Source: an uncultured Alphaproteobacteria bacterium (GTDB taxonomy: Bacteria; Pseudomonadota; Alphaproteobacteria; Thalassobaculales; Thalassobaculaceae). Taken from it: a stretch of DNA of 64,000 nucleotides. Each line of letters opens with the position of its first letter. The first letter of the stretch is position 1. Below are positions 1 to 64,000 of this stretch, in pieces. The stretch lies in the NCBI GenBank assembly GCA_902629125.1, contig CACOPQ010000008.1, positions 1 to 64,000 of the forward strand, given 5' to 3'. Under the pieces are notes generated by a model. That model was not told the origin of the DNA, ran no database searches, and worked only from the letters and a program-made list of their open reading frames with translations. The translations under genes and the position numbers were made by a program.

Positions 1-21
1 ATTGGAGTTAGCATAATAGGA

Positions 22-351
22 ATGATCACCTATTTTTTCCTCATAGTAGCTATTTTGTTAGAGGTGGCTGGAACAATGCTGCTGCCCATAACAAATAGTT
101 TTACAAAACCAATTCCAACTATTGTCATGGCGCTATGTTATCTTGGCGCTTTATTTCTTTTAACTGTAGTCGTGAAGACGCTTCCTATAGCCGTGGTGTA
201 CGCTACTTGGAGTGGATTGGGTGTTTTCTCAGTTGCTATTCTCGGCTATTTTGTTTTTGGTCAAGGGTTACCGTGGCCGGTAATATTGGGGTTGTTCTTG
301 ATAGTTTCGGGTGTAGTCCTTGTAAATAGTTTTGCGGAGCCTAAAATATAA
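22..351 (+). CDS. Small multidrug resistance (SMR) efflux protein, EmrE-like
   Basis: A 109-residue protein of four predicted membrane helices, the standard SMR length. Visible signature residues match EmrE numbering: Glu14 in the first helix (proton/drug site), Tyr40, Tyr60 and Trp63 in the YATWSGLG segment. SMR proteins work as antiparallel dimers in the inner membrane and exchange protons for cationic compounds. Pro replaces the Lys at EmrE position 22. The set of tyrosines favours the EmrE/drug-exporter side over the guanidinium exporter (Gdx/SugE) side, but the substrate cannot be read from sequence. It is the first gene in the window, so its upstream context is unknown. Confidence 0.9.
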   Translation: MITYFFLIVAILLEVAGTMLLPITNSFTKPIPTIVMALCYLGALFLLTVVVKTLPIAVVYATWSGLGVFSVAILGYFVFGQGLPWPVILGLFLIVSGVVLVNSFAEPKI

Positions 352-419
352 AATGGCTGTGAATTGAATCGACCGAATACAATAATATCTTTTGCCCAAA
401 TTCAATTGGATATATTGGA

Positions 420-1787
420 TTGAAGAATAAATTTTATGATGTAGTTGTCTGTGGTGCAGGTATGGCAGGAATTGCCGCTGCTTACTCCTTAGCTATTAAA
501 TTTCAGAAGAGCGTTCTTCTGATCGACGAAGGTGCACCTCTCTCACTAACCAGCGACAAATCGACCGAATGTTATCGAAATTGGTGGGGTGGGCCAGACA
601 ATGCTATGCTTTCATTAATGAACAGAAGTATAAGCTTAATGGAAGAGTATGCAGTTGAATGCGATAATAGTTTTCTAATGAGGCCCCACGGATACTTATT
701 CGCGACAAAAAATAAAAAAGAAGCAAACCAGTTGTATAAGCAAGCTAAAAATGCGGAATTATTGGGTGTGGGTCGTCTGCGGGAAATCACAAATATTTCA
801 GACTATAAGCCGAATGATTTTGGGAGCCCTATAAGTGGGCAAGATGGATCAGATTTTATTACTAGTAAGAAAATTATTGAAACTCTTTTCCCGTATCTTA
901 ATAAGGAAACGGAAGCTGTTCTCCATGTAAGAAGATGCGGCTCACTAAGTGCGCAGCAACTAGGTATGCATCTTCTGGAAAAGGCGCGTGAAGAAAGATG
1001 CGAATTTCAGACAAGTAAGTTTACTGGAATAGAGACCAGCGGGGGAAAAGTATCTAGTGTCACAATAGAACAAGATGGTATAGAAAACTCGATAACGACT
1101 GATGCTTTGGTTCTTGCGCCTGGCCCTCATTTAAAAAAGGTACTCGAGAAAATAGGATTGGATTTACCCGTTCTGGTAGAAAAACACGTCAAGATTAGTT
1201 TGCCCGACACGCTAAATGTTGTGCCACGTGACACACCTTTGATCATTTGGAACGATCCGATTGAATTGCCATGGACTGATGAAGAAAAATCACATCTTGC
1301 AGAGTCATCTGAAACCGAGTGGTTATTGCAAACGTTTCCACCTGGAGTGCATGGCCGGCCCGTAGGCGCTGGTAATCAAGTTTTAATGTATTGGACTTAC
1401 GACTGTGAAACCAGCACCTATCCGGAGTTTCCAATCATTTGGGATCCATATCTACCTGATGTTACTTTACGTGGAATGGCTGTGATGGTACCGGGGTTAG
1501 AAAAGTATTTTGATCCGATGCCACGACCTTACGTAGATGGCGGCTACTACACAAAAACTGAAGAAAACCGTCCTTTGATAGGCCCTCTGAAAATACCAGG
1601 CACGTTCATCTGTGGTGCATTTTCAGGATTTGGAATAATGAGCGCATGTGGAGCAGGTGAGTTATTAGCTCATCATATAACGAACGCTGATCTTCCCAGC
1701 TATGCGGATGCGTTTCTACCTTCGCGTTATGAAGATCCGGTATACTTGGAAGAAATTAAGAAATGGGTCGTTGATGGACAGCTTTAA
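420..1787 (+). CDS. FAD-dependent oxidoreductase of the DAO family
   Basis: 455 residues. A dinucleotide-binding GAGMAG motif lies at residues 12-17 after a hydrophobic beta strand, as in D-amino-acid oxidase/glycine oxidase/sarcosine-oxidase type flavoproteins. The C-terminal part has the second FAD contact typical of DAO enzymes (ENRPLIGPL followed by GAFSGFGIMSACGAGELLA). The start codon is TTG with only a weak ribosome binding site; no better in-frame start precedes the Rossmann motif. The protein has no signal peptide, so it is expected to be cytosolic and to oxidise an amine or amino acid. The substrate is not identifiable. It is followed 47 bases later by a luciferase-like flavoenzyme in the same direction, so the two are probably co-transcribed. 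Confidence 0.85.
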   Translation: MKNKFYDVVVCGAGMAGIAAAYSLAIKFQKSVLLIDEGAPLSLTSDKSTECYRNWWGGPDNAMLSLMNRSISLMEEYAVECDNSFLMRPHGYLFATKNKKEANQLYKQAKNAELLGVGRLREITNISDYKPNDFGSPISGQDGSDFITSKKIIETLFPYLNKETEAVLHVRRCGSLSAQQLGMHLLEKAREERCEFQTSKFTGIETSGGKVSSVTIEQDGIENSITTDALVLAPGPHLKKVLEKIGLDLPVLVEKHVKISLPDTLNVVPRDTPLIIWNDPIELPWTDEEKSHLAESSETEWLLQTFPPGVHGRPVGAGNQVLMYWTYDCETSTYPEFPIIWDPYLPDVTLRGMAVMVPGLEKYFDPMPRPYVDGGYYTKTEENRPLIGPLKIPGTFICGAFSGFGIMSACGAGELLAHHITNADLPSYADAFLPSRYEDPVYLEEIKKWVVDGQL

Positions 1788-1834
1788 TTAAGTTTTGTAC
1801 AACATTAAACAGTTTGAAATCGATGGAGTGTTGA

Positions 1835-2851
1835 ATGGAGTTTTGGCATTTTGGTGTTCCATCGGCGTCTGGCGTAGAGCGCATGGCGCAAACATGTGAG
1901 GAATTGAGTTTTGATGGTTTAACGTTAACGGACTCGCAGAATTTATCGAATGAAACTTACATTGCCTTAACGCTGGCAGCTAAAGCGACAAATGCTCTAA
2001 AATTAGGACCAGGTGTTACAAACCCGGTTACTCGTCACGCAGCAGTAACCGCTAGTGCGGCAGCAACATTGCAAGAAGTTTCTAATGGAAGGATGATGAT
2101 TGGTATAGGCCGCGGTGATTCTTCGTTATTTAATATAGGATTTAAGCCCGCAAATCCGGATGTGTTTCGAAAGTATATTGAAGATATTCAAAGTTATTTA
2201 AGCGGGAGTGTCTTAGACAAAAGTGGGTACGATAGTCAGCTGAGATGGCTGGTCGATTCAAAGCTACCAAAAGTTCCATTGGATGTGGCAGCAACAGGTC
2301 CAAAAATCATAGCAATTGGAGCGGAATTGGGGGAGCGCGTCAGTTTCTCACTGGGAGCAGATCTTGAAAGAATAAAATGGGGTGTAGGTCAAGTGCAAGC
2401 GTTACTTAATAAAAATAAAGATAAGCAAAAGCTACCACCATCCCTTGGTGTTTATTTGAATATTTGCATTCATAATGACGTCGATCGGGCCGCTGAATTA
2501 GTACGTCCGGGTGTTGGAATATTCGCGCATTTCACCGGAATGCCTGGCGCTAATAGAGATAATATAAATCCGGTGGACCAAACAGTTTTTGATACCTTAG
2601 GGAAACAATATGATAAAAAACGGCATGGCCGTGGTGAAGCATCTCATGCCCAAAAAATGCCCATAGAATTTATAGAAAGATTTTCACTGATTGGGTCTGC
2701 TGAAAAGTGTATAGACAGACTACTAGCTATTAAAAAGTTAGGAATAGAGAGAATATTTGTAATTGGACCGAGACCAGACCACTTTGGGCAAGAAGCTGAC
2801 GAGGCACAAGCTCGGTTTGCAAAAGAAGTTATACCTGCCTTAAAAGATTAG
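1835..2851 (+). CDS. Luciferase-like (LLM class) flavin-dependent oxidoreductase
   Basis: 338 residues, the usual length for bacterial luciferase-like monooxygenases and F420/FMN-dependent reductases. Family features are GVTNPVTRHAAV at about 60-71 and GRMMIGIGRGDS at 85-96, which resemble the methylenetetrahydromethanopterin-reductase-like branch. ATG start with GGAG seven bases upstream. The partner of the preceding FAD oxidoreductase is unclear; together they could form a short oxidative route for one substrate, but this is inference from adjacency only. FMN with a separate flavin reductase or F420 are both possible cofactors. Confidence 0.85.
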   Translation: MEFWHFGVPSASGVERMAQTCEELSFDGLTLTDSQNLSNETYIALTLAAKATNALKLGPGVTNPVTRHAAVTASAAATLQEVSNGRMMIGIGRGDSSLFNIGFKPANPDVFRKYIEDIQSYLSGSVLDKSGYDSQLRWLVDSKLPKVPLDVAATGPKIIAIGAELGERVSFSLGADLERIKWGVGQVQALLNKNKDKQKLPPSLGVYLNICIHNDVDRAAELVRPGVGIFAHFTGMPGANRDNINPVDQTVFDTLGKQYDKKRHGRGEASHAQKMPIEFIERFSLIGSAEKCIDRLLAIKKLGIERIFVIGPRPDHFGQEADEAQARFAKEVIPALKD

Positions 2852-2891
2852 CGTACTTCTCTTGCAACCAAACCTCTTTAAAAACTCAAAT

Positions 2892-4796
2892 TTAGCTGCG
2901 ATATTTATTTTCGGGTGAGAATGCCGTTATTACTGGATCACGCGGTTCACTTACCCATAGCTGTCTGTCTGGATGCATACCTGCGCCGTAAACGGCAGAG
3001 ACGGCCGATCTTCGCATTCTATTTAAAAGTCGGGTATCGGCTATCCCGATCGATGGGTGAGTTCCACCGTTAGCGTCCACTATCTCTTTCCACGAATTAC
3101 GCCGTTTAGTCAATATTTCCTCATCCTTTAAAGGCGTACAATTTATTTCATTTAAATTGAGATCAATAATAATTTCATCACCATTTTCGATAAGTGCAAT
3201 TTCCCCACCAAGTGCTGCCTCTGGGCCGACATGACCTATAACAAGGCCAACCGATCCTCCCGAAAACCTACCATCGGTCATTAATCCCACAACGATATTC
3301 TTTTCTCTACAAAGCGTAGTGATACGCGAAGTCGAGTCCAACATTTCTGGCATTCCAGGAGCTCCACTTGGTCCCTCATATCGTACTATAATCATGTCAC
3401 CATCTTGAAAAATATCCGGTTCATTTGTCAAAGAATATAAAAGCCCTTCTTCTCCGTCAAAAACTCTCGCTTTTCCAACAAAAATATTATTTTCCAATCC
3501 GCCTTCAACACCAGCTAGCTTTAGGACAGAACTAAACTCGGGAGATAGATTGCCGCCCAATACCCTGAGGCCACCCGTAGGTTTATAGGGTTTCTCAACG
3601 GTATATATGACATCACCGTCTGGTGGAGGTGGTGATAGTCGTCTTATTTGTTCTGAGAGCGTTTCACCTGTACAGGTCAGTGTGTTGCCATTTAAAAGTC
3701 CGGCATCTAGGAGCTCTTTGACAATAACTTGAATGCCTCCTTTCTCATCTATATCAACCATAGAGTAATTCCCAAAAGGCCTTGCATCAATTAGAACAGG
3801 AACGACGCTTTCTGATAAATAGTTAAACTCCTGGGGCGTCATTATGTCTTTTGCAAAGTCACCAAAACCGGCTGCTCGAGCTATTTCTGGTCCGTGCAAT
3901 AGGACGTTGGTAGATCCGCCAACTGCCATGGCAACTATCATTGCATTTCGTATTGAGTCTCTATTCACGATATCTCGCGGCGTTACGTTGTTCTCTATCA
4001 TTCTAACAAGAAAATCAATGAGCTCATCTGGGAACAGCTGCATTCGTCTTGGATCGTCAGACGGTGGTGCGACCATGTGAAGTGGTTCTAATCCCATAAC
4101 GCCTATAAATGTTTGCATTGTATTGTACGTAAACATACCCCCGCAACTTCCATAGCCAGGGCACGACTCACAGGCTACTCGATGTTTAAGTTCTTCGTCT
4201 TGGCTTCCTGCAACTTGGAAACCAGATATAATATCCAGTCTTTCTTTGGTGATTGAGTCCATACCTGGGCGAATTGGTCCATCTGACATAATTATAGCTG
4301 GTTTATTATGTTCAAGTATTGCTGCTGCAGTTCCAACAGGAGGTTTATCGCATGCGACGACCGCGATTGTGCCTTCTAAACCGCTCGCACTAAGATGTTC
4401 ACAAACCGAGTCGTGGGTTACTTCTCTCCCGATCAAAGAATAACGCATTTCCTTGGTGCCATTACGCATACCGTCTGAAGTGGCCACTGTATATTCGGGT
4501 TGAACCAACCGCATACGTAACTGATTATCGCAATCTTGTGTTCGTTTTCTAATTTGTTCATGAATTCTTTCTACTTTTTTTTGAACACCAAGATAACATT
4601 GCGAGTCGCCCTTATTACCAATTACACCGATAGATGGTTCGTGGATGAGTTCTATGTCTGTACCAAGTTCCCTCGCAATACCCATAGTTTGAGCGTTTCG
4701 GCCAGGATTTTTGTCTATCAAAACCATTTTCGAATTTCTCAAAGTCTTTCCCCCAAATGCTGACAACTGGTCTGATGATTTTTTTTGCTCAGACAT
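2892..4796 (-). CDS. IlvD/Edd family dehydratase (dihydroxy-acid or sugar-acid dehydratase)
   Basis: 634 residues, longer than typical IlvD. Fe-S cluster ligand candidates are Cys67, Cys149 (ACDKPPVGTAA) and Cys218 (CPGYGSCGGMFTYNTM), the three-cysteine pattern of the [2Fe-2S] dehydratases. The catalytic serine loop GRFSGGSVGLVIGHVGPEAA is present near residue 520. The CDK motif reads CDKPPVG rather than the CDKTxPG usual in true dihydroxy-acid dehydratase, so a sugar-acid dehydratase or a divergent paralogue is as likely as valine/isoleucine synthesis. It converges with the upstream flavoenzyme and is followed (on its own strand) by nothing related. No other branched-chain synthesis genes are nearby. 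Confidence 0.85.
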   Translation of the reverse strand: MSEQKKSSDQLSAFGGKTLRNSKMVLIDKNPGRNAQTMGIARELGTDIELIHEPSIGVIGNKGDSQCYLGVQKKVERIHEQIRKRTQDCDNQLRMRLVQPEYTVATSDGMRNGTKEMRYSLIGREVTHDSVCEHLSASGLEGTIAVVACDKPPVGTAAAILEHNKPAIIMSDGPIRPGMDSITKERLDIISGFQVAGSQDEELKHRVACESCPGYGSCGGMFTYNTMQTFIGVMGLEPLHMVAPPSDDPRRMQLFPDELIDFLVRMIENNVTPRDIVNRDSIRNAMIVAMAVGGSTNVLLHGPEIARAAGFGDFAKDIMTPQEFNYLSESVVPVLIDARPFGNYSMVDIDEKGGIQVIVKELLDAGLLNGNTLTCTGETLSEQIRRLSPPPPDGDVIYTVEKPYKPTGGLRVLGGNLSPEFSSVLKLAGVEGGLENNIFVGKARVFDGEEGLLYSLTNEPDIFQDGDMIIVRYEGPSGAPGMPEMLDSTSRITTLCREKNIVVGLMTDGRFSGGSVGLVIGHVGPEAALGGEIALIENGDEIIIDLNLNEINCTPLKDEEILTKRRNSWKEIVDANGGTHPSIGIADTRLLNRMRRSAVSAVYGAGMHPDRQLWVSEPRDPVITAFSPENKYRS

Positions 4797-4868
4797 CTTA
4801 TATAAAAGAAAACATGATTAAGAAAGTAAGAAGAACTCACGAAACTATGTCCGATAAGATTCATTGAT

Positions 4869-5975
4869 TTAAGAATTTTTACTTTGTTTTAACAACTCGC
4901 GCTCTTCATCAATTATATGCTGCGGGAATTGGCTCATAAAACAACAGCAAACTCCTTGATCTATCATGGTTCGGGGTCCGTTTGGATGTCCGATATGTTC
5001 ATATATTCCATGGCTATGTCCATGTTCGTGCCCGTGCTCATGGCTATGTCCATGTTCGTGCCCGTGCTCGTGGTTGTGTTCATATTCCGAAAATGAACCC
5101 TCATCGTCTAAAGGATCAACAATCGGCTTATATTCCGCATGATGGTGGTGAACTCTGACCTCCCCCCTCTCGAGACGAGACTTAAAAGAACTCATCAAGT
5201 CATTATTACTCGAAAGCATGCCAAGACGTGCTTCTTCGATACGTTCAACAAACGTATTAATAACATGACTTTGGTCGGCAAGGTAATGCGCTTTAAAAAA
5301 TTCCACTTTTGGCATGCTCGTAGCTACTTTATCGACGTATTTGTAAATTCGATCTATAAGTCTACCGGAAAATAGAAAGTATGGCGCTACCACCACTTTT
5401 TTATATCCTAATTTCAGTGCCATTTCCAAACCTTGACCAACTGACGGAAAGGTCACACCCGAATAAACAGTTTCAGACCAACCAAACCCCAGGTTTTCAG
5501 TCACAATTCTTGTTAATTTAGCTGCCTCAGCATTGGCTAAGGTGTCTGAAGTCCCCCTGCCAACGACAACTAACATTGTGTCGTAAAGATCTCCTGGGTG
5601 TACATGGTTTTTAGACAAGGCTTGGAGAATTCGCGCTTCAAATGCGGCAATCATCTCGGGATGCAGTGCTAATTCCCTTCCGTAACTTACTTTTAATTTT
5701 TTGTGTTGCTCTTGATAAGTTGTTAACACAGAGGGAATATCATTTTTTGCATGGGTTGCAGCAAACAGCATGCCTGGCACAGCAACAATGTGGTCCACCC
5801 CGGCACGCCGAAGTTTGTCCAGTCCCATGTGAATATTTGGGGCTGAGTACTCTAAAAAGCCATACTCAACTGGAATTTTTGGAAAGCGTCGCTTAAGACC
5901 TTGAGCCAAAAGGCCAAACTCTTGCTCTGCAGTTTTTGAGCGACTACCATGGCCGCAAATCATAATACCAAGCAC
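4869..5975 (-). CDS. cbiX: Sirohydrochlorin cobalto/ferrochelatase, CbiX-type, with His-rich metal-binding tail
   Basis: 368 residues holding two tandem CbiX-like halves: CGHGSRSKTAEQEF near the N-terminus and VVGRGTSDTLANAEA near residue 165, the layout of long CbiX enzymes. They insert cobalt (or iron) into sirohydrochlorin on the cobalamin/siroheme route. A HHHH stretch (about 275) and a His/Glu/Gly-rich segment (about 300-325) probably bind metal. The C-terminus has a CCCF cluster that could be a metal or Fe-S site. The start is GTG, with GGAAGAG eight bases upstream; an internal ATG four codons later is the alternative. No other cobalamin gene and no recognisable cobalamin riboswitch lies next to it. 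Confidence 0.85.
   Translation of the reverse strand: MLGIMICGHGSRSKTAEQEFGLLAQGLKRRFPKIPVEYGFLEYSAPNIHMGLDKLRRAGVDHIVAVPGMLFAATHAKNDIPSVLTTYQEQHKKLKVSYGRELALHPEMIAAFEARILQALSKNHVHPGDLYDTMLVVVGRGTSDTLANAEAAKLTRIVTENLGFGWSETVYSGVTFPSVGQGLEMALKLGYKKVVVAPYFLFSGRLIDRIYKYVDKVATSMPKVEFFKAHYLADQSHVINTFVERIEEARLGMLSSNNDLMSSFKSRLERGEVRVHHHHAEYKPIVDPLDDEGSFSEYEHNHEHGHEHGHSHEHGHEHGHSHGIYEHIGHPNGPRTMIDQGVCCCFMSQFPQHIIDEERELLKQSKNS
5011..5070 (-). repeat. Two-copy 30-bp tandem repeat coding for the His-rich tail of CbiX
   Basis: Units 5011-5040 and 5041-5070 are identical except for the last base (a versus g). Read on the minus strand each unit encodes HEHGHEHGHS, in frame. Near-identity at third codon positions shows a recent duplication, not selection on protein sequence alone. 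Slippage here would change the number of histidine blocks without breaking the frame. Confidence 0.9.
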
Positions 5976-6194
5976 TTTTATATCTCTTCCGTTTTGTCGA
6001 ACCGTTTGTTGATAAAGTGTATACTTGTTTAGTCCTTTTTATGGAAGAATATTTAAAAGTTTAAAGAATCATGTTTTTGGGTATTATCATAAATATCTGG
6101 TCTCTTTTGCGAAAATAACTAGTCCCAAGGATTGAACAATTGATTTTGTTTGGATAATAGAGACATAACGAACGAAATAACGCTGGATGTTAAT

Positions 6195-7340
6195 ATGAGA
6201 CTTCAGAATTGCCATAACTTTTCAGATTTTAGAAAGCTTGCAAAAAAGCGTCTGCCTTCTCCAATTTTTAATTACATAGACGGTGCGGCTGACGATGAAA
6301 AAACATACCAAAGAAATACAAAAAGTTTTGATGATTGCGACCTGATTCCCAATATACTGCAAGGAACGCCGGAAATTGATATGTCGGTCGAAGTATTGGG
6401 ACAAAAACTGCAATTACCGATCTATTGCTCGCCAACAGCCTTGCAGCGGCTATTTCATCACGATGGAGAAAGTGCCGTTGCAGCAGCAGCTGAAAAATTT
6501 GGCACTATGTTTGGTGTTTCCTCGCTTGGTACGGTAAGTCTAACAGAGATAAGAAATAAATTTAAGACACCCCAATGCTATCAGTTTTATTTTCATAAAG
6601 ATCGCGGCTTGAATAAAGCAATGCTTGAAAGTGCTAAAGAGGCGGGCGTTGAAGTAATGATGCTTACTGTAGACACAATCACAGGAGGGAATAGGGAAAG
6701 GGATTTGCGAACAGGGTTTTCGATCCCCTTCAAATTGACATTAGCCGGTATAATGCAATTTGCTATCAAGCCAATGTGGGGAATAAATTATCTCACTCAT
6801 CCTAAATTTGCCCTTCCTCAGCTGGACGACTTTGTAGATATGTCTGGCGGCGCCCTTTCGATAGGGAGTTATTTCACGGAAATGTTAGACCCAACCATGA
6901 ATTGGAAAGATGTCGAAGAAATGGTTGAATTCTGGGATGGACAATTTTGCCTGAAAGGTGTGATGAGTGCCGAAGACGCAAAGCGTGCTTCAGAAATTGG
7001 CTGTAAGGGAATCGTTGTTTCTAACCATGGTGGTAGGCAGTTAGATGGATCACGCTCTCCATTTGACCAGTTGGCAGAAATAGTAGACGCTGTTGGCGAT
7101 AAAATAGATGTCATCATGGACAGTGGTGTGCAACGCGGCACGCATGTTTTGAAAGCTCTTTCACTCGGTGCAAAAGCTGTTGGCGGAGGACGTTTTTATT
7201 TATATGCTTTGGCTGCCGCGGGACAAGCGGGTGTTGAGAGGGCGTTGACCTTAATGAAGCAGGAAATCGAGCGAGATATGCGATTAATGGGGGTCAAGTC
7301 AGTAGGGGAGTTATCTAGAAAAAACCTCCGTTTTCGATAG
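6195..7340 (+). CDS. lldD: FMN-dependent alpha-hydroxy-acid oxidase / L-lactate dehydrogenase family
   Basis: 381 residues from the chosen ATG. The frame is open back to a TTG at 6150, but the family normally begins just before NCHNFSDFRKLAKKRLPSPI, and the ATG has GGA seven bases upstream while the TTG has no well-placed site. Family residues include YIDGAADDE at the N-terminus and SNHGGRQLD, whose His (about 278) is the catalytic base, followed by the FMN phosphate loop GGGRFYLYALAAAG. LldD-type enzymes oxidise L-lactate or related 2-hydroxy acids at the inner membrane face and pass electrons to quinone. The next gene, a LysE-type exporter, starts nine bases after the stop. Confidence 0.88.
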   Translation: MRLQNCHNFSDFRKLAKKRLPSPIFNYIDGAADDEKTYQRNTKSFDDCDLIPNILQGTPEIDMSVEVLGQKLQLPIYCSPTALQRLFHHDGESAVAAAAEKFGTMFGVSSLGTVSLTEIRNKFKTPQCYQFYFHKDRGLNKAMLESAKEAGVEVMMLTVDTITGGNRERDLRTGFSIPFKLTLAGIMQFAIKPMWGINYLTHPKFALPQLDDFVDMSGGALSIGSYFTEMLDPTMNWKDVEEMVEFWDGQFCLKGVMSAEDAKRASEIGCKGIVVSNHGGRQLDGSRSPFDQLAEIVDAVGDKIDVIMDSGVQRGTHVLKALSLGAKAVGGGRFYLYALAAAGQAGVERALTLMKQEIERDMRLMGVKSVGELSRKNLRFR

Positions 7341-7349
7341 AATTTTTCT

Positions 7350-7970
7350 TTGGTTGTTGGTTTTTTTTCAGGGCTTGCACTAGGTTTTTCGCTAATTATT
7401 GCTATCGGCGCACAAAATGTCTTCGTATTAAGGCAAGGACTTCTAGGTAAACACGTGTTGCCAGTGGCGTTATTTTGCTCTGTTTCAGATGCACTCTTAA
7501 TTTTCATTGGTATTAGCGGTGCAGATAAATTCCTGACTGATATTGTTCAAAAATATTCCACAGAGATATTCCTGGCGGTGGCAGTTTGGTTATTCTTTTA
7601 TGCTGTTATTAGGTTCATAGACGTCTATAGAGGCTATGGCTTAGATCATTTAATCGAGAGTCCAAAAACCAAATTGTCAACAACACTCATATCAGCGGCT
7701 GTCCTAACATTTGCAAATCCACACGTATATCTTGATACGGTTGTCTTGTTAGGTACCATCTCTATGAAGTTTGAATCCTCAACGAGAATGGCATTTGGTT
7801 TGGGGGCAACAACTGCAAGTTTTTTATTTTTTTTCGGACTAGCTTATGGGGCAAACTTAATGGCCCCAAAAGTTCAAAGTCCTGCAGCGTGGAGATATAT
7901 AAATATCGGTATTGGGTTTATAATGCTGATGATCGCCGTTTGGATGTTGCAGGAAGCGAAAATTTTTTAA
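7350..7970 (+). CDS. LysE/ArgO family amino-acid exporter
   Basis: 206 residues with about six membrane helices. The N-terminus GLALGFSLIIAIGAQNVFVLRQG is the LysE/ArgO signature (split here only by position: residues 8-30), and FANPHVYLDTVVLLG near residue 125 is the matching motif of the second half. The family exports lysine, arginine or other amino acids. The start is TTG, nine bases downstream of the lactate-dehydrogenase-type gene, which suggests one transcript; the reason for the pairing is not evident. The substrate is unproven; the IGAQN form is closer to ArgO than to RhtB. Confidence 0.85.
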   Translation: MVVGFFSGLALGFSLIIAIGAQNVFVLRQGLLGKHVLPVALFCSVSDALLIFIGISGADKFLTDIVQKYSTEIFLAVAVWLFFYAVIRFIDVYRGYGLDHLIESPKTKLSTTLISAAVLTFANPHVYLDTVVLLGTISMKFESSTRMAFGLGATTASFLFFFGLAYGANLMAPKVQSPAAWRYINIGIGFIMLMIAVWMLQEAKIF

Positions 7971-8005
7971 AAACATAGCCAAAAAATGGTAACGTTATTT
8001 CATTT

Positions 8006-8671
8006 TTATAATGAACTTATACCGAAAGTTATTATAGAATCACCAGGCCTCCATTGTGGGTATTTAATCATGACGCTTTTAAATCCTTCCCAATCTAGGA
8101 ACCTGTTCGTCCAAGATATTGTTTTTGGGATATCCTCTAAATTATCAAACCATTGAGCGTCTACTCCCCTAAATTGTCTGATAAAGGGAAGAATAGCTAT
8201 ATCAGTGAAAGTTGGTTGATGGCCACCAAGCCAATTATTATTTAAAGTAGCTTCAATTCCCCTCAAAATATCTAACGCAGCTTCACGATGGTCTAAAGCA
8301 TTCGTGTTGGGATAGCGATTTGGATACTTGTATCTGTCCAAGTGAGATTTGAATGCGGTATCATTTCTACTTACCACATCTCTTTCCCCCATGTTCAGTG
8401 GTAAAGAAGTCCAATTTGAATAATTTGCAGCCCAAGCCATCACCTCTAAACTTTCGTCAATAACATTACCATCTTCCAGCCACAAAACTGGTACGGTCGC
8501 TTTCGGTGATAATTGTGTCATGTGATTGGGCTTATCTCTTAAAACTACTTCGCGTAATTCAACAGCCTTATTTGATTGATTAATAGCTATTCTCGCTCTA
8601 ATAGCATAAGGACAGCGTCTGAAACTGTATAGCACCGGAAGGCGTTTGCTAGATTGTAATGGGTCAGCCAT
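8006..8671 (-). CDS. Glutathione S-transferase-like protein
   Basis: 221 residues with a thioredoxin-fold N-terminal domain containing CPYA (residues 20-23), cis-proline VPVL (60-63) and an ES pair (73-74) that normally binds the glutathione gamma-glutamyl group, then an all-helical C-terminal domain. The CPxA active site is like the glutaredoxin-like GST classes, so disulfide or dehydroascorbate-type reduction is more likely than classical conjugation. Its ATG lies inside the end of trhO (eight-base overlap), so translation is probably coupled. Confidence 0.82.
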   Translation of the reverse strand: MADPLQSSKRLPVLYSFRRCPYAIRARIAINQSNKAVELREVVLRDKPNHMTQLSPKATVPVLWLEDGNVIDESLEVMAWAANYSNWTSLPLNMGERDVVSRNDTAFKSHLDRYKYPNRYPNTNALDHREAALDILRGIEATLNNNWLGGHQPTFTDIAILPFIRQFRGVDAQWFDNLEDIPKTISWTNRFLDWEGFKSVMIKYPQWRPGDSIITFGISSL

Positions 8672-9656
8672 CCTGCTTAACTCTACCTCCTAAATGTTTT
8701 ACCCCGCGAAGATTCGATAGTTCTATTTGTCTTTGTCTGTCTTTAAATCGTTTAACTTGTTTTTCAGAGTGTGTTCCGTAGCATTTCGGGCAGTGCAGAC
8801 CCGGTGAATATTTTTTGGAGTCTAAATCTGTTTGAGCCAGAGGCATTCTGCATGCATGGCACATAGAATATTTACCTGGTCGTAAATCTTTTTTAAGTGC
8901 GACCCGATTGTCAAAAACGAAACATTCTCCGTTCCATAAATTATCTTCGTCCGATACCTCTTCGAAATACTTTAAAATCCCACCTTCCAGGTGAAAAATA
9001 TTTTTGTAACCTCTATCTTTTAGGTACGAGGTAGCTTTTTCGCAACGAATACCCCCAGTGCAGAACATAGCAATTTTAGATTCTTTATTTATAGCGGGCA
9101 TTTTTTCAAGAGTTCCCACAACCCATGCTGGGAATTGCCTAAAAGAATTTGTTTTGGGATTAAGCGCTTTTTCAAAAGTACCAATCTCCACTTCATAATG
9201 GTTGCGAGTATCAATAACTACGGTGTTCTCTTCTTCTAGGAGTGAGTTCCAGTCTAAAGGGTGAACATAGGCACCAACTTTAGAAGTGGGATCAATTGCC
9301 TGCTTGCCCATCGTAACTATTTCTTTTTTTATTCGAACTCTCAGTCGATGAAAAGGAACAGAAGTATCCTCACTATACCTAATCTGTAACCCATTAAGGT
9401 TTAGTTGGCCGCACAACCATTGATAAAGATCTTTGATCGAACTTTTCGAGCCTGCAATTGTCCCATTTATACCTTCATCGGCGAGAAGAACAGTGCCAGA
9501 AATTCCGAGGCCCCAGCAAAAATCGTAAAGAATAGTTTGCAGTTTTTTCAAATTGCTGATGGGCACAAATTTATAAAAAGAAGCAATAATATATTTTTCA
9601 TCGATACAAGAGTGGGCATATTCCTTTTCTTCGGAATTCTTCATGAACGAAGCCAT
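8664..9656 (-). CDS. trhO: tRNA U34 hydroxylase, rhodanese-related (TrhO/YceA)
   Basis: 330 residues with the three-part layout of the family: an N-terminal acylphosphatase-like domain (SGTVLLADEGINGTIAG, 53-69), a rhodanese domain with active-site loop CTGGIRCEK (199-207), and a C-terminal pair of CxxC motifs (CHAC and CPKC) that probably bind zinc. TrhO makes 5-hydroxyuridine at the wobble position of tRNAs using oxygen. ATG start with AAAGG just upstream. The GST-like gene overlaps its end. Confidence 0.92.
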   Translation of the reverse strand: MASFMKNSEEKEYAHSCIDEKYIIASFYKFVPISNLKKLQTILYDFCWGLGISGTVLLADEGINGTIAGSKSSIKDLYQWLCGQLNLNGLQIRYSEDTSVPFHRLRVRIKKEIVTMGKQAIDPTSKVGAYVHPLDWNSLLEEENTVVIDTRNHYEVEIGTFEKALNPKTNSFRQFPAWVVGTLEKMPAINKESKIAMFCTGGIRCEKATSYLKDRGYKNIFHLEGGILKYFEEVSDEDNLWNGECFVFDNRVALKKDLRPGKYSMCHACRMPLAQTDLDSKKYSPGLHCPKCYGTHSEKQVKRFKDRQRQIELSNLRGVKHLGGRVKQDG

Positions 9657-9684
9657 TTACCTTTGTTTGAGTCTTAACGTTATG

Positions 9685-9894
9685 TTATTCAAGGTCAATT
9701 TGAAGAATTGACATGTGAAAGTCATAAGAAATTTCACCTTCATCTTCATCCTTGAAAATAACGCCAATAAATTCACCATCTAACATTACTTCCGCTGAGT
9801 CTTCTTTATTTTCACGACCTTCGATTACAACTTTTGGGTTGTTAAATTTTCTCCTAAGATAACTTTCGACTTTTTCAAGCTCGGAGTTATTCAT
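9685..9894 (-). CDS. DUF3126 family protein
   Basis: 69 residues matching the small alphaproteobacterial DUF3126 family: YLRRKFNNPKVVIEGR, then SAEVMLDGEFIGVIFKDEDE, ending in ILQIDLE. The function is unknown. It is acidic and has no membrane segment or signal peptide. A clear AAGGAAG site precedes the ATG. In many alphaproteobacteria a homologue sits next to cysE; here its neighbour is trhO, 28 bases downstream on the same strand. Confidence 0.85.
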   Translation of the reverse strand: MNNSELEKVESYLRRKFNNPKVVIEGRENKEDSAEVMLDGEFIGVIFKDEDEGEISYDFHMSILQIDLE

Positions 9895-10220
9895 ACAAAT
9901 CTTCCTTTCACGATGATAGATTTATTGGCACTATTTATTGCTAATTGTTTAGCAGTGAATGAGACTAAATAAAAGAAATGTGAGAATTTTTTTTAATATT
10001 CTTTAATTGGCGCGGTGGTTAAACTTAGCTTGGATATTTTTTAACTGAAATTGACCGTAAGAGATTTGAATGTTTTGTTTGTCCAGCCGGCCAGTATACA
10101 CAGGTAGATCCACCTTTTGTTCAAGAAGTTTTCTGTAAATTGTGATCTTAGACAGAACCTCCAAATGACCCAACGACGCTTTTGGTTAAAAACTTAAAAA
10201 ATTTTAGTTATTGACCTAGG
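9895..10220. other. Gene-free stretch of 326 bp
   Basis: AT-rich non-coding sequence between the start of the DUF3126 gene and the end of the membrane-protein gene to its right. It must carry the promoter for the DUF3126 gene; a small inverted repeat GCTAA-TTGT-TTAGC lies at about 9940-9953. I see no tRNA-like T-loop, no long open frame and no clear rho-independent terminator. Confidence 0.5.
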
Positions 10221-10805
10221 TTATCTCCGCCTATTTTCATATTTCTCTGTGGCAATTTTCTTCGCTTCTTCTTGCCGATCAGTGCCTAAAAGTAACCCTG
10301 CTGTTGTGAAGGCAACTGACAGCCCAATTGCAGATAAAGTTGCACCGAATCCCCATATAGGTCCGTGCTCAGTCCAAATAAACAAGATGCCATACCAAAA
10401 TGCCGCAAAAGAAGCTACGGTAGCAAGCAGTAAAAAACCAATCTTCACACATAAGCCGCCGATTCTATTGGCAGATATTAACTCCCGGAATGCCGCACTG
10501 GTTTCCGCTTCTTGTATTGCTTGGCTTATTTCTTTGCGAGCAGCTTTTGCCCAACTTCTATAGTCTGTCCCAGTTTTTCCGTCTAATCTCTCCGGATTCA
10601 GTATCATATCTTCGAGATTGGACACAATCTCCTTCGCTCTTTCTTTGGCGGCCTTCTTTTTTAAATCAGGGAATAATTGCTCGGATTGTTGATTTTCCTC
10701 AGCATTCGCATCCTTACCAAAAAGTAGCTCAATCGCTTCCCTTTTTGTTGATTGCTTATCAAAAAAATTATTTACATTCATTTTACTTCGAGAGTAATTA
10801 TTCAT
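10221..10805 (-). CDS. Uncharacterised protein with a soluble helical region and two C-terminal membrane helices
   Basis: 194 residues. The first ~115 are charged and predicted helical (ELLFGKDANAEENQQ, then KKKAAKERAKEIVSNLED); two hydrophobic helices follow at about 117-142 and 148-172, ending in a short basic tail. No family recognised. It begins four bases after the stop of the PilZ gene on the same strand, so the two are almost certainly one operon, and a role as membrane partner of a c-di-GMP effector is possible but unproven. An alternative start at the second Met (MNVNNFF) exists. Confidence 0.75.
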   Translation of the reverse strand: MNNYSRSKMNVNNFFDKQSTKREAIELLFGKDANAEENQQSEQLFPDLKKKAAKERAKEIVSNLEDMILNPERLDGKTGTDYRSWAKAARKEISQAIQEAETSAAFRELISANRIGGLCVKIGFLLLATVASFAAFWYGILFIWTEHGPIWGFGATLSAIGLSVAFTTAGLLLGTDRQEEAKKIATEKYENRRR

Positions 10806-10809
10806 TCCG

Positions 10810-11181
10810 TTAACTCTTGTTCATTGCAGTCGTATTGTAAGCCATCTGTTCCAAAAGATATCGGTTTAGGGTTCCACTCGCCAATCTATCTAAGTTTTCA
10901 AATGACATAGATAAAGACAAATCGTCCGAGTCGTATCTTTTTACTTCGCCGTAGGCATGAAAAATGGCACCAGGACCAGCAAGTGGAACCAGTACTCTAA
11001 GTTTGGATTTGTGCGTCGGTTGAAGTACCCCGTAATAGTTCGAAATCTTTATTCCGCCACAACTCCAATTACCGATAGCATAGGGAGTATTACCTATTAC
11101 TACGGTCATAGGAGCACTTGAACGTTCATTTTTTCTTCTATCAGGATTTTCTGATTGTTTTGACACGACTATTTGATGCAT
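10810..11181 (-). CDS. PilZ-domain protein (putative c-di-GMP receptor)
   Basis: 123 residues. Both PilZ ligand motifs are visible: an arginine cluster RRKNER at 15-20 (RxxxR) and NWSCGG at 38-43, the (D/N)xSxxG element. No other domain is fused, so it would act as a free-standing adaptor. ATG start with AGAGGA six bases upstream. It is the first gene of a two-gene unit with the membrane protein. No diguanylate cyclase or phosphodiesterase is in the window. Confidence 0.82.
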   Translation of the reverse strand: MHQIVVSKQSENPDRRKNERSSAPMTVVIGNTPYAIGNWSCGGIKISNYYGVLQPTHKSKLRVLVPLAGPGAIFHAYGEVKRYDSDDLSLSMSFENLDRLASGTLNRYLLEQMAYNTTAMNKS

Positions 11182-11342
11182 TGATTCCTCTTTGTAGAAA
11201 TTTCATTTTGTTTTGCAACCATTGTGCCAATTTTGGTGACCACTAGAGTTATTTTGCAATTGCGGAGTGAAAAAACAGAGACGCAAAACGGGTATCGTAA
11301 CATCTTAGATCGAGAAGTTGAGATTTTTATTGGAAAACCAAC

Positions 11343-11681
11343 TCAATTTTTCAATAATTTAGGCATATTCTCTAGTCGTTTCAAAATTTTGTCGAGGCTG
11401 CTCGAAACTTCGACCGTCCGAAGACGATATTGAAGAGAAAAGCGATTAGATTTTTTACTGTTTTCGCGCCTTTTCATAATACAAAAAGTAGCTTTTTCTC
11501 GGCTGTTTTTAAATATGGAAAATACTGAAATGGTGCCATTCTGGTCTATTGCGTAGTCACGCCAGTGATCCTTTATAACGCCATTACTATAGGCGTTTAA
11601 AATTTTGGTGAGTTCTGTCTTGCTGAATAGCAGTCGGTGTGAGGTCTGGCGCGAACCTTTCAAGGTGATTAAATTAACCAT
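11343..11681 (-). CDS. DUF2794 family protein
   Basis: 112 residues. Matches the alphaproteobacterial DUF2794 family in the segment LLFSKTELTKILNAYSNG, then HWRDYAIDQNGTISVFSIF, which is its most conserved part, followed by a basic strand region. The function is unknown. It is transcribed toward the PilZ gene and separated from it by about 160 bases in which I see nothing coding. No strong ribosome binding site precedes the ATG. Confidence 0.82.
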   Translation of the reverse strand: MVNLITLKGSRQTSHRLLFSKTELTKILNAYSNGVIKDHWRDYAIDQNGTISVFSIFKNSREKATFCIMKRRENSKKSNRFSLQYRLRTVEVSSSLDKILKRLENMPKLLKN

Positions 11682-11817
11682 TATCTTAAGTCATCTTTAC
11701 TATTAAAGTGTTGTTACAACTCTCCCCCAAAAAGAATAATAGGTAAAGAGTTTCTTATCTTGTTAATGAAATGTGTTCAGATTAACCTTCTATATCGGGG
11801 TTTTTAAATCTGGGCTT

Positions 11818-11846
11818 TTGATGTAAAAAGAACACTTAATTATACG
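11818..11846 (+). promoter_or_regulatory. Sigma-70-type promoter for the TPR-bamB-der operon
   Basis: TTGATG at 11818-11823 and TATACG at 11841-11846 with an optimal 17-base spacer. Transcription would start near 11853, leaving a ~39-base leader before the GTG start at 11892. It lies between divergent genes and points at the outer-membrane assembly operon. Confidence 0.55.
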
Positions 11847-11891
11847 TTGTGCAAGTGAGGTTTTTACGAACCACAATAGTTTGGAGGCAAA

Positions 11892-12518
11892 GTGTCAGAT
11901 ATTTTTAACGAGATAGACGAAGAGCTGCGTCAAGATAAAGCAGCTCGTCTTTGGAAAGCGTATGGTAAATATCTGATTGCACTGGCTATTTTTATAATTT
12001 TAGCAATCGCAGGTTATCGTTTTATTGAACACACACAAGAAAAAAACAAAGAACAAGCTTCTGAATTATACGAATTGGCTTCAGAAGCTGGTAGATCAGG
12101 CGACAAAAATGCCGCTATAGAACTTTTTAGTGATGACCGTTTCGACGAAACCATAGGATATGCGATTATATCAAAGTTGAAAAAAGCCGCTTTGGCCAAA
12201 AGTAATGATGATCTTGAGGGAATGGCTATAGTATTGAAAGAAATTATCACCAACGAAGAAATACCTCGTTATTTACGGGACTTGGCTCGACTAAAACTTT
12301 TTGCTTCAGACAATGATAATAACATTTCACAGTTAGATGCATTGATAGCAGGAGACGGGCCATGGAAATTTCTGGCTCTCGAATTAAAAGGTGGAATAGA
12401 ACTTGAGAGTGGCAATTTAAAAAAGGCCCGATCAATATTCGAAGAGTTAACTAATGGGGCCAATACTCCGAACAATCTTAGGCGTCGCACCTCAGAAATT
12501 CTCAAGGCATTGCCTTAA
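11892..12518 (+). CDS. Membrane-anchored tetratricopeptide protein, YfgM-like
   Basis: 208 residues: a charged N-terminal cytoplasmic segment, one membrane helix at about 26-44, then a helical periplasmic domain typical of the TPR_21/YfgM family. E. coli YfgM associates with the SecYEG translocon and periplasmic chaperones. GTG start with GGAGG six bases upstream. It lies 20 bases upstream of bamB with der following, the same order as in many Proteobacteria, which supports the assignment. Confidence 0.85.
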   Translation: MSDIFNEIDEELRQDKAARLWKAYGKYLIALAIFIILAIAGYRFIEHTQEKNKEQASELYELASEAGRSGDKNAAIELFSDDRFDETIGYAIISKLKKAALAKSNDDLEGMAIVLKEIITNEEIPRYLRDLARLKLFASDNDNNISQLDALIAGDGPWKFLALELKGGIELESGNLKKARSIFEELTNGANTPNNLRRRTSEILKALP

Positions 12519-12538
12519 ACTTTTGAAAGAATTTAAAA

Positions 12539-13888
12539 TTGTCTAAAAAGTTCAGTAGCTTCAAATTATCCGTTTGTTGTGTTGTCCCAATCTTACTTTC
12601 AAGCTGCGGTTTCGGGTTTCTAGGAGAAAAACAAAACAGGGTTAGGGTTGAAGGGGAGCGAAAAGCGATAATCGCTAAACAAATTGAGCTCAAACCTGAC
12701 GATGAGTTGAGTGAAATAATTGTTCAACTGCCAGCCCCAAAAGTTAATGCAAGTTGGCCGCAGCGAGGCGGTAGTGCTACTCATGCACTGAAACATATCC
12801 AACTCAGTCATGCTCCTAAGAGAGTATGGCAATCAAAGATTGGTGAAGGTGGTTCTGAGAGTATCGCGCTTACCGCAGCACCAATAGTGTTGAAGGGTAT
12901 AGTTGTGACATTAGATACGACTGGTAAAGTTCGGGCGTTCGCATTAAAAACTGGTGAGTTGCGGTGGGAGACAATCTTAAAACCAGATGAGAACGTTGGT
13001 ATTTTTGGTGGTGGATTAGGTTCAGGGCAAAATAAAATTTTTATCTCGTTAGGATCTGGAGAGCTGATTGCTTTAAATATCCCAAATGGTAAAGAGTTGT
13101 GGCGAGTGTCCACAGGACGAGCGTTGAGAAGTGCACCCAGTTATGCAGATGGTCGTATATTTGTTACGACATTAGATAATATGACACTCGCATTCTCAGC
13201 ATTAACAGGTGTAAGTCTGTGGTCACATAATGGGATGATAGCAAACGCCGCTCTTCTTGGGGCAGCCAACCCAGCAATCGAGAAAGATAAGGTCATTCTA
13301 GCATATTCCTCGGGCGAACTATATGCGCTTAAGACAAATAACGGTCGTATTTTTTGGGGGGATAATTTAAGCGTGAAACGCGGAAGTGGCGGGGTAGCTA
13401 GAATTTCGCATGTGAGAGGCAACCCTGTCATCGATGAAGATATGGTTTTCGCAACGAGCCACTCAGGTAGGCTGATAGCTCTAGAATTGAAAACAGGGAG
13501 GCGCTTATGGGAGTTGCCTATTGCTAGTAGAGTGATGCCTTGGGTGGCGGGAAGTTATCTATATATAGTTTCCGTAGGTCGGCAGGTAATATGTCTTACA
13601 AAGAAAGATGGACGCGTAAAGTGGATAACGAACCTACCCGAATTTTCGTTAAAAGATTCACTAGCATTTAAAAGAGAAAAAATAGTTGTCGAATATTCGG
13701 AACCAGTTTTGGCGGGCGACCGGCTGATAATTGCTTCATCAATTGGAAAAATTTATTCCGTTTCACCATACACTGGGCGAATATTAGGAGAGACTCAGGT
13801 GGATGGTAATATATTCATAGAACCGATAGTTGTAGATAAAACTCTTTTGCTTTTGGATAAACAAGGCAAGTTGACAGCTTTTCGTTAA
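12539..13888 (+). CDS. bamB: Outer-membrane assembly lipoprotein BamB
   Basis: 449 residues. The lipoprotein signal ends in the lipobox LSSC (residues 20-23), so Cys23 would be acylated. The rest consists of PQQ-type beta-propeller repeats with recurring TG-x-LRWE/LW blades (for example KTGELRWE, NGKELWRV, LTGVSLWSH, KTGRRLWEL). BamB helps the BAM complex fold outer-membrane beta barrels. The start is TTG; the signal peptide fixes it closely. It sits between the YfgM-like gene and der, a conserved linkage. Confidence 0.93.
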   Translation: MSKKFSSFKLSVCCVVPILLSSCGFGFLGEKQNRVRVEGERKAIIAKQIELKPDDELSEIIVQLPAPKVNASWPQRGGSATHALKHIQLSHAPKRVWQSKIGEGGSESIALTAAPIVLKGIVVTLDTTGKVRAFALKTGELRWETILKPDENVGIFGGGLGSGQNKIFISLGSGELIALNIPNGKELWRVSTGRALRSAPSYADGRIFVTTLDNMTLAFSALTGVSLWSHNGMIANAALLGAANPAIEKDKVILAYSSGELYALKTNNGRIFWGDNLSVKRGSGGVARISHVRGNPVIDEDMVFATSHSGRLIALELKTGRRLWELPIASRVMPWVAGSYLYIVSVGRQVICLTKKDGRVKWITNLPEFSLKDSLAFKREKIVVEYSEPVLAGDRLIIASSIGKIYSVSPYTGRILGETQVDGNIFIEPIVVDKTLLLLDKQGKLTAFR

Positions 13889-13913
13889 TTATGTTGGTGA
13901 ACTGGTACAGTGT

Positions 13914-15314
13914 ATGAATGGGATTGTTGCCATAATTGGACGGCCCAATGTAGGAAAGTCAACTCTATTTAATCGTCTTATTGGAAGACGGCATGCCCTC
14001 GTCGACGATACCCCTGGTGTCACAAGAGATCGTAGGCAAGGCGAGGCTAAAATAAGTGATTTACAATTTACCATTTTTGATACAGCTGGCCTTGAATCAA
14101 ATAACAGGGCTCCAATTACCAAAAGAATGCGCGATCAAACAGAGGTTGCAGTCAAAGAAGCCGCTATAGTTATCCTGATGGTGGATGCAAAGATGGGAAT
14201 AACACCAGATGATTTGGATTTGTGTCATTGGCTCAGGCGAAAAAAAAATGACATCATCTTAGTCGCAAATAAATGCGAAAGTAATGCCGCAGAGAGCGGC
14301 ATCCTAGAGGCCTTTAATCTTGGGTTAGGGGAGCCTGTAGTAATTTCCGCTGAGCATGGGCTAGGTATGGCTGATCTTTACGCCGCCTTGAGATCGAAAA
14401 CACAAAAGTTAGTAGGAAAAGATAAAAACCTTCCTTCACATGCTGAAACCCAACACGATATAGGAAAAGCTTCTTTAGATTTAAACAATTTTTCTGTTGG
14501 AAAAGTGGGCGAAATTCTGCGTTTGGCGATTGTTGGCCGGCCAAACGTGGGAAAGTCAACACTTATCAACGCCCTGCTTGGTCAAAATAGAGTCTTAACT
14601 GGACCAGAAGCCGGCATAACCCGAGACTCAATACAGATCGAATGGCAATGGAAAAAGAAAACCCTTCATTTATTTGATACAGCTGGACTTAGACGCAAAT
14701 CACGTATCTCTAATAAATTAGAAAAAGCTTCTGGCGATGATACGTGGAGGGCGGTGCGGTTTGCTCATGTTGTTGTACTCGTAGTTGATGCATCGATGAT
14801 GTTGGAGCGCCAAGACTTAAACATTGCAAGGTTGGTCATAGAAGAAGGACGAAGCTTGCTGATTGCTGTAAATAAGTGGGACTTAATAAAGGATAAAAGT
14901 AAGGCTGTTAAAGAACTTGAAAGGCGAGCCAAAATATCTCTCCCACAGGTAAAAGACATTCCTTATGTGCCAATTTCGGCATTAGAAAAAACCAATTTAG
15001 ACATTTTGATTGAGAGAAGTTTTACGGTTTATGACGTTTGGAACCAGAGAGTCCCCACAGCAAAACTCAACCGTTGGTTTGAAATGATCGTCCAAAGACA
15101 TCCTCCACCATTAGTACAGGGACGACGCTTAAAACTACGCTATATCACTCAAATAAAGACTCGCCCGCCTTCATTTGTATGTTTTTGCAATCAGCCAGAT
15201 CAGGTCCCTGAATCCTACAAACGTTATGTGGTCAACGAATTACGTAAGTACTTCACGCTTCCTGGCGTGCCAATTAGACTTTTAATGAAAACCAGTCAAA
15301 ATCCATTTGCTTGA
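13914..15314 (+). CDS. der: Ribosome assembly GTPase Der (EngA)
   Basis: 466 residues with two GTPase domains: GRPNVGKST at 9-17 and again at 208-216, each with a DTAGL switch region and NKxD-type base motifs (ANKCES and VNKWDL), then a KH-like C-terminal domain. Der is needed for 50S subunit maturation. The first base-recognition motif reads NKCE rather than NKxD, a mild deviation. It follows bamB by 25 bases. Confidence 0.97.
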   Translation: MNGIVAIIGRPNVGKSTLFNRLIGRRHALVDDTPGVTRDRRQGEAKISDLQFTIFDTAGLESNNRAPITKRMRDQTEVAVKEAAIVILMVDAKMGITPDDLDLCHWLRRKKNDIILVANKCESNAAESGILEAFNLGLGEPVVISAEHGLGMADLYAALRSKTQKLVGKDKNLPSHAETQHDIGKASLDLNNFSVGKVGEILRLAIVGRPNVGKSTLINALLGQNRVLTGPEAGITRDSIQIEWQWKKKTLHLFDTAGLRRKSRISNKLEKASGDDTWRAVRFAHVVVLVVDASMMLERQDLNIARLVIEEGRSLLIAVNKWDLIKDKSKAVKELERRAKISLPQVKDIPYVPISALEKTNLDILIERSFTVYDVWNQRVPTAKLNRWFEMIVQRHPPPLVQGRRLKLRYITQIKTRPPSFVCFCNQPDQVPESYKRYVVNELRKYFTLPGVPIRLLMKTSQNPFA

Positions 15315-15348
15315 ATGTGTACAAGGCAAAATTGAGGAAATCCTGGAC

Positions 15349-15678
15349 ATGAAAAAAACAAAAGCTGGCACGGATCCTGCTTCAATATCAACAAACAAAG
15401 AAGCAACTAGTCTTCCAAAATTATTGATAAACGGTGAAGTAAAGCAGTTTAGACGTTTATGGAAAATGGATATCAAGCGCATGAGAATGAGAGAAAGTCA
15501 AAATATAACTCAGGATAACGTAAGATTAAAACGTATTAAAGATCGGGCAAAAGGTGTTCGCTTTGCTCTTGGTTACGGCCTTCTTGGTTTTCGGAAAAGG
15601 AAGGAAATGGAGCAGACATTGCGAAATTTGGAGCTCGCAGCTACGGCGATTAATAAAGAGTTAAAAAGAGCAAAATAG
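15349..15678 (+). CDS. Small basic hypothetical protein
   Basis: 109 residues from the chosen ATG. The frame is open back to a TTG at 15307 that overlaps the der stop, but the ATG has GAGGA about 12 bases upstream and gives the natural Lys-rich N-terminus. Rich in Lys and Arg throughout; the last 35 residues look like an amphipathic helix (RKRKEMEQTLRNLELAATAI). No recognised domain, signal peptide or membrane helix. Its charge and position directly after a ribosome-assembly GTPase make RNA or ribosome binding a guess. It converges with an SDR gene 25 bases away. Confidence 0.6.
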   Translation: MKKTKAGTDPASISTNKEATSLPKLLINGEVKQFRRLWKMDIKRMRMRESQNITQDNVRLKRIKDRAKGVRFALGYGLLGFRKRKEMEQTLRNLELAATAINKELKRAK

Positions 15679-15703
15679 TAAAAAACTGGCAGTTGGCTGC
15701 ATT

Positions 15704-16432
15704 TTAGTGTTCGTCATCCTCGTCATATTTTATTAATTGACCGTGGGCTTGGTTCCCAGCGGAGCATAACTTAAGAAAAAGTGGAACAAGTGTCGCAGGT
15801 GATTTTAATTTACTTGCATCTTCGCCAGGAAACGCACTCGCGCGAAGGCTGGTCCTGGTGATCCCAGGGTCAACAATATTTACCTTTAGATTAGTCTTTT
15901 CTGTTTCTTTTGCATAAACCTGAATCATCATTTCTAATCCGGACTTGCTAGTAGCATATGCTCCCCAGTAAGGTGTCGCCTCCCTGGCTACGGTTGCGGA
16001 TAGGAATATAGCTCTGCCATGAGTAGATTGTCGCAATAACGGATCGAAACTTCGGATCAAACGCTGGTTGGCGACAAGATTAAGGTTGATTACATTATCC
16101 CAGGTAGATGGATCATAGTGGTGTAGAGGGGTCAGTTTACCAAGCATTGCAGCGTTTGAAATTAGAATATCCAATTTTCCCCATCTCTCGAAGATAGTTG
16201 CGCCAAGTCTATCAATCGCAGGAAAATCAAGTAAATCTAGCGGTACCAAAGTGCTTGAGCCCCCAGCATTGGTTATTTCATCGTCTAATTCTTCTAATGC
16301 TCCAATTGTTCTAGCGATAAGGATTACATGTACCCCGTAAGCAGCCAGTCCCTTAGCAATTGCTGCTCCGATACCGCGCGATGCTCCAGTTATAAGTGCC
16401 ACTTTTCCAGCAATGTGCGTATCTGTACTCAT
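15704..16432 (-). CDS. Short-chain dehydrogenase/reductase, YciK-like
   Basis: 242 residues, a classical SDR: TGASRGIG at 15-22 (NADP-type with Arg after Ser), ISNAAMLG at 91-98, and catalytic Ser145, Tyr159 and Lys163 (YATSK). ATG with AGGAATCT upstream. In many alphaproteobacteria an SDR of this kind closes the radA-cvpA-purF cluster; here it follows cvpA directly. The substrate is unknown. Confidence 0.85.
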   Translation of the reverse strand: MSTDTHIAGKVALITGASRGIGAAIAKGLAAYGVHVILIARTIGALEELDDEITNAGGSSTLVPLDLLDFPAIDRLGATIFERWGKLDILISNAAMLGKLTPLHHYDPSTWDNVINLNLVANQRLIRSFDPLLRQSTHGRAIFLSATVAREATPYWGAYATSKSGLEMMIQVYAKETEKTNLKVNIVDPGITRTSLRASAFPGEDASKLKSPATLVPLFLKLCSAGNQAHGQLIKYDEDDEH

Positions 16433-16513
16433 AGATTCCTCTTTTAGTGCTTGCGCGACAGGGTATAACTACGCGGTATACTTATTAAGTTATAATTTTT
16501 CTAATAATACTTC

Positions 16514-17191
16514 CTATTGGATTTTTTGTTGGGAGGGATTAATTTGTTGGAATTTTTTGTCCATAAGTTGTCTCTGATTCCTATTATAAACTGTGTCTTT
16601 TTGGAAATACCCTTCCTTTAACTTTGGCAGATTAAGACTTTCGAATTTCATTTTCGTTTCTTTTTTAAAGCTATCTATTGGTTTTTTCTCAAAGTTTTTC
16701 TGTAAATACATGGGAAACTGGGAAGCTACAAACATTGTCGTTGATTCCATCAGGGGAAGAGATTTGGAGGTCCTCAACCAATTCGGGTATTCGGCCTCAT
16801 TTAAAAATGCCCTTGTGATGAAAACAGTAATACAGACTAACGCGTAGCCTTTCGCGACACCCAATAAAAATCCAAGTGATCGGTTAATGGCGCTTATGTT
16901 GGCTTTGGCTAGCCTTTTTTGAAATAAACCCCCAAGTACCCTAAAAAGGATGTAGATAATCAGGGCAATTAAAGCCCCAAATACGAGCGGACTAAAACCA
17001 ATAGATGGCAGCACGACTTTAATTTCTGACAAAACAAATGGAGTAAAAAAAACAGCTAAAAGAATAGCAACAATCCAACCGATGATGGAAAAAAGCTCCT
17101 TTATAAATCCTCTGAAAAGCGAGAACAAACCAAAACAAAAAATAATTATAAGAATTACTAAGTCTGTGGGATCGATTGTAAGAATATCCAT
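16514..17191 (-). CDS. cvpA: CvpA family membrane protein
   Basis: 225 residues with four hydrophobic helices in the first ~130 (starting DLVILIIIFCFGLFSLFRG), then a long charged C-terminal tail. This is the CvpA (colicin V production) family, linked to envelope stress resistance. It lies 35 bases downstream of radA in the order usual for alphaproteobacteria. The usual next gene, purF, is absent. Confidence 0.85.
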   Translation of the reverse strand: MDILTIDPTDLVILIIIFCFGLFSLFRGFIKELFSIIGWIVAILLAVFFTPFVLSEIKVVLPSIGFSPLVFGALIALIIYILFRVLGGLFQKRLAKANISAINRSLGFLLGVAKGYALVCITVFITRAFLNEAEYPNWLRTSKSLPLMESTTMFVASQFPMYLQKNFEKKPIDSFKKETKMKFESLNLPKLKEGYFQKDTVYNRNQRQLMDKKFQQINPSQQKIQ

Positions 17192-17226
17192 TAATTTGGG
17201 TGCCGTAGTAGTTTCTTGGATTTTTT

Positions 17227-18627
17227 TTAGGTTGGGACTTCAAAGGAGGTGTTTGCATTTTTGAAGATTGTAACGAGGTCATGTAAGGAGGAAATTTCTT
17301 TAATATTCATTTCGATTTTCTCAAATGATTTCAAATTTATTGATTTAACGGGGGAGATAATTGCGCTAGTAAAGCCAAGCTTAAATCCTTCTTTTAGACG
17401 TACATCTGAATAGTTTACTGTTCGTATTTCTGCAGACAAGCCAATCTCTCCAAAAATTATACTTTCTTGTGGCGCAGGAGAATTAAAAAGAGATGAAAGG
17501 AGCGCTGCGGCAACAGCAAGATCCGCAGCTGGTTCGCTGATTTTAAGCCCACCGACCACATTCAAAAAAATATCCTTGTTAGATAGTGATATACTACACC
17601 GTGCCTCCAACACAGCCAAGATCATTGCTAATCTGTTACCATCTAAGCCAATTACGGATCTTCGCGGAGTACCAAATGGTGAGGGGGCTATCAAAGCTTG
17701 TATTTCCGCTAGCATGGGCCGACTTCCTTCTATGCCCGCAAATATGCAACTTCCAATTGCATCATGCGATCGCCCAGCTAAGAGTAGTTTTGAAGGGTTT
17801 GTAACTTCCGATAAACCGGTTTGAGTCATTTGAAAAACACCAATTTCGCTCGTTGGACCAAATCGATTTTTAACCGACCTAAGTATTCTAAATTGATTGG
17901 TCCTCTCACCTTCGAAATACAACACTGTATCTACCATATGTTCAAGTACTCTTGGCCCCGCTACAGTTCCTTCTTTTGTGACATGGCCAACAAGTATAAG
18001 AATGGTATTCGAAACTTTTGCAAATCTGATTAATTCATGTGCTGAAGATCTTACTTGTGACACAGTACCGGGAGCTGCATCTGACAGATCATTATAAACA
18101 GTTTGAATAGAGTCAACAATTAATAGGCTGGGTGTTTTTTGATTTTCTAGGATTTGAATGATCTCGGAAACGTTTGTGACTGCAAGTAAAAACACCTCAG
18201 AATTTTCTATGTGAAGCCGTTGCGCCCTCAGCCTTATTTGATCTAATGCTTCTTCGCCGGTTACATAGAAAGATTTCAATTTTGTGGTTAATTTAGACGC
18301 AACTTGCAGAAGCAGCGTGGACTTTCCTATTCCTGGGTCACCACCCAGCAAAATCACTGATCCACTCACTAATCCACCTCCTAAAACTCTGTCGAGTTCC
18401 TGCATAGCTGTAGCGGCACGTTTAGTAGTTTCGATGGGAGTTGATAGAGCCTCCGGAGTTTGGGCGATTGTTCGTAGAGATGAACTTTTGTTTGCTTGGC
18501 GAGACTTAGGGCTGCGTATCTCTTCAATAATTGTGTTCCAAGAACCACAGGAATCACAACGACCACTCCAGCGAGGATGTTGTGCCCCACACTCTTGACA
18601 GATGTAGCGTCTTATCACCTTATTCAT
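17227..18627 (-). CDS. radA: DNA repair protein RadA (Sms)
   Basis: 466 residues from the ATG. An N-terminal zinc finger uses Cys10, Cys13, Cys24 and Cys27; a RecA-like ATPase follows with Walker A GGDPGIGKST, the RadA-specific KNRFGPTSEIGVF motif, and a Lon-protease-like C-terminal domain. RadA promotes branch migration in recombination. An in-frame TTG five codons upstream (18642) lengthens the frame without a better ribosome binding site. It sits between the MlaF-like gene and cvpA. Confidence 0.95.
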   Translation of the reverse strand: MNKVIRRYICQECGAQHPRWSGRCDSCGSWNTIIEEIRSPKSRQANKSSSLRTIAQTPEALSTPIETTKRAATAMQELDRVLGGGLVSGSVILLGGDPGIGKSTLLLQVASKLTTKLKSFYVTGEEALDQIRLRAQRLHIENSEVFLLAVTNVSEIIQILENQKTPSLLIVDSIQTVYNDLSDAAPGTVSQVRSSAHELIRFAKVSNTILILVGHVTKEGTVAGPRVLEHMVDTVLYFEGERTNQFRILRSVKNRFGPTSEIGVFQMTQTGLSEVTNPSKLLLAGRSHDAIGSCIFAGIEGSRPMLAEIQALIAPSPFGTPRRSVIGLDGNRLAMILAVLEARCSISLSNKDIFLNVVGGLKISEPAADLAVAAALLSSLFNSPAPQESIIFGEIGLSAEIRTVNYSDVRLKEGFKLGFTSAIISPVKSINLKSFEKIEMNIKEISSLHDLVTIFKNANTSFEVPT

Positions 18628-18673
18628 CTCTAGAAATACCAAATATTCGATAATATTAATATGCTAATTGAAG

Positions 18674-19423
18674 TTATGTTGAGGTTAAAAAGGGTTTGAT
18701 AAAGCGTCTGACCTCGGCATGGTTTGATTTTTTCAATTCACTTGGTTCACCCGACCAAATTAATTTACCTTCGTGTAGCATAGCGATTGAATCAGCTATG
18801 TGCAGCGCGCTATTCATATCATGAGTGATTGTTATTGCGGTTATATTCTCATTTTTCACACTATCTCGTATTAGGTAGTCCAATTTATGACTTGCTCTTA
18901 TATCAAGACCGGTAGATGGCTCGTCAAATATAATAATTTTTGGCTTAACCGCCAGGGCTCTCGCTATCGCGACAATTTTGCGCAAGCTTGACGATAATTC
19001 TTTTGGGTGCATAGGCCAAAATTTTGGATGAATATCCAACTTTATCATACTTTCTCTAGCTATTTCATTGGCGTCTTTCTCATTTTGTTTGTTTAAGAAC
19101 CGAGGGCCGAATGATATGTTCTCGATAACAGTGAGTGAGTCAAATAGAGCAGAATTTTGGAAAACATAACTGATTGAGTTGGCCGCTACAGGTGTACCAT
19201 CTGAAGAGTTTGTATCCAGTTGATGACCATCTAAAAATATATCGCCGTTGTCTGGTTTTAATAAACCTACAAGGCATTTGGTTAAAACAGATTTACCTGA
19301 TCCGGAGGCTCCAATCACAACCAATGATTCCCCCTGATGAACTTTAAAGTTTATTTGGTCGAGAATAACAGTCTCATTGAAAGATTTTTTTAATTCTTTG
19401 ACCTCAATCCTTGGATGTTTCAT
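18674..19423 (-). CDS. MlaF-like ABC transporter ATPase with a degenerate signature motif
   Basis: 249 residues. Walker A GASGSGKS (38-45), Q-loop FQNS, Walker B IIIFDEP (163-169) and H-loop ITHDMNS are intact. The signature motif reads LSSSL at 143-147 where nearly all family members have LSGGM or LSGGQ; I checked the codons (TTA TCG TCA AGC TTG) and they are clear. MlaF drives phospholipid movement between inner and outer membranes together with the permease MlaE, which is encoded 11 bases upstream on this strand. No MCE-domain protein (MlaD) gene is adjacent. Confidence 0.85.
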   Translation of the reverse strand: MKHPRIEVKELKKSFNETVILDQINFKVHQGESLVVIGASGSGKSVLTKCLVGLLKPDNGDIFLDGHQLDTNSSDGTPVAANSISYVFQNSALFDSLTVIENISFGPRFLNKQNEKDANEIARESMIKLDIHPKFWPMHPKELSSSLRKIVAIARALAVKPKIIIFDEPSTGLDIRASHKLDYLIRDSVKNENITAITITHDMNSALHIADSIAMLHEGKLIWSGEPSELKKSNHAEVRRFIKPFLTST

Positions 19424-19434
19424 TGGAATACAAG

Positions 19435-20208
19435 CTATGAAGAAAAAAATAATTCGGTAACAAGATAGTTAAAAATTAATATTAATATACATCCGGAAAC
19501 AACAGCGTTTGTAGTCGCTAAACCCACTCCTTTAGCTCCTCGATTACAGTTATATCCGTGAAAACATCCCATCATGCCTAGTAGCAGACCAAAGATAGAA
19601 GCCTTGATAAGACCCGACGCAATATCCATAGGTTCCAGATATGATACTGTTTGGTATAGGTAAGTAGATGGATTGAAATTTAGCTTATAGACACCCACTA
19701 AAAAACCGCCAAAAATTCCAATTATATCGCCAATTAGAACTAAAATCGGAAGGCATATGATACATGCTATTATGCGGGGTGCAATTAAATAATCAAACGG
19801 ATTTGTTCCGAGAATTTTTAGCGCATCAATCTGATCTGATACCTTCATACTTCCTAGCTCTGCAGCAATTGAAGAGCCAACTCTTCCTGTCACCATTAAT
19901 CCTGCGAGGACAGGGCCTAGCTCTCGTGTGATCGATAATGCGACGACAGTCGCAACTGCGGATTCTGAGGAAAATCTTGTAAAACCGTTGTAGCTTTGTA
20001 AAGCTAGTACCATTCCAGAAAATAGAGTTGTTAGCCCTACTACAGGAAGCGAATAGTAACCAATATCCATTACTTGTTTTAAGATTAGTTGATAAAAATA
20101 TGGAGGTTTAAAACAATGCGCGATTGCTTTTGCAAAAAAAATTACAAGCCTTCCCAGTGTTGTTAACGTTTCTAGAACGTATTGCCCAATATGCTTTATT
20201 AAGACCAT
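19435..20208 (-). CDS. MlaE family ABC permease
   Basis: 257 residues with about five to six membrane helices. The family core ITRELGPVLAGLMVTGRVGS followed by AAELGSMKVSDQIDALKILG is fully conserved, including the coupling-helix region. MlaE-type permeases form the inner-membrane channel of retrograde phospholipid transport systems. It follows alr by 32 bases and precedes the MlaF-like ATPase; the pair is inserted between alr and radA. The substrate-binding MCE subunit must be elsewhere if the system is complete. Confidence 0.9.
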   Translation of the reverse strand: MVLIKHIGQYVLETLTTLGRLVIFFAKAIAHCFKPPYFYQLILKQVMDIGYYSLPVVGLTTLFSGMVLALQSYNGFTRFSSESAVATVVALSITRELGPVLAGLMVTGRVGSSIAAELGSMKVSDQIDALKILGTNPFDYLIAPRIIACIICLPILVLIGDIIGIFGGFLVGVYKLNFNPSTYLYQTVSYLEPMDIASGLIKASIFGLLLGMMGCFHGYNCNRGAKGVGLATTNAVVSGCILILIFNYLVTELFFSS

Positions 20209-20240
20209 TTTAGTAGAAAACCTCTAATGATAGTGGTTAT

Positions 20241-21368
20241 TTATAGTCCATCTTTTATTTGGTTATAGTATCTGTAGTGACGACGTCCTAACCCAGTTAT
20301 CATTTCATAAGGTACTGTTTGAGCTAAAGATGCTGCCTGGTCAATGGTAAAGTTTTTTCCAAGTAACTCGACAAAGTTCCCTTCCTCTAATTTATTGTCA
20401 GGTAAACTAGAAATATCTACTGTTATAGAATCCATTGAAATCCGTCCAACTACAGGTAATGGAGAATCATGGTGGAAAACGGTTGATAATCCACTTAGTG
20501 AGCGTTGATAACCATCAGCATATCCAACACCGATGGTGGCAATGCGAGACCTTTTAGTGAGTTTATAAGTTCCTCCGTAACCGACCAATTGACCTTTATC
20601 GACTTCTCGAAGTTGGAGAACTCGCCCATATAATGAAATACAGTTTGTCAAATTATTTTGAAGGTGACCGGGAACACTCCCGTATAGAGCAAGACCAGGG
20701 CGTACAAGATCGAAATGAAATTTCTTTCCTAAATAAATTCCGCCGGAGTTAGCCAAGCTGGCCGTTACTTTAGGTAAACGTCCTATCAAAGAACGAAATT
20801 CCAGTAATTGACGATTGTTCATTACGTTTTCGGGTTCATCACTACACGCCAAGTGAGATAACAGCATATAAATATTTGCCTTAATTAAAATTTGAGGATT
20901 TTTCATTAATCGCGCGATATCTTTATTATCTAGTCCGAAGCGGTTCATTCCAGTATCCAGATGTAATGCAGCTTTTTGTCGATCTTCTGAGGTTGAGTTA
21001 TAGTCAACCCATGTTTCCAATTGACAAAAATTATTTAGAACCGGAGTTATGTTGTAGTGTTTAAAAATACGCCCGGCACCAGCTAAGAAGCCGTTTAGAA
21101 CTAATATCGATTTTCTATTGCTATTTAATATTTTTCTAAGCTCTACTGCCTCATCTAACGTAGCAACAAAAAAAGTTGAGCAACCAGCTTTATCGAGGGC
21201 AGGGGCAATTTTCTTAATCCCTAAACCATAAGCGTTTGCCTTTAACGTGGCGGCACAATGAGCATTACTGAGTTTTGATCTTAAAGTTTGATAGTTGGAA
21301 ACAATGGCGTCAACATCAATAACGAGAAACGAATTTGCTTTTTTGTTGATGTTAAAATTATACAGCAT
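20241..21368 (-). CDS. alr: Alanine racemase
   Basis: 375 residues, a fold-III PLP enzyme. The PLP lysine is Lys43 in TLKANAYGLG, and the C-terminal catalytic tyrosine region reads ATIGVGYADGYQRSLSG, followed by VVGRISMDSITVDIS. It supplies D-alanine for peptidoglycan. Its ATG overlaps the dnaB stop codon in a TAATG arrangement, so translation is coupled. The reading frame begins with a short extra segment before LVIDVDAIVSNY. Confidence 0.94.
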   Translation of the reverse strand: MLYNFNINKKANSFLVIDVDAIVSNYQTLRSKLSNAHCAATLKANAYGLGIKKIAPALDKAGCSTFFVATLDEAVELRKILNSNRKSILVLNGFLAGAGRIFKHYNITPVLNNFCQLETWVDYNSTSEDRQKAALHLDTGMNRFGLDNKDIARLMKNPQILIKANIYMLLSHLACSDEPENVMNNRQLLEFRSLIGRLPKVTASLANSGGIYLGKKFHFDLVRPGLALYGSVPGHLQNNLTNCISLYGRVLQLREVDKGQLVGYGGTYKLTKRSRIATIGVGYADGYQRSLSGLSTVFHHDSPLPVVGRISMDSITVDISSLPDNKLEEGNFVELLGKNFTIDQAASLAQTVPYEMITGLGRRHYRYYNQIKDGL

Positions 21369-22861
21369 TACTTATTTCGTTCTGGAAGCCTGTCATCCTC
21401 TATGAAATCTGAGAAACGAGTTGTCGGACCATTAAAGTGTAATGTGACTGTTCCAGTAGGCCCATGGCGTTGTTTTCCGATAATGATTTCGGCTTTCCCG
21501 TGAGCTCGACTTCGTAGATCTATCCATTTGTCATGCCGCTCATGGTATCTTTCATCTCCTTCATCGGGCCTTTGCACTGGCTCGGCTTTGTCTAAATAGT
21601 ATTCCTCTCTAAAGACGAACATTACGACGTCTGAGTCTTGTTCAATAGATCCAGATTCTCGCAAATCTGCTAAAACGGGTCTCTTGTCTTCCCTTTGTTC
21701 TACCGCTCTTGATAGTTGAGAGAGCGCTAGAATAGGAACATTTAATTCCTTCGCGATCGCCTTAAGGCCTTGTGTTATGACTGATACTTCCTGTACACGA
21801 TTATCTGTCTTTTGGCCTGGTGAGGGCCGCATAAGTTGCAAATAGTCGACTATAATAAGAGATAAATCGTGCTGTCGTAATAACCTTCGAGCTCGGGTGC
21901 GAAGGGTTGATACGGGAATAGCCGGTGTGTCGTCTATAAAAAGTAGAGCAGACTCTAGCTCCTGACTAGATTTCACAATTTTTTGAAAATCATTACCAGA
22001 TAGTTCACCGCGTCTGATTTTCTCGGAGGAGATCTCCGTGTTCTCAGATAATATTCTGGTTGCAAGTTGTTCCGCAGACATCTCTAAAGAAAAAAAGGCT
22101 ACTACTGGTCTGCTACCATCTGGTTGATTAGCCGTTGCCACGTGATATGCAATGTTTGTCGCTAAAGCGGTTTTCCCCATTGCTGGCCGGCCAGCCAGTA
22201 CCAAAAGATCTGATGGATGTAAACCTCCTAATTGTCTATCTAAGTCCTTGAACCCTGTAGCTAGACCAGCTAGACCGCCGTCTCTTTTATAAGCAGCTTC
22301 AGCCATTTTTACAGACTCTAATAGCGCCTCTGAAAAATTTCTAAGTCCTCCTTCTGCAGTATCATTTTCGGCAAGAGAAAAAAGTTGCGATTCAGCTAAT
22401 TCAATCTGATTTAAGGCTGTTTGATCAAGGTCATAGCTGTAAGCGCTATTAACTACCTCTTCCCCTATTTCAATTAATTCGCGTCTCAAAAAACTATCTT
22501 TTATCGATTTTCCATAATCCTCAGCGTTAACTACGGTTACAACCGACGCAGCAAGTTGAACAAGGTAATTAGCACCTCCCGCCTCTACGAGTGCCTCCTC
22601 ATTATCAAATATCGGTTTCAGGGTAACGGGATTAGCAATTTGGCCGCGCTCTATTAATTTTCCGCAGGCCTCAAATATTCTTCCGTGAATTGGGTCTGAA
22701 AAATGCTCCGATTGTAAAAAGTCACTAACTTTTTCAAAAGCTCTATTGTTTATCAATATTGCCCCAAGGAGTCCCTGTTCTGCCTCTACGTTGTGCGGTT
22801 GCTCTCGCACTTCTGCTTGGGCGACTGGCGTCGTAAAGGTTGTTATATCTACATTTGACAT
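21368..22861 (-). CDS. dnaB: Replicative DNA helicase DnaB
   Basis: 497 residues. The N-terminal domain (PHNVEAEQGLLGAILINN) and the RecA-like C-terminal domain are complete, with Walker A LAGRPAMGKTAL, Walker B SLIIVDYLQLM and the arginine-finger region KQRHGPTGTV. There is no intein. It unwinds DNA at the replication fork. It lies after rplI, as in most alphaproteobacteria, with a 143-base gap, and overlaps alr by one base. Confidence 0.97.
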   Translation of the reverse strand: MSNVDITTFTTPVAQAEVREQPHNVEAEQGLLGAILINNRAFEKVSDFLQSEHFSDPIHGRIFEACGKLIERGQIANPVTLKPIFDNEEALVEAGGANYLVQLAASVVTVVNAEDYGKSIKDSFLRRELIEIGEEVVNSAYSYDLDQTALNQIELAESQLFSLAENDTAEGGLRNFSEALLESVKMAEAAYKRDGGLAGLATGFKDLDRQLGGLHPSDLLVLAGRPAMGKTALATNIAYHVATANQPDGSRPVVAFFSLEMSAEQLATRILSENTEISSEKIRRGELSGNDFQKIVKSSQELESALLFIDDTPAIPVSTLRTRARRLLRQHDLSLIIVDYLQLMRPSPGQKTDNRVQEVSVITQGLKAIAKELNVPILALSQLSRAVEQREDKRPVLADLRESGSIEQDSDVVMFVFREEYYLDKAEPVQRPDEGDERYHERHDKWIDLRSRAHGKAEIIIGKQRHGPTGTVTLHFNGPTTRFSDFIEDDRLPERNK

Positions 22862-23004
22862 AATGAAAGTTTATCAGAAAATTTACGCTGCATCATTCAA
22901 AAACGATCAACAAGTAGTTCACATGCACAGAGAAACAGGGCGAAAAAAACCTGTGGAAAACGTTAAAAATGGGGACAATCTTACTGTTTCAAAAAAGAGA
23001 GAAT

Positions 23005-23610
23005 TTATTCCTCTTTTACCTCGTCCTCACTGGCCACTAAGTTAGCCTCAACTGAACCATCTGTATTATCAGGGGAAGTGGTGCTAGCGTTTTCTGTTTG
23101 CTGGTCCTCTTCAACAGGAACAGCACTCACGGCATACCCTTGAGATAATTGTTGTTCTGCTTCTTCTTTATTGCGAGCAATGTTTGCAGTAATTTCGACT
23201 GAAACTTCAGGGTGTAATGATATGCGAATTGGCTCAAGACCCAAAACTTTCAGAGCTCTGTTTAAGATGACTTGATTTTTGTTGACCGATATACCCGCTT
23301 TAGTGACACTCTCGGCTATATCTCTGCTGGTTACGGATCCATAGAGCTGGCCGGTTTCACCTGCCGCGCGTATAATAGTAATGTTCATGTTTTCCAGTTT
23401 ACTCGCTATATTTTCAGCTTCACTTTTTCTAGTTAAGTTATCTGCTTCTAGTTGAGCTCGTTGGGACTCAAAGCGGGTTAAATTTTGTTTTGTTTTGCGA
23501 AGAGCCTTATTTTGCGGTAGCAAATAATTCCGTGCGAAGCCAGTTTTTACATTTACGACATCGCCCATTTGGCCAAGCTTTTCAATTCTTTCTAACAATA
23601 TTACTTCCAC
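23005..23610 (-). CDS. rplI: 50S ribosomal protein L9 with acidic C-terminal extension
   Basis: 201 residues from the GTG at 23610, which gives the canonical start MEVILLERIEKLGQMG. The longest frame begins at a TTG (23625), but that TTG-GAG-GAA contains the GGAGGAA ribosome binding site for this GTG, so it cannot be the real start. The two-domain L9 core ends near 150; a Gln/Glu/Ser/Thr-rich tail of about 50 residues follows, as is seen in other alphaproteobacterial L9 proteins. Confidence 0.95.
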   Translation of the reverse strand: MEVILLERIEKLGQMGDVVNVKTGFARNYLLPQNKALRKTKQNLTRFESQRAQLEADNLTRKSEAENIASKLENMNITIIRAAGETGQLYGSVTSRDIAESVTKAGISVNKNQVILNRALKVLGLEPIRISLHPEVSVEITANIARNKEEAEQQLSQGYAVSAVPVEEDQQTENASTTSPDNTDGSVEANLVASEDEVKEE

Positions 23611-23671
23611 GATGTGTTCCTCCAAAAAAAAGTATTTTCCAAATAACGATTCAAATTATGTTTTCGGTGAA

Positions 23672-24625
23672 TTACTGAAGGTTATCTGCCTGAACCTTGT
23701 TTCTTAATTTCAAAAAATGATCTGCAATACCTACTAAAACTACTAAAATAGCTGCCCATCTGCTAAACGTAATAATAAGATAAAGAAAGAACAAAATGCT
23801 TCCATTATACTTGGTTTTGTCAGCAAGCATATGTACAACGCCGAGTCCAGCTAATATAACGGGGAAAGCTAGAATTGGTGTGAGGTTTGTGACTAGATAT
23901 CCCAGTTCGCCGTTTAAAAAAATAGCTAGTGTAATGCTCGAGAGTAATGTAACGACAAAAAGCCTAGGAATTTGCACCTCTCTTATTGCGAACGATGGTC
24001 TTTGATTCTGTTTTAATTTTCTAAGGATCGATTGTGCTATTAGACCGTTCAATACTATTAAGGACATCCAAAAAATCGCAATAAGGGCTGGAGCTGTATC
24101 GGAAAAAGATTTCTTAACGTTGTTCAGTTGCAGAGAAATCGACGGGTTTATATTTTGCCCCTGACCTTTTAAGGCGGTAATGTAAAGGTCGAATATTTCG
24201 TTTGTTTTTTCAATTAATACAAAACCTAAACCTTGCCCATAAAGCCAAAAATATGCAGTTAATAAAACGAAAAGAAATGTCGGAGGTACTATTATAAAGA
24301 GGCAAAGATTACTGATAGAATACCACCCATCGAGTGAAGGGCCCGCCCTTGATGTTGCCTTTTCGCAAAAAAACGTCGTTGGACCAGCGATAGCTAACAA
24401 GTACATAATCGACATTTGCGGCGTCGTAATGAAATAAAGTGACACCGCCGCAACCGCACCGACTAACCCGCACCATGGGCTATCTTTTTTTAAACCCAAA
24501 ATGAAAAGTGGTAGGGGAGCTAAATACAAAAAGAGAAACGCAAAGAGGGAACCACCATTCATGGCACCAAAAAAAAATATGGTGGTCAGTAAGACTGTTC
24601 CTTCAATAATTCCTGGCTTCTTCAT
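23672..24625 (-). CDS. DUF2232 family integral membrane protein
   Basis: 317 residues with about eight hydrophobic helices and little else. DUF2232 proteins are routinely found between rpsR and rplI in alphaproteobacteria, which is the position here. The function is unknown. The start ATG is 42 bases after the rpsR stop. Confidence 0.85.
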   Translation of the reverse strand: MKKPGIIEGTVLLTTIFFFGAMNGGSLFAFLFLYLAPLPLFILGLKKDSPWCGLVGAVAAVSLYFITTPQMSIMYLLAIAGPTTFFCEKATSRAGPSLDGWYSISNLCLFIIVPPTFLFVLLTAYFWLYGQGLGFVLIEKTNEIFDLYITALKGQGQNINPSISLQLNNVKKSFSDTAPALIAIFWMSLIVLNGLIAQSILRKLKQNQRPSFAIREVQIPRLFVVTLLSSITLAIFLNGELGYLVTNLTPILAFPVILAGLGVVHMLADKTKYNGSILFFLYLIITFSRWAAILVVLVGIADHFLKLRNKVQADNLQ

Positions 24626-24666
24626 TTTAAAACAAACCGATTAGTAGTACGCAGAATGCTGATTAG

Positions 24667-24921
24667 TTAGGTCAACAGATAGGGCAGTAGTGCTAGAAAC
24701 CGTGCGCGTTTAATTGCTTGAGAAAGCTCGCGTTGTTTTTTTGCAGACACCGCAGTAATTCTACTTGGTACAATTTTTCCCCGTTCCGAAATAAATCTTT
24801 GCAGTAGCTTGACGTCTTTGTAGTCAATGATAGGTGCGTTTTTACCGGCGAATGGGCATGATTTTTTCCGTTTGGTAAGGGGACGCCTTACTGCTGGGCG
24901 GGAAATAGAAAGAGTCGTCAT
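24667..24921 (-). CDS. rpsR: 30S ribosomal protein S18
   Basis: 84 residues from the ATG at 24921, whose context has GGAA eight bases upstream. The S18 core is plain: [35 protein letters not shown] and [21 protein letters not shown]. An in-frame extension back to 25038 overlaps rpsF and is not part of the protein. It binds S6 in the 30S platform. Confidence 0.97.
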
Positions 24922-24949
24922 AATAATCGTTCCAAAATGAGTTTTGTAT

Positions 24950-25387
24950 TTACTTAATAGCGGTATTCTCGGTTGACACTTCCCCATCAGTTTGGGGATT
25001 GCCGCCGTATGAATCTTTAACAGACGCGTTATCTTCATACCGATCTGTGCGCCTTGGCCGATCTGGTCGAGCAGTCATCATCACTGAGGGGCCTTGTGGA
25101 AGCTTATCAATTTTCACTGTCAGATACCTTAGTATGTCTTCATTTAAGCGCATGTTTCTCTCTAACTCCTGTATTGTGCTAGAGGGCGCTTCGATATGAA
25201 ACATCGTATAGTGGCCCTTGCGATTCTTTCGAATTTTGTATGCAAGGTTTCTTAAGCCCCAGTATTCTTGGTTTTTGATCTCTCCGTTGTTAGACGAGAC
25301 TATTTTTGTGAGATCTGTAGAGAGCTGCTCTGTCTGAGCCGCAGTGAGTTCTTGTCGTGCGATGTATACGCACTCGTAGGTAGCCAT
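24950..25387 (-). CDS. rpsF: 30S ribosomal protein S6
   Basis: 145 residues. The S6 ferredoxin-like core is recognised by [38 protein letters not shown] and [12 protein letters not shown]; a polar C-terminal tail of about 45 residues extends beyond it. AAGGAG precedes the ATG. It heads the operon with rpsR, the DUF2232 gene and rplI. The long leader upstream could hold the S6:S18 autoregulatory RNA known in bacteria, but I could not identify its conserved bulge with certainty. Confidence 0.97.
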
Positions 25388-25507
25388 TTTTTTCTCCTTA
25401 TGGATATATGGACACTAACAAGAGGCCCTTAGCCGTTTCTCAACAGCAAGGAGTGACCTATCACGAAAAATGCAACTAGTTGCTACGTATCCGGTCGATG
25501 ACAGCGA

Positions 25508-25535
25508 AATATACAGATTTTATTGTATTGTGCAA
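25508..25535 (-). promoter_or_regulatory. Promoter of the rpsF ribosomal-protein operon
   Basis: On the minus strand TTGCAC (complement of 25530-25535) and TATATT (complement of 25508-25513) are separated by 16 bases. Transcription would begin near 25501 and give a leader of about 110 bases before rpsF, long for an ordinary untranslated region and consistent with leader-mediated control. Confidence 0.5.
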
Positions 25536-25591
25536 GAACCCTATTTCCTTACGATGCAAGCCAAGCTTAATATTAACAATTTTAGATTGTG

Positions 25592-25609
25592 TGAAATGGC
25601 AACATTTCA
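25592..25609. promoter_or_regulatory. 7-bp inverted repeat upstream of fabD, candidate operator
   Basis: TGAAATG-GCAA-CATTTCA is a perfect seven-base inverted repeat with a four-base centre, 51 bases before the fabD start and on the side away from rpsF. Its position suits a repressor site at the fabD promoter or an RNA hairpin in the leader. There is no following T tract, so it is not a terminator. Confidence 0.4.
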
Positions 25610-25659
25610 TGTAGTCTTTAGAAACTCCAAATACATTCTAAATTAAAAATGGAAAAAAA

Positions 25660-26622
25660 ATGATCTTGAATAAACCGTATTCTGCAATAGTTTTTCCTGG
25701 CCAAGGTTCGCAATACGTAGGTATGGGCATTGCGTTAGCTGACAAATATGATGCAGCAAAAAAGGTTTTTGATGAAGTTGACGAAGCGCTTGGGCAACAT
25801 CTGTTTAAAATCATGAAAGAAGGTCCCGAGTCTGAATTGAGATTAACAAGTAACGCTCAGCCCGCTTTAATGGCTGTGAGTCTAGCTGTAGTGCGCGTTA
25901 TTGAAAAAATAAGTAACCGTAGTATAGACCAAATGGTTAGTTTTTTGGCGGGGCATTCTTTGGGTGAATATTCAGCTTTAACGGCGGCAGGTTCTTTTAA
26001 TCTCTCTGATGCCGCTAAATTACTTAAACTAAGAGGGGAGTCTATGCAAAATGCTGTGCCGGTTGGCACGGGTGGTATGGCTGCGCTTTTGGGAGCAGAA
26101 CTAGAAGCGGCAAAACAGATAGCAGCTGTAGCATCTAAAAAAGGGGTATGTGATGTTGCAAATGATAATGCGCCGGGTCAAATAGTTTTAAGTGGTGACC
26201 TTAAAACAGTGGAGCAATCAATAGAGATAGCAAAGGCAAAGGGAATACGGCGTGCAGTATTATTGCCGGTGAGCGCGCCTTTTCACTGTAGTTTGATGAA
26301 ACCGGCCGCAGAGAAAATGCTTGAAGCCCTCAAGAATATAAAAATTCTTCCTCCCAAAGTGCCGGTCGTCACAAATGTTTCTGCGACTAAAACCTCGGGT
26401 GATCCAGACGATATTCGCGGATCTTTAGTGCAGCAGGTTACGAGTATGGTAAGGTGGAGGGAGTCGATCGAGTGGATGATCAAAAATGGCATTACGTCCT
26501 TTGTCGAGCTGGGAGCTGGTAAGGTTCTGACTGGCTTGAATAAAAGAATAGATAAAGATGTGCAATCTATTTCTGTTGAAAGTCCGGATGCCATTGAGGA
26601 ATTTTTAAAAGAATTAAGATGA
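25660..26622 (+). CDS. fabD: Malonyl-CoA:ACP transacylase
   Basis: 320 residues. PGQGSQYVGMG (13-23) and the nucleophile loop GHSLGEYSAL with Ser100 are diagnostic; the catalytic His lies in VSAPFHCSLM. It loads malonyl groups onto ACP for type II fatty-acid synthesis. It opens the fabD-fabG-acpP-fabF cluster and is divergent from rpsF. An out-of-frame ATG overlaps the GGAAA ribosome binding site just before the true start. Confidence 0.96.
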   Translation: MILNKPYSAIVFPGQGSQYVGMGIALADKYDAAKKVFDEVDEALGQHLFKIMKEGPESELRLTSNAQPALMAVSLAVVRVIEKISNRSIDQMVSFLAGHSLGEYSALTAAGSFNLSDAAKLLKLRGESMQNAVPVGTGGMAALLGAELEAAKQIAAVASKKGVCDVANDNAPGQIVLSGDLKTVEQSIEIAKAKGIRRAVLLPVSAPFHCSLMKPAAEKMLEALKNIKILPPKVPVVTNVSATKTSGDPDDIRGSLVQQVTSMVRWRESIEWMIKNGITSFVELGAGKVLTGLNKRIDKDVQSISVESPDAIEEFLKELR

Positions 26623-26634
26623 TTGGGTTAAAAG

Positions 26635-27378
26635 ATGGTTTTTAATTTAAAAGGAAAGTCAGCACTTGTAACCGGCGCCTCAGGGGGAATTGGCAGTGCT
26701 GTGGCAAGGGCACTCCATAATCAGGGAGCAGAATTGATAATTAATGGTACAAGATCTAGCAAACTGGAAAAACTAGCTGCGGAACTCGGCAGCAGAGTTC
26801 ACGTTTTACAGGGTGATCTGGCAGATACCACTAGCATTGGTCATTTGGCAGAAGAAGCGGAGCAGGTCAGCGATAATGGAATCGATATACTTGTTAACAA
26901 CGCAGGTATCACTAGAGATAATTTGCTTGTTAGACTGAGCGATCAAGATCTGATGGATGTAATCAATTTAAATTTGATAGCAGGATTTCACCTGACGCGA
27001 AAAATTGTTCGTGGCATGATGAAAAGAAAGTGGGGCAGGATAATAGGCATTTCATCCGTTGTGGGTATAACGGGAAACGCAGGTCAAACAAATTATGCTG
27101 CAGCAAAAGCTGGTATGATTGGTTTTTCAAAAGCTCTGGCGCTTGAGGTGGCAAGCCGTGGCATAACAGTGAATAACATAGCGCCAGGTTTTATAAAAAC
27201 ACCTATGACAGAAAATCTATCGGAGGAACAAGTAACTCGATTGCAAGCGAACGTTCCCGTGGGGCGTCTGGGAGAAGCTGAAGATGTTGCTAATGCAGCT
27301 GTTTATTTGGCATCTTCGGAGGCCAGTTATGTAACTGGCGCTACGTTAAACATTAATGGTGGGATGGCTATGCCTTAA
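26635..27378 (+). CDS. fabG: 3-oxoacyl-ACP reductase
   Basis: 247 residues, a classical SDR with TGASGGIG (13-20), NNAG (88-91) and catalytic Ser141, Tyr154 and Lys158 (YAAAK). The C-terminal NINGGMAMP ending is typical of FabG. It reduces 3-oxoacyl-ACP with NADPH. It starts 12 bases after fabD and precedes acpP, so the identity is secured by context. Confidence 0.96.
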   Translation: MVFNLKGKSALVTGASGGIGSAVARALHNQGAELIINGTRSSKLEKLAAELGSRVHVLQGDLADTTSIGHLAEEAEQVSDNGIDILVNNAGITRDNLLVRLSDQDLMDVINLNLIAGFHLTRKIVRGMMKRKWGRIIGISSVVGITGNAGQTNYAAAKAGMIGFSKALALEVASRGITVNNIAPGFIKTPMTENLSEEQVTRLQANVPVGRLGEAEDVANAAVYLASSEASYVTGATLNINGGMAMP

Positions 27379-27578
27379 TGGTCTAAAAACTATACCCTCA
27401 TACAAATATTGTGATATACGATTTAGGATCTAGAATATTACGAGTAAATATGTTATTTCGCCGATGCAAATATTGTTTGGCGTATTGAAGAGGTAGAAAT
27501 AGTTCTGCGAAAACTATAAAAACGGTCAGATAATTTGTTCTGATTTATCTTTTAATTGGTAAACCGAGGATTTATGTA

Positions 27579-27812
27579 ATGAGTGATATTGCCGAAAAAG
27601 TAAGGGCTATTGTTGTTGAGCACTTAGGTGTGGAATCAGATAAGGTGTCAGATACGGCTAGTTTTATAGATGATTTAGGGGCAGATAGCCTCGATAATGT
27701 AGAGCTAGTGATGGCATTTGAAGAAGAATTTGGTGTTGAGATTCCGGACGATGCAGCCGAGAAGATTGTGACGGTCAAGGACGCAATAGCATTTATCGAA
27801 GAGGCTTCTTAG
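27579..27812 (+). CDS. acpP: Acyl carrier protein
   Basis: 77 residues, strongly acidic. Ser37 in [17 protein letters not shown] carries the phosphopantetheine arm. It is preceded by a 200-base gap that probably holds its own promoter, as expected for a gene expressed far above its neighbours; CGAGGA lies upstream of the ATG. fabF follows. Confidence 0.98.
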
Positions 27813-27870
27813 CGTTTTAGAAAACTAACAAGTTGCCCTTGCTTAAATTATATCTTTGTAGGTGCGAACT

Positions 27871-29133
27871 TTGAGACGTGTAGTTATCACAGGTGTCGGT
27901 CTTGTTACCCCACTAGGTGCCAATGCTGAGGCGTCTTGGGCTAATCTATTGCGAGGCGACTCGGGTATAAAGCTGGTGCAAAACTTTGATGTTACTGATC
28001 TACCAGCAAAAATAGCAGGTACGATAAGTCAAAGCGAAGATGATCAGCACTCATTTCGGCCCAACGATTGGCTAGATTTAAAGGAGCAGCGAAAAATAGA
28101 TAGGTTTATCCTCTTAGGTCTCGTTGCTGCTACCCAAGCAGTAAATGATTCGGGGTGGACGCCTAAAACCGAGAAAGACCAAAACAAGACCGGTGTTATT
28201 ATTGGGTCTGGAATCGGCGGCCTACAGCAGATCTACGATAATAGCATCAAATTAAAGGAGGCCGGCCCACGGCGTATTTCTCCATTCTTTATTCCAGCTG
28301 CCCTTATTAATTTAGTATCTGGACATGTCTCAATAAAATTTGGTTTTAAAGGACCCAATCATTCTGTGGTTACTGCGTGTTCAACAGGTGCACACGCTAT
28401 TGGGGATGCCGCCCGATTGGTGATGCTGGGAGATGCCGACGTTATGGTTGCAGGAGGCGCTGAGGCGGCCGTAAATCGGCTTGGTTTTGCGGGTTTCGCG
28501 GCAGCGAGAGCCTTGTCCACCAACTTTAACGAGACACCAACCGAGGCGTCTAGGCCATGGGACAAAGATAGAGATGGTTTTGTAATGGGAGAAGGTGCAG
28601 GCATTGTAGTAGTTGAGGAGCTGGCGCACGCAAAAAAAAGAGGAGCTCAAATTTATGGCGAGTTAGTAGGATATGGTTTATCTGGTGATGCGCATCATAT
28701 AACCGCTCCTGCAGAAAATGGTGACGGCGCATTCCGAGCTATGAAGAATGCCTTAGAACGTTCGAACCTTAATTGTGCCGATATTGATTATATAAATGCC
28801 CATGGAACATCTACTCCGCTCGGGGATATGATAGAGTTGAATGCTGTACGTAGACTGTTTGGAACGGATATTAGCGGCGTTTCCATGTCCTCTACTAAAT
28901 CCTCGATAGGACACTTGCTTGGAGCCGCTGGAAGCGTCGAAGCTATTTTCTCTCTGCTTGCTATGCGAGATAATATAGTCCCTCCAACATTAAACTTGAA
29001 TAATCCATCGGAAGGTTGTGGGGACGTAAATTTGGTTCCTCACACTGCACAAGAGAAGAAAACGGATGCCGTTTTATCTAATTCGTTTGGGTTCGGTGGC
29101 ACTAACGCTTCGTTGGTGTTTAAGAAATTGTAA
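27871..29133 (+). CDS. fabF: 3-oxoacyl-ACP synthase II
   Basis: 420 residues from the TTG at 27871, giving the usual MRRVVITGVGLVTPLG. A GTG nine bases upstream (27862) also opens the frame, but it lies within AGGTG, which is well placed (six bases) as ribosome binding site for the TTG. The catalytic triad is Cys170 (VTACSTGAHAI) with the two histidines in NAHGTSTPLGD and SSIGHLLGA. It elongates acyl-ACP. Confidence 0.96.
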   Translation: MRRVVITGVGLVTPLGANAEASWANLLRGDSGIKLVQNFDVTDLPAKIAGTISQSEDDQHSFRPNDWLDLKEQRKIDRFILLGLVAATQAVNDSGWTPKTEKDQNKTGVIIGSGIGGLQQIYDNSIKLKEAGPRRISPFFIPAALINLVSGHVSIKFGFKGPNHSVVTACSTGAHAIGDAARLVMLGDADVMVAGGAEAAVNRLGFAGFAAARALSTNFNETPTEASRPWDKDRDGFVMGEGAGIVVVEELAHAKKRGAQIYGELVGYGLSGDAHHITAPAENGDGAFRAMKNALERSNLNCADIDYINAHGTSTPLGDMIELNAVRRLFGTDISGVSMSSTKSSIGHLLGAAGSVEAIFSLLAMRDNIVPPTLNLNNPSEGCGDVNLVPHTAQEKKTDAVLSNSFGFGGTNASLVFKKL

Positions 29134-29151
29134 CAGAGAAGGCTTGAAACT

Positions 29152-30111
29152 GTGAGGTTATCACTGTTTGGGTTTTCTGTTTTTATAGCGATTACATTGT
29201 TATTTGCGGGCTGGGGACTAAACACGCACTTTTCACGAGGGCCATTGAAATCAAGTGTAACCGTTGTCATTCCAAGCGGAATTGGGCTATCGCACATAAC
29301 TAAAATTTTAACCCAAAGAGGAATACTTAACCAACCTTTTGCCTTTAAGTTGACTGCCATATTATTAGGCGAATCTAAAAACTTGCGCGCTGGAGAATAT
29401 TTTTTTGAGAGGCATGCGAGTCCGAATGCAGTGCTTGAAAAGTTATCCAGTGGCAATATCATACTCAGACAGATAACCATACCAGAAGGTCTAACTTCTT
29501 TTGAAGTGATTAGAAGGTTGTACCAGACGGAGGGTTTGATTGGCCAGGTTTCTCTAAAAGTACCAGAGGGCACACTTTTACCCGAGACGTATAATTACAA
29601 GTTTGGTGATACAAGAAACAGTATCCTAGTGAGAATGCAAAAAGAAATGGTACTTTTTGTTCAAAAGGAGTTGGAAAAACGTCGAATAGACTTACCCTTA
29701 AAATCAAAAGAGGATGTAATAATACTAGCATCTATTATCGAAAAAGAAGCAGGGCTTGATAGCGAACGAGAAATAATTGCCAGTGTTTTTGTTAATCGAT
29801 TAAATAAGAAAATGAAGTTGCAGTCTGATCCCACCGTAAGATATGGCGTTTCAGCACTTGTGGATAACAAGCGCCTAACGCACAAAGATCTTAATAGGGA
29901 GACTACACATAATACTTATAGAATACACGGCTTGCCGCCAACGCCAATATGTAATCCTAGCAAAGCCTCTATCATAGCTGCCTTATCACCTGCTAGCACC
30001 GACTTTTTTTATTTTGTTGCTAATGGGTTAGGGGGACATTTTTTTTCAAAGACTTTAAAAGAACACAATCAAAATGTTGCAAAATGGCGCAAGATCCGTA
30101 GTAGACTTTAA
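29152..30111 (+). CDS. mltG: Endolytic murein transglycosylase MltG
   Basis: 319 residues: one N-terminal membrane helix (about 4-22), a LysM-like region and the YceG catalytic domain with ASIIEKEAG (catalytic Glu), SDPTVRYG and NTYRIHGLPPTPICNP. It terminates glycan strands during peptidoglycan synthesis. The start is GTG with AGAAGG upstream, 18 bases after fabF. The alphaproteobacterial neighbour yicC, normally next, is missing. Confidence 0.94.
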   Translation: MRLSLFGFSVFIAITLLFAGWGLNTHFSRGPLKSSVTVVIPSGIGLSHITKILTQRGILNQPFAFKLTAILLGESKNLRAGEYFFERHASPNAVLEKLSSGNIILRQITIPEGLTSFEVIRRLYQTEGLIGQVSLKVPEGTLLPETYNYKFGDTRNSILVRMQKEMVLFVQKELEKRRIDLPLKSKEDVIILASIIEKEAGLDSEREIIASVFVNRLNKKMKLQSDPTVRYGVSALVDNKRLTHKDLNRETTHNTYRIHGLPPTPICNPSKASIIAALSPASTDFFYFVANGLGGHFFSKTLKEHNQNVAKWRKIRSRL

Positions 30112-30203
30112 GTCTTATAGAACAGTAAAAGGGTGTTAAAACTCAAAAGGGCGCAGCTATTGTGAAAAATATTTTTGACTTAACTTAGAGCTTCTTTTAA
30201 GTC

Positions 30204-30238
30204 CACCATATCCTATTGGGATATTTGGTGCTCCTTTT
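30204..30238 (+). terminator. Stem-loop with T-rich tail downstream of mltG
   Basis: CACCATATCC (30204-30213) pairs with GGATA (30219-30223) and TGGTG (30226-30230), a 10-bp stem with a two-base bulge and five-base loop, followed by CTCCTTTT. It is a plausible rho-independent terminator for the fab-mltG transcript. The tail is interrupted by C residues, so termination may be partial. Confidence 0.45.
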
Positions 30239-30320
30239 CGATATGCATGCTATGTATAGGGCGTTAGTCAAATCTTGTTGCAAGCTAACTTGTCCTAGGG
30301 TTTGAGCAGGGAAAAAGGTG

Positions 30321-30326
30321 TATAAT
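30321..30326 (+). promoter_or_regulatory. Minus-10 element upstream of gmk
   Basis: A perfect TATAAT lies 83 bases before the gmk start, after the stem-loop that follows mltG. A matching -35 at 16-18 bases is poor (TTGAGC is only 13 bases away). A small hairpin CGGTA-TTTTT-TACCG lies in the leader. It suggests that gmk has its own promoter. Confidence 0.4.
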
Positions 30327-30408
30327 ACAAAGTAGACCGGTATTTTTTACCGTAATCTGCTGACCACTTAGTGTAGTTGGATTTTTGTGGTAGGGAACAA
30401 AAAGAAAA

Positions 30409-31041
30409 ATGGCGGAAATAAATCGTCAAGGCCTCATGTTGGTGCTTTCATCGCCGTCAGGTGCTGGTAAGACAAGTATATGTAGGGAATTGCTATCACT
30501 GGAAGAGAATTTAAAAATGTCGGTATCGGCGACTACGCGGCCGCGCAGACCAGGTGAAGTACACGGTGTAGATTATAATTTTATAAATAGCGTCCAATTT
30601 GATAAACTAATAAAAACGAGTGCGTTGTTGGAATATGCAAAAGTTTTTGGCTACTATTATGGTACACCTAGAGCTCAAGTAGAGGCCTCACTTGATAGAG
30701 GTCAGGATGTTCTTTTCGATATTGATTGGCAGGGCACCCAGCAATTAGGGGAACACTTAGAAGCAGACCTAGTAAGAGTATTTATTTTGCCACCTTCCAC
30801 TCGAGAGTTAGAGCGTCGCTTGAAAAAACGTGCTCAGGATCCTCCGCATATCGTAGATAAAAGGATGGCAAAGGCAATGGATGAGATAAGCCATTACCCC
30901 GAATATGATTACATAATTATTAATTCAGATCTTTCTGAAAGTGTTAAGAGTGTAAGATCAATTTTACATGCGGAGAGACTTAAAAGGGGTCGACAAATAG
31001 GCTTAATACATTTTGTCAAACAATTGCGTGATGGACATTAG
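30409..31041 (+). CDS. gmk: Guanylate kinase
   Basis: 210 residues. P-loop SSPSGAGKTS, the GMP-binding RPRRPGEVHGVDYNF segment and the lid region are all present. It phosphorylates GMP to GDP. In alphaproteobacteria gmk normally follows mltG and yicC and faces rsmA; here the stop codon overlaps the convergent rsmA stop by four bases. Confidence 0.97.
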   Translation: MAEINRQGLMLVLSSPSGAGKTSICRELLSLEENLKMSVSATTRPRRPGEVHGVDYNFINSVQFDKLIKTSALLEYAKVFGYYYGTPRAQVEASLDRGQDVLFDIDWQGTQQLGEHLEADLVRVFILPPSTRELERRLKKRAQDPPHIVDKRMAKAMDEISHYPEYDYIIINSDLSESVKSVRSILHAERLKRGRQIGLIHFVKQLRDGH

Positions 31042-31883
31042 AAGCGATTTGATCCTATGAGATTGGTCAATGTACAGAAAGCTTCAAGTGTAAGATTTTC
31101 AGGCCGCTCCTCAGGGTTTATCCCGGCTTTTTCAAGTAGTTTGCTACCTCCAAACATTTTAAAGCTACTACGCAACATTTTTCGTCGTTGATTGAAAGCG
31201 GTTATTAGCACCTTTTGCAGGGCAAATTTATCAGTTTTGAACAAGGGTTTCTTTCGCGGTAATACTTGCACCATTGAACTGATGACTTTCGGTTTAGGTA
31301 TAAAAGCACTAGCAGGAACATCGAATAAAAAATCTGTCTCCGCAAGCAAATTTATCATCAAGGTAAGTCTACCATATGCAGCGCTACCTGGTTGTGCACA
31401 CAATCGGTTGGCCACTTCCTTTTGAATCATTATGGTTATCGCAGAAAGTGGCGGAGTGCTTTCTAACCATTTAAAAATTAAATTAGTTGCTATATTAAAA
31501 GGAAGATTTGCAACGATTTGTATCGGCTCTTTACCCAGTTCGACTAGTGATAATTCCAAAGCATCAGCATAAATGACTTTCAATCGTGGCTTTGCTATTT
31601 CTTCAAGTTCCCTTAAAATTTGTATTGCTCTTTTGTCTTTCTCTATTGCGATTACTTTAGATGCCCCTTCTATTAAAAGAGCCCGCGTTAATCCTCCAGG
31701 CCCGGCCCCGATTTCTATAACCGTACCCGTATCTAAAGGTTTTGCTGAACGCGCGATTTTACGGGTAAGGTTTATGTCAAATATGAAGTTTTGACCAAGA
31801 GAGCGCTTTGGGAAAAGTTGGTGTTCTTGAATAACGGTATTAAGCGGTTGCATTTTGAGAATTTTCTGACTTAGTTCACTCAT
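31038..31883 (-). CDS. rsmA: 16S rRNA dimethyladenosine transferase RsmA (KsgA)
   Basis: 281 residues from the ATG at 31883, four bases after the pdxA stop with GGA nine bases upstream. A longer frame reaching 31937 overlaps pdxA and is less likely. SAM-binding IEIGAGPGGLT and the target-adenine motif NLPFN (usually NLPYN) are visible, preceded by FPKRSLGQNFIFD. It dimethylates two adenines in helix 45 of 16S rRNA. Last gene of the lptF-to-rsmA unit. Confidence 0.95.
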   Translation of the reverse strand: MSELSQKILKMQPLNTVIQEHQLFPKRSLGQNFIFDINLTRKIARSAKPLDTGTVIEIGAGPGGLTRALLIEGASKVIAIEKDKRAIQILRELEEIAKPRLKVIYADALELSLVELGKEPIQIVANLPFNIATNLIFKWLESTPPLSAITIMIQKEVANRLCAQPGSAAYGRLTLMINLLAETDFLFDVPASAFIPKPKVISSMVQVLPRKKPLFKTDKFALQKVLITAFNQRRKMLRSSFKMFGGSKLLEKAGINPEERPENLTLEAFCTLTNLIGSNRF

Positions 31884-31887
31884 GAAA

Positions 31888-32895
31888 TTATCCAAAACCT
31901 GAACTGGCCAATCTATTCTGGTAAATTCTATGGGCAAGTTTTATAGCTCTTATCATACTGTTGGCGTCTGCATCACCTGATCCCGCAATATTGAGAGCAG
32001 TACCATGGTCCGGAGATGTACGAACGATAGGAAGCCCAATTGTCACGTTAACGCTATTCCAGAAATCTAGAGTCTTAATAGGTATCAAAGCTTGATCATG
32101 ATACATGCAGATTGCGATGTCGTAACGCTTTCTAACATCCTCAGTAAACATGCTATCGGCAGAAACTGGTCCATTAATCCGAAGACCTCTATTTTTTAGA
32201 GACTCTATAGCAGGTTTTATGATTTGTTCCTCTTCTAATCCTATTGTGCCATTCTCCCCAGCGTGAGGATTTAAACCAGAGACACATAATCGCGGGCGTT
32301 CTATTGAGAAATCAGTTTTTAGAGCGGTATTTGTTATTAAGATAGTTCGTTGAAGAAGGTTTTCATTCAAAATTTTGGGTACATTGGCAAGGGGTTCGTG
32401 TATGGTGACGGGTACAACGAGTAGCTCATCTGATGCTAAAAGCATAACTGGTTCTACCTCGGTTCCGCACAGAGCCGCCAAAAACTCCGTATGGCCAGGA
32501 TATTGAAATTTTTCTTTTGTGAGTATTTCTTTCTGGATTGGGTTAGTGACAAGAGCACTAACTAGGCCTGTTTTAGCAAAACTGACGGCAATTTCTATCG
32601 CTTCGATGACAGCCGGGGCATTTAGCTCCTCTGGTTTGCCAGATTTGCAATGAACTGGAAATTTGTGCGGTAGTATTGGGAGAGCATCAATAAAACATTC
32701 CAGACTTTGTTCTGGTGAACTAATTATTTTAATAGGAACTTCTAAGTTTGCCTCCTTCGCACGATTGGCAACCCTTTCGGCATCATCAATTAAAAAGAAA
32801 GGAGGACAAGACTTATCGTTCCAGGCTTTTACTGTTATTTCGGTGCCGACTCCTGCTGGTTCTCCTGGGGTTATTGCTATCGGTTTTTCTAGCAT
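31888..32895 (-). CDS. pdxA: 4-hydroxythreonine-4-phosphate dehydrogenase PdxA
   Basis: 335 residues. Metal-binding histidines are in YPGHTEFLA, LNPHAGENG and YHDQALIPIK, and the start ITPGEPAGVGTEI is typical. It acts in the DXP-dependent vitamin B6 pathway. Its place between surA and rsmA is the conserved one, which favours the housekeeping PdxA over PdxA2-type catabolic paralogues. AAGGG upstream of the ATG. Confidence 0.95.
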   Translation of the reverse strand: MLEKPIAITPGEPAGVGTEITVKAWNDKSCPPFFLIDDAERVANRAKEANLEVPIKIISSPEQSLECFIDALPILPHKFPVHCKSGKPEELNAPAVIEAIEIAVSFAKTGLVSALVTNPIQKEILTKEKFQYPGHTEFLAALCGTEVEPVMLLASDELLVVPVTIHEPLANVPKILNENLLQRTILITNTALKTDFSIERPRLCVSGLNPHAGENGTIGLEEEQIIKPAIESLKNRGLRINGPVSADSMFTEDVRKRYDIAICMYHDQALIPIKTLDFWNSVNVTIGLPIVRTSPDHGTALNIAGSGDADANSMIRAIKLAHRIYQNRLASSGFG

Positions 32896-32934
32896 TGCTG
32901 ACCCTTTATATTTTTTATAAACCCAGTAATATTT

Positions 32935-34254
32935 TTATATTTTTATTTCAATAAAAGCACTCTGCCGAAGATCATAGAGATATTTTTTTGCTAGCTTTTC
33001 CAGTTTTTCTCGTTGAAGTTTTAGAGCCACTGCTTGACGGCTAGGAATAATGCTTTTCGGTAATAATCGCTTGCACACGGTTATAATTGCTATGCCATTA
33101 CTAGTTTTTAAAGGTTTGGAAGGAATCCCAACTTTCAACTTCTGCACTATTTCTTTTAGCTCTGCGGATAATTCACCCATAAAAAATTCACCTAAGTTCT
33201 GAAGCTCGCTGTCCGGAGTCTGTTTTGATAGCTCTTTAAATTTAGAGCATGAGTTTACGTTTTCTAGTCGTTTCCTAAATTGCGATAATTTAAGTTGGGT
33301 TTTTTCTTCTGTACTGGTTTGTTTGGAACTAAAAAGGAGTTGTAAAAGGCTAACACGCGTTTTCAGCGGGTCAAAGTTGGTCACTTTTTTCTTGGCCTCG
33401 ACTTTCAATAAAAGATATCCAGAGTTTGTTTTAATTGGTGCAGTTATACCGCCAGAGCTAACTGACTTTAATGCAGGTACTAGGAAGGGCTCTAGCTGGT
33501 CAAAGGTAGTCCATCCAACTTTGCCATTAGATTTTGCAGTTCGTGAGTTAGAAAATCGGCGTGCAAAGGCCGAAAAGTCTCCTCCTTCTTTAAGTTTAGC
33601 ATAAATTTCATCTATCAGTATTTTGGCGTTTTTCTGGCCGTGCGCCATACTGTTCTCGATAAGTATTTCTGACAAAAAAAGTTGAGTGCGACCGATGCTT
33701 CCTTTGATTTTTTTTCGGATCGCGCTAATTTCATCGTCACTAATTTTTAACTGATTTCGATAACGGATTTGAACAGCTTTAGTCCATCCTAGATTAGTTT
33801 CGATTTGTGAAATTGCATCCAACTTACTCAATTTATTTTCGGATAAAAATTTTAATAATTGGCCTTTTGGGAGTTTGAACTGTCTCTCCATAATATTTTT
33901 TGCTGAATTTAATTCTCCTAAGGTAATTTTGATTTGTAACCTTTTTATTTCCTGTCTCTCTAATTCTTCGTCAATAAGCTGTTCTAATACTTGTCTTTTA
34001 AATTGCTTACTACTCATTACCTTTAGTCCGATACTAGACATGAAGCCTATAAATTTTATTCGATCGCTTATATCCCTTGTCGAAATTATTTTATTATTCA
34101 CCACCGCAGCTATATTTACTCTAGATAGATAGTCTCGTTTTATTTTTTCATCGGCAGAACCACTACTATCCACTAGCACTAGTAAGGAAAAAATTAAGTA
34201 ATGAAGTAATTTAATTTTTGGAGCATATGTGGTTATTTTCAGTAATATTGACAT
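32935..34254 (-). CDS. surA: Periplasmic chaperone/peptidyl-prolyl isomerase SurA
   Basis: 439 residues with an N-terminal signal peptide (hydrophobic 17-30, cleavage likely near GSA at 32-34), a SurA N domain beginning at about 45, and one clear parvulin domain (HGQKNAKILIDEIYAKLKEG, GKVGWTTFDQLEPFLVPAL, APIKTNSGYLLLKVE). A second parvulin-like stretch at the C-terminus is degenerate. SurA carries outer-membrane proteins such as LptD to the BAM complex and it is encoded next to lptD, as usual. Confidence 0.92.
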   Translation of the reverse strand: MSILLKITTYAPKIKLLHYLIFSLLVLVDSSGSADEKIKRDYLSRVNIAAVVNNKIISTRDISDRIKFIGFMSSIGLKVMSSKQFKRQVLEQLIDEELERQEIKRLQIKITLGELNSAKNIMERQFKLPKGQLLKFLSENKLSKLDAISQIETNLGWTKAVQIRYRNQLKISDDEISAIRKKIKGSIGRTQLFLSEILIENSMAHGQKNAKILIDEIYAKLKEGGDFSAFARRFSNSRTAKSNGKVGWTTFDQLEPFLVPALKSVSSGGITAPIKTNSGYLLLKVEAKKKVTNFDPLKTRVSLLQLLFSSKQTSTEEKTQLKLSQFRKRLENVNSCSKFKELSKQTPDSELQNLGEFFMGELSAELKEIVQKLKVGIPSKPLKTSNGIAIITVCKRLLPKSIIPSRQAVALKLQREKLEKLAKKYLYDLRQSAFIEIKI

Positions 34255-34318
34255 TTCTCAAATTTCTAAACACGCGCAATAAAATAAAAAATCAAATTAG
34301 CTAAAGAAGTTAATATCT

Positions 34319-36499
34319 TTAAAGTGATCCCAAGTCTCTAAAATTAATAAGCAGTAATACTTGATCTTCAGGTTGCAATTCTTCACCGCTCATATCTTCA
34401 CGTTGATACTGAAGACCTATTGTAAAACATTCATCAGTGTAGGTAACCCCAAGCGAGGCTTTTATTGTTCTGTTGGAACTATCTGTAAAATCCTGCACAA
34501 GTTGCAAATTTGAGGTCCAATTTGCTAACAGTTGAGAGTTAATTTTAAGATCCATTTGCTCGCGATTGCCAAACTCTTCAGTTTCACGTTGCTCGTCTAT
34601 AAGTATATAGTCCAAAGCTATAATATGCTGTTGATGGAATAAATTGAGTCCTAATTCAGTTCTACTTGGACTAAAGTTTCCGCTATCTAGTCTGAAGCGG
34701 TAGTGAATATTTAAAGCGTCGTTAGGAAAGAAAGTGAACCTTCCAACGTAATCCGACTTTTTATGCTCCAATCCGGAAGCTTCGCTAAAAGAGGAATTTC
34801 CGGCAAATCTATAGCTTTGCGCGAGTAATAATTCAGATTGCTGGCCGTCATTATTTGCAATTGACGATCTTAATCCATAATCGATGCGAGAACCACCGGT
34901 AATAAGGTCTGTTCCTGCATATCGATTTAGATCAAAAATATTGGTGTCATCAAACTCAAACGCCTGGCTGTCTTCATTAGCGATTTTTGAAGAATTTTGA
35001 ATATTAGGCCCTAAAACAAAATTAATGATCGGTTCAATGATTTGTACGCTACCCATTTGGTTGCGCACAAAAGGGTACCTCCAATTAACGCCGAGCTGAG
35101 GAATAATCCGAAACTCCGCGTGGTCGGTGTTTGATCTGCCCTCTAGACCCTCGTTGATATTATTCGAAAAGAATAGGTCTGTTTGCAGAGAGGAATGGAA
35201 AGTATAGATTTCCCCTAAACCACTATAAAACGGCATTTGTAAACCGCTTTTTAAAGAGAGTTTTCGACTGTCTACTCCAATTTCTCGCGTTATAGAACTT
35301 ATTGCGAGATCTATCTCAGGACGAATGCCAGTTGAATTAGGTTGACCCGTGAAGTTATAATTCAACATTGGGAAAACAAAAGGTTGTGCTCTTCTGTCAT
35401 CAGTAACTCGAAGCCCTTGGAATTTATAAACACTCAGAGAAGAGTAATTGCGGGACCGGAAACCTTCCAAAAGAGCTCTGCTCGTAAGCACTTCTTTTGT
35501 ATCTAAATCAAATTTCCTCTGATAGTTTCTATTACTAGTTTGTTCTAGATCAAAACTACTGCGCCAAGTGTCGTCGATAGCAAATTTAGCCTCTAAATCA
35601 ATGCTACCCTTTAGCGCAATGTCATTAAAGCTGTTTTCGTGAAAGCTGTCCGTGATAAACCCAGTTGTGGTTTTTAAATCTATATTCCCAAGCTCTAAAG
35701 CATGCCTATAGTGCGTTTTCAAAATCATACCATTTCGAGTATAGATAGTGGGTTCTAATTTAATATCACGCGCTCTGTCTATTACTTGATAATAAGGTTG
35801 TCCGTATATCAAGCCCCTTTCGTCCGAGTGCCCAAGAGTTGGGATCAAAAATCCAGATCTGCGTTCAACCGAAGGGTCTGGGTGAATAAAGTAGGGCATG
35901 TAAAAAATTGGGAAGTCGAATATCTCTAGGAGGGCACTCTCATATTCTATGTTTTTTGTATCTTCATCGTGGGTAACCTGTTCGGCCTTAATTTGCCAAA
36001 CGAGTGGTTTATTGGGGTCTTCTTTGCAGGGATGGCAAGGAGAAAAAATGGCCTCTTTCATTACGTTTCGACTGCCATCAAATCGTATTGCGGAATTAGC
36101 AGCAAATCGGGAGCCGTCATTCATTAGCAATTTAAAGTCGTTTATAACGCCACTTTTTAAGTCGTGTGATAAAACCACTTTAGTCGAAAAAAGGACCTCC
36201 CCATTGGGTTCTAATAAGATTACGTTACCCTCAGCAGTTACTTCATCTTTTTTTTGACTGTAAATTACCCTGTCAGCTAAAAGAATTCTCGAGCCTTGTG
36301 ATAACTCAACATTTCCCAGCGCTTTTATGACATCATTTTCTTTCGAATAAGTTATTTCAGCAGCTTGCAGCAGCGTTTGCCGATTAGTCGGGCTGTCCGC
36401 GAATACAGAGTGGTTTATCTGTGTGAGCAAGAATGGGCATAATAAGATTAGTCGAACCAAAATATGCCATACGGCTTGTGGGTACTGTTTTAATCCCAT
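34319..36499 (-). CDS. lptD: LPS-assembly outer-membrane protein LptD
   Basis: 726 residues: signal peptide (about 1-34, ending SVFADS), an N-terminal OstA/LptA-like jellyroll domain (ITYSKENDVIKALGNVELSQ) and a long C-terminal beta barrel ending with alternating residues to the last strand (VLLLINFRDLGSL). Cysteines at about 155 and 158 (SPCHPC) and one near the C-terminus could form the structural disulfides known in LptD. It inserts lipopolysaccharide into the outer leaflet. It follows lptG by three bases. Confidence 0.95.
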   Translation of the reverse strand: MGLKQYPQAVWHILVRLILLCPFLLTQINHSVFADSPTNRQTLLQAAEITYSKENDVIKALGNVELSQGSRILLADRVIYSQKKDEVTAEGNVILLEPNGEVLFSTKVVLSHDLKSGVINDFKLLMNDGSRFAANSAIRFDGSRNVMKEAIFSPCHPCKEDPNKPLVWQIKAEQVTHDEDTKNIEYESALLEIFDFPIFYMPYFIHPDPSVERRSGFLIPTLGHSDERGLIYGQPYYQVIDRARDIKLEPTIYTRNGMILKTHYRHALELGNIDLKTTTGFITDSFHENSFNDIALKGSIDLEAKFAIDDTWRSSFDLEQTSNRNYQRKFDLDTKEVLTSRALLEGFRSRNYSSLSVYKFQGLRVTDDRRAQPFVFPMLNYNFTGQPNSTGIRPEIDLAISSITREIGVDSRKLSLKSGLQMPFYSGLGEIYTFHSSLQTDLFFSNNINEGLEGRSNTDHAEFRIIPQLGVNWRYPFVRNQMGSVQIIEPIINFVLGPNIQNSSKIANEDSQAFEFDDTNIFDLNRYAGTDLITGGSRIDYGLRSSIANNDGQQSELLLAQSYRFAGNSSFSEASGLEHKKSDYVGRFTFFPNDALNIHYRFRLDSGNFSPSRTELGLNLFHQQHIIALDYILIDEQRETEEFGNREQMDLKINSQLLANWTSNLQLVQDFTDSSNRTIKASLGVTYTDECFTIGLQYQREDMSGEELQPEDQVLLLINFRDLGSL

Positions 36500-36502
36500 A
36501 AC

Positions 36503-37597
36503 TTACGCATCTTCCAAGTATAGCAAACTGGTTATCCCGATGAGTGTTGTAACCATCACCGGGGTCCAGGCAGCCAATATTTCTGGAATCCGGCCGGATA
36601 AACCAAGTGCGAAAACTAGATCCGTCATAAAATATAAAAAGAAACCAAAAAACAGGCCACCAAGCATCCATTTTTTTGAACTGATTCGTGCTGAAGCCCG
36701 TAGGGAAAATGTAGCTGCAATTAAAACCATTGCACATAAAAGCAAAGGCGAGGCTAGAAGGGAGTGCCAATGGAGACGATGTCGCACAGCAGAAAAGCCT
36801 GCTTTTTCCAATACGCCTATGAACTGGGGCAGTTCCCAAAAAGACATTGCATGAGGCGAGGCGAAACTATCTTGAAGGTTTTCTTTTGTAAGTTGTGTCA
36901 AGTGTCGAGAAAAAGGTTCTTTTTGGGGTACACCGTCATTAGTTATAACAACGATGTCTCTTAATTCCCAGAAACCAGCCTTAAGTGTCGCATGTCTAGC
37001 ATCTATTCTGGCACTAAATAACTTCTTGTTCTCGAAGATAAAGATCGTAACATTCGAAAGCATCTCTCCGTCGTCAGAAATTGCTCTTGCATGTAGCACA
37101 GAGTACCCATTGGCATTTTCTTCGCGTATCCACAAACCTCCAGGCGAAAGGCTCAGTGCACTGTTTTGATTTCTTAAAACGCTATTTTCTAGAGTTTCAA
37201 ATTTAGCTGTTAAAACAGAAGAAACCGGATTTATGACTGATATCCAGAATGTACCGATTATTAGAACTACACATATAGAGGGAATTATTATTTGCCAGAT
37301 TGTGAAGCCAGCCGCGTGTGCGGCAACTAGTTCTCTGCTTTTTACAATTTTTGTGAAAGCCATCATACTCCCAAAAAGAACGGCAAACGGAAGTACTTTA
37401 TGCCCTATGCTAGGTGCCTTTAGAATAGCCATTTCTAAGATCAAACCTAATGAAACACTCTCCTTGGAGGCGCCTCTACGCAAAAACTCCACTACATCTA
37501 AAAGATAAATGACCGCCAAAATAATTAAGAAAATACTGAGAACATAAGAGATAAAATGTCTTGCAAAATAGTTAAATAATGTTGCTGAAAAAAACAA
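36503..37597 (-). CDS. lptG: LPS export permease LptG
   Basis: 364 residues with three N-terminal helices, a periplasmic beta-jellyroll region and three C-terminal helices, the YjgP/YjgQ layout. The start is TTG with AGAGG eight bases upstream; the first helix begins soon after, supporting it. LptG pairs with LptF and LptB to extract LPS from the inner membrane. It is assigned as LptG because it is the second of the two permeases and adjoins lptD. Confidence 0.92.
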   Translation of the reverse strand: MFFSATLFNYFARHFISYVLSIFLIILAVIYLLDVVEFLRRGASKESVSLGLILEMAILKAPSIGHKVLPFAVLFGSMMAFTKIVKSRELVAAHAAGFTIWQIIIPSICVVLIIGTFWISVINPVSSVLTAKFETLENSVLRNQNSALSLSPGGLWIREENANGYSVLHARAISDDGEMLSNVTIFIFENKKLFSARIDARHATLKAGFWELRDIVVITNDGVPQKEPFSRHLTQLTKENLQDSFASPHAMSFWELPQFIGVLEKAGFSAVRHRLHWHSLLASPLLLCAMVLIAATFSLRASARISSKKWMLGGLFFGFFLYFMTDLVFALGLSGRIPEILAAWTPVMVTTLIGITSLLYLEDA

Positions 37598-37632
37598 ACT
37601 GGTGGCCTCTATGCGTCATTAGGAGAAGACAT

Positions 37633-38757
37633 TTAATAATCTCTCTTAGGTCGAAACTTAAAATTTGATGGGTACGAGATAAGCGATACGAAGGCTAGAG
37701 TTAGAGGAGCCGCTACAGTCCCATACATTATAGGGATAAGCATAGCATTTTGTGCAACAAAAAACTTACTTCCTAATACGGTAAATTCAACCAAACCTGC
37801 GACTATCACAGCGGAGCAGATTCGGAGAGTTTGGCCACGTCTCGAGAATTCACCCTTTAGCAATACCGCAAGGCCCAAGATTGGCAGCACTATCGCTAAA
37901 AGTGGAGACGTAATCCTATAATGTGCTTCTGCTACAAATTTTTTGTATCTTTTGGAATTCTTGGTTTCATTTGTAGGATAAAGTAATTCATGCACAAAAT
38001 ATTCATTTTGATCTTTCCAAGCTCGCTGCGACATAGAATTTAATCCGCTGAGGTCGACGGTGTAACTGTCAAAGTACAGTAATCCAACTTGACCAGTTTG
38101 GGTGTTTCTGGACTGCCTGTTACCATTGCGCATAAAGACTTGTGGTCCTTTCTCTGTGACTGATAGCGCCCCACTTTCAGCTATTACAGTTATGCTTTCT
38201 AGAGGGTTTCTTTCATCGTTGATGATAATGCCAGATAGCTCCCCTTTCAGGTTTCGCTCTTGTATGTATACCGTAATATCTTTCCCAACGGCGTTAAAGG
38301 TTCCTTCGCGAAGAAGAATATCTGTGTAATTGTGCCTAATTTTAAATTGAAGTTCTTTAAAAGCTTGATACGAAACCGGAATAAAATATAGCGTCATAGA
38401 ATAACAAAGGATTGTAACTAACAATGAAACAAGAACAACGGGAGAGGACAGGCGCCAGGGGCTCAACCCCGCGGCTACAAGGACGATAATTTCTCTATCT
38501 ATGAGCATTCGGTTGTAGATGTAGAGTGAACTAGCGAAAATAGCGATTGGCATAACTATAGAAAGCCAAGTTGGTAAAAGTAAAATAGTAAGATAAATGA
38601 AAGTTGGTAAGGGTAATCCCCTGTTTACGATTAAGTCTATGAAGCGAAGCGATTGGCTTAACCAAACCACACAAGTAAGCGATATGACTACTACCATAAA
38701 AGCTAGAAGAAGCTGCTTGGCAAGGTAGGTGTTTACTTGCAATTCTAGGCTCCGCAT
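37633..38757 (-). CDS. lptF: LPS export permease LptF
   Basis: 374 residues from the ATG at 38757, which begins MRSLELQVNTYLAKQLLLA just before the first helix; a GTG 36 bases upstream opens the same frame but adds an atypical leader. The fold is as for LptG, with helices at both ends around a periplasmic domain. A TATAAT lies nine bases before the ATG on this strand, so the message might be nearly leaderless. lptG follows 35 bases downstream. Confidence 0.9.
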   Translation of the reverse strand: MRSLELQVNTYLAKQLLLAFMVVVISLTCVVWLSQSLRFIDLIVNRGLPLPTFIYLTILLLPTWLSIVMPIAIFASSLYIYNRMLIDREIIVLVAAGLSPWRLSSPVVLVSLLVTILCYSMTLYFIPVSYQAFKELQFKIRHNYTDILLREGTFNAVGKDITVYIQERNLKGELSGIIINDERNPLESITVIAESGALSVTEKGPQVFMRNGNRQSRNTQTGQVGLLYFDSYTVDLSGLNSMSQRAWKDQNEYFVHELLYPTNETKNSKRYKKFVAEAHYRITSPLLAIVLPILGLAVLLKGEFSRRGQTLRICSAVIVAGLVEFTVLGSKFFVAQNAMLIPIMYGTVAAPLTLAFVSLISYPSNFKFRPKRDY

Positions 38758-38897
38758 AAAAATTAGATTATATTGAATTAAACACAAACGCACGAGTAAG
38801 TCATGCTACTAAGAGGACTAAGATAATATTCTTGTAAGATTGACATTGTCTTCAGGCACAGTTACCCATTTCACTGCCGTATGTTAAGGAGATAAAA

Positions 38898-40376
38898 ATG
38901 CAAATAGGCTTTTCGAAAATCGTTTTCCCAAAGCAGGGAGCCTTGGTTTTAGGTGTCTTGGAAGACAGTAAGATGTTAGCAAAGACCCAAGAAGCAGACC
39001 GAGACAGTGGTGGAATGATTACAGCCGCCATTAAGAACAGCAACTTTTCAGGAAAGTCACATCAAGTATTGAGCGTATTCACTCCAGAAAGGCGAATCGT
39101 ACTCTATGGGCTAGGTAAAGGTGACAATATCGACGAGCTTTGGAGTGAGGAAGCGGGAGGGCGTATATTTTCTTCTCTGGAAAAATCAGGCGAAAAAACA
39201 GTTACAGTAATATTTGAAAATCATTCCAGAACAAAAAAAAATATTGATAAGCGCGCAGCTCATTTTGCTTATGGTGCTCTCCTTAAATCGTACAAATTTG
39301 ATAAGTACAGGACGAAGGAAAAACTTGGTAAAGATACAACGTTAAGAAAAATCAACGTGGCGGTAGAGCAGTATGCACAAGCAAAGAAAATATTTTCGGA
39401 GTTTGCAGCTGTGGCAGACGGTATTTTCTTTGCTCGAGACTTGGTGTCTGAACCACCCAACGTGCTTTATCCAGATAGTTTTTCTAAAAGACTCATTACA
39501 TTACGGAAACTAGGCCTTAAGGTTGAGGTGCTTGGCGAGACGGAGATGGCAAAGTTGGGAATGGGAGCGTTGCTGGGCGTTGGGCAAGGGTCCTCTAGAG
39601 AGAGTAAATTAGTTGTGATGCGTTGGAATGGTGGAAAACGGGGAGAAAAACCAATTGCCTTTGTAGGCAAGGGTGTTTGTTTTGATACTGGGGGCATCTC
39701 CTTGAAACCTGCATCAGGCATGGAGGATATGAAATGGGATATGGGTGGCGCCGCAACGGTTTCTGGTTTAATGATGGCATTGGCTGGTCGAAAAGCTAAA
39801 ACCAATGCGGTAGGCGTTGTTGGTCTAGTAGAAAATATGCCAGACGGAAATGCCCAACGCCCCGGAGACGTGGTCACCTCTATGAGTGGGCAAACTATTG
39901 AGATTATAAACACGGATGCAGAAGGGCGCCTGGTACTCGCTGACGCTCTTTGGTATACAAATAGACGGTTTAAGCCAAAATTTATGATAGATCTGGCTAC
40001 TTTGACTGGAGCAATGATGGTAGCGCTTGGCCAAGTCAATTGTGGCTATTTTACAAACAATGATCGCCTGGCCAAAGAGATGGAGAGTGCGGCAAAAGAC
40101 GTTGGTGAAGGTATCTGGAGAATGCCACTTGGGGTTGAATACAACAAAATGATGGACTCAGATATCGCTGACATGAAGAACGCAGGGCCACGTTTTGCGG
40201 GCAGTGTCACCGCAGCGTGCTTTCTGGAGCGCTTCGTTGAGAACTGTCCCTGGTCGCATTTTGATATTGCTGGAATGGCGTGGTCTTCCAAGGATAGTCC
40301 GACGGTTCCTAAAGGTGGTACGGGGTGGGGTGTGAGAACACTTAATCAGTTAGTAAAATCAAGTTATGAGGCATAA
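38898..40376 (+). CDS. pepA: Leucyl aminopeptidase (M17 family)
   Basis: 492 residues. The two-metal site is plain: VGKGVCFDTGGISLKPAS with its lysine and aspartate, KWDMGGAA, and the family signature NTDAEGRLVLADAL. It removes N-terminal residues from peptides in the cytosol; in some bacteria PepA also binds DNA. A strong AAGGAG site lies seven bases before the ATG. It is divergent from lptF and followed by holC, a conserved trio. Confidence 0.96.
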   Translation: MQIGFSKIVFPKQGALVLGVLEDSKMLAKTQEADRDSGGMITAAIKNSNFSGKSHQVLSVFTPERRIVLYGLGKGDNIDELWSEEAGGRIFSSLEKSGEKTVTVIFENHSRTKKNIDKRAAHFAYGALLKSYKFDKYRTKEKLGKDTTLRKINVAVEQYAQAKKIFSEFAAVADGIFFARDLVSEPPNVLYPDSFSKRLITLRKLGLKVEVLGETEMAKLGMGALLGVGQGSSRESKLVVMRWNGGKRGEKPIAFVGKGVCFDTGGISLKPASGMEDMKWDMGGAATVSGLMMALAGRKAKTNAVGVVGLVENMPDGNAQRPGDVVTSMSGQTIEIINTDAEGRLVLADALWYTNRRFKPKFMIDLATLTGAMMVALGQVNCGYFTNNDRLAKEMESAAKDVGEGIWRMPLGVEYNKMMDSDIADMKNAGPRFAGSVTAACFLERFVENCPWSHFDIAGMAWSSKDSPTVPKGGTGWGVRTLNQLVKSSYEA

Positions 40377-40391
40377 AGCTATTCAAAACAT

Positions 40392-40841
40392 ATGACGGAC
40401 ATAAGTTTTTATCATCTAACCATACGATCTCTAGAAAATGTACTTCCTAAGCTTTTAGAAAAAACACTTGAGGCAGGTGACCGCGCCGTGATTTTTGTTT
40501 CAAGCGAAGAAAGAGTAAAGGAATTAGACGATTTGCTTTGGACGTTCGACCCTAAGTCATGGTTGCCTCATGGAACCAGCAAAGATGGTTATGCTGCAGA
40601 ACAACCGGTATGGATAACGTGTGAAAACGATAACCCTAACAATGCATCCTATTTATTTTTGATTGATGGGATTAGGCTTGAGCAAATTGACGGGTATAAG
40701 CGAGTGTTTGACCTCTTTGATGGGCATGATGAGAACGCAGTTAATGACGCCAGAACAAGATGGAAGTTTTATAAGGAAAAAGGTGTGCGCCCTACCTATT
40801 GGCAAGAAGATAAAAATGGAAAGTGGTCGAGGGCACAATAA
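40392..40841 (+). CDS. holC: DNA polymerase III chi subunit
   Basis: 149 residues, the normal length. Matches HolC in FYHLTIRSLENVLPKLLEK, AVIFVSSEERVKELDDLLW and SWLPHGTSKDG. HolC links the clamp loader to single-strand binding protein. It starts 15 bases after pepA, the usual alphaproteobacterial arrangement. A 70-base gap separates it from the next gene. Confidence 0.93.
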   Translation: MTDISFYHLTIRSLENVLPKLLEKTLEAGDRAVIFVSSEERVKELDDLLWTFDPKSWLPHGTSKDGYAAEQPVWITCENDNPNNASYLFLIDGIRLEQIDGYKRVFDLFDGHDENAVNDARTRWKFYKEKGVRPTYWQEDKNGKWSRAQ

Positions 40842-40911
40842 TCCATTTACGAGTGATAGGTAGTTATTCTTGTGAATGCTTTGGTACTTTGAATTGTGAC
40901 AGGATAAGTAA

Positions 40912-41979
40912 ATGAAATTGTTAATTCTTCCAGGCGATGGCATTGGACCAGAAATTTCTAGAGTGGTAGCCAATGTTGTTGAATGTTTAAACAACAAGCT
41001 GGATTTAGGAATAGAGTTAAAAGAAAAAGATGTAGGGTTTACGGCTCTTGAAGGTTATGGGACAACTTTTCCAGCTGACGTAGCCAAAGAAGCGGAGGCT
41101 TCTGATGGAATAATTTTAGGTCCTTCTGATAGCGCAGCTTACCCATCCCCTGAGCGAGGAGGTGTAAACCTCTCAGCGGCTTTCCGCCGTAAATTTGATT
41201 TATTCGCAAACATTCGCCCAGCTAAATCTTGGGCAGGAATAAACTCCCATGCACCTTCAATGGATATGATTGTAGTGCGTGAAAACACCGAAGGTTTTTA
41301 TGCTGACAGGAATATGTTCACTGGTTCTGGGGAGTTTATGCCGACGCCTGATCTAGCCTTAGCTGTTAGAAAAATAAGCCGAGATGGATCACGACGAATT
41401 GGAGAAGTGGCAGCAAAAATTGCGTCGGGAAGACCGAGAAAGAAGGTCACTATAATAACGAAGTCAAATGTTTTGAAACTTTCTGATGGATTATTTAGAG
41501 ATGAATGCATAGAGGCATCCAAAAAATATCCTGGCCTTGAAGTTGACGAGCTGCATGTTGATGCGGCCGCGTCTTTGTTTGTCAGAACGCCTGATAATTT
41601 TGATGTTGTAGTGACGTCTAACATGTTCGGAGATATATTGTCCAATTTAGCAAACGAGCTATCGGGCGGGCTTGGATTAGGTGGGTCGCTGAATGCTGGA
41701 CACAACAAAGCCGTAGCACAAGCAAGTCACGGTTCTGCTCCGGATATTGCGGATCAGAATATGGCAAATCCATCGGCACTCCTGCTATCGACTGGAATGT
41801 TGTTTGACTGGTTAGCTGAACGAAATGACAGTAATGCGTTAAAAGAGGCGGCAAGACTAATTAGATTCAGTATGGAACAAGTGTTTACGCAACCTAATAA
41901 TTTAACAGTTGACCTGAACGGTAGCTTGGGGACGGACCAATTCGGTATGCAAGTAATAAAAAAGATTGAGGAACTCTAA
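40912..41979 (+). CDS. Isocitrate/isopropylmalate dehydrogenase family protein
   Basis: 355 residues, a decarboxylating 2-hydroxyacid dehydrogenase. Family landmarks are LPGDGIGPEI, FANIRPAKSW, VVRENTEGFYA (catalytic Tyr), KSNVLKLSDGLF (catalytic Lys), and VVTSNMFGDILSNLANELSGG with the metal aspartates. The substrate loop (ERGGVNLSAAFRRKFDLF) does not settle whether it is 3-isopropylmalate, tartrate/malate or another 3-substituted malate. No leuC/leuD is near. Its stop is one base before the aldo-keto reductase ATG, implying a shared task. Confidence 0.85.
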   Translation: MKLLILPGDGIGPEISRVVANVVECLNNKLDLGIELKEKDVGFTALEGYGTTFPADVAKEAEASDGIILGPSDSAAYPSPERGGVNLSAAFRRKFDLFANIRPAKSWAGINSHAPSMDMIVVRENTEGFYADRNMFTGSGEFMPTPDLALAVRKISRDGSRRIGEVAAKIASGRPRKKVTIITKSNVLKLSDGLFRDECIEASKKYPGLEVDELHVDAAASLFVRTPDNFDVVVTSNMFGDILSNLANELSGGLGLGGSLNAGHNKAVAQASHGSAPDIADQNMANPSALLLSTGMLFDWLAERNDSNALKEAARLIRFSMEQVFTQPNNLTVDLNGSLGTDQFGMQVIKKIEEL

Positions 41980-41980
41980 A

Positions 41981-42817
41981 ATGAATTCGACAGTTATTCT
42001 CCCAAATGGTCGCGAGGTCCCATCGTTAGGATTGGGGACATGGCATATGGGAGAGAGAATAGGTGACCCTACCACTGAGGCATTAGCTTTAAAGCGTGGT
42101 TTGGATCTCGGAGCTACCGTTATAGATACAGCGGAAATGTATGCTCGTGGGGGGGCAGAAAGAGTTGTTGCTGAAGCTATTAAAGGGAGGAGGGAAGAGG
42201 TTTTCATTGTCTCAAAAGTATTACCTCACAATGCGAGCAGGCATGGCACAATAAGAGCCTGCGAGAATAGCCTGCAACGTTTGGGTATAGATGCAATAGA
42301 TTTATATTTATTACATTGGCCCGGGCCCCATCCGTTGGGCGATACGATTGAAGCGTTTCATGATCTAAAAAAAATTGGAAAAATCAAAGCATGGGGGGTA
42401 AGTAATTTTGATACGTCTGATATGGAAGAACTTTGGAGAGTCCCCGGTGGCGCCGACTGCCAAACCAACCAAATTTTATACAATTTGATGCGGCGTGGCG
42501 TAGAATGGGATCTTTTACCCTGGTGCCACAAAAACGGTGTCTCGGTTATGGCATATTCGCCACTGGAACAAGGACGTTTGCTTAATAATAAAAAACTGAA
42601 CTCGCTTGCTAAGCAACGGAATCTTTCGGCAGCCCAGATAGCGATAGCTTGGACACTTTGCAAAAAGGGCGTCATGTCCATTCCAAAGGCGAGTTCGATA
42701 AGGCATGTTGAAGAAAATATAGCTGCTTGGAGTATAAAATTAGAAAAGTCGGACTTGGATTTACTAAATGAAGAATTTAAGCCGCCTTTAAAAAAAGGAA
42801 TGCTTGATATTTTGTAA
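41981..42817 (+). CDS. Aldo/keto reductase
   Basis: 278 residues from the ATG at 41981 with GAGGA in the end of the previous gene as ribosome binding site; an upstream in-frame codon at 41966 overlaps that gene. The catalytic tetrad is Asp49, Tyr54, Lys79 and His112 (LLHWPG). NADPH-binding residues lie in the C-terminal SIPKASSIRHVEENI. Class resembles the 2,5-diketogluconate reductase-like prokaryotic AKRs. The substrate is unknown. Confidence 0.88.
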   Translation: MNSTVILPNGREVPSLGLGTWHMGERIGDPTTEALALKRGLDLGATVIDTAEMYARGGAERVVAEAIKGRREEVFIVSKVLPHNASRHGTIRACENSLQRLGIDAIDLYLLHWPGPHPLGDTIEAFHDLKKIGKIKAWGVSNFDTSDMEELWRVPGGADCQTNQILYNLMRRGVEWDLLPWCHKNGVSVMAYSPLEQGRLLNNKKLNSLAKQRNLSAAQIAIAWTLCKKGVMSIPKASSIRHVEENIAAWSIKLEKSDLDLLNEEFKPPLKKGMLDIL

Positions 42818-42845
42818 ATTATTAAACCATAAGTTAGGTGACAAA

Positions 42846-43355
42846 ATGGTGCATCGAATATTTTTTCCACTTTCTATTTTGGGTTTTTTAGTTTTATCTT
42901 CTGATGTTGCCTTTTCACAGGAAGAAGTATCTGGTAGAGCAACAATTATATCAGGAGATACAATATCAATAAAAAATATAGAGGATGGAAAACAGTTCGT
43001 CTTTCGATTGTGGGGTATAGACGCTCCTGAATTGGAACAACCTTGCGAAAAAAGGAATGGTCAATCGGTAGATTGTGGTGTTCTTGCCCGGAACGCTGTA
43101 CGGGCGATTGTTCGTAAAAACGAATTAGTTTGTGTTGATTTTGAAAAAGATCTAGAAGGTAAGCTTACTGGATTGTGCTACATGGGGGACAAAATTCTTA
43201 ACGGGGCTATTGTTCGAGCTGGTTGGGCGCTGGCATACAAGCAAGAAAGCAGCGACTTTTTAGACGTAGAGAAAAAAGCGAGACTTAAAGATAGGGGTGT
43301 ATGGAAGTATAAGTTCAGCGCCCCATGGAAATGGCGTAAGAGTCAAAAAAAGTAA
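42846..43355 (+). CDS. Secreted thermonuclease (SNase-like) domain protein
   Basis: 169 residues from the ATG at 42846 (AGGTGA upstream); the longer frame to 42804 would overlap the preceding gene and spoil the signal peptide. The signal peptide runs to about Ser24. The staphylococcal-nuclease-like domain shows SGDTISI (36-42) and RLWGIDAPEL (54-63) with the arginine and acidic residues of the active site. It likely cuts nucleic acid in the periplasm or outside the cell. Cysteines at about 67 and 77 may pair. Confidence 0.85.
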   Translation: MVHRIFFPLSILGFLVLSSDVAFSQEEVSGRATIISGDTISIKNIEDGKQFVFRLWGIDAPELEQPCEKRNGQSVDCGVLARNAVRAIVRKNELVCVDFEKDLEGKLTGLCYMGDKILNGAIVRAGWALAYKQESSDFLDVEKKARLKDRGVWKYKFSAPWKWRKSQKK

Positions 43356-43359
43356 TGCC

Positions 43360-44493
43360 CTAGGCTAAAATTTGATCGATTTTACTTTGCGCCACGCCAG
43401 CATTTCTTGCTGCGTTTAGAATATCTTTCCAGGCTTCATTTGCTAAAGGAACACCGTTGTTTAATCGATCCGTCATTACTTGTCGTTCTTTTTCTCCTGG
43501 TATTAAAACCGCGCCACGAGGTTCCGTAGGACGAGAACTTTTAAGAAACTCAACATAAGCTCTAACCTCGCATACAAATGAGTCATCACTATGACCAAAA
43601 GCTTCGGGGGATAGAAAAATGGAAAACATGCCATTACAAAATCTTCTTTTAGTCTCATTAACTGTTCCAGCGCATCCAGACCCGGTTAACGCTCCTGCCA
43701 TCATCTCCATAAGAAAGTTTAAGCCAGACCCTTTATGATCTCCAAAAGCTCTCAGCGCACCTGATCCTTCATTTGGGTTTGGAAACATACCTTGTTTAGT
43801 ATCCCCATAGAGAGGTTTGGGGTCACCTGTAATTTTACCATCTTCTGTTACTATAGCGTCTTCTGGCAAAGGTTTCCCGCCTTTGAGTGCCACGAGTGCT
43901 TTTCCTTCTGCCACTACTGATGTTGCCATGTCGAGTATTATTGGGTCATCGCCATTGTCCAACGGGATACCTGCGCAGAATGGTGAAGTACTCATGCGCC
44001 TGTCGATACCCCCGAATGGAGCAACGATCAAACTCCCTCTAACATTTACCATATGTATAGAAACTAATCCTTTTTCTGCGGCTCTTTCAGCCCAATCCCC
44101 AATACGGCCCAAATGGCCGGCGTTTTGCAGCGCTGTGATGGCTACCCCATTTTTAAGAGCTTTTTTTATTCCAATATCTACCGCTTGTTCGCCTACAGTT
44201 TGTCCAAAACCAAATTTACCATCTATGACTGCCAGCGTTTCGTTTTCTATTTTTATATCAACCGTCACATTGGGAATTTGCCTACCTTCTTCTATATAAT
44301 TTGCGTATCTTGGTGCCCTAATTACTCCGTGGCTATCATGCCCACGGAGATTGGCGCCAGCCAATCTCTCAGCAATTCGTGTTGCCTCTACATTTGAACA
44401 GCCTAATTTAATGAAGGTTGTTGAAATGATGGTTTTTAAAGGGTCTACTTGGACCGTAACAGAACCATCGGCGTTCTCTAGTACTGATGACAT
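43360..44493 (-). CDS. Ldh2/ComC family NAD(P)-dependent 2-hydroxyacid dehydrogenase
   Basis: 377 residues, the malate/L-lactate/ureidoglycolate dehydrogenase superfamily (COG2055). Signature residues are NLRGHDSHGVIR (catalytic His), NAGHLGRIGDWAERAAEKG, ILDMATSVVAEGK and FGDHKGSGLNFLMEMMAGAL. Known members reduce 2-oxo acids such as oxaloacetate, sulfopyruvate, 2,3-diketogulonate and piperideine carboxylate. It is the last gene of a four-gene unit with RraA, a D-2-hydroxyacid dehydrogenase and an HpaI aldolase, 12 bases after the latter. A sulfolactate-dehydrogenase-like role is one option because of the ComDE-like pair nearby. Confidence 0.86.
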   Translation of the reverse strand: MSSVLENADGSVTVQVDPLKTIISTTFIKLGCSNVEATRIAERLAGANLRGHDSHGVIRAPRYANYIEEGRQIPNVTVDIKIENETLAVIDGKFGFGQTVGEQAVDIGIKKALKNGVAITALQNAGHLGRIGDWAERAAEKGLVSIHMVNVRGSLIVAPFGGIDRRMSTSPFCAGIPLDNGDDPIILDMATSVVAEGKALVALKGGKPLPEDAIVTEDGKITGDPKPLYGDTKQGMFPNPNEGSGALRAFGDHKGSGLNFLMEMMAGALTGSGCAGTVNETKRRFCNGMFSIFLSPEAFGHSDDSFVCEVRAYVEFLKSSRPTEPRGAVLIPGEKERQVMTDRLNNGVPLANEAWKDILNAARNAGVAQSKIDQILA

Positions 44494-44505
44494 AGATTTA
44501 CCTTT

Positions 44506-45258
44506 TTATGAGCGAACTGCATTGATCTGAGATGATACAACTTGTGTCAACAATCGAACATCATTTGATAGTGATGCGAAATCAAAACCACATTCGTACA
44601 TTTTTTTAATATAATCGGGATCCATGCAGTGAAGTCCTGCACGAATACCTGATGCTTTCGCTGTATTTAAAACATGCTGAATAGCATCATAGACCTTTCC
44701 GGGCCCTCTATCGAGTCCAGGTCCTTCGCCCATAGAGATAGCAAGGTCGCTTGGCCCAACGTAAATGCCGGTCAAGCCAGGGGTAGAACATATTGCTTCT
44801 GCGTTTTCAACTGCTTGCTCTGTCTCGATCATCGCTAGACTTATAATCTGATCATTGGCAGAGTTATGATAATCAGGGTGAATTATATTGGCTCTAACTG
44901 GACCTGAGCTTCTATATCCCTGCGGAGAATATAGGGTTGCGCCAACAAAGTCCTCTGCTTCTCGTCGTGAATTAATCATTGGACAAATAATGCCCATAGC
45001 TCCAGCGTCCAGTAATTTCATAATAATACCCGCTTCTAACCAAGGTACTCTACAGAGCATTGTTGCGTCACTGGCTGACATAGCCTGCATCATCGGAACA
45101 GCTATAGAATAGTCGGTAAGACCGTGTTGTAAATCGATGGTAACCGAATCAAAATCTTGGTGAGACATGATTTCCGCAGAGAACGTACTAGGGATGGCGA
45201 GCCACCCATTTAGCGCAGGTTTTCTAGTGTTCCAAGCTTCTCTAAGTCTATTTCCCAT
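44506..45258 (-). CDS. HpcH/HpaI family class II aldolase
   Basis: 250 residues. Catalytic His45 (DLQHGLTDY), Arg70 (CRVPW), metal ligands Glu145 (MIETEQA) and Asp171 (GPSDLAISMG) line up with 4-hydroxy-2-oxoheptanedioate/2-keto-3-deoxy-L-rhamnonate aldolases. The reaction is retro-aldol cleavage of a 4-hydroxy-2-oxo acid to pyruvate (or a homologue) and an aldehyde. It is third in the RraA-to-Ldh2 operon, 24 bases after the dehydrogenase. Confidence 0.88.
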   Translation of the reverse strand: MGNRLREAWNTRKPALNGWLAIPSTFSAEIMSHQDFDSVTIDLQHGLTDYSIAVPMMQAMSASDATMLCRVPWLEAGIIMKLLDAGAMGIICPMINSRREAEDFVGATLYSPQGYRSSGPVRANIIHPDYHNSANDQIISLAMIETEQAVENAEAICSTPGLTGIYVGPSDLAISMGEGPGLDRGPGKVYDAIQHVLNTAKASGIRAGLHCMDPDYIKKMYECGFDFASLSNDVRLLTQVVSSQINAVRS

Positions 45259-45282
45259 TAAGTTTCTCCCTCAATTCAATCT

Positions 45283-46275
45283 TTATCCAGATGAATTCAA
45301 TACACTTTGGTTTACCACACATTCGGGATCAATATTTCCATCAAATACTCGTAAAACGTTGTCTACGGTTTGAGTCGCCATTCGTCGCGTAGACTCAACT
45401 GTGACGCCCGCTATGTGGGGACTTAGTAAAACATTTTTTAAACTGAATAGCGGGTGATCCGCCGCTGAAGGTTCATTCAGCAGCACGTCAAGCCCAGCTC
45501 CTCTTATTTCACCGCTGGTTAGCGCTTGATATAGTGCATGTTCATCTATTATTCCGCCTCGAGCACAGTTTACGATAAAGGCGTCCCGTTTCATCTTTTT
45601 AAATTCTGGATCAGAAAACATATTAGTCGTCTCTTCAGTTTTCATGCAATGTATGGCTACTGCATCCATATCACCGAGTACTTCTCTAAAGTCCTTCACC
45701 GGTTCTACATTAGCTGTTTTTAAAATTGCATCATCAACGTATGGGTCGTATCCAAATACTTTAAGATCAAAACCTAAGGCTCTTTTTGCAACTTGGCGGC
45801 CGATTCGACCAAATCCAATAATTAAAAGATTTTTTCCATCTAAATCCACTGCACGAGTAGGAAATCGAGGTGCCCAATCATTGGTGCGCGTCACCTCATC
45901 ATAGTAAAAAATCTCTTTTGCCAGCCCCAATAAAAGTGCTATTGCTTGTTCTGCAACGGATATCATATTCGAATGTATAGCTATACAAAGCGGGATATTT
46001 CGTTCATTTAAAGTATCGAGATCAACTGCATCATATCCCACACCATGTCGAGAGACGACCATAAGGTCTGGAGCCTGCCGCATAATTTTACGTGTGATCG
46101 TCGCACCTCGGACTGTCATTGCATGAACGTCTTTTGCAGCTTCCGCTATAACATTCTCATCAAGAGAGTCACACTCGATTATTTCAATATCATCCCGCGC
46201 GTTTAGCATTTCCATGCCAGCTGGGTGAAGTGGTTGGATTACTAAAACCCGTTTTTTATTGGTATTTATCGCCAT
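45283..46275 (-). CDS. D-isomer-specific 2-hydroxyacid dehydrogenase (PGDH/hydroxypyruvate reductase-like)
   Basis: 330 residues from the ATG at 46275. The longer frame starts at TTG 46287, but TTGAGGA there is the ribosome binding site for the ATG. NAD-binding GFGRIG at 154-159; catalytic Arg in NCARGG, Glu in LLNEPSAADHPL and His in SPHIAG. It interconverts a D-2-hydroxy acid and its 2-oxo acid. The same family includes (S)-sulfolactate dehydrogenase SlcC, but nothing in the sequence fixes the substrate. It lies second in the operon, eight bases from RraA. Confidence 0.88.
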   Translation of the reverse strand: MAINTNKKRVLVIQPLHPAGMEMLNARDDIEIIECDSLDENVIAEAAKDVHAMTVRGATITRKIMRQAPDLMVVSRHGVGYDAVDLDTLNERNIPLCIAIHSNMISVAEQAIALLLGLAKEIFYYDEVTRTNDWAPRFPTRAVDLDGKNLLIIGFGRIGRQVAKRALGFDLKVFGYDPYVDDAILKTANVEPVKDFREVLGDMDAVAIHCMKTEETTNMFSDPEFKKMKRDAFIVNCARGGIIDEHALYQALTSGEIRGAGLDVLLNEPSAADHPLFSLKNVLLSPHIAGVTVESTRRMATQTVDNVLRVFDGNIDPECVVNQSVLNSSG

Positions 46276-46283
46276 TTTTATCC

Positions 46284-46991
46284 TCAATGTATCTCAGCAG
46301 AGTCAGCCATCGCTTTTTTTAATATATCAACATTAAAACCAGGAGATCTAGCCACTTCAAGAATTATGGCTTCTCTACGCGTTAGAATATCGATTGCAGA
46401 TGGTAGTTCTTTCACACATTCTTCTGGAACTACGACTGCACCATGTCGGTCGGCATGAATGATATCATTTGGTTTTACTGCCATTCCGAAAATATTTACT
46501 TCGCACTCAATCGCAACAAGATGAACCCACGCATGGCTTGGCGCAACCTTTCCGCCTAAAAGTTGAAAGCCAGGCGCACAAGCATCAATATCTCGAAACG
46601 AGCCATTTGTCACGACACCTAAACACCCCAATCCTTTGTGAATAGCAGTATTTACCTCTCCCCAAAAAGCGCCGAAACCTGGGGTGGGGTCAAGGTCTTG
46701 AATCACACTAATAGAAGGGTTAGGCGTCGCTGCAATCGTCTCATAGTATTGAGCTCTCATCTCTCTTATGTCTTCTGGGGTCCCTTCAGGTGGTGTCATT
46801 GAGCGTATCATCGCGGTTCTGGCATATCCAATGATTGGAGGCAGGGAAGGATCAAAACACTGCATCTGCTCAACGGTGAAGCTTTTTACGCGGTATTCTG
46901 AACTTAAATGTTCAAGACCATTGCAGATAGTTGGAGTATCCCATTCCGTCAATTTGTTTAAATCAGCAGCAGTCAAATCAGTTTTTGCCAT
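46284..46991 (-). CDS. RraA family protein (possible 4-hydroxy-2-oxo acid aldolase)
   Basis: 235 residues with the RraA-fold core FWGEVNTAIHKGLGCLGVVT and the functional NGSFRD (Arg133, Asp134), then HAWVHLV and PNDIIHADRHGAVVVPEE. Characterised relatives are the 4-hydroxy-4-methyl-2-oxoglutarate/oxaloacetate decarboxylase aldolases and the RNase E inhibitor RraA. Beside two hydroxyacid dehydrogenases and an HpaI aldolase, an aldolase or oxo-acid decarboxylase role is far more likely than RNase control. First gene of the operon, divergent from kdgK. Confidence 0.86.
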   Translation of the reverse strand: MAKTDLTAADLNKLTEWDTPTICNGLEHLSSEYRVKSFTVEQMQCFDPSLPPIIGYARTAMIRSMTPPEGTPEDIREMRAQYYETIAATPNPSISVIQDLDPTPGFGAFWGEVNTAIHKGLGCLGVVTNGSFRDIDACAPGFQLLGGKVAPSHAWVHLVAIECEVNIFGMAVKPNDIIHADRHGAVVVPEECVKELPSAIDILTRREAIILEVARSPGFNVDILKKAMADSAEIH

Positions 46992-47071
46992 TTCGCGCCC
47001 CTTGATAAAAGTTATAAGGATTGCGATGTTAACAAGTCATCGTGGATAAAGTTAGGGTTGAGTAAAAAATT

Positions 47072-47081
47072 TTTGATCAAA
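47072..47081. promoter_or_regulatory. Palindrome between divergent RraA operon and kdgK
   Basis: TTTGATCAAA is a perfect 10-base palindrome in the 115-base divergent gap between the RraA-headed operon and the kinase gene. Its position would let one regulator control both. No regulator gene is adjacent, so the assignment rests on symmetry and location only. Confidence 0.25.
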
Positions 47082-47118
47082 TCATAGCTGGGATTTTATA
47101 GAAAAGTTGAGGGGCATT

Positions 47119-48051
47119 TTGTCTGGAGATATTGATATTAGTTGTCTAGGTGAACCTATGGTTGAGTTCACCCGCTTACAAAAAAATGTTAAAGAAAATC
47201 AATATGTCCAAAGTTTAGGTGGCGATACATCTAACTGCGCTATAGCTGCTGCACGCCAGGGTGCCAAAGTAGCTTACATAACCGCGGTTGGAGATGACCG
47301 GTTTGGTCGCTTCGCATTAGATTTCTGGCAAAAAGAAAATGTTGACGTGTCTGGTGTTTCGGTTTTCATGGATCATGCCACAGGAATTTATTTCATAGAG
47401 CCTGCTGGCAATGCGCGTGACTTCACTTATTATCGAAAAGGGTCAGCTGCGAGTAAAATCACGCCAAAGGATCTGCCGGGAGAAATCATATCTAAATCTA
47501 AATTTTTCCATCTTTCAGCAATCAGTCAGGCTATAAGCAAAACGGCAGAGGAAACGTGTTCGATTGCTATAAATCTTGCAAAGCAAAATGCTGTTAAAAC
47601 TTCGTATGACACGAATTTGCGTTTAAATCTCTGGGGCCTTAAAAGGGCGCGGAAACTGATACACGAGACTGCAACGAAGGCTGATATACTTCTCCCAAGC
47701 CTTGATGAGGCTCGTTTATTGAGTGGGCAACAATCGATTGACGATATCATAGGGTATTATATGAAATTTGGGCCAGACATTTTGGCATTGAAGTGTGGCG
47801 AGCAGGGAGCAGTGATCGCTTATGGAAATAAAATTGAGTTCATACCCCCACTTAAAGTTGATGCAATTGATACCAGCGGAGCTGGAGACACGTTTGACGG
47901 CGCATTTCTTTCACAATTATCTTTAGGATATTCGCCATTTGATGCAGGACAATACGCGGTAACCGCAGCAGGGCTTTCAGTAAAAGGATACGGTGCTGTT
48001 AATGCTATTCCTCTAAGAAAAGCTGTTTTAAAGAAAAATGGTAACAAGTAA
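47119..48051 (+). CDS. kdgK: PfkB-family sugar kinase, 2-keto-3-deoxygluconate kinase-like
   Basis: 310 residues from a TTG at 47119, which has GAGGGG just upstream; the longer frame starts at a TTG (47107) that is part of that site. LGGDTSNCAIAAARQGAKVAY and the catalytic DTSGAGDTFDGAFL are PfkB hallmarks, and FIEPAGNARDFTYYRKGSAA resembles KDG kinases. It would make 2-keto-3-deoxy-6-phosphogluconate for the Entner-Doudoroff aldolase. It is divergent from the RraA operon and convergent with the MFS gene 14 bases away. Confidence 0.82.
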   Translation: MSGDIDISCLGEPMVEFTRLQKNVKENQYVQSLGGDTSNCAIAAARQGAKVAYITAVGDDRFGRFALDFWQKENVDVSGVSVFMDHATGIYFIEPAGNARDFTYYRKGSAASKITPKDLPGEIISKSKFFHLSAISQAISKTAEETCSIAINLAKQNAVKTSYDTNLRLNLWGLKRARKLIHETATKADILLPSLDEARLLSGQQSIDDIIGYYMKFGPDILALKCGEQGAVIAYGNKIEFIPPLKVDAIDTSGAGDTFDGAFLSQLSLGYSPFDAGQYAVTAAGLSVKGYGAVNAIPLRKAVLKKNGNK

Positions 48052-48065
48052 AAAAATATTGTCGA

Positions 48066-49271
48066 TTATTCAGGAGTTCCTGAAGCGGCATCTTGAGATT
48101 TTACAATAAAAAATATTGCCGATAAAGCTATGATAATAGTCAAAAAGAAGCTGATGTTATATGCCCCTGCGATGGAATAGCCTGTACTGAATAAAAGTGG
48201 CCCAACAAAAACACCTGAAAAAGTAATAAAAAAGCTTGCCCCAGTAGTTTTACTTACATCGTTCTTAGGCGACAGCCGGACAATTTCGCTTGCATAAACA
48301 CCATTCCATCCCATGCCAGCAACACCGAAAACAAAACAAAGTGTATATACTAACAAGTGAGGCCATTGCGGCGATAAAGTGATTGTTATAACCGCACAAA
48401 TCATGGCGATCAGGGCTATGATCATTAGGGTCAAAAGGCCATTGTTAATTTTATCTGCAACCCACCCCCAGGCCACTCTTCCAAAGATACTGGAGAACTG
48501 GATTACAGATAATCCCAATCCAGCTAAAACAAGTGAATATCCTATATCTTCGACCAACATCGTTACAGTAAATGTCGTTAAAGTAGTTTGAATAGCTCCC
48601 ATGCACATACCGTATAGTGCAACCCATCGCAGCGAGGTTAGTCGCCAAACAAGTTGAAGGTCGGTTAGTGGATTTCGAAGCAAAGCCGTATCACTTGACC
48701 TATCGCTGTCCCATTTTCGACGGAAAGGTTGCATTGCAAGGCAAAGGCCTGCAGCAACTATAACTGAAAATAGCATACTTTGTTGCCATCCAAACTCTAA
48801 AGCTACTTGGGGTGCCAAAATGCCGGCAAGCACACCGCCAATAGGAACGCCCGTAAATCTTATTGAGAAGATGAGGTTTCTATTTTTTTTCGTTACTACT
48901 TTTGATAACAAGTGTGAAGCCGGTGGGGTGATCATGCCGTAAGCCCATCCGAGAACAACTGAACCCAGGGCAATTAAAAATAAAGACCCTCCCATAAACA
49001 TTAAATGCGAGATGCCTATCAATAAAAGCGCTAACTGAGAGGTTCTCCAGGCACCAAACCTATTAACGAACCCCCCAGCAAATAGGCTGGATATCATCGC
49101 GAAAATATAAAGTAGTAAAACGGGATATGCTATCAAGGAGGCATTTAATCCTACGTTATCTGCCACCTCAGGAGCTATTGCGGGTAACCAAAAGCCAGCC
49201 ACGGCCCCCGTTCCTTGAACCAGGATTAAAAACCCCACGACGATAAAAGTATCTGGTCGCGAGTCATTCAT
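48066..49271 (-). CDS. Major facilitator superfamily transporter
   Basis: 401 residues with 12 predicted helices; the loop between helices 2 and 3 reads GGFVNRFGAWRTSQLA, an MFS motif-A variant, and the mirror copy GWVADKINNG follows helix 8. The type resembles cyanate/nitrate/organic-anion MFS proteins, but the substrate is not readable. It lies 17 bases downstream of the two decarboxylase subunit genes on the same strand, so it most likely imports the decarboxylase substrate or a precursor. Confidence 0.86.
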   Translation of the reverse strand: MNDSRPDTFIVVGFLILVQGTGAVAGFWLPAIAPEVADNVGLNASLIAYPVLLLYIFAMISSLFAGGFVNRFGAWRTSQLALLLIGISHLMFMGGSLFLIALGSVVLGWAYGMITPPASHLLSKVVTKKNRNLIFSIRFTGVPIGGVLAGILAPQVALEFGWQQSMLFSVIVAAGLCLAMQPFRRKWDSDRSSDTALLRNPLTDLQLVWRLTSLRWVALYGMCMGAIQTTLTTFTVTMLVEDIGYSLVLAGLGLSVIQFSSIFGRVAWGWVADKINNGLLTLMIIALIAMICAVITITLSPQWPHLLVYTLCFVFGVAGMGWNGVYASEIVRLSPKNDVSKTTGASFFITFSGVFVGPLLFSTGYSIAGAYNISFFLTIIIALSAIFFIVKSQDAASGTPE

Positions 49272-49288
49272 TCGAGGAATTTTCTGGC

Positions 49289-49888
49289 CTAGGTTATGTG
49301 CATAGCTGCGGTTGAACCTAATACAGCTTGTCTGAACCTCGTTTTTATATAAACGCCGTCTCTTGATGGTAAAACTAATTTAGGTTTTGTGTTCTCGACC
49401 TTGATATTGGCAACAAGCGGTAGTGGTGAGCTGCTTAATGCATTGATCAATTTATTAAGGTCTTCGTCAGTATAGACGGTCATTGTTGTGGGGATTCCGG
49501 CACCAGCTGCCATGGCCGCGAGGTCTGTACCCCCTGATGTATGGGTTTTTTGCATGCCTGTTTCACCATAATGTTCATTATCGAGAATTATGATTACTAA
49601 ATTGTCAGGTCTTTGGTTGGCGACAGTAGCAAATGATCCAACTCCCATTAATGCCTCACCGTCGCCAGTAATTACCCATACATTCCTTTTGGGTTGCGCC
49701 AGAGCACAGCCTAAGCCCATGGATACAGCGCAGCCCATACCACCCCAATTATAAAAGTTTTCAGGTTGATGATCTGATGCCGCCAGATCCCAAACCGGAG
49801 ATCCCAGGCCTGCGATAGCAAGTGCATTTCCTCTGACCTCCATTAACTTATTCAAAACGTCACTTCGATTTAACTTAGTTGTCGACAT
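49289..49888 (-). CDS. TPP-dependent decarboxylase beta subunit (sulfopyruvate/phosphonopyruvate decarboxylase type)
   Basis: 199 residues, the TPP-pyrophosphate-binding half. The TPP motif GDG at 75-77 ends with Asn104 (GDG-x26-N), followed by EHYGETGMQKTH. NWGGMGCAVSMGLGCALAQP is typical of ComE and of phosphonopyruvate decarboxylases. It needs an alpha partner, which is encoded immediately upstream with a 14-base overlap. Substrates of the family are 3-substituted pyruvates (3-sulfopyruvate, 3-phosphonopyruvate). Confidence 0.87.
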   Translation of the reverse strand: MSTTKLNRSDVLNKLMEVRGNALAIAGLGSPVWDLAASDHQPENFYNWGGMGCAVSMGLGCALAQPKRNVWVITGDGEALMGVGSFATVANQRPDNLVIIILDNEHYGETGMQKTHTSGGTDLAAMAAGAGIPTTMTVYTDEDLNKLINALSSSPLPLVANIKVENTKPKLVLPSRDGVYIKTRFRQAVLGSTAAMHIT

Positions 49889-50426
49889 TGATTACCTCCT
49901 CTGCCACATCAGCTATGAAAGATTTGGCACCAATCAGTTTTTGACCAATTAGAATGGCTACCGCGGCATTCGAAACAAATGCCATTTTCAGCCCAGCCTC
50001 AATCGCCTCAGTTGCCTCTTCGTCCGTCTCTACTTCAAAAACATGCATTCCTAGACTCTTCAAAACGGGTACTACAGCTTGGCCCATTGGCATTTGCCAT
50101 GGGTTTGATTCTCCGTATTGTCCTCGCATCGTGACAATCATAAAAAGGGGGAACTGGCAGGAGCTAACTATTGATGCAATTGCATTAACTGTATTTCCAA
50201 CACCGCTACTTTGCATCAAAACCGCGGCTTTTTCTCCCCCCAACCAAGCGCCTGACGATAATCCGATACCCTCTTCTTCTGTCGTCATCACAACGGATTT
50301 TATATCATTATCTGCATCGCAGCTTTTAATTAATTCTGTAAGGCCGGCATCGGGTACATAACCTACCGTTCTAATATTGTGTTTTTTAAAAAGGCGATGT
50401 GCCGCTGCAGTCCATGGTTCGGCCAT
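49875..50426 (-). CDS. TPP-dependent decarboxylase alpha subunit (ComD-like)
   Basis: 183 residues from the ATG at 50426 (MAEPWTAAAHRLF), with GGAG upstream; a frame reaching 50522 adds an unlikely hydrophobic leader. The pyrimidine-binding half of the enzyme: TTEEEGIGLSSGAWLGG holds the catalytic Glu (50-52) and MQSSGVGNTVNAI, RGQYGESNPWQMPMGQA match the ComD family closely. Overlaps the beta subunit gene and heads a three-gene unit ending in the MFS transporter. Whether the substrate is sulfopyruvate, phosphonopyruvate or another oxo acid is open. Confidence 0.87.
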   Translation of the reverse strand: MAEPWTAAAHRLFKKHNIRTVGYVPDAGLTELIKSCDADNDIKSVVMTTEEEGIGLSSGAWLGGEKAAVLMQSSGVGNTVNAIASIVSSCQFPLFMIVTMRGQYGESNPWQMPMGQAVVPVLKSLGMHVFEVETDEEATEAIEAGLKMAFVSNAAVAILIGQKLIGAKSFIADVAEEVINVDN

Positions 50427-50484
50427 GTTTTCATCACTCCAAAACAAGTAAAAAAATTTTAACGCAAAAAAGCATGAAAATACT

Positions 50485-50512
50485 TTGAATATTGGTATGA
50501 CATTGGCATAAT
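50485..50512 (+). promoter_or_regulatory. Promoter of the molybdoenzyme operon, with direct repeats
   Basis: TTGAAT at 50485-50490 and CATAAT at 50507-50512, spacer 16. The spacer holds two copies of ATTGG(T/C)AT at 50491-50498 and 50502-50509, spaced 11 bases, about one helical turn, a layout suiting an activator or repressor dimer. Leader to the ATG is about 120 bases. Confidence 0.45.
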
Positions 50513-50639
50513 TCTGCGTCAACTACCGCGATCAATATTTCTTGCTTGTGTTGTTAAAAAGAAAGAGTGTTGTCTCGGCATTAAAAAACATGCGAAAACA
50601 AAAGTAGCATAATGCAAAGTTACTCGGGTGGGAACGTAA

Positions 50640-52973
50640 ATGCCATTAGATATGGATAAAGGTCGACCAATAGCTACGACGGCACATTGGGGTACCTACT
50701 ATGCCGAAGTAAAGAATGGCAAACTTACTGGTCTACGAGACTATGAAAAAGATCCATCACCATCGATTATTGGTCAGGGTATCCTTGAAGCATTGGATGA
50801 TAAAGTGCGCGTGAGACGCCCAATGGTTCGAAAAAGCTTCTTAGAAGGTGGTAAGAACTCGGATAGAAAACTTCGGGGTAAAGAGCCATTTGTCGCGGTG
50901 TCGTGGGAAAAAGCCTTGGATTTGGCCGCAGGTGAAATCGATAGAGTTAGAAATGATTTCGGTAATAAGTCTATTTTTGGCGGCTCTTATGGATGGGCAA
51001 GTTCTGGGAGATTTCATCATGCACAAAGCCAAGTCCATCGTTTTTTAAATACGATTGGTGGTTACGTGGCTCATAAGAACAGTTACAGTCATGCTGCCGC
51101 CGAGGTGATTTTGCCGCATGTGATTGCAGAAATGAAACCTATCATTTTTGACCAAGCCACTCAGTGGCCTGATATAGCTTCGGAGTGTGAGCTGATCGTT
51201 GCATTTGGTGGGCTACCGCATAAAAATGCGCAAGTGAATTTGGGTGGCGTTGGCCGGCATACGCTGCATGAGGAAATGAATAATTGTTATGAATCCGGAA
51301 TAGAATTCGTAAATATAAGTCCACTGAAAAGCGATATAGCGGAGCATTTTGAACCAGATTGGATTGGCATTCGACCAAACACCGATGCAGCTTTCATGCT
51401 TGCAATTGCCTACGTACTTTTAAATGAGTCATTGTATGACCAAAGTTTTGTAGAAAAATATACCGTTGGTCTTGATAAGTTTATTCCTTACATCAACGGT
51501 ACCCAAGACGGCTGCTCAAAAGATCCATCATGGGCCTCGAAGATCACCGGTGTGCCAGCCGAAACAATTATTGAGCTGGCCTACCGGATGGCTGAGTGTC
51601 GAACAATGATCATGACAGCGTGGAGTTTGCAACGTGGTGACCACGGAGAGCAACCTATCTGGTTGACTGTCGTTTTGGCTGCTCTACTGGGTCAAATAGG
51701 ATTGCCTGGTGGAGGATTTGGAATCGGCTATGGCTGCGAAAATGGTTTAGGAAACGCTGTTAAATACCACAGATGGCCTGCGCTGTCTCAAGGCGTCAAT
51801 AAGGTGTCGGAATTCATTCCGGTTGCTCGTGTCGCCGATATGTTGCTCTCACCAAATAAAATCTTTGATTACGATGGGGAGAAGTTCAAGTATCCCGATA
51901 TTAAGCTTGTTTATTGGGCGGGAGGTAACCCGTTTCACCACCATCAAGACCTTTCTAGATTGATAGAAGCGTTCACCAAACCAGAATGTATAATAGTTAA
52001 CGAAATTTGGTGGACGTCAACGGCTCGCCATGCCGATATAGTATTTCCAATCACCACAGCGCTTGAGCGAAACGACCTCATGATAACTAAATGGGAGCAA
52101 ACGGCTTCGCCAATGCATCAAGCTATTAACCCAATTGGTGAAAGCAAAAATGATTATGACGTTTTTACAGAATTATCTTCTCGTCTCGGTTGCCGCGAAG
52201 AATTCACCGAGGGACGTGATGAGGAAGGTTGGTTAAGACATTTATGGGATCAAGCAAGACAGCAGGCGGGACGGGCAGGCTTTGAACTTCCAGATTTTGA
52301 AGCTTTCTGGGCTAAGGGACCAGTCGAACTTCTCAAACCAGATAGATCTAGTATTCTTCTTAGCGAGTTTCGAGAGGCCCCTGAGAAAAATCCTTTATCT
52401 ACACCATCTGGGAAAATAGAGATATTTTCAGAAGCTATCGACAAATTTGGCTATGATGATTGCAAAGGGTGTCCTGTCTGGATGGAGCCTTTAGAATGGT
52501 TAGGAAGTGAAATTGCAAAAGAGTTTCCACTGCATTTAATCTCAAATCAACCGAGTACACGCTTGCACAGTCAGCTAGATAGTGGCGGCATTAGTAAAGG
52601 AAGTAAAATAAAAGATCGCGAGCCTATGGTAATGCACCCTGATGATGCTGAAAAAAGAGGAATTCAGACCGGCGATGTTGTTAGAGTTTACAATAAAAGA
52701 GGTAGCTGTTTGGCAGGCGTAAACATCTCCACCAATATCTTGCCTGGTGTCATCCAATTAGCAACAGGTGCTTGGTTCGACCCTGTTCACGGTGATGATG
52801 GAAGTTTACTTTGCAGGCACGGAAATCCTAATGTTTTAACTCGGGATGAAGGTACATCTAAACTTGCACAGGGACCGACGGCGCATTCTACACTCGTAGA
52901 AGTTGAGAAATATGCCAGAACCCTTCCGGCGGTAGAAGCTCACGAGGCACCACCCATTTCTGATTCCATCTAA
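50640..52973 (+). CDS. Molybdopterin-dependent S/N-oxide reductase, BisC-like, cytosolic
   Basis: 777 residues, similar along its length to E. coli BisC: ATTAHWGTYYAEV near the start, RRPMVRKSFLEGG (59-71), FGGSYGWASSGRFHHA, and the C-terminal MGD region IQTGDVVRVYNKRG. Ser150 in NSYSHAAAE aligns with the Mo-ligand serine of the DMSO-reductase family. There is no N-terminal Fe-S cysteine motif and no Tat signal, so it should be a cytosolic enzyme fed by a small redox protein. Known relatives reduce biotin sulfoxide, methionine sulfoxide or TMAO. The SDR gene begins one base after its stop. Confidence 0.9.
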   Translation: MPLDMDKGRPIATTAHWGTYYAEVKNGKLTGLRDYEKDPSPSIIGQGILEALDDKVRVRRPMVRKSFLEGGKNSDRKLRGKEPFVAVSWEKALDLAAGEIDRVRNDFGNKSIFGGSYGWASSGRFHHAQSQVHRFLNTIGGYVAHKNSYSHAAAEVILPHVIAEMKPIIFDQATQWPDIASECELIVAFGGLPHKNAQVNLGGVGRHTLHEEMNNCYESGIEFVNISPLKSDIAEHFEPDWIGIRPNTDAAFMLAIAYVLLNESLYDQSFVEKYTVGLDKFIPYINGTQDGCSKDPSWASKITGVPAETIIELAYRMAECRTMIMTAWSLQRGDHGEQPIWLTVVLAALLGQIGLPGGGFGIGYGCENGLGNAVKYHRWPALSQGVNKVSEFIPVARVADMLLSPNKIFDYDGEKFKYPDIKLVYWAGGNPFHHHQDLSRLIEAFTKPECIIVNEIWWTSTARHADIVFPITTALERNDLMITKWEQTASPMHQAINPIGESKNDYDVFTELSSRLGCREEFTEGRDEEGWLRHLWDQARQQAGRAGFELPDFEAFWAKGPVELLKPDRSSILLSEFREAPEKNPLSTPSGKIEIFSEAIDKFGYDDCKGCPVWMEPLEWLGSEIAKEFPLHLISNQPSTRLHSQLDSGGISKGSKIKDREPMVMHPDDAEKRGIQTGDVVRVYNKRGSCLAGVNISTNILPGVIQLATGAWFDPVHGDDGSLLCRHGNPNVLTRDEGTSKLAQGPTAHSTLVEVEKYARTLPAVEAHEAPPISDSI

Positions 52974-52974
52974 C

Positions 52975-53760
52975 ATGGTAGACATCGATTTCACTGGCAG
53001 AAATGTGTTGATAACTGGCGGCGCTAGTGGAATAGGAAAGGCGAGTGCAAAATCTTTTGCCGCTAGCGGTGCCCGTGTAGCAGTCACGGATTTAGATAAG
53101 GATGGAATTCAAGAGACTGTCCGACAACTAGGAAATGAGCATTTTAGTATTGATGGCGATATTTCCAATAAAAATGATGTTAATAAAATCGTTGGCGCTG
53201 CGCGCGAGTTTCTAGGCAATATTGACATATTAATAAATTCTGCCGGTGTTTCCGATGTAATAATGTCTACCGTTGATCAAGAAGTTGAAACTTGGCAGCG
53301 CATTATAGATATTAATCTTACAGGAACATTCTTGGCGAGCCAGGCGGTTGTTCCTGATATGTTGAAAAGGGGAAATGGATGTATCGTGAATGTAAGCTCG
53401 ATTGCTGGCCTGGTTGGTTTACCTCGGCGTAATGCTTACACCGCCTCTAAACATGGCGTCGCGGGAATAACTAAAACACTTGCAGCAGAATGGGGAATCA
53501 ACGGCGTTAGAGTCAATGCTGTCGCGCCAGGTTACGTGCAAACGCCGATGGTCGCTGATCTTATAAATAGCGGTAAGTTAGATGAAAAAAATCTTATGAG
53601 GCGCACACCGCTGGGCCGGCTGGCTTCTCCCAACGAGATAGCCGAAGTAATTCTTTTTTTAGCCTCAAAATTAGCATCCTATATAAACGGCGCTATTATA
53701 CCAGTAGATGGTGGATACACGGCCTACGGGGCTGCTGGACCTGCTGTTGAGATAGAATGA
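52975..53760 (+). CDS. Short-chain dehydrogenase/reductase
   Basis: 261 residues, a classical SDR: GGASGIG at 15-21, Asp at 39 after the second strand (NAD preference), NSAG (88-91), catalytic Ser142, Tyr155 and Lys159 (YTASK). One base separates it from the molybdoenzyme and seven bases from the spermidine-synthase-like gene, so the three are one operon. Substrate unknown. Confidence 0.88.
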   Translation: MVDIDFTGRNVLITGGASGIGKASAKSFAASGARVAVTDLDKDGIQETVRQLGNEHFSIDGDISNKNDVNKIVGAAREFLGNIDILINSAGVSDVIMSTVDQEVETWQRIIDINLTGTFLASQAVVPDMLKRGNGCIVNVSSIAGLVGLPRRNAYTASKHGVAGITKTLAAEWGINGVRVNAVAPGYVQTPMVADLINSGKLDEKNLMRRTPLGRLASPNEIAEVILFLASKLASYINGAIIPVDGGYTAYGAAGPAVEIE

Positions 53761-53767
53761 CCTAAAG

Positions 53768-54637
53768 TTGGCGAAAAAAACCATCAGTTGGAGAGAACGC
53801 TCAGATAATCTGGGACTGTCTGTTGTTTTTGATGTGGAGGTTTTATTTCGAGAGAAAAGCGATTTTCAGACAATAGAAGTCCTAAGCCACGATCGTTTTG
53901 GTAGGTTGCTGTCTTTAGATGGATATATTCAAGCATGCCAGGCAGACGAGTTTATTTACCATGAAATGGCCGTGCATGTGCCTCTTCTGGGCCAAAAACG
54001 CTTGGATACCTCCGTTCTCATAGTAGGAGGAGGTGATGGCGGAATATTGCGAGAAGTTCTAAAACATGATTTTGTTAAAAACGTTACTATGGTCGAAATA
54101 GACGAAAAGGTCATAGAAGTATCAAATAGATTTCTCGGGATTCAGGGAAATTATAAGGATCCACGTGTATCTCTGGTAATCCAGGACGCTAGCGAGTTTG
54201 CAGTTAAGGCAAAAAATAATGGCGTTTTATATGATGTTATAATCTTGGACTTAACAGAACCAGTTGGCCCCTCCGCAAGCGTTTTCACAATTGACTTTGT
54301 TAAAAATATTTCAAAACTTGTGGGCCCCTCGGGGGTTATAGTTGACTCAGATAGTATCTTTCTTGCTAGAAGTGATGGGTTTTTTTTGCAAGAAGAAAGC
54401 GGCGATGGTGAAAATTTATTTTCCGTAATAAGAAACACAAAGATACTCCCTGAAATTGAAATTTTTAGAACACATGTCCCGTTTTTCCCTGGAGCGGACT
54501 TTATGTTTTTTTTATATAGTTTAGAACGGATGAGCTTTAAAAAGCCGACATCTGAATATTCAGGAAAACACTACAGTCCGGCTATTCACGAGGCCGCTTT
54601 TGTATTGCCGGCTTGGCAACGTGAGTGGCTGGGGTAA
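53768..54637 (+). CDS. Spermidine-synthase-like aminopropyltransferase with altered active site
   Basis: 289 residues with the SpeE layout: an N-terminal beta domain (GRLLSLDGYIQACQADEFIYHEM), Rossmann core GGGDGG (87-92), Glu110 for the nucleoside ribose, and a C-terminal HEAAFVLPAWQ. The catalytic DSSDPxGP reads DLTEPVGP (161-168): the first Asp is kept, but the second is Glu. The YYN-type loop near the C-terminus reads HYS, and the usual YQE reads YHE. These changes line the amine acceptor pocket, so the acceptor may not be putrescine. There is no speD nearby. TTG start. Confidence 0.85.
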   Translation: MAKKTISWRERSDNLGLSVVFDVEVLFREKSDFQTIEVLSHDRFGRLLSLDGYIQACQADEFIYHEMAVHVPLLGQKRLDTSVLIVGGGDGGILREVLKHDFVKNVTMVEIDEKVIEVSNRFLGIQGNYKDPRVSLVIQDASEFAVKAKNNGVLYDVIILDLTEPVGPSASVFTIDFVKNISKLVGPSGVIVDSDSIFLARSDGFFLQEESGDGENLFSVIRNTKILPEIEIFRTHVPFFPGADFMFFLYSLERMSFKKPTSEYSGKHYSPAIHEAAFVLPAWQREWLG

Positions 54638-54743
54638 TCGTCGCTTTATCTCATTATACATCCGAATACGAGCCGATTTATATTTGATTATACTTTGTAT
54701 CTAAGTCAAACTGCAGTCCAAGAATTTTTGGCAAAACTCAATT

Positions 54744-56345
54744 TTGGATACCTCATTGGACACAATTCCCCAATTACTTACTCACGCAGCCAACTCTTAT
54801 GGCGAGTCAAAAATATACGGTGCGGATGAAACATTCAGCTATAGAAATCTTGAACTTGAAGCTCTTAGAATTGCGCAAGGGTTGGCGCAACTTGGTGTAG
54901 GTCCGGGTGATAGAGTCGGGTTTTGGCTTCCCAATATTAAAGCATATATCGGGTTATTAGGCGCGTGCGGACATCTTGGTGCGATAGCAGTTGCAATGAA
55001 CACGAGGTTTCGAAAAGCCGAAATAGAAGATGTTATACGAAGAGTTGAGCCAAAGGTTATCGCATTTGTTTCAAAAATTGGGAGCGCCAATAATATCGAT
55101 ATTATGAAGGAAGTTGACTCGAAATTGTTGTCGAAATGTTCTGCGTTAATTCAGTGCGATAGCGAAAAAGTGGCAGATATTTGGCATGCTAACGTTACTG
55201 CCTATGAAACCTTGCGGCTAGCGGAACCCATAAAATCTTCTCTAGGAGAACCACAATCTCCGTTCTGTATTTTTAACACTTCCGGAACCACTAGCCTTCC
55301 TAAATTTGTCCTTCATAATCAAAAACAAGTTGTTCGACATTCTATCGAAGTAATGGAATTATTGAAGATGAAAGAAACCGACACGATGGTGCTGCAATCG
55401 TTACCATTCTGCGGTGTTTTTGGATTTATATTTCTTTTAAGTTCATTGAGCGCCGGCGCGCCGTTTGTGATGCCGCGTATATTTGAAGCCAAGAGCTGCG
55501 CAAAGCAATTAATAGATTTTAATGTGACCCATGTGGCGGGAGGCGATGATATGTTCTTTCGTCTGTTGAAAGAGGGAGAGGCCCTGAGCCAATCTAAAGC
55601 TCGTCCGTTCCCGGCTTTAAAGTACTGCCCCTATGCCTCTTTTAATTCGGCTCTGGCTGATTTTCCTTCAACAGCTGCCGAACGAGGAATACCGTTGATC
55701 GCACCATTTGGTATGAGCGAGGTATTTTCCTTCTTCTCACTGAGACATGAAGATGATCCCTTGGAGCTGAAAACATTGGGCGGCGGGTTCCCAGTTAATA
55801 AAGAGGCAAAAGTACGTGTGCGTGACCCAGAGGCGGGTTGTCTTTTAGGTTATGAAGAGGAGGGAGAATTAGAGGTTTGGAGCCCAAATATTTTTGTTGG
55901 TTACTATGGCGATGAGGCATCGACAAAGAAAGCGTTCACAAGCGACGGTTTTCTTAAAACCGGCGACCTCGGGACAACCTGCAGTGACGGTTCATTTACC
56001 TATTTGGGGCGAATGGGAGATGTGTTGAGGCTTGGAGACTTCTTGGTAAATCCTTTGGAAATTGAAACTTTTTTGTGTAAGCACAAGGTAATCAATGACG
56101 CGCAGGTTGTTGCTGTTCCAACAGAAAAAGGTAATAAGCCGGTGGCTTTTATTCTGCGAGAAGAAGGTGCTCAATTAGACGAAAATAAAATAATCGCTTA
56201 TTGCAAGCAGGGGCTGGCCGGGTTTAAAGTTCCAATTTGCGTCTTAGAAATTGCAAAGTTTCCAACTACGCCAAGTCCAAACGGTACCAAAATACAAAAA
56301 TCCACGCTTAGAAAATTAGCTATTGAGCATCTTGAGAAAGTTTAG
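54744..56345 (+). CDS. AMP-dependent acyl-CoA synthetase/ligase
   Basis: 533 residues, ANL superfamily: phosphate loop NTSGTTSLPK (178-187), the A5-type PFGMSEVFSFFS, YLGRMGDVLRLGDF (hinge region) and a C-terminal NGTKIQKSTLRK with the acyl-adenylating lysine. It activates a carboxylic acid as its CoA ester. It begins with TTG, 106 bases after the SpeE-like gene, and may have its own promoter. The acid is unknown; the 3-oxoacid CoA-transferase and hydroxyacid enzymes nearby hint at short organic acids. Confidence 0.88.
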   Translation: MDTSLDTIPQLLTHAANSYGESKIYGADETFSYRNLELEALRIAQGLAQLGVGPGDRVGFWLPNIKAYIGLLGACGHLGAIAVAMNTRFRKAEIEDVIRRVEPKVIAFVSKIGSANNIDIMKEVDSKLLSKCSALIQCDSEKVADIWHANVTAYETLRLAEPIKSSLGEPQSPFCIFNTSGTTSLPKFVLHNQKQVVRHSIEVMELLKMKETDTMVLQSLPFCGVFGFIFLLSSLSAGAPFVMPRIFEAKSCAKQLIDFNVTHVAGGDDMFFRLLKEGEALSQSKARPFPALKYCPYASFNSALADFPSTAAERGIPLIAPFGMSEVFSFFSLRHEDDPLELKTLGGGFPVNKEAKVRVRDPEAGCLLGYEEEGELEVWSPNIFVGYYGDEASTKKAFTSDGFLKTGDLGTTCSDGSFTYLGRMGDVLRLGDFLVNPLEIETFLCKHKVINDAQVVAVPTEKGNKPVAFILREEGAQLDENKIIAYCKQGLAGFKVPICVLEIAKFPTTPSPNGTKIQKSTLRKLAIEHLEKV

Positions 56346-56356
56346 TGTTCAAATTG

Positions 56357-57361
56357 TTATTTAGTTAAAAACTCCAAGTTTTGGCAATTTCTAGTGGAGC
56401 CATCTCGTAAGCGTTGAGCTACGGTGGCAACCGCTTTTGACCTTAAGTCGTGAAGGCCGGGAGGACTATAAAAAGCTGCATGTGGTGTCACCATTAAGCG
56501 ACCGCGCAACCATTCCTCGTTATTCATGTATGCTTTCAGTAGGGGGTGACTTGTATCCGCAGGTTCAATCGGAAGAACATCCAGTGCAGCACCGGTTGTC
56601 AAATTTGATTTTAGTGCTTCAAACAAGTCATCCAAATTAATAATGGGGCCGCGTGCAGTATTGATAATAATGGCTTTTGGCCGCATTCGTCCCAGAAGAT
56701 CCTTATTGATTGTTCCTCTAGTTTCAGCCGTGTGAGGGCAGTGGATACTTATTGTGTCGGCACTTTCGAAAAGTTCTTGCGGCGTTTTTACTCTTTTGTA
56801 GCCGGTAGAAAGTTCCACACCATCTGGGAGGTGTGGATCATAAAACATAATGTTCATATCAAAACCTTGTGCTCTTCTAGCAGCAGCTAGACCTATTCTC
56901 CCTAGGCCGAACACTCCAAAGTTCTTATCGCGAAGTCGATCTATGCAGGGACTCTCGATATACCGCCACAGCTTTTGGGGATCCCGACGCATTAGAATAT
57001 CGTATTGGTCAAGTCCCCTTCTCAGTGCAAGCATAAGTGCTATAGCATGATCCGCGACTTCTGTGGTGCCGTAATCAGGTACTGTGCAAACGGCTATGCC
57101 ACGTTCTCCAAGTTTTTTCAGATCTAGCCCATCGAAACCAACTCCTCCCCTAACAACAATGGTTGCTTTTTGTAACTTGGGAAGTGCGGCCATTACGGCG
57201 GCTGTTCCTCTATAGGTAACAATTCCATCCGCACGGGCCCACGCTTCGTCGGTAACATCATCATGATGGTCAAAAAATTCTAGTTCAATATCTGGACCAA
57301 CAGCATTTTGTTCAATGTTTTCGTCACCGGAAGTATGTCGATCGGTAATTAAAATACGCAT
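56357..57361 (-). CDS. D-2-hydroxyacid dehydrogenase, CtBP-like
   Basis: 334 residues. GLGRIG at 152-157, catalytic Arg in NTARGP, Glu in VLPIEPADTSHP and His in TPHAAFYSPPG, the last of which resembles the C-terminal-binding-protein-like dehydrogenases. It is a second, distinct member of the family in this region (the other is at 45.3-46.3 kb) and is convergent with the acyl-CoA synthetase gene 11 bases away. Substrate unknown. Confidence 0.88.
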   Translation of the reverse strand: MRILITDRHTSGDENIEQNAVGPDIELEFFDHHDDVTDEAWARADGIVTYRGTAAVMAALPKLQKATIVVRGGVGFDGLDLKKLGERGIAVCTVPDYGTTEVADHAIALMLALRRGLDQYDILMRRDPQKLWRYIESPCIDRLRDKNFGVFGLGRIGLAAARRAQGFDMNIMFYDPHLPDGVELSTGYKRVKTPQELFESADTISIHCPHTAETRGTINKDLLGRMRPKAIIINTARGPIINLDDLFEALKSNLTTGAALDVLPIEPADTSHPLLKAYMNNEEWLRGRLMVTPHAAFYSPPGLHDLRSKAVATVAQRLRDGSTRNCQNLEFLTK

Positions 57362-57703
57362 GGGTAATCCAAAAATCTAGCTGGTTAAGTAAACAACAAT
57401 AAGTCTACCAGTGTTATTTTAAATAAAAAAGACACACAAGTTAGATTTGAAATTCGAAATAGAAACAATACAATGATGATTTTTCGGTGGCGTATAGTTG
57501 CATATGTACTAATAAAATTGATTGTTGGGTATAACTTGGGTGAACGCTTGTTTAGAGAGAATATATCATGCGATCTTACATTAAAATTATTTTGTTGCAT
57601 TTTTAAGAGTTGATATAAGTTTGGGTTTTTAATTTCTTTGCACACATTTATAATGACGGTTATCTACTGTTAGCCTTTCGAGGTATCATTTTTGGAGTAA
57701 GAT
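57362..57703. other. Divergent gene-free stretch of 342 bp with a TATAAT near scoA
   Basis: Very AT-rich intergenic DNA between the divergent dehydrogenase and CoA-transferase genes. A perfect -10 TATAAT at 57649-57654 points toward the CoA-transferase, with no good -35, leaving a leader of about 43 bases. I see no tRNA, conserved RNA or protein frame of note; a short minus-strand frame here has no ribosome binding site and biased composition. Confidence 0.5.
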
Positions 57704-58399
57704 ATGAAGAAAGTTTTCTCAAGCGCAGACGAAACCCTGAATGGCGTTCTCAAAGATGGAATGACAATCGCGGCTGGAGGTTTTGGTCTCTGCGGTATTC
57801 CAGAAAATTTAATTGCTGCTATCAAAAGCTCCGGTGTGAAAGAGCTAACAATAGCGTCTAATAACGCAGGGGTAGACGATTTTGGGCTGGGTTTACTGCT
57901 TCAAGATCGTCAAGTAAAAAAAATGATATCATCCTATGTTGGCGAGAATGATCTTTTTATGCAGCAATATTTGGCAGGGGAACTTGAAATAGAGTTTAAT
58001 CCCCAAGGAACCCTTGCCGAACGCCTGCGTGCCGGTGGCGCCGGTATACCAGGGTTTTATACGGCTACTGGAGTAGGTACAAAGATAGCAGAAGGTAAAG
58101 AAACTAAGGAGTTCGATGGTAAGACCTACGTGCTGGAGCGAGGTTTAAGGGCTGATTTGGCTATCGTTAAAGCTTGGAAAGGTGATGCCCAAGGAAATCT
58201 CACATATCGCAAGACTGCAATGAATTTCAATCCGGAATGCGCAACCGCAGGAAAAATAACGATAGCTGAGGTGGAAGAAATAGTTCCTGTTGGAGCTCTA
58301 GACAAGATGCAAATTCACACACCAGGCGTATATGTACAAAGAATTTTTGCTGCGAGTCATGAAAAAAGAATAGAACAACGTACAACACGTGCGGCTTAA
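57704..58399 (+). CDS. scoA: 3-oxoacid CoA-transferase subunit A
   Basis: 231 residues. DGMTIAAGGFGLCGIPENLI near the N-terminus and FNPQGTLAERLRAGGAGIPGFYT are the SCOT-A signatures. It transfers CoA from succinyl-CoA to acetoacetate or another 3-oxo acid, together with subunit B encoded 15 bases downstream. TTGGAG precedes the ATG. It would feed acetoacetate-type products into central metabolism, for instance from ketone-body or polyhydroxyalkanoate breakdown. Confidence 0.93.
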   Translation: MKKVFSSADETLNGVLKDGMTIAAGGFGLCGIPENLIAAIKSSGVKELTIASNNAGVDDFGLGLLLQDRQVKKMISSYVGENDLFMQQYLAGELEIEFNPQGTLAERLRAGGAGIPGFYTATGVGTKIAEGKETKEFDGKTYVLERGLRADLAIVKAWKGDAQGNLTYRKTAMNFNPECATAGKITIAEVEEIVPVGALDKMQIHTPGVYVQRIFAASHEKRIEQRTTRAA

Positions 58400-58414
58400 C
58401 GGAGGTTTAAACTT

Positions 58415-59047
58415 ATGCCCTGGGATAGGAATGACATGGCTGCTAGAGCAGCTCAAGAACTGGAAGATGGTTTTTATGTTAATTTGGGAATAGGGATCCC
58501 AACTCTCGTATCGAATTATGTTCCCGAAGATTATGATATTACGCTCCAGTCGGAGAATGGTATGCTTGGTATGGGGCCCTTTCCCACAGAAGAAGAGATT
58601 GATGCGGACCTAATCAATGCAGGTAAACAAACAGTCACTGAATTAGAAAGAACCAGCTATTTTTCGTCTTCCCAAAGTTTCGCGATGATAAGAGGTGGCC
58701 ACATCAACTTATCAATTCTTGGGGCCATGGAAGTTTCCGAAGCGGGCGATCTAGCTAATTGGATGATACCAGGACGTCTAGTAAAAGGCATGGGAGGAGC
58801 CATGGACTTAGTAGCTGGCGTTCAAAGGATAGTCATAATAATGGATCATGCTAATAAGGCGGGCGAATCAAAGCTTCTTAAGAAATGCAGCTTACCATTA
58901 ACCGGCCAAGGCGTTGTAGACCGTATCATTACTAACTTAGGTGTTTTTGATGTTGTGGAGGGTGGGTTAAAAGTTATTGAATTAGCTCCTGAGGTCACCA
59001 TGGAGGAAGTTCTTAACAAAACTGAAGCAACAATAGTGGGATCGTAG
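58415..59047 (+). CDS. scoB: 3-oxoacid CoA-transferase subunit B
   Basis: 210 residues. The catalytic Glu47 is in QSENGMLGMGPFP, and GLGIGIPTLV-type loop NLGIGIPTLVSNYVP precedes it. GGAGG nine bases before the ATG. Subunits A and B form the active enzyme. Convergent with the nitronate-monooxygenase-like gene 35 bases away. Confidence 0.94.
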   Translation: MPWDRNDMAARAAQELEDGFYVNLGIGIPTLVSNYVPEDYDITLQSENGMLGMGPFPTEEEIDADLINAGKQTVTELERTSYFSSSQSFAMIRGGHINLSILGAMEVSEAGDLANWMIPGRLVKGMGGAMDLVAGVQRIVIIMDHANKAGESKLLKKCSLPLTGQGVVDRIITNLGVFDVVEGGLKVIELAPEVTMEEVLNKTEATIVGS

Positions 59048-59082
59048 TCTGGGAATTACTGACAAGTTTTGGCGATATACAC

Positions 59083-60087
59083 CTAAACCATTTTGCTAGG
59101 CCTCAACCCGCGAAGTCGTTCCAGCGCCACAGCTGCTTCATCAATTAAAGTGTCGTAAATTTTTTCCATCGGTTGCACGGAGTCAGCAAAAACCGCGGAT
59201 TGTCCCATGGATAACAGAGCTTTGTTCCAGTCCCCACTTTTATAGGCATCAAAAGCATTCGCTCCTTTGACATAAGGCCAATATTGATCGAAATCCTCTA
59301 TCCCATCCGACTCAAGACTCTGTACAGCCCGCGCAAACTCATTATTTATTACGCGGGATGTATTTCTAAATGAACTCATCACTAATGTACTGTCACTGGC
59401 TCCGGAATTAACAATTTGTTTCTTTACTTCTAAATGCGACCAAACTTCTTCCGCGACTAAAACCCTCGTGCCAATAAGGACCCCATCCGCGCCCATGCCT
59501 AAAACAGCTGCGAGTTGTCGTCCGTGGCCAATGCCACCGCCAATGACAACAGGAATATCTATTTGTTCGGGCCCAAGAACGCTGTGTATCATACTGCTAA
59601 CAAGTTCAAGTCCCGGGTGGCCCCCGCATTCAGCACCAACAATTGTTACTGCATCGATATCCAACTTAGTTGCCGCCGATAATGCGTGTCTAACTGTAGA
59701 GACTTTATGAAGCACTATCGATCCGGCTTCCTTGAGTTTTGGAAGCATGGTCGTTGGTGGCAACCCCGCTGTTTCAAAAAATCTAACACCCTCATCTAGA
59801 GCTATTTTTAAATGGCCTTCCAAAACCTCATTTTCTTCAGCTCGCATAGACTGATAGAGATTGACTCCGATTGGTTTGCCTGAGGTTAATGAAAGCGCTT
59901 TCTCCAATTCATCCTTAAATTGAATGGGATCAGGAAACGTTTTAGCCGTTAAAAAACCCATGCCCCCAGCATTTACAGCCGCTGCTGTATAATTGGCGTC
60001 TGCAAGCCACATTAATCCCCCACATAATATAGGGTGTTCAATATTAAATAATTTAGTGATGCGTGTTGAAAATAGAGGCTCTCTCAA
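59083..60087 (-). CDS. Nitronate monooxygenase (2-nitropropane dioxygenase) family protein
   Basis: 334 residues, an FMN TIM barrel: PILCGGLMWLAD at the N-terminus, GAECGGHPG with the catalytic His157, and the FMN phosphate loop GGGIGHGRQLAAVLGMGADGV (in the 165-200 region). It starts at TTG with AGGAG eight bases upstream. Family members oxidise nitroalkane anions, but many are 2-enoyl-ACP reductase-like or of unknown activity. It follows the cyclase-family gene by 59 bases. Confidence 0.86.
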   Translation of the reverse strand: MREPLFSTRITKLFNIEHPILCGGLMWLADANYTAAAVNAGGMGFLTAKTFPDPIQFKDELEKALSLTSGKPIGVNLYQSMRAEENEVLEGHLKIALDEGVRFFETAGLPPTTMLPKLKEAGSIVLHKVSTVRHALSAATKLDIDAVTIVGAECGGHPGLELVSSMIHSVLGPEQIDIPVVIGGGIGHGRQLAAVLGMGADGVLIGTRVLVAEEVWSHLEVKKQIVNSGASDSTLVMSSFRNTSRVINNEFARAVQSLESDGIEDFDQYWPYVKGANAFDAYKSGDWNKALLSMGQSAVFADSVQPMEKIYDTLIDEAAVALERLRGLRPSKMV

Positions 60088-60146
60088 AGCTTAAACTCCT
60101 AGTGTTCAAGTAAAAATATTATTTGGCTAGTTTAATCTAGGCGACC

Positions 60147-61193
60147 TTAAACCGTCGCTATTGGGGACGGTGGTGATCCTACTGCACCGGGTAATCGAAG
60201 CGGCGGGGCTGTCAGCAGAAACCTATTTCTTTTGTTTTCGCGCAACCAATCTCTCAAAGGCGTAAGGTAAAACATTTCGCCAATGTGTATCCCTAGCTTA
60301 AAGATACATAATTCATGCAGCGGTAACATGGCTATAGGGTTAGTACCTGTGGGAAGAGGTGAACTTACGTCTTCAATTCCATAGTTATCGGCAATAATAA
60401 CTGCAATCCCGCTATCTCTTATCCAATCTTGCAACTTTTCGTCTCGGCCATCCAGACAAGCAAAGGTATTGTGTAAATCGTGCTCATTGGGGTTTTTATT
60501 CATATCCATTAAACCTTGAGCAAAACCCGTGTGAAAACACGCCATGTCACCCTGTTCAATCTCTATATTATCTTCCTCTAATATTCTCATTAGCTCTTCG
60601 TAACCAACCAGAACTCTTTCTCGCCCGTGACGCTTTTCAAGGTCGACTAATACCCCACGGCCTTGAACGCAGGCTTCGGCCATATTTTCGATTCCTAGAG
60701 CCTTGGCATTTGACCCTTCGAATTTTGTAAACTCGTCAGCCTCGATTTTTTCTTTTGGCGAAACAATATGCTCGTCACCTCTCCAACCGTTGTAATAGAC
60801 GACTTCTGGTTTTCCATCTCCATCAGCATCAAACCATCCCCCCACATGGCACAGGCTATCCCACTGTGTCGAATATTGAAGACAGATTAATGCGGCATCG
60901 TCGCAAACGACATCCGTAAGACGTGGGTCGCTAATATGTAATGGAAGATTAAAGTTAGCTAAGCCACCTCTCTGGGTTGCAAATAATCGCGGGGGAAAGC
61001 GACGAGGATTAAGTAGGCGGCCGCCCGGGTAGTCAAGAGGAAGGGACAGGCAAAACCTCTCGCCTGTTTCCACTTCCCTGACAGCTCTAACTACTCTTTC
61101 TGGTGTTAATAAATTTAACCGCCCTTTTTGATCATCTGGACCAAATTCGCCCCAATTCGAACCGTCTGGTCTGTTTTTCCATCTTTGAGTCAT
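60147..61193 (-). CDS. Cyclase family (kynurenine-formamidase-like) metal-dependent hydrolase
   Basis: 348 residues of the PF04199 cyclase family, in the longer bacterial form that starts NWGEFGPDDQKGRLNLLTPE. The metal motif HxGTHxDxxxH is modified: STQWDSLCHVGGWFD carries Asp and His in a comparable place, and GDMACFHTGF and VIIADNYGIEDV follow the family pattern. Relatives hydrolyse amides or lactone-like substrates. GGAAGAAG precedes the ATG. Divergent from the EamA transporter. Confidence 0.82.
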   Translation of the reverse strand: MTQRWKNRPDGSNWGEFGPDDQKGRLNLLTPERVVRAVREVETGERFCLSLPLDYPGGRLLNPRRFPPRLFATQRGGLANFNLPLHISDPRLTDVVCDDAALICLQYSTQWDSLCHVGGWFDADGDGKPEVVYYNGWRGDEHIVSPKEKIEADEFTKFEGSNAKALGIENMAEACVQGRGVLVDLEKRHGRERVLVGYEELMRILEEDNIEIEQGDMACFHTGFAQGLMDMNKNPNEHDLHNTFACLDGRDEKLQDWIRDSGIAVIIADNYGIEDVSSPLPTGTNPIAMLPLHELCIFKLGIHIGEMFYLTPLRDWLRENKRNRFLLTAPPLRLPGAVGSPPSPIATV

Positions 61194-61312
61194 TTTCTTC
61201 TTCCCAGTCGTGTAATTAACTATCCTGTAATTTCAATCGAGGTGTGACAAGAGTTTATATAAAGCATTAAAATATTTGATAGTGCGAATCTTTATTGAAA
61301 GACTAATAAACG

Positions 61313-62188
61313 TTGAAAAACATCCCCTCCATGCAATCAAATGTAGTAATTGGGATTTTGGTCATGATTTTAGGCATGATCATACTCGCAAGTACCGATG
61401 CAATATCCAAGTATCTTACAGTTACTTTTGCGGTAATTCAGATTTTATGGATACGCTATATGGTCTTTGCCGTTATAGGCACTTTCGTCGTTTTCAAGAA
61501 ATATAGCTTTTCAGGACTACGCACAAAAAGGCCGTTTGCTCAAATTTTAAGAGGGCTGTTACTTACCGGAACAAACTGCATGGCAGTTTTTACTTTGAGC
61601 TTAATGCCCATGGCGGATGCGCATGCAATTTTGGCGATGGCACCACTAATAGTGACGGCCGCTTCTGCTCCTTTATTAGGCGAGATAATAAGTTTAAAAC
61701 GATGGATGGCGGTGCTCTTCGGCTTTTTAGGTGTAATCATAATTTTACGGCCCGGAATAGGAGTTTTTGATCCAATTGCTTTAATCCCGCTAGGCGTAGC
61801 AGTCATGTTTAGTGCTTATACTATTTTAACTAAAGTAATTAGTAGGGATGATACGAACGAGACAACCCTTTTTTATACTGGCGTTGTGGGTCTAGTTTCT
61901 CTTTCTTTTATTGGACCGTTTTTTTGGATTGACCCATCCATGGTTAACTGGTTTTGGCTCCTTTTGGCTGCCTTATTTGGTTCACTCGCGCACGTATTCA
62001 TTATCACGGCGCTCCATTTGGCGCCTGCCAGTGCACTCCAGCCATTTAATTATACAATGTTAATATGGGCCACATTCTTAGGGTATGTTGTTTTTGGTGA
62101 CTTCCCTGACGGATGGACTGTCACGGGCGCTATCGCAATTGTTATTAGTGGATTGTTAGCATGGCATTGGGAGCGTAAAGGAATTTAG
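61313..62188 (+). CDS. EamA/DMT superfamily transporter
   Basis: 291 residues with ten predicted membrane helices in two EamA repeats (ILAMAPLIVTAASAPLLGE in the first, ALHLAPASALQPFNYTMLIW in the second). These proteins move metabolites such as amino acids, nucleosides or organic acids, usually outward. TTG start, with an in-frame ATG six codons later as an alternative; neither has a strong ribosome binding site. Convergent, three bases from the next gene. Confidence 0.88.
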   Translation: MKNIPSMQSNVVIGILVMILGMIILASTDAISKYLTVTFAVIQILWIRYMVFAVIGTFVVFKKYSFSGLRTKRPFAQILRGLLLTGTNCMAVFTLSLMPMADAHAILAMAPLIVTAASAPLLGEIISLKRWMAVLFGFLGVIIILRPGIGVFDPIALIPLGVAVMFSAYTILTKVISRDDTNETTLFYTGVVGLVSLSFIGPFFWIDPSMVNWFWLLLAALFGSLAHVFIITALHLAPASALQPFNYTMLIWATFLGYVVFGDFPDGWTVTGAIAIVISGLLAWHWERKGI

Positions 62189-62191
62189 GCC

Positions 62192-63160
62192 TTACACAAG
62201 CAATAATCTCTCAATAATTTTCTGAACAGACAGTGCTGTACGGGCGTTAGCCAATGGCTGAGAATGGCCTTCTAGAAGGTTGACGATATTATCTAGTTGC
62301 CGCTGTAACGTTTCGCTTCGAGGATCTCCTTGAGTTTGTGAAATCGTTGACCATTCATCGTCTTCTGAGAGTTCTAATAGGTAGAAGTCACTTATTTTAG
62401 CGCTTTTTCCTGCACCCCAAATTGTAATTTCTTGTCTGTCCGGGCCATGACCACCACATGATCCAAAAATATTTATCGGTATTGTTCCACATTTTAATTT
62501 TGCCTGCAGATGTGTTTCGCATAACTCAGAGTCGTTTGGGAAGGTGGGATGCGAGAAATCTACTTTAGCTTCGCCAAACAATCTTTCTACCACAAAAATA
62601 AAGTGTGATAGCACTTCGCGAATGTAACCGCCAGAAGCTTTAAAGCGGAGCCAGTCTGCCTCCACTTGCCAAGCTCTTGGCCATTGTTGATATTGTAAAA
62701 TAATGTCTACACCTTTGACATTTCCGAGTTCGCTATTATTGAGAAGTGTTTGGACTTTCTCTATAGCCTCACTTGAGGCCTGAACAAAGTTAACTGCATT
62801 AATATGGTTTTTTCGTTCCAGGAGGTCTACGAGGCTTTCACTCTCCTGAATATCAACACCTAAAGGTTTTTCTAAATATAGTGGAATTGAAGCATCTACT
62901 GCCTGTAAAGCATACTGCTTATGAAATTCCGGAGGGCACGCAATGTAGAGTAAATCAGGTCTTGCCTCATTTATTAGTTGCTCGGGTGTTTCACTGAAAT
63001 GCATATTCTGAAATTCTTGTTTTGTTGCTTCTATCGATTTGCTAGATGGATCCCATACTGAAGCGATTTTGAATGCCGGATGTTTGGCGAAGTTCGCTAT
63101 CATGCGCCGGCCCATAATTCCTAGTCCGATTATCCCAGCATTATATTGTTTCATTAACAT
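62192..63160 (-). CDS. Gfo/Idh/MocA family oxidoreductase
   Basis: 322 residues. N-terminal NAD(P) domain with IIGLGIMGRRM and the family motif YLEKPLGVD (EKP), then the alpha/beta C-terminal domain. Such enzymes oxidise or reduce sugars, inositols and related polyols. Two ATGs lie six bases apart (63160 and 63154); the GGAA site is better spaced for the second. It follows the gamma-glutamyltransferase-family gene by 41 bases on the same strand. Confidence 0.85.
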   Translation of the reverse strand: MLMKQYNAGIIGLGIMGRRMIANFAKHPAFKIASVWDPSSKSIEATKQEFQNMHFSETPEQLINEARPDLLYIACPPEFHKQYALQAVDASIPLYLEKPLGVDIQESESLVDLLERKNHINAVNFVQASSEAIEKVQTLLNNSELGNVKGVDIILQYQQWPRAWQVEADWLRFKASGGYIREVLSHFIFVVERLFGEAKVDFSHPTFPNDSELCETHLQAKLKCGTIPINIFGSCGGHGPDRQEITIWGAGKSAKISDFYLLELSEDDEWSTISQTQGDPRSETLQRQLDNIVNLLEGHSQPLANARTALSVQKIIERLLLV

Positions 63161-63201
63161 TTCCGATTGGTGATTAATGTTTGTTTTTTAGTTAAAGAGA
63201 C

Positions 63202-64000
63202 TTAGTAACCCATTGCGCACCCATCTTTGCGGGGCTCTGAGCCGCCAATTAATACCCCGTCCTCGTGATTAATCCAGATGCACTGGCTTCCACCAAGAGG
63301 CTTGCGCAAATTTTCAATCTGGTGACCTCGATTTTCTAAATCCGCAAAGGTACTAGGTGAAAAATTCTCTTCCATTTGAAGTTGCTGATTAATGGCAAAA
63401 CTTCTCGGTTGATCCATCGCTTGCTGAACATCAAATCCAAGGTCCAAAACATTACTAATAAAATTAGCGTGACCCGCGGACTGGTATTGTCCACCCATTA
63501 CGCCGAATGGGGCGATAGTTTTTGTATCTTTTGTTATCATGCCAGGAATAATTGTGTGCATAGGGCGTTTCCCGCCTTCAATACAATTAACATGGTCTGG
63601 ATTAAGGTTAAAAGATGAACCACGATTTTGTAAAACAATACCTGTTTTTTCTGCCATGATACCCGAGCCGAAACCAGAAAATAAGGAATTGATGAACGAA
63701 ATCGCGTTTCCGTTGTCGTCAACACAGCATAGGTAAGTTGTGTCCGTATGGCTTGGAAAATCAGAGGGACCATAAGATTTTGCTTTAGCCATATCTATCT
63801 CTTTCTTAAGCGCACCAATATGCTTATCTGAAAGTAACCAATCTACCGGTATTTCACTAAATGACGGATCGGAGATGTAGGCATCTCTTTGGTGGTATGC
63901 CAGTTTGGTAGCCTCGGCGAGCAAGTGTATCCGATCTGCCTCCTTGAGACTTTTCATATTATAGTGACTGAGAATACGCAATATAATTAAAGCACAGATA
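63202..64000 (-). CDS. Gamma-glutamyltransferase family protein, C-terminal part (cut by the window edge)
   Basis: The frame is open through base 64000, so the N-terminal part lies outside the window; the visible TTG near 63981 is internal. The part seen covers the end of the large subunit (LKEADRIHLLAEATKLAYHQRD) and the whole small subunit, whose nucleophile Thr begins TTYLCCVDDNGNA at about 63740. The usual SS oxyanion motif is RPMHTIIPG here, as in the GGT-like acylase branch, so true glutathione hydrolysis is doubtful. The C-terminus SEPRKDGCAMGY is complete. Confidence 0.88.
   Translation of the reverse strand, partial: ICALIILRILSHYNMKSLKEADRIHLLAEATKLAYHQRDAYISDPSFSEIPVDWLLSDKHIGALKKEIDMAKAKSYGPSDFPSHTDTTYLCCVDDNGNAISFINSLFSGFGSGIMAEKTGIVLQNRGSSFNLNPDHVNCIEGGKRPMHTIIPGMITKDTKTIAPFGVMGGQYQSAGHANFISNVLDLGFDVQQAMDQPRSFAINQQLQMEENFSPSTFADLENRGHQIENLRKPLGGSQCIWINHEDGVLIGGSEPRKDGCAMGY

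What the first reader, a model, noticed from the sequence alone, without database searches (positions are those of the whole stretch)
43360..48051. Four-gene hydroxy-acid operon facing a KDG kinase
RraA-family, D-2-hydroxyacid dehydrogenase, HpaI-type aldolase and Ldh2-family genes are packed within 8-25 bases of each other and face a KdgK-like kinase. Two aldolase-type folds and two unrelated dehydrogenases in one unit do not match any sugar-acid pathway I can name. Inference: a branched-chain or 3-deoxy sugar acid is oxidised and cleaved to pyruvate-level products, part of it via KDG.
Basis: partly seen in the sequence, partly recalled or inferred. Interest (0 to 1): 0.58.

Follow-up and report, generated by a model that had tools for sequence, protein, structure and literature searches.

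The report
Conserved hydroxy-acid breakdown operon, substrate unknown
A packed set of four sugar-acid-type enzyme genes in a marine bacterium keeps the same order across its bacterial family, so it is almost certainly one real but uncharacterised pathway for breaking down a hydroxy or keto acid.

Summary
In detail: rraA, a D-2-hydroxyacid dehydrogenase (d2hdh), a HpaI-type aldolase and an Ldh2-family dehydrogenase lie on the minus strand with gaps of 8, 24 and 12 bases. The kinase does not "face" them: it is divergent, over a 127-base intergenic region. In the window's bacterial family the order rraA-d2hdh-hpaI-ldh2 is complete in 26 of 31 other loci examined, 4 are cut by contig ends, and 1 lacks rraA and d2hdh. 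Outside the family the full set was not seen; only pairs recur. The kinase is optional (20 of 31 loci). The set is a real, lineage-specific catabolic unit. Most likely two unrelated dehydrogenases oxidise a 2-hydroxy acid (or both its epimers) to a 2-oxo acid, which the aldolase splits, while RraA handles a second pyruvate-type 2-oxo acid. In three relative genera a TRAP importer lies beside the unit; the binding protein tested resembles 2-oxo-acid binders. No dehydratase that would make KDG lies in it, so the KDG branch is weak, though KDPG aldolase exists elsewhere in the genome. The neighbouring ComDE-like/MFS genes belong to another module; a sulfolactate reading is possible but poorly supported. 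The substrate remains unknown.

The parts
46284..46991 (-). rraA: RraA/HMG-CHA-aldolase-fold protein, first gene of the operon; most conserved member with distant f1 genera (61-66%)
   Evidence: PF03737 55.1 bits, cut-off 24.5; model pLDDT 88.6 matches 3K4I and 3NOJ; R133-D134 and E112 invariant in the 19- and 16-sequence alignments
45283..46275 (-). d2hdh: NAD-type D-2-hydroxyacid dehydrogenase, SERA-like without the Arg-Ser motif
   Evidence: PF02826/PF00389; nearest solved 1WWK; catalytic Arg, Glu and His present in the window protein
44506..45258 (-). hpaI: class II HpcH/HpaI aldolase of a G-x-H-C subfamily, nearest solved relative SwHKA
   Evidence: PF03328; 6R62 E 1e-54; key residues and tree
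43360..44493 (-). ldh2: Ldh2-family 2-hydroxyacid dehydrogenase, nearest to HcxB/YbiC type
   Evidence: PF02615; NF007504 318.8 of 336 bits, L-sulfolactate dehydrogenase model 187.5 of 500; 2G8Y best solved
46992..47118 (.). divergent intergenic region between rraA and kdgK, presumably holding both promoters
   Evidence: sequence; no motif test made
47119..48051 (+). kdgK-like PfkB kinase, divergent, optional partner (beside rraA in 20 of 31 f1 loci)
   Evidence: PF00294; KDG kinase models below cut-off; nearest solved 1WYE KDG kinase; synteny
48066..50426 (-). neighbouring module B (not part of the unit): MFS transporter 48066-49271, ComE-like 49289-49888, ComD-like from about 50426 to 49875
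   Evidence: TIGR03846 143.2 of 221.5, TIGR03845 132.5 of 147.95 bits; lies apart from the operon in other genera; late comD start inferred from where homologues begin

Best explanation
A family-specific catabolic operon for a 2-hydroxy / 2-oxo acid. Shown: four active-site-bearing enzymes of known fold, co-directional, order conserved over eleven genera of one family, with a divergent optional kinase. Inferred: the acid enters (in relatives by a 2-oxo-acid-type TRAP importer); D2HDH and Ldh2, two unrelated 2-hydroxyacid dehydrogenases, oxidise the 2-hydroxyl, possibly one for each epimer as in the SlcC/ComC pair; the HpaI aldolase splits the resulting 4-hydroxy-2-oxo (or 3,4-dihydroxy-2-oxo) acid into pyruvate or hydroxypyruvate plus an aldehyde; RraA acts on a second 2-oxo acid through the same pyruvate-enolate chemistry (aldol cleavage, decarboxylation or, as in FlDet, dehydration/decarboxylation). 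The kinase feeds a side branch (2-oxo-3-deoxy acid to the KDPG aldolase encoded elsewhere) in the genera that keep it.
For: Order conserved in 26 of 31 f1 loci, 4 cut by contig ends. Catalytic residues: HpaI equivalents of SwHKA R69, S116, E145, D171 present; D2HDH Arg/Glu/His present in the window protein; RraA Arg-Asp invariant, matching essential Arg-123 and metal-binding Asp-124 of the HMG/CHA aldolase (PMC5065237 passages). TRAP genes lie beside the operon in g3, g10 and g12; the one binding protein compared (g10) matches TakP 2HZK and a ketoacid-binding protein 7UG8. Functional coupling outside the family: D2HDH+HpaI pairs, Ldh2+RraA pairs, and an RraA of another subfamily beside D2HDH-HpaI in G110. 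KDPG aldolase in own genome.
Against: No activity, expression or growth data. The TRAP genes are absent beside the window's copy and belong only to g3, g10, g12. The substrate type rests on transporter similarity. One intact locus (L080, g6) keeps only hpaI-ldh2, so the four are not inseparable. Relatives of HpaI at similar identity occur in galactarate and inositol clusters, so the aldol substrate cannot be read from sequence. The HpaI residue equivalent to SwHKA R120 is Val or Thr in f1. Four f1 genomes lack the set (G004 62% complete; G011 91%; G015 and G023, 1.5-Mb genomes).
Confidence: 0.5

Rival explanations
1. KDG / 3-deoxy sugar-acid route: a sugar acid is converted to KDG-like acids, part phosphorylated by KdgK and cleaved by KDPG aldolase, part cleaved directly by HpaI.
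For: Divergent PfkB kinase whose best solved relative is a KDG kinase beside rraA in 20 of 31 loci; KDPG aldolase family over cut-off in 33 of 36 family genomes including the window's; HpaI relatives sit in galactarate clusters.
Against: No sugar-acid dehydratase among recurrent neighbours; kinase absent beside the operon in g2, g10 and the intact g6 locus; KDG kinase models 195.1 of 400 and 134 of 400 bits; KDPG aldolase lies on another contig.
Confidence: 0.2
2. Organosulfonate route: HpaI is a KDSG-type aldolase, D2HDH and Ldh2 are the SlcC/ComC sulfolactate pair, and the neighbouring ComDE decarboxylates sulfopyruvate.
For: Same families occur together in the sulfofucose cluster of Paracoccus wurundjeri (PMC12421959 passages); SlcC falls in or beside the SERA clade like this D2HDH (PMC6303947); ComDE-like genes 2-3 kb away; an Ldh2 relative at 48% lies next to PEP mutase in Mesorhizobium.
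Against: No sulfoacetaldehyde acetyltransferase over cut-off in any of the 23 family genomes searched; ComDE models below cut-off; ComDE belongs to a separate module in other genera; the anion-binding Arg-Ser motif of SERA is absent in all 28 family rows and its Arg is Gln in 5; L-sulfolactate dehydrogenase model 187.5 of 500 bits against 318.8 for the HcxB-type model. SuyAB was not searched for.
Confidence: 0.12
3. Dehydratase-free route with hydroxypyruvate as leaving group: D2HDH (or Ldh2) oxidises C2 of a polyhydroxy acid and HpaI cleaves the 2-oxo-3-hydroxy acid to hydroxypyruvate plus an aldehyde; the other dehydrogenase reduces hydroxypyruvate.
For: Nearest solved HpaI is SwHKA, crystallised with hydroxypyruvate (PMC10099721 passages); the Leu-to-aromatic change credited for its promiscuity is a Leu-to-His change here; no dehydratase in the set; HpaI+D2HDH inside inositol clusters fit hydroxypyruvate + malonate semialdehyde as products (inference).
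Against: The same His is present in HpaI proteins of galactarate clusters, which by their neighbours should release pyruvate, so it is not diagnostic; three of the five inositol-cluster genomes or plasmids tested also hold iolB and iolC.
Confidence: 0.18

Closest known systems
SlcC/ComC two-dehydrogenase sulfolactate racemase with HpaI-type KDSGal aldolase (Paracoccus wurundjeri cluster, PMC12421959)
   Same: A PF03328 aldolase, a D-2-hydroxyacid-family and an Ldh2-family dehydrogenase in one degradation cluster
   Different: That cluster has SuyAB, lactonase, dehydratase and an ABC importer; here RraA and a divergent kinase, no Xsc over cut-off in the family genomes searched, and no sulfonate signature tested positive
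Inositol clusters with ALDH-HpaI-D2HDH (Klebsiella aerogenes pC9_001, Pantoea pPAT9B03, Paracoccus, Jiella plasmids)
   Same: Adjacent HpaI and D2HDH genes (about 45-51% and 37-42% identity to the window's)
   Different: No rraA or ldh2 annotated in the four regions viewed; inositol genes present; IolD is not found over cut-off in the window's genome
E. coli garPLRK / rhamnonate YfaU pathways
   Same: HpaI-family aldolase
   Different: GarL and YfaU carry G-x-L-A where this clade has G-x-H-C; no GarR/GarK or dehydratase here
HMG/CHA aldolase and FlDet (RraA family enzymes)
   Same: RraA fold, conserved Arg-Asp
   Different: 17% identity to 3NOJ; the HMG and FlDet pathways use other partners

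Membership tests
HpcH/HpaI class II aldolase | PF03328 fold family over cut-off | tested here: met
   103.3 bits, cut-off 25
HpcH/HpaI class II aldolase | metal ligands and substrate Arg (SwHKA E145, D171, R69) | tested here: met
   aligned residues present in the f1 rows that cover them
named HpaI / GarL / RhmA equivalogs | NCBIfam equivalog cut-off | tested here: not met
   145.3 of 368.8; 127.2 of 406.75; 88.4 of 441 bits
SlcC/ComC sulfolactate dehydrogenase pair | L-sulfolactate dehydrogenase model (NF040650) | tested here: not met
   187.5 of 500 bits; whether this model covers bacterial ComC is not known to me
SlcC/ComC sulfolactate dehydrogenase pair | activity on R- and S-sulfolactate; SuyAB partner | not tested
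   no assay possible; SuyAB not searched
ComDE-Xsc sulfopyruvate route | Xsc (TIGR03457) in the genome | tested here: not met
   0 of 23 family genomes over cut-off, 2 of 14 others over it; own genome only 68% complete
ComDE sulfopyruvate decarboxylase | TIGR03845/TIGR03846 cut-offs | tested here: not met
   132.5 of 147.95 and 143.2 of 221.5 bits
SERA (phosphoglycerate dehydrogenase) subfamily | Arg-Ser motif in the beta3-alpha3 loop | tested here: not met
   Ser in 0 of 28 family rows; Arg in 23, Gln in 5 (motif from PMC6303947 section 22)
2-keto-3-deoxygluconate kinase | KDG kinase equivalog cut-off | tested here: not met
   195.1 of 400; 134 of 400 bits; PF00294 met
RraA / HMG-CHA aldolase fold | fold and catalytic Arg-Asp | tested here: met
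   PF03737; Foldseek 3NOJ 3.5e-11; R133-D134 invariant
[quoted passage not shown]
   21.5 of 304.5 bits

The most novel reading that the evidence does not exclude
The operon encodes an undescribed dehydratase-free, phosphorylation-free way of breaking polyhydroxy acids: direct C2 oxidation by a D-2-hydroxyacid dehydrogenase, then retro-aldol cleavage to hydroxypyruvate plus an aldehyde by a G-x-H-C HpaI aldolase. The same two-enzyme step would serve in many inositol clusters as a bypass of IolB/IolC/IolJ (5-deoxyglucuronate to hydroxypyruvate and malonate semialdehyde).
Probability: 0.18. Interest if true: 0.62.

Novelty: new variant of a known kind. Interest (0 to 1): 0.4.

Why it matters
A strictly ordered operon kept throughout a bacterial family whose closest named relatives here are marine or uncultured genomes points to a substrate that these bacteria use widely and that cannot yet be named. 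It also groups enzymes that are annotated only as 'RraA family', 'hydroxyacid dehydrogenase', 'aldolase/citrate lyase' and 'Ldh family' in many genomes, giving them testable partners and one shared chemistry.

Tried and rejected
Sulfonate reading from the neighbouring ComDE: Xsc is not over cut-off in any of 23 family genomes and ComDE travels separately with MFS, a BisC-type reductase and an SDR, so it was demoted. Inositol: IolD is not over cut-off in the window's genome; four f1 genomes (G006, G007, G008, G017) have it; IolB has no match and IolC none over cut-off in the own genome. His at SwHKA position 210 as proof of hydroxypyruvate use: dropped because galactarate-cluster HpaI proteins have it too. 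A first thought that the lineage might be AEGEAN-169 was dropped: that clade is described as HIMB59 (PMC10308909, search listing only). Literature: the listings of the searches showed no paper on the four-gene set; the library lacks most subscription journals. Searches showed none on HpaI in inositol clusters.

The four truncated loci (L036, L043, L047, L113) are counted as cut, not as complete. In some searches ORFs with query coverage under 0.3 were not shown. The D2HDH of L044 is shortened in the draft and that of L083 holds X.
Full report
What is there. The window holds rraA 46284-46991, d2hdh 45283-46287 (likely start 46275), hpaI 44506-45258 and ldh2 43360-44493, all on the minus strand, with gaps of 8, 24 and 12 bases from the likely starts. 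Pfam confirms PF03737, PF00389/PF02826, PF03328 and PF02615. The PfkB kinase (ORF 47107-48051, likely start 47119) is on the plus strand; it diverges from rraA rather than facing it. Downstream of the kinase, convergent with it, are an MFS gene and ComE/ComD-like genes.

Lineage. Near-identical loci in genome contigs are titled Rhodospirillaceae bacterium or uncultured Alphaproteobacteria (L055-L057, L059); that they are marine is recalled from such isolate names, not from a call. The window's own assembly is 2.37 Mb in 80 contigs, 68% complete, so absences in it are weak.

Conservation. HpaI was found at 52% identity or more in 31 of the 35 other genomes of the family f1 (the four without are G004, G011, G015, G023). 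Regions around all 31 were fetched and called for genes: 26 hold rraA-d2hdh-hpaI-ldh2 in order; 4 are cut by contig ends with the remaining order kept; 1 (L080, g6) has hpaI-ldh2 without rraA and d2hdh. The kinase lies beside rraA in 20 of 31. In g2 a methylglyoxal synthase is in its place (one such protein scored 196 bits against a cut-off of 84); in g10 a TRAP importer precedes rraA in one of two loci (L082). Flanking genes differ between genera, so the unit is kept together on its own account.

Outside the family. Of 385 genomes of the class (5 of them f1), the RraA query matched 74 at E 1e-30 and the HpaI query 87 at E 1e-45. Comparing positions by eye, outside f1 only G220 has the two side by side, and G115 has them 9 kb apart. 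Of 32 outside loci read in detail (12 around HpaI, 20 around RraA) none has the full set. Pairs recur: D2HDH+HpaI (L068, L069 divergent, L070, L071, L072, L074), Ldh2+RraA (L098, L099, L105). In L072 an RraA of a different subfamily stands beside D2HDH-HpaI. On plasmids, 20 of the 30 listed D2HDH records (of 227 matched) also appear among the 40 listed HpaI records (of 177 matched) with the genes next to each other; the four regions viewed (K. aerogenes, Pantoea, Paracoccus, Jiella) carry inositol genes alongside.

Enzymes. HpaI: nearest solved relative is SwHKA (6R62, E 1e-54; E. [quoted passage not shown]), whose structures hold hydroxypyruvate (PMC10099721 passages). Residues equivalent to R69, S116, E145 and D171 are kept; the equivalent of F210 is His in every f1 row, where E. 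coli GarL and YfaU have Leu; R120 is Val or Thr in f1. The f1 proteins form one clade (support 0.994). The same His occurs in galactarate-cluster relatives, so the donor cannot be told. D2HDH: catalytic Arg, Glu and His and an NAD-type Asp are present; the SERA Arg-Ser motif is not (Ser in 0 of 28 family rows, Gln for Arg in 5; motif from PMC6303947 section 22). Ldh2: best model is the HcxB/malate-lactate-ureidoglycolate type, 318.8 of 336 bits, against 187.5 of 500 for L-sulfolactate dehydrogenase. RraA: sequence match to solved structures is weak (3K4I 5.6e-6), but the predicted model (pLDDT 88.6) matches 3K4I, yeast YER010C and the HMG/CHA aldolase 3NOJ. E112, R133 and D134 are invariant in 19 sequences; Arg-123 and Asp-124 of the HMG/CHA aldolase are essential or metal-binding (PMC5065237 passages). 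That E-x20-R-D is a signature motif is recalled, not from a call. The RraA-family enzyme FlDet dehydrates and decarboxylates a 2-keto-3-deoxy acid (PMC8563752 passages).

Importer. The TRAP binding protein beside the operon in g10 (L082) matches 4YZZ, TakP 2HZK and a ketoacid-binding protein 7UG8; TRAP genes also lie nearby in g3 and g12. That 2HZK is TakP and binds 2-oxo acids is recalled; 7UG8 is titled 'Ketoacid-binding protein' in the call.

Module B. ComDE-like, MFS, a BisC-family reductase (1005.6 of 1017.55 bits) and an SDR sit together away from the operon in most other genera (19 loci), in several with the iso_dh/akr pair that lies on the far side of the operon in the window. So in g1 and g8 (and, with fewer of these genes, g11) the operon sits between two parts of another conserved neighbourhood. 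ComDE is therefore weak evidence for the substrate.

Mechanism. Best reading (0.5): a 2-hydroxy/2-oxo acid operon with two unrelated dehydrogenases, an HpaI lyase and an RraA enzyme of pyruvate-enolate chemistry. Rivals: KDG route (0.2; the KDPG aldolase family is present in 33 of 36 family genomes, but no dehydratase is a recurrent neighbour), hydroxypyruvate-releasing dehydratase-free route (0.18), sulfonate route (0.12; Xsc over cut-off in 0 of 23 family genomes). All catalytic steps are inferred; only gene content, order, conservation, folds and residues are shown.

Novelty. Known enzyme families in a combination for which the listings showed no description; hence a new variant of a known kind. 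It is a well-supported operon whose substrate is unknown: interest 0.4.

Noticed in passing
L138, L139, L145, L146 (plasmids): Inositol clusters carry HpaI-D2HDH, in three of the four next to an aldehyde dehydrogenase. The K. aerogenes and Pantoea plasmids lack iolB and iolC over cut-off on the plasmid (chromosomes not examined); Paracoccus and Jiella plasmids and genome G105 have both: a possible non-phosphorylating inositol branch.
   Followed up: partly
window 40912-42817 and 48066-53760: ComDE-like + MFS + BisC-type reductase + SDR is a conserved module of its own in the family, in several genera together with an isopropylmalate-dehydrogenase-like gene and an aldo/keto reductase; function unknown.
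   Followed up: partly
L134 (G000 contig C27, 569-6050): A second ComDE-like pair (47% and 40% identity) lies 4-5 kb from the KDPG aldolase and on the same contig as a PrpF-like gene (by eye); hits of both on one contig recur in other family genomes.
   Followed up: partly
L137 (Mesorhizobium japonicum pMLa): An Ldh2 relative at 48% identity sits among PEP mutase aepX and aminotransferase genes, suggesting phosphonopyruvate/phosphonolactate as a substrate for that branch.
   Followed up: no
L048, L053, L054, L111: A divergent type II dehydroquinase-like gene (in L054 134.1 of 130 bits on one subfamily model, 121.8 of 169.85 on AroQ) recurs near the operon in g4, g5 and g12.
   Followed up: no
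L050, L109, L052, L053: Methylglyoxal synthase genes (196 and 201 bits, cut-off 84, in the two tested) recur near the operon in g2, g3 and g5; no explanation.
   Followed up: no
L062, L065, L066: RraA relatives at 42-45% lie in clusters with HisD-like and SDR dehydrogenases and LacI regulators or sugar importers.
   Followed up: no
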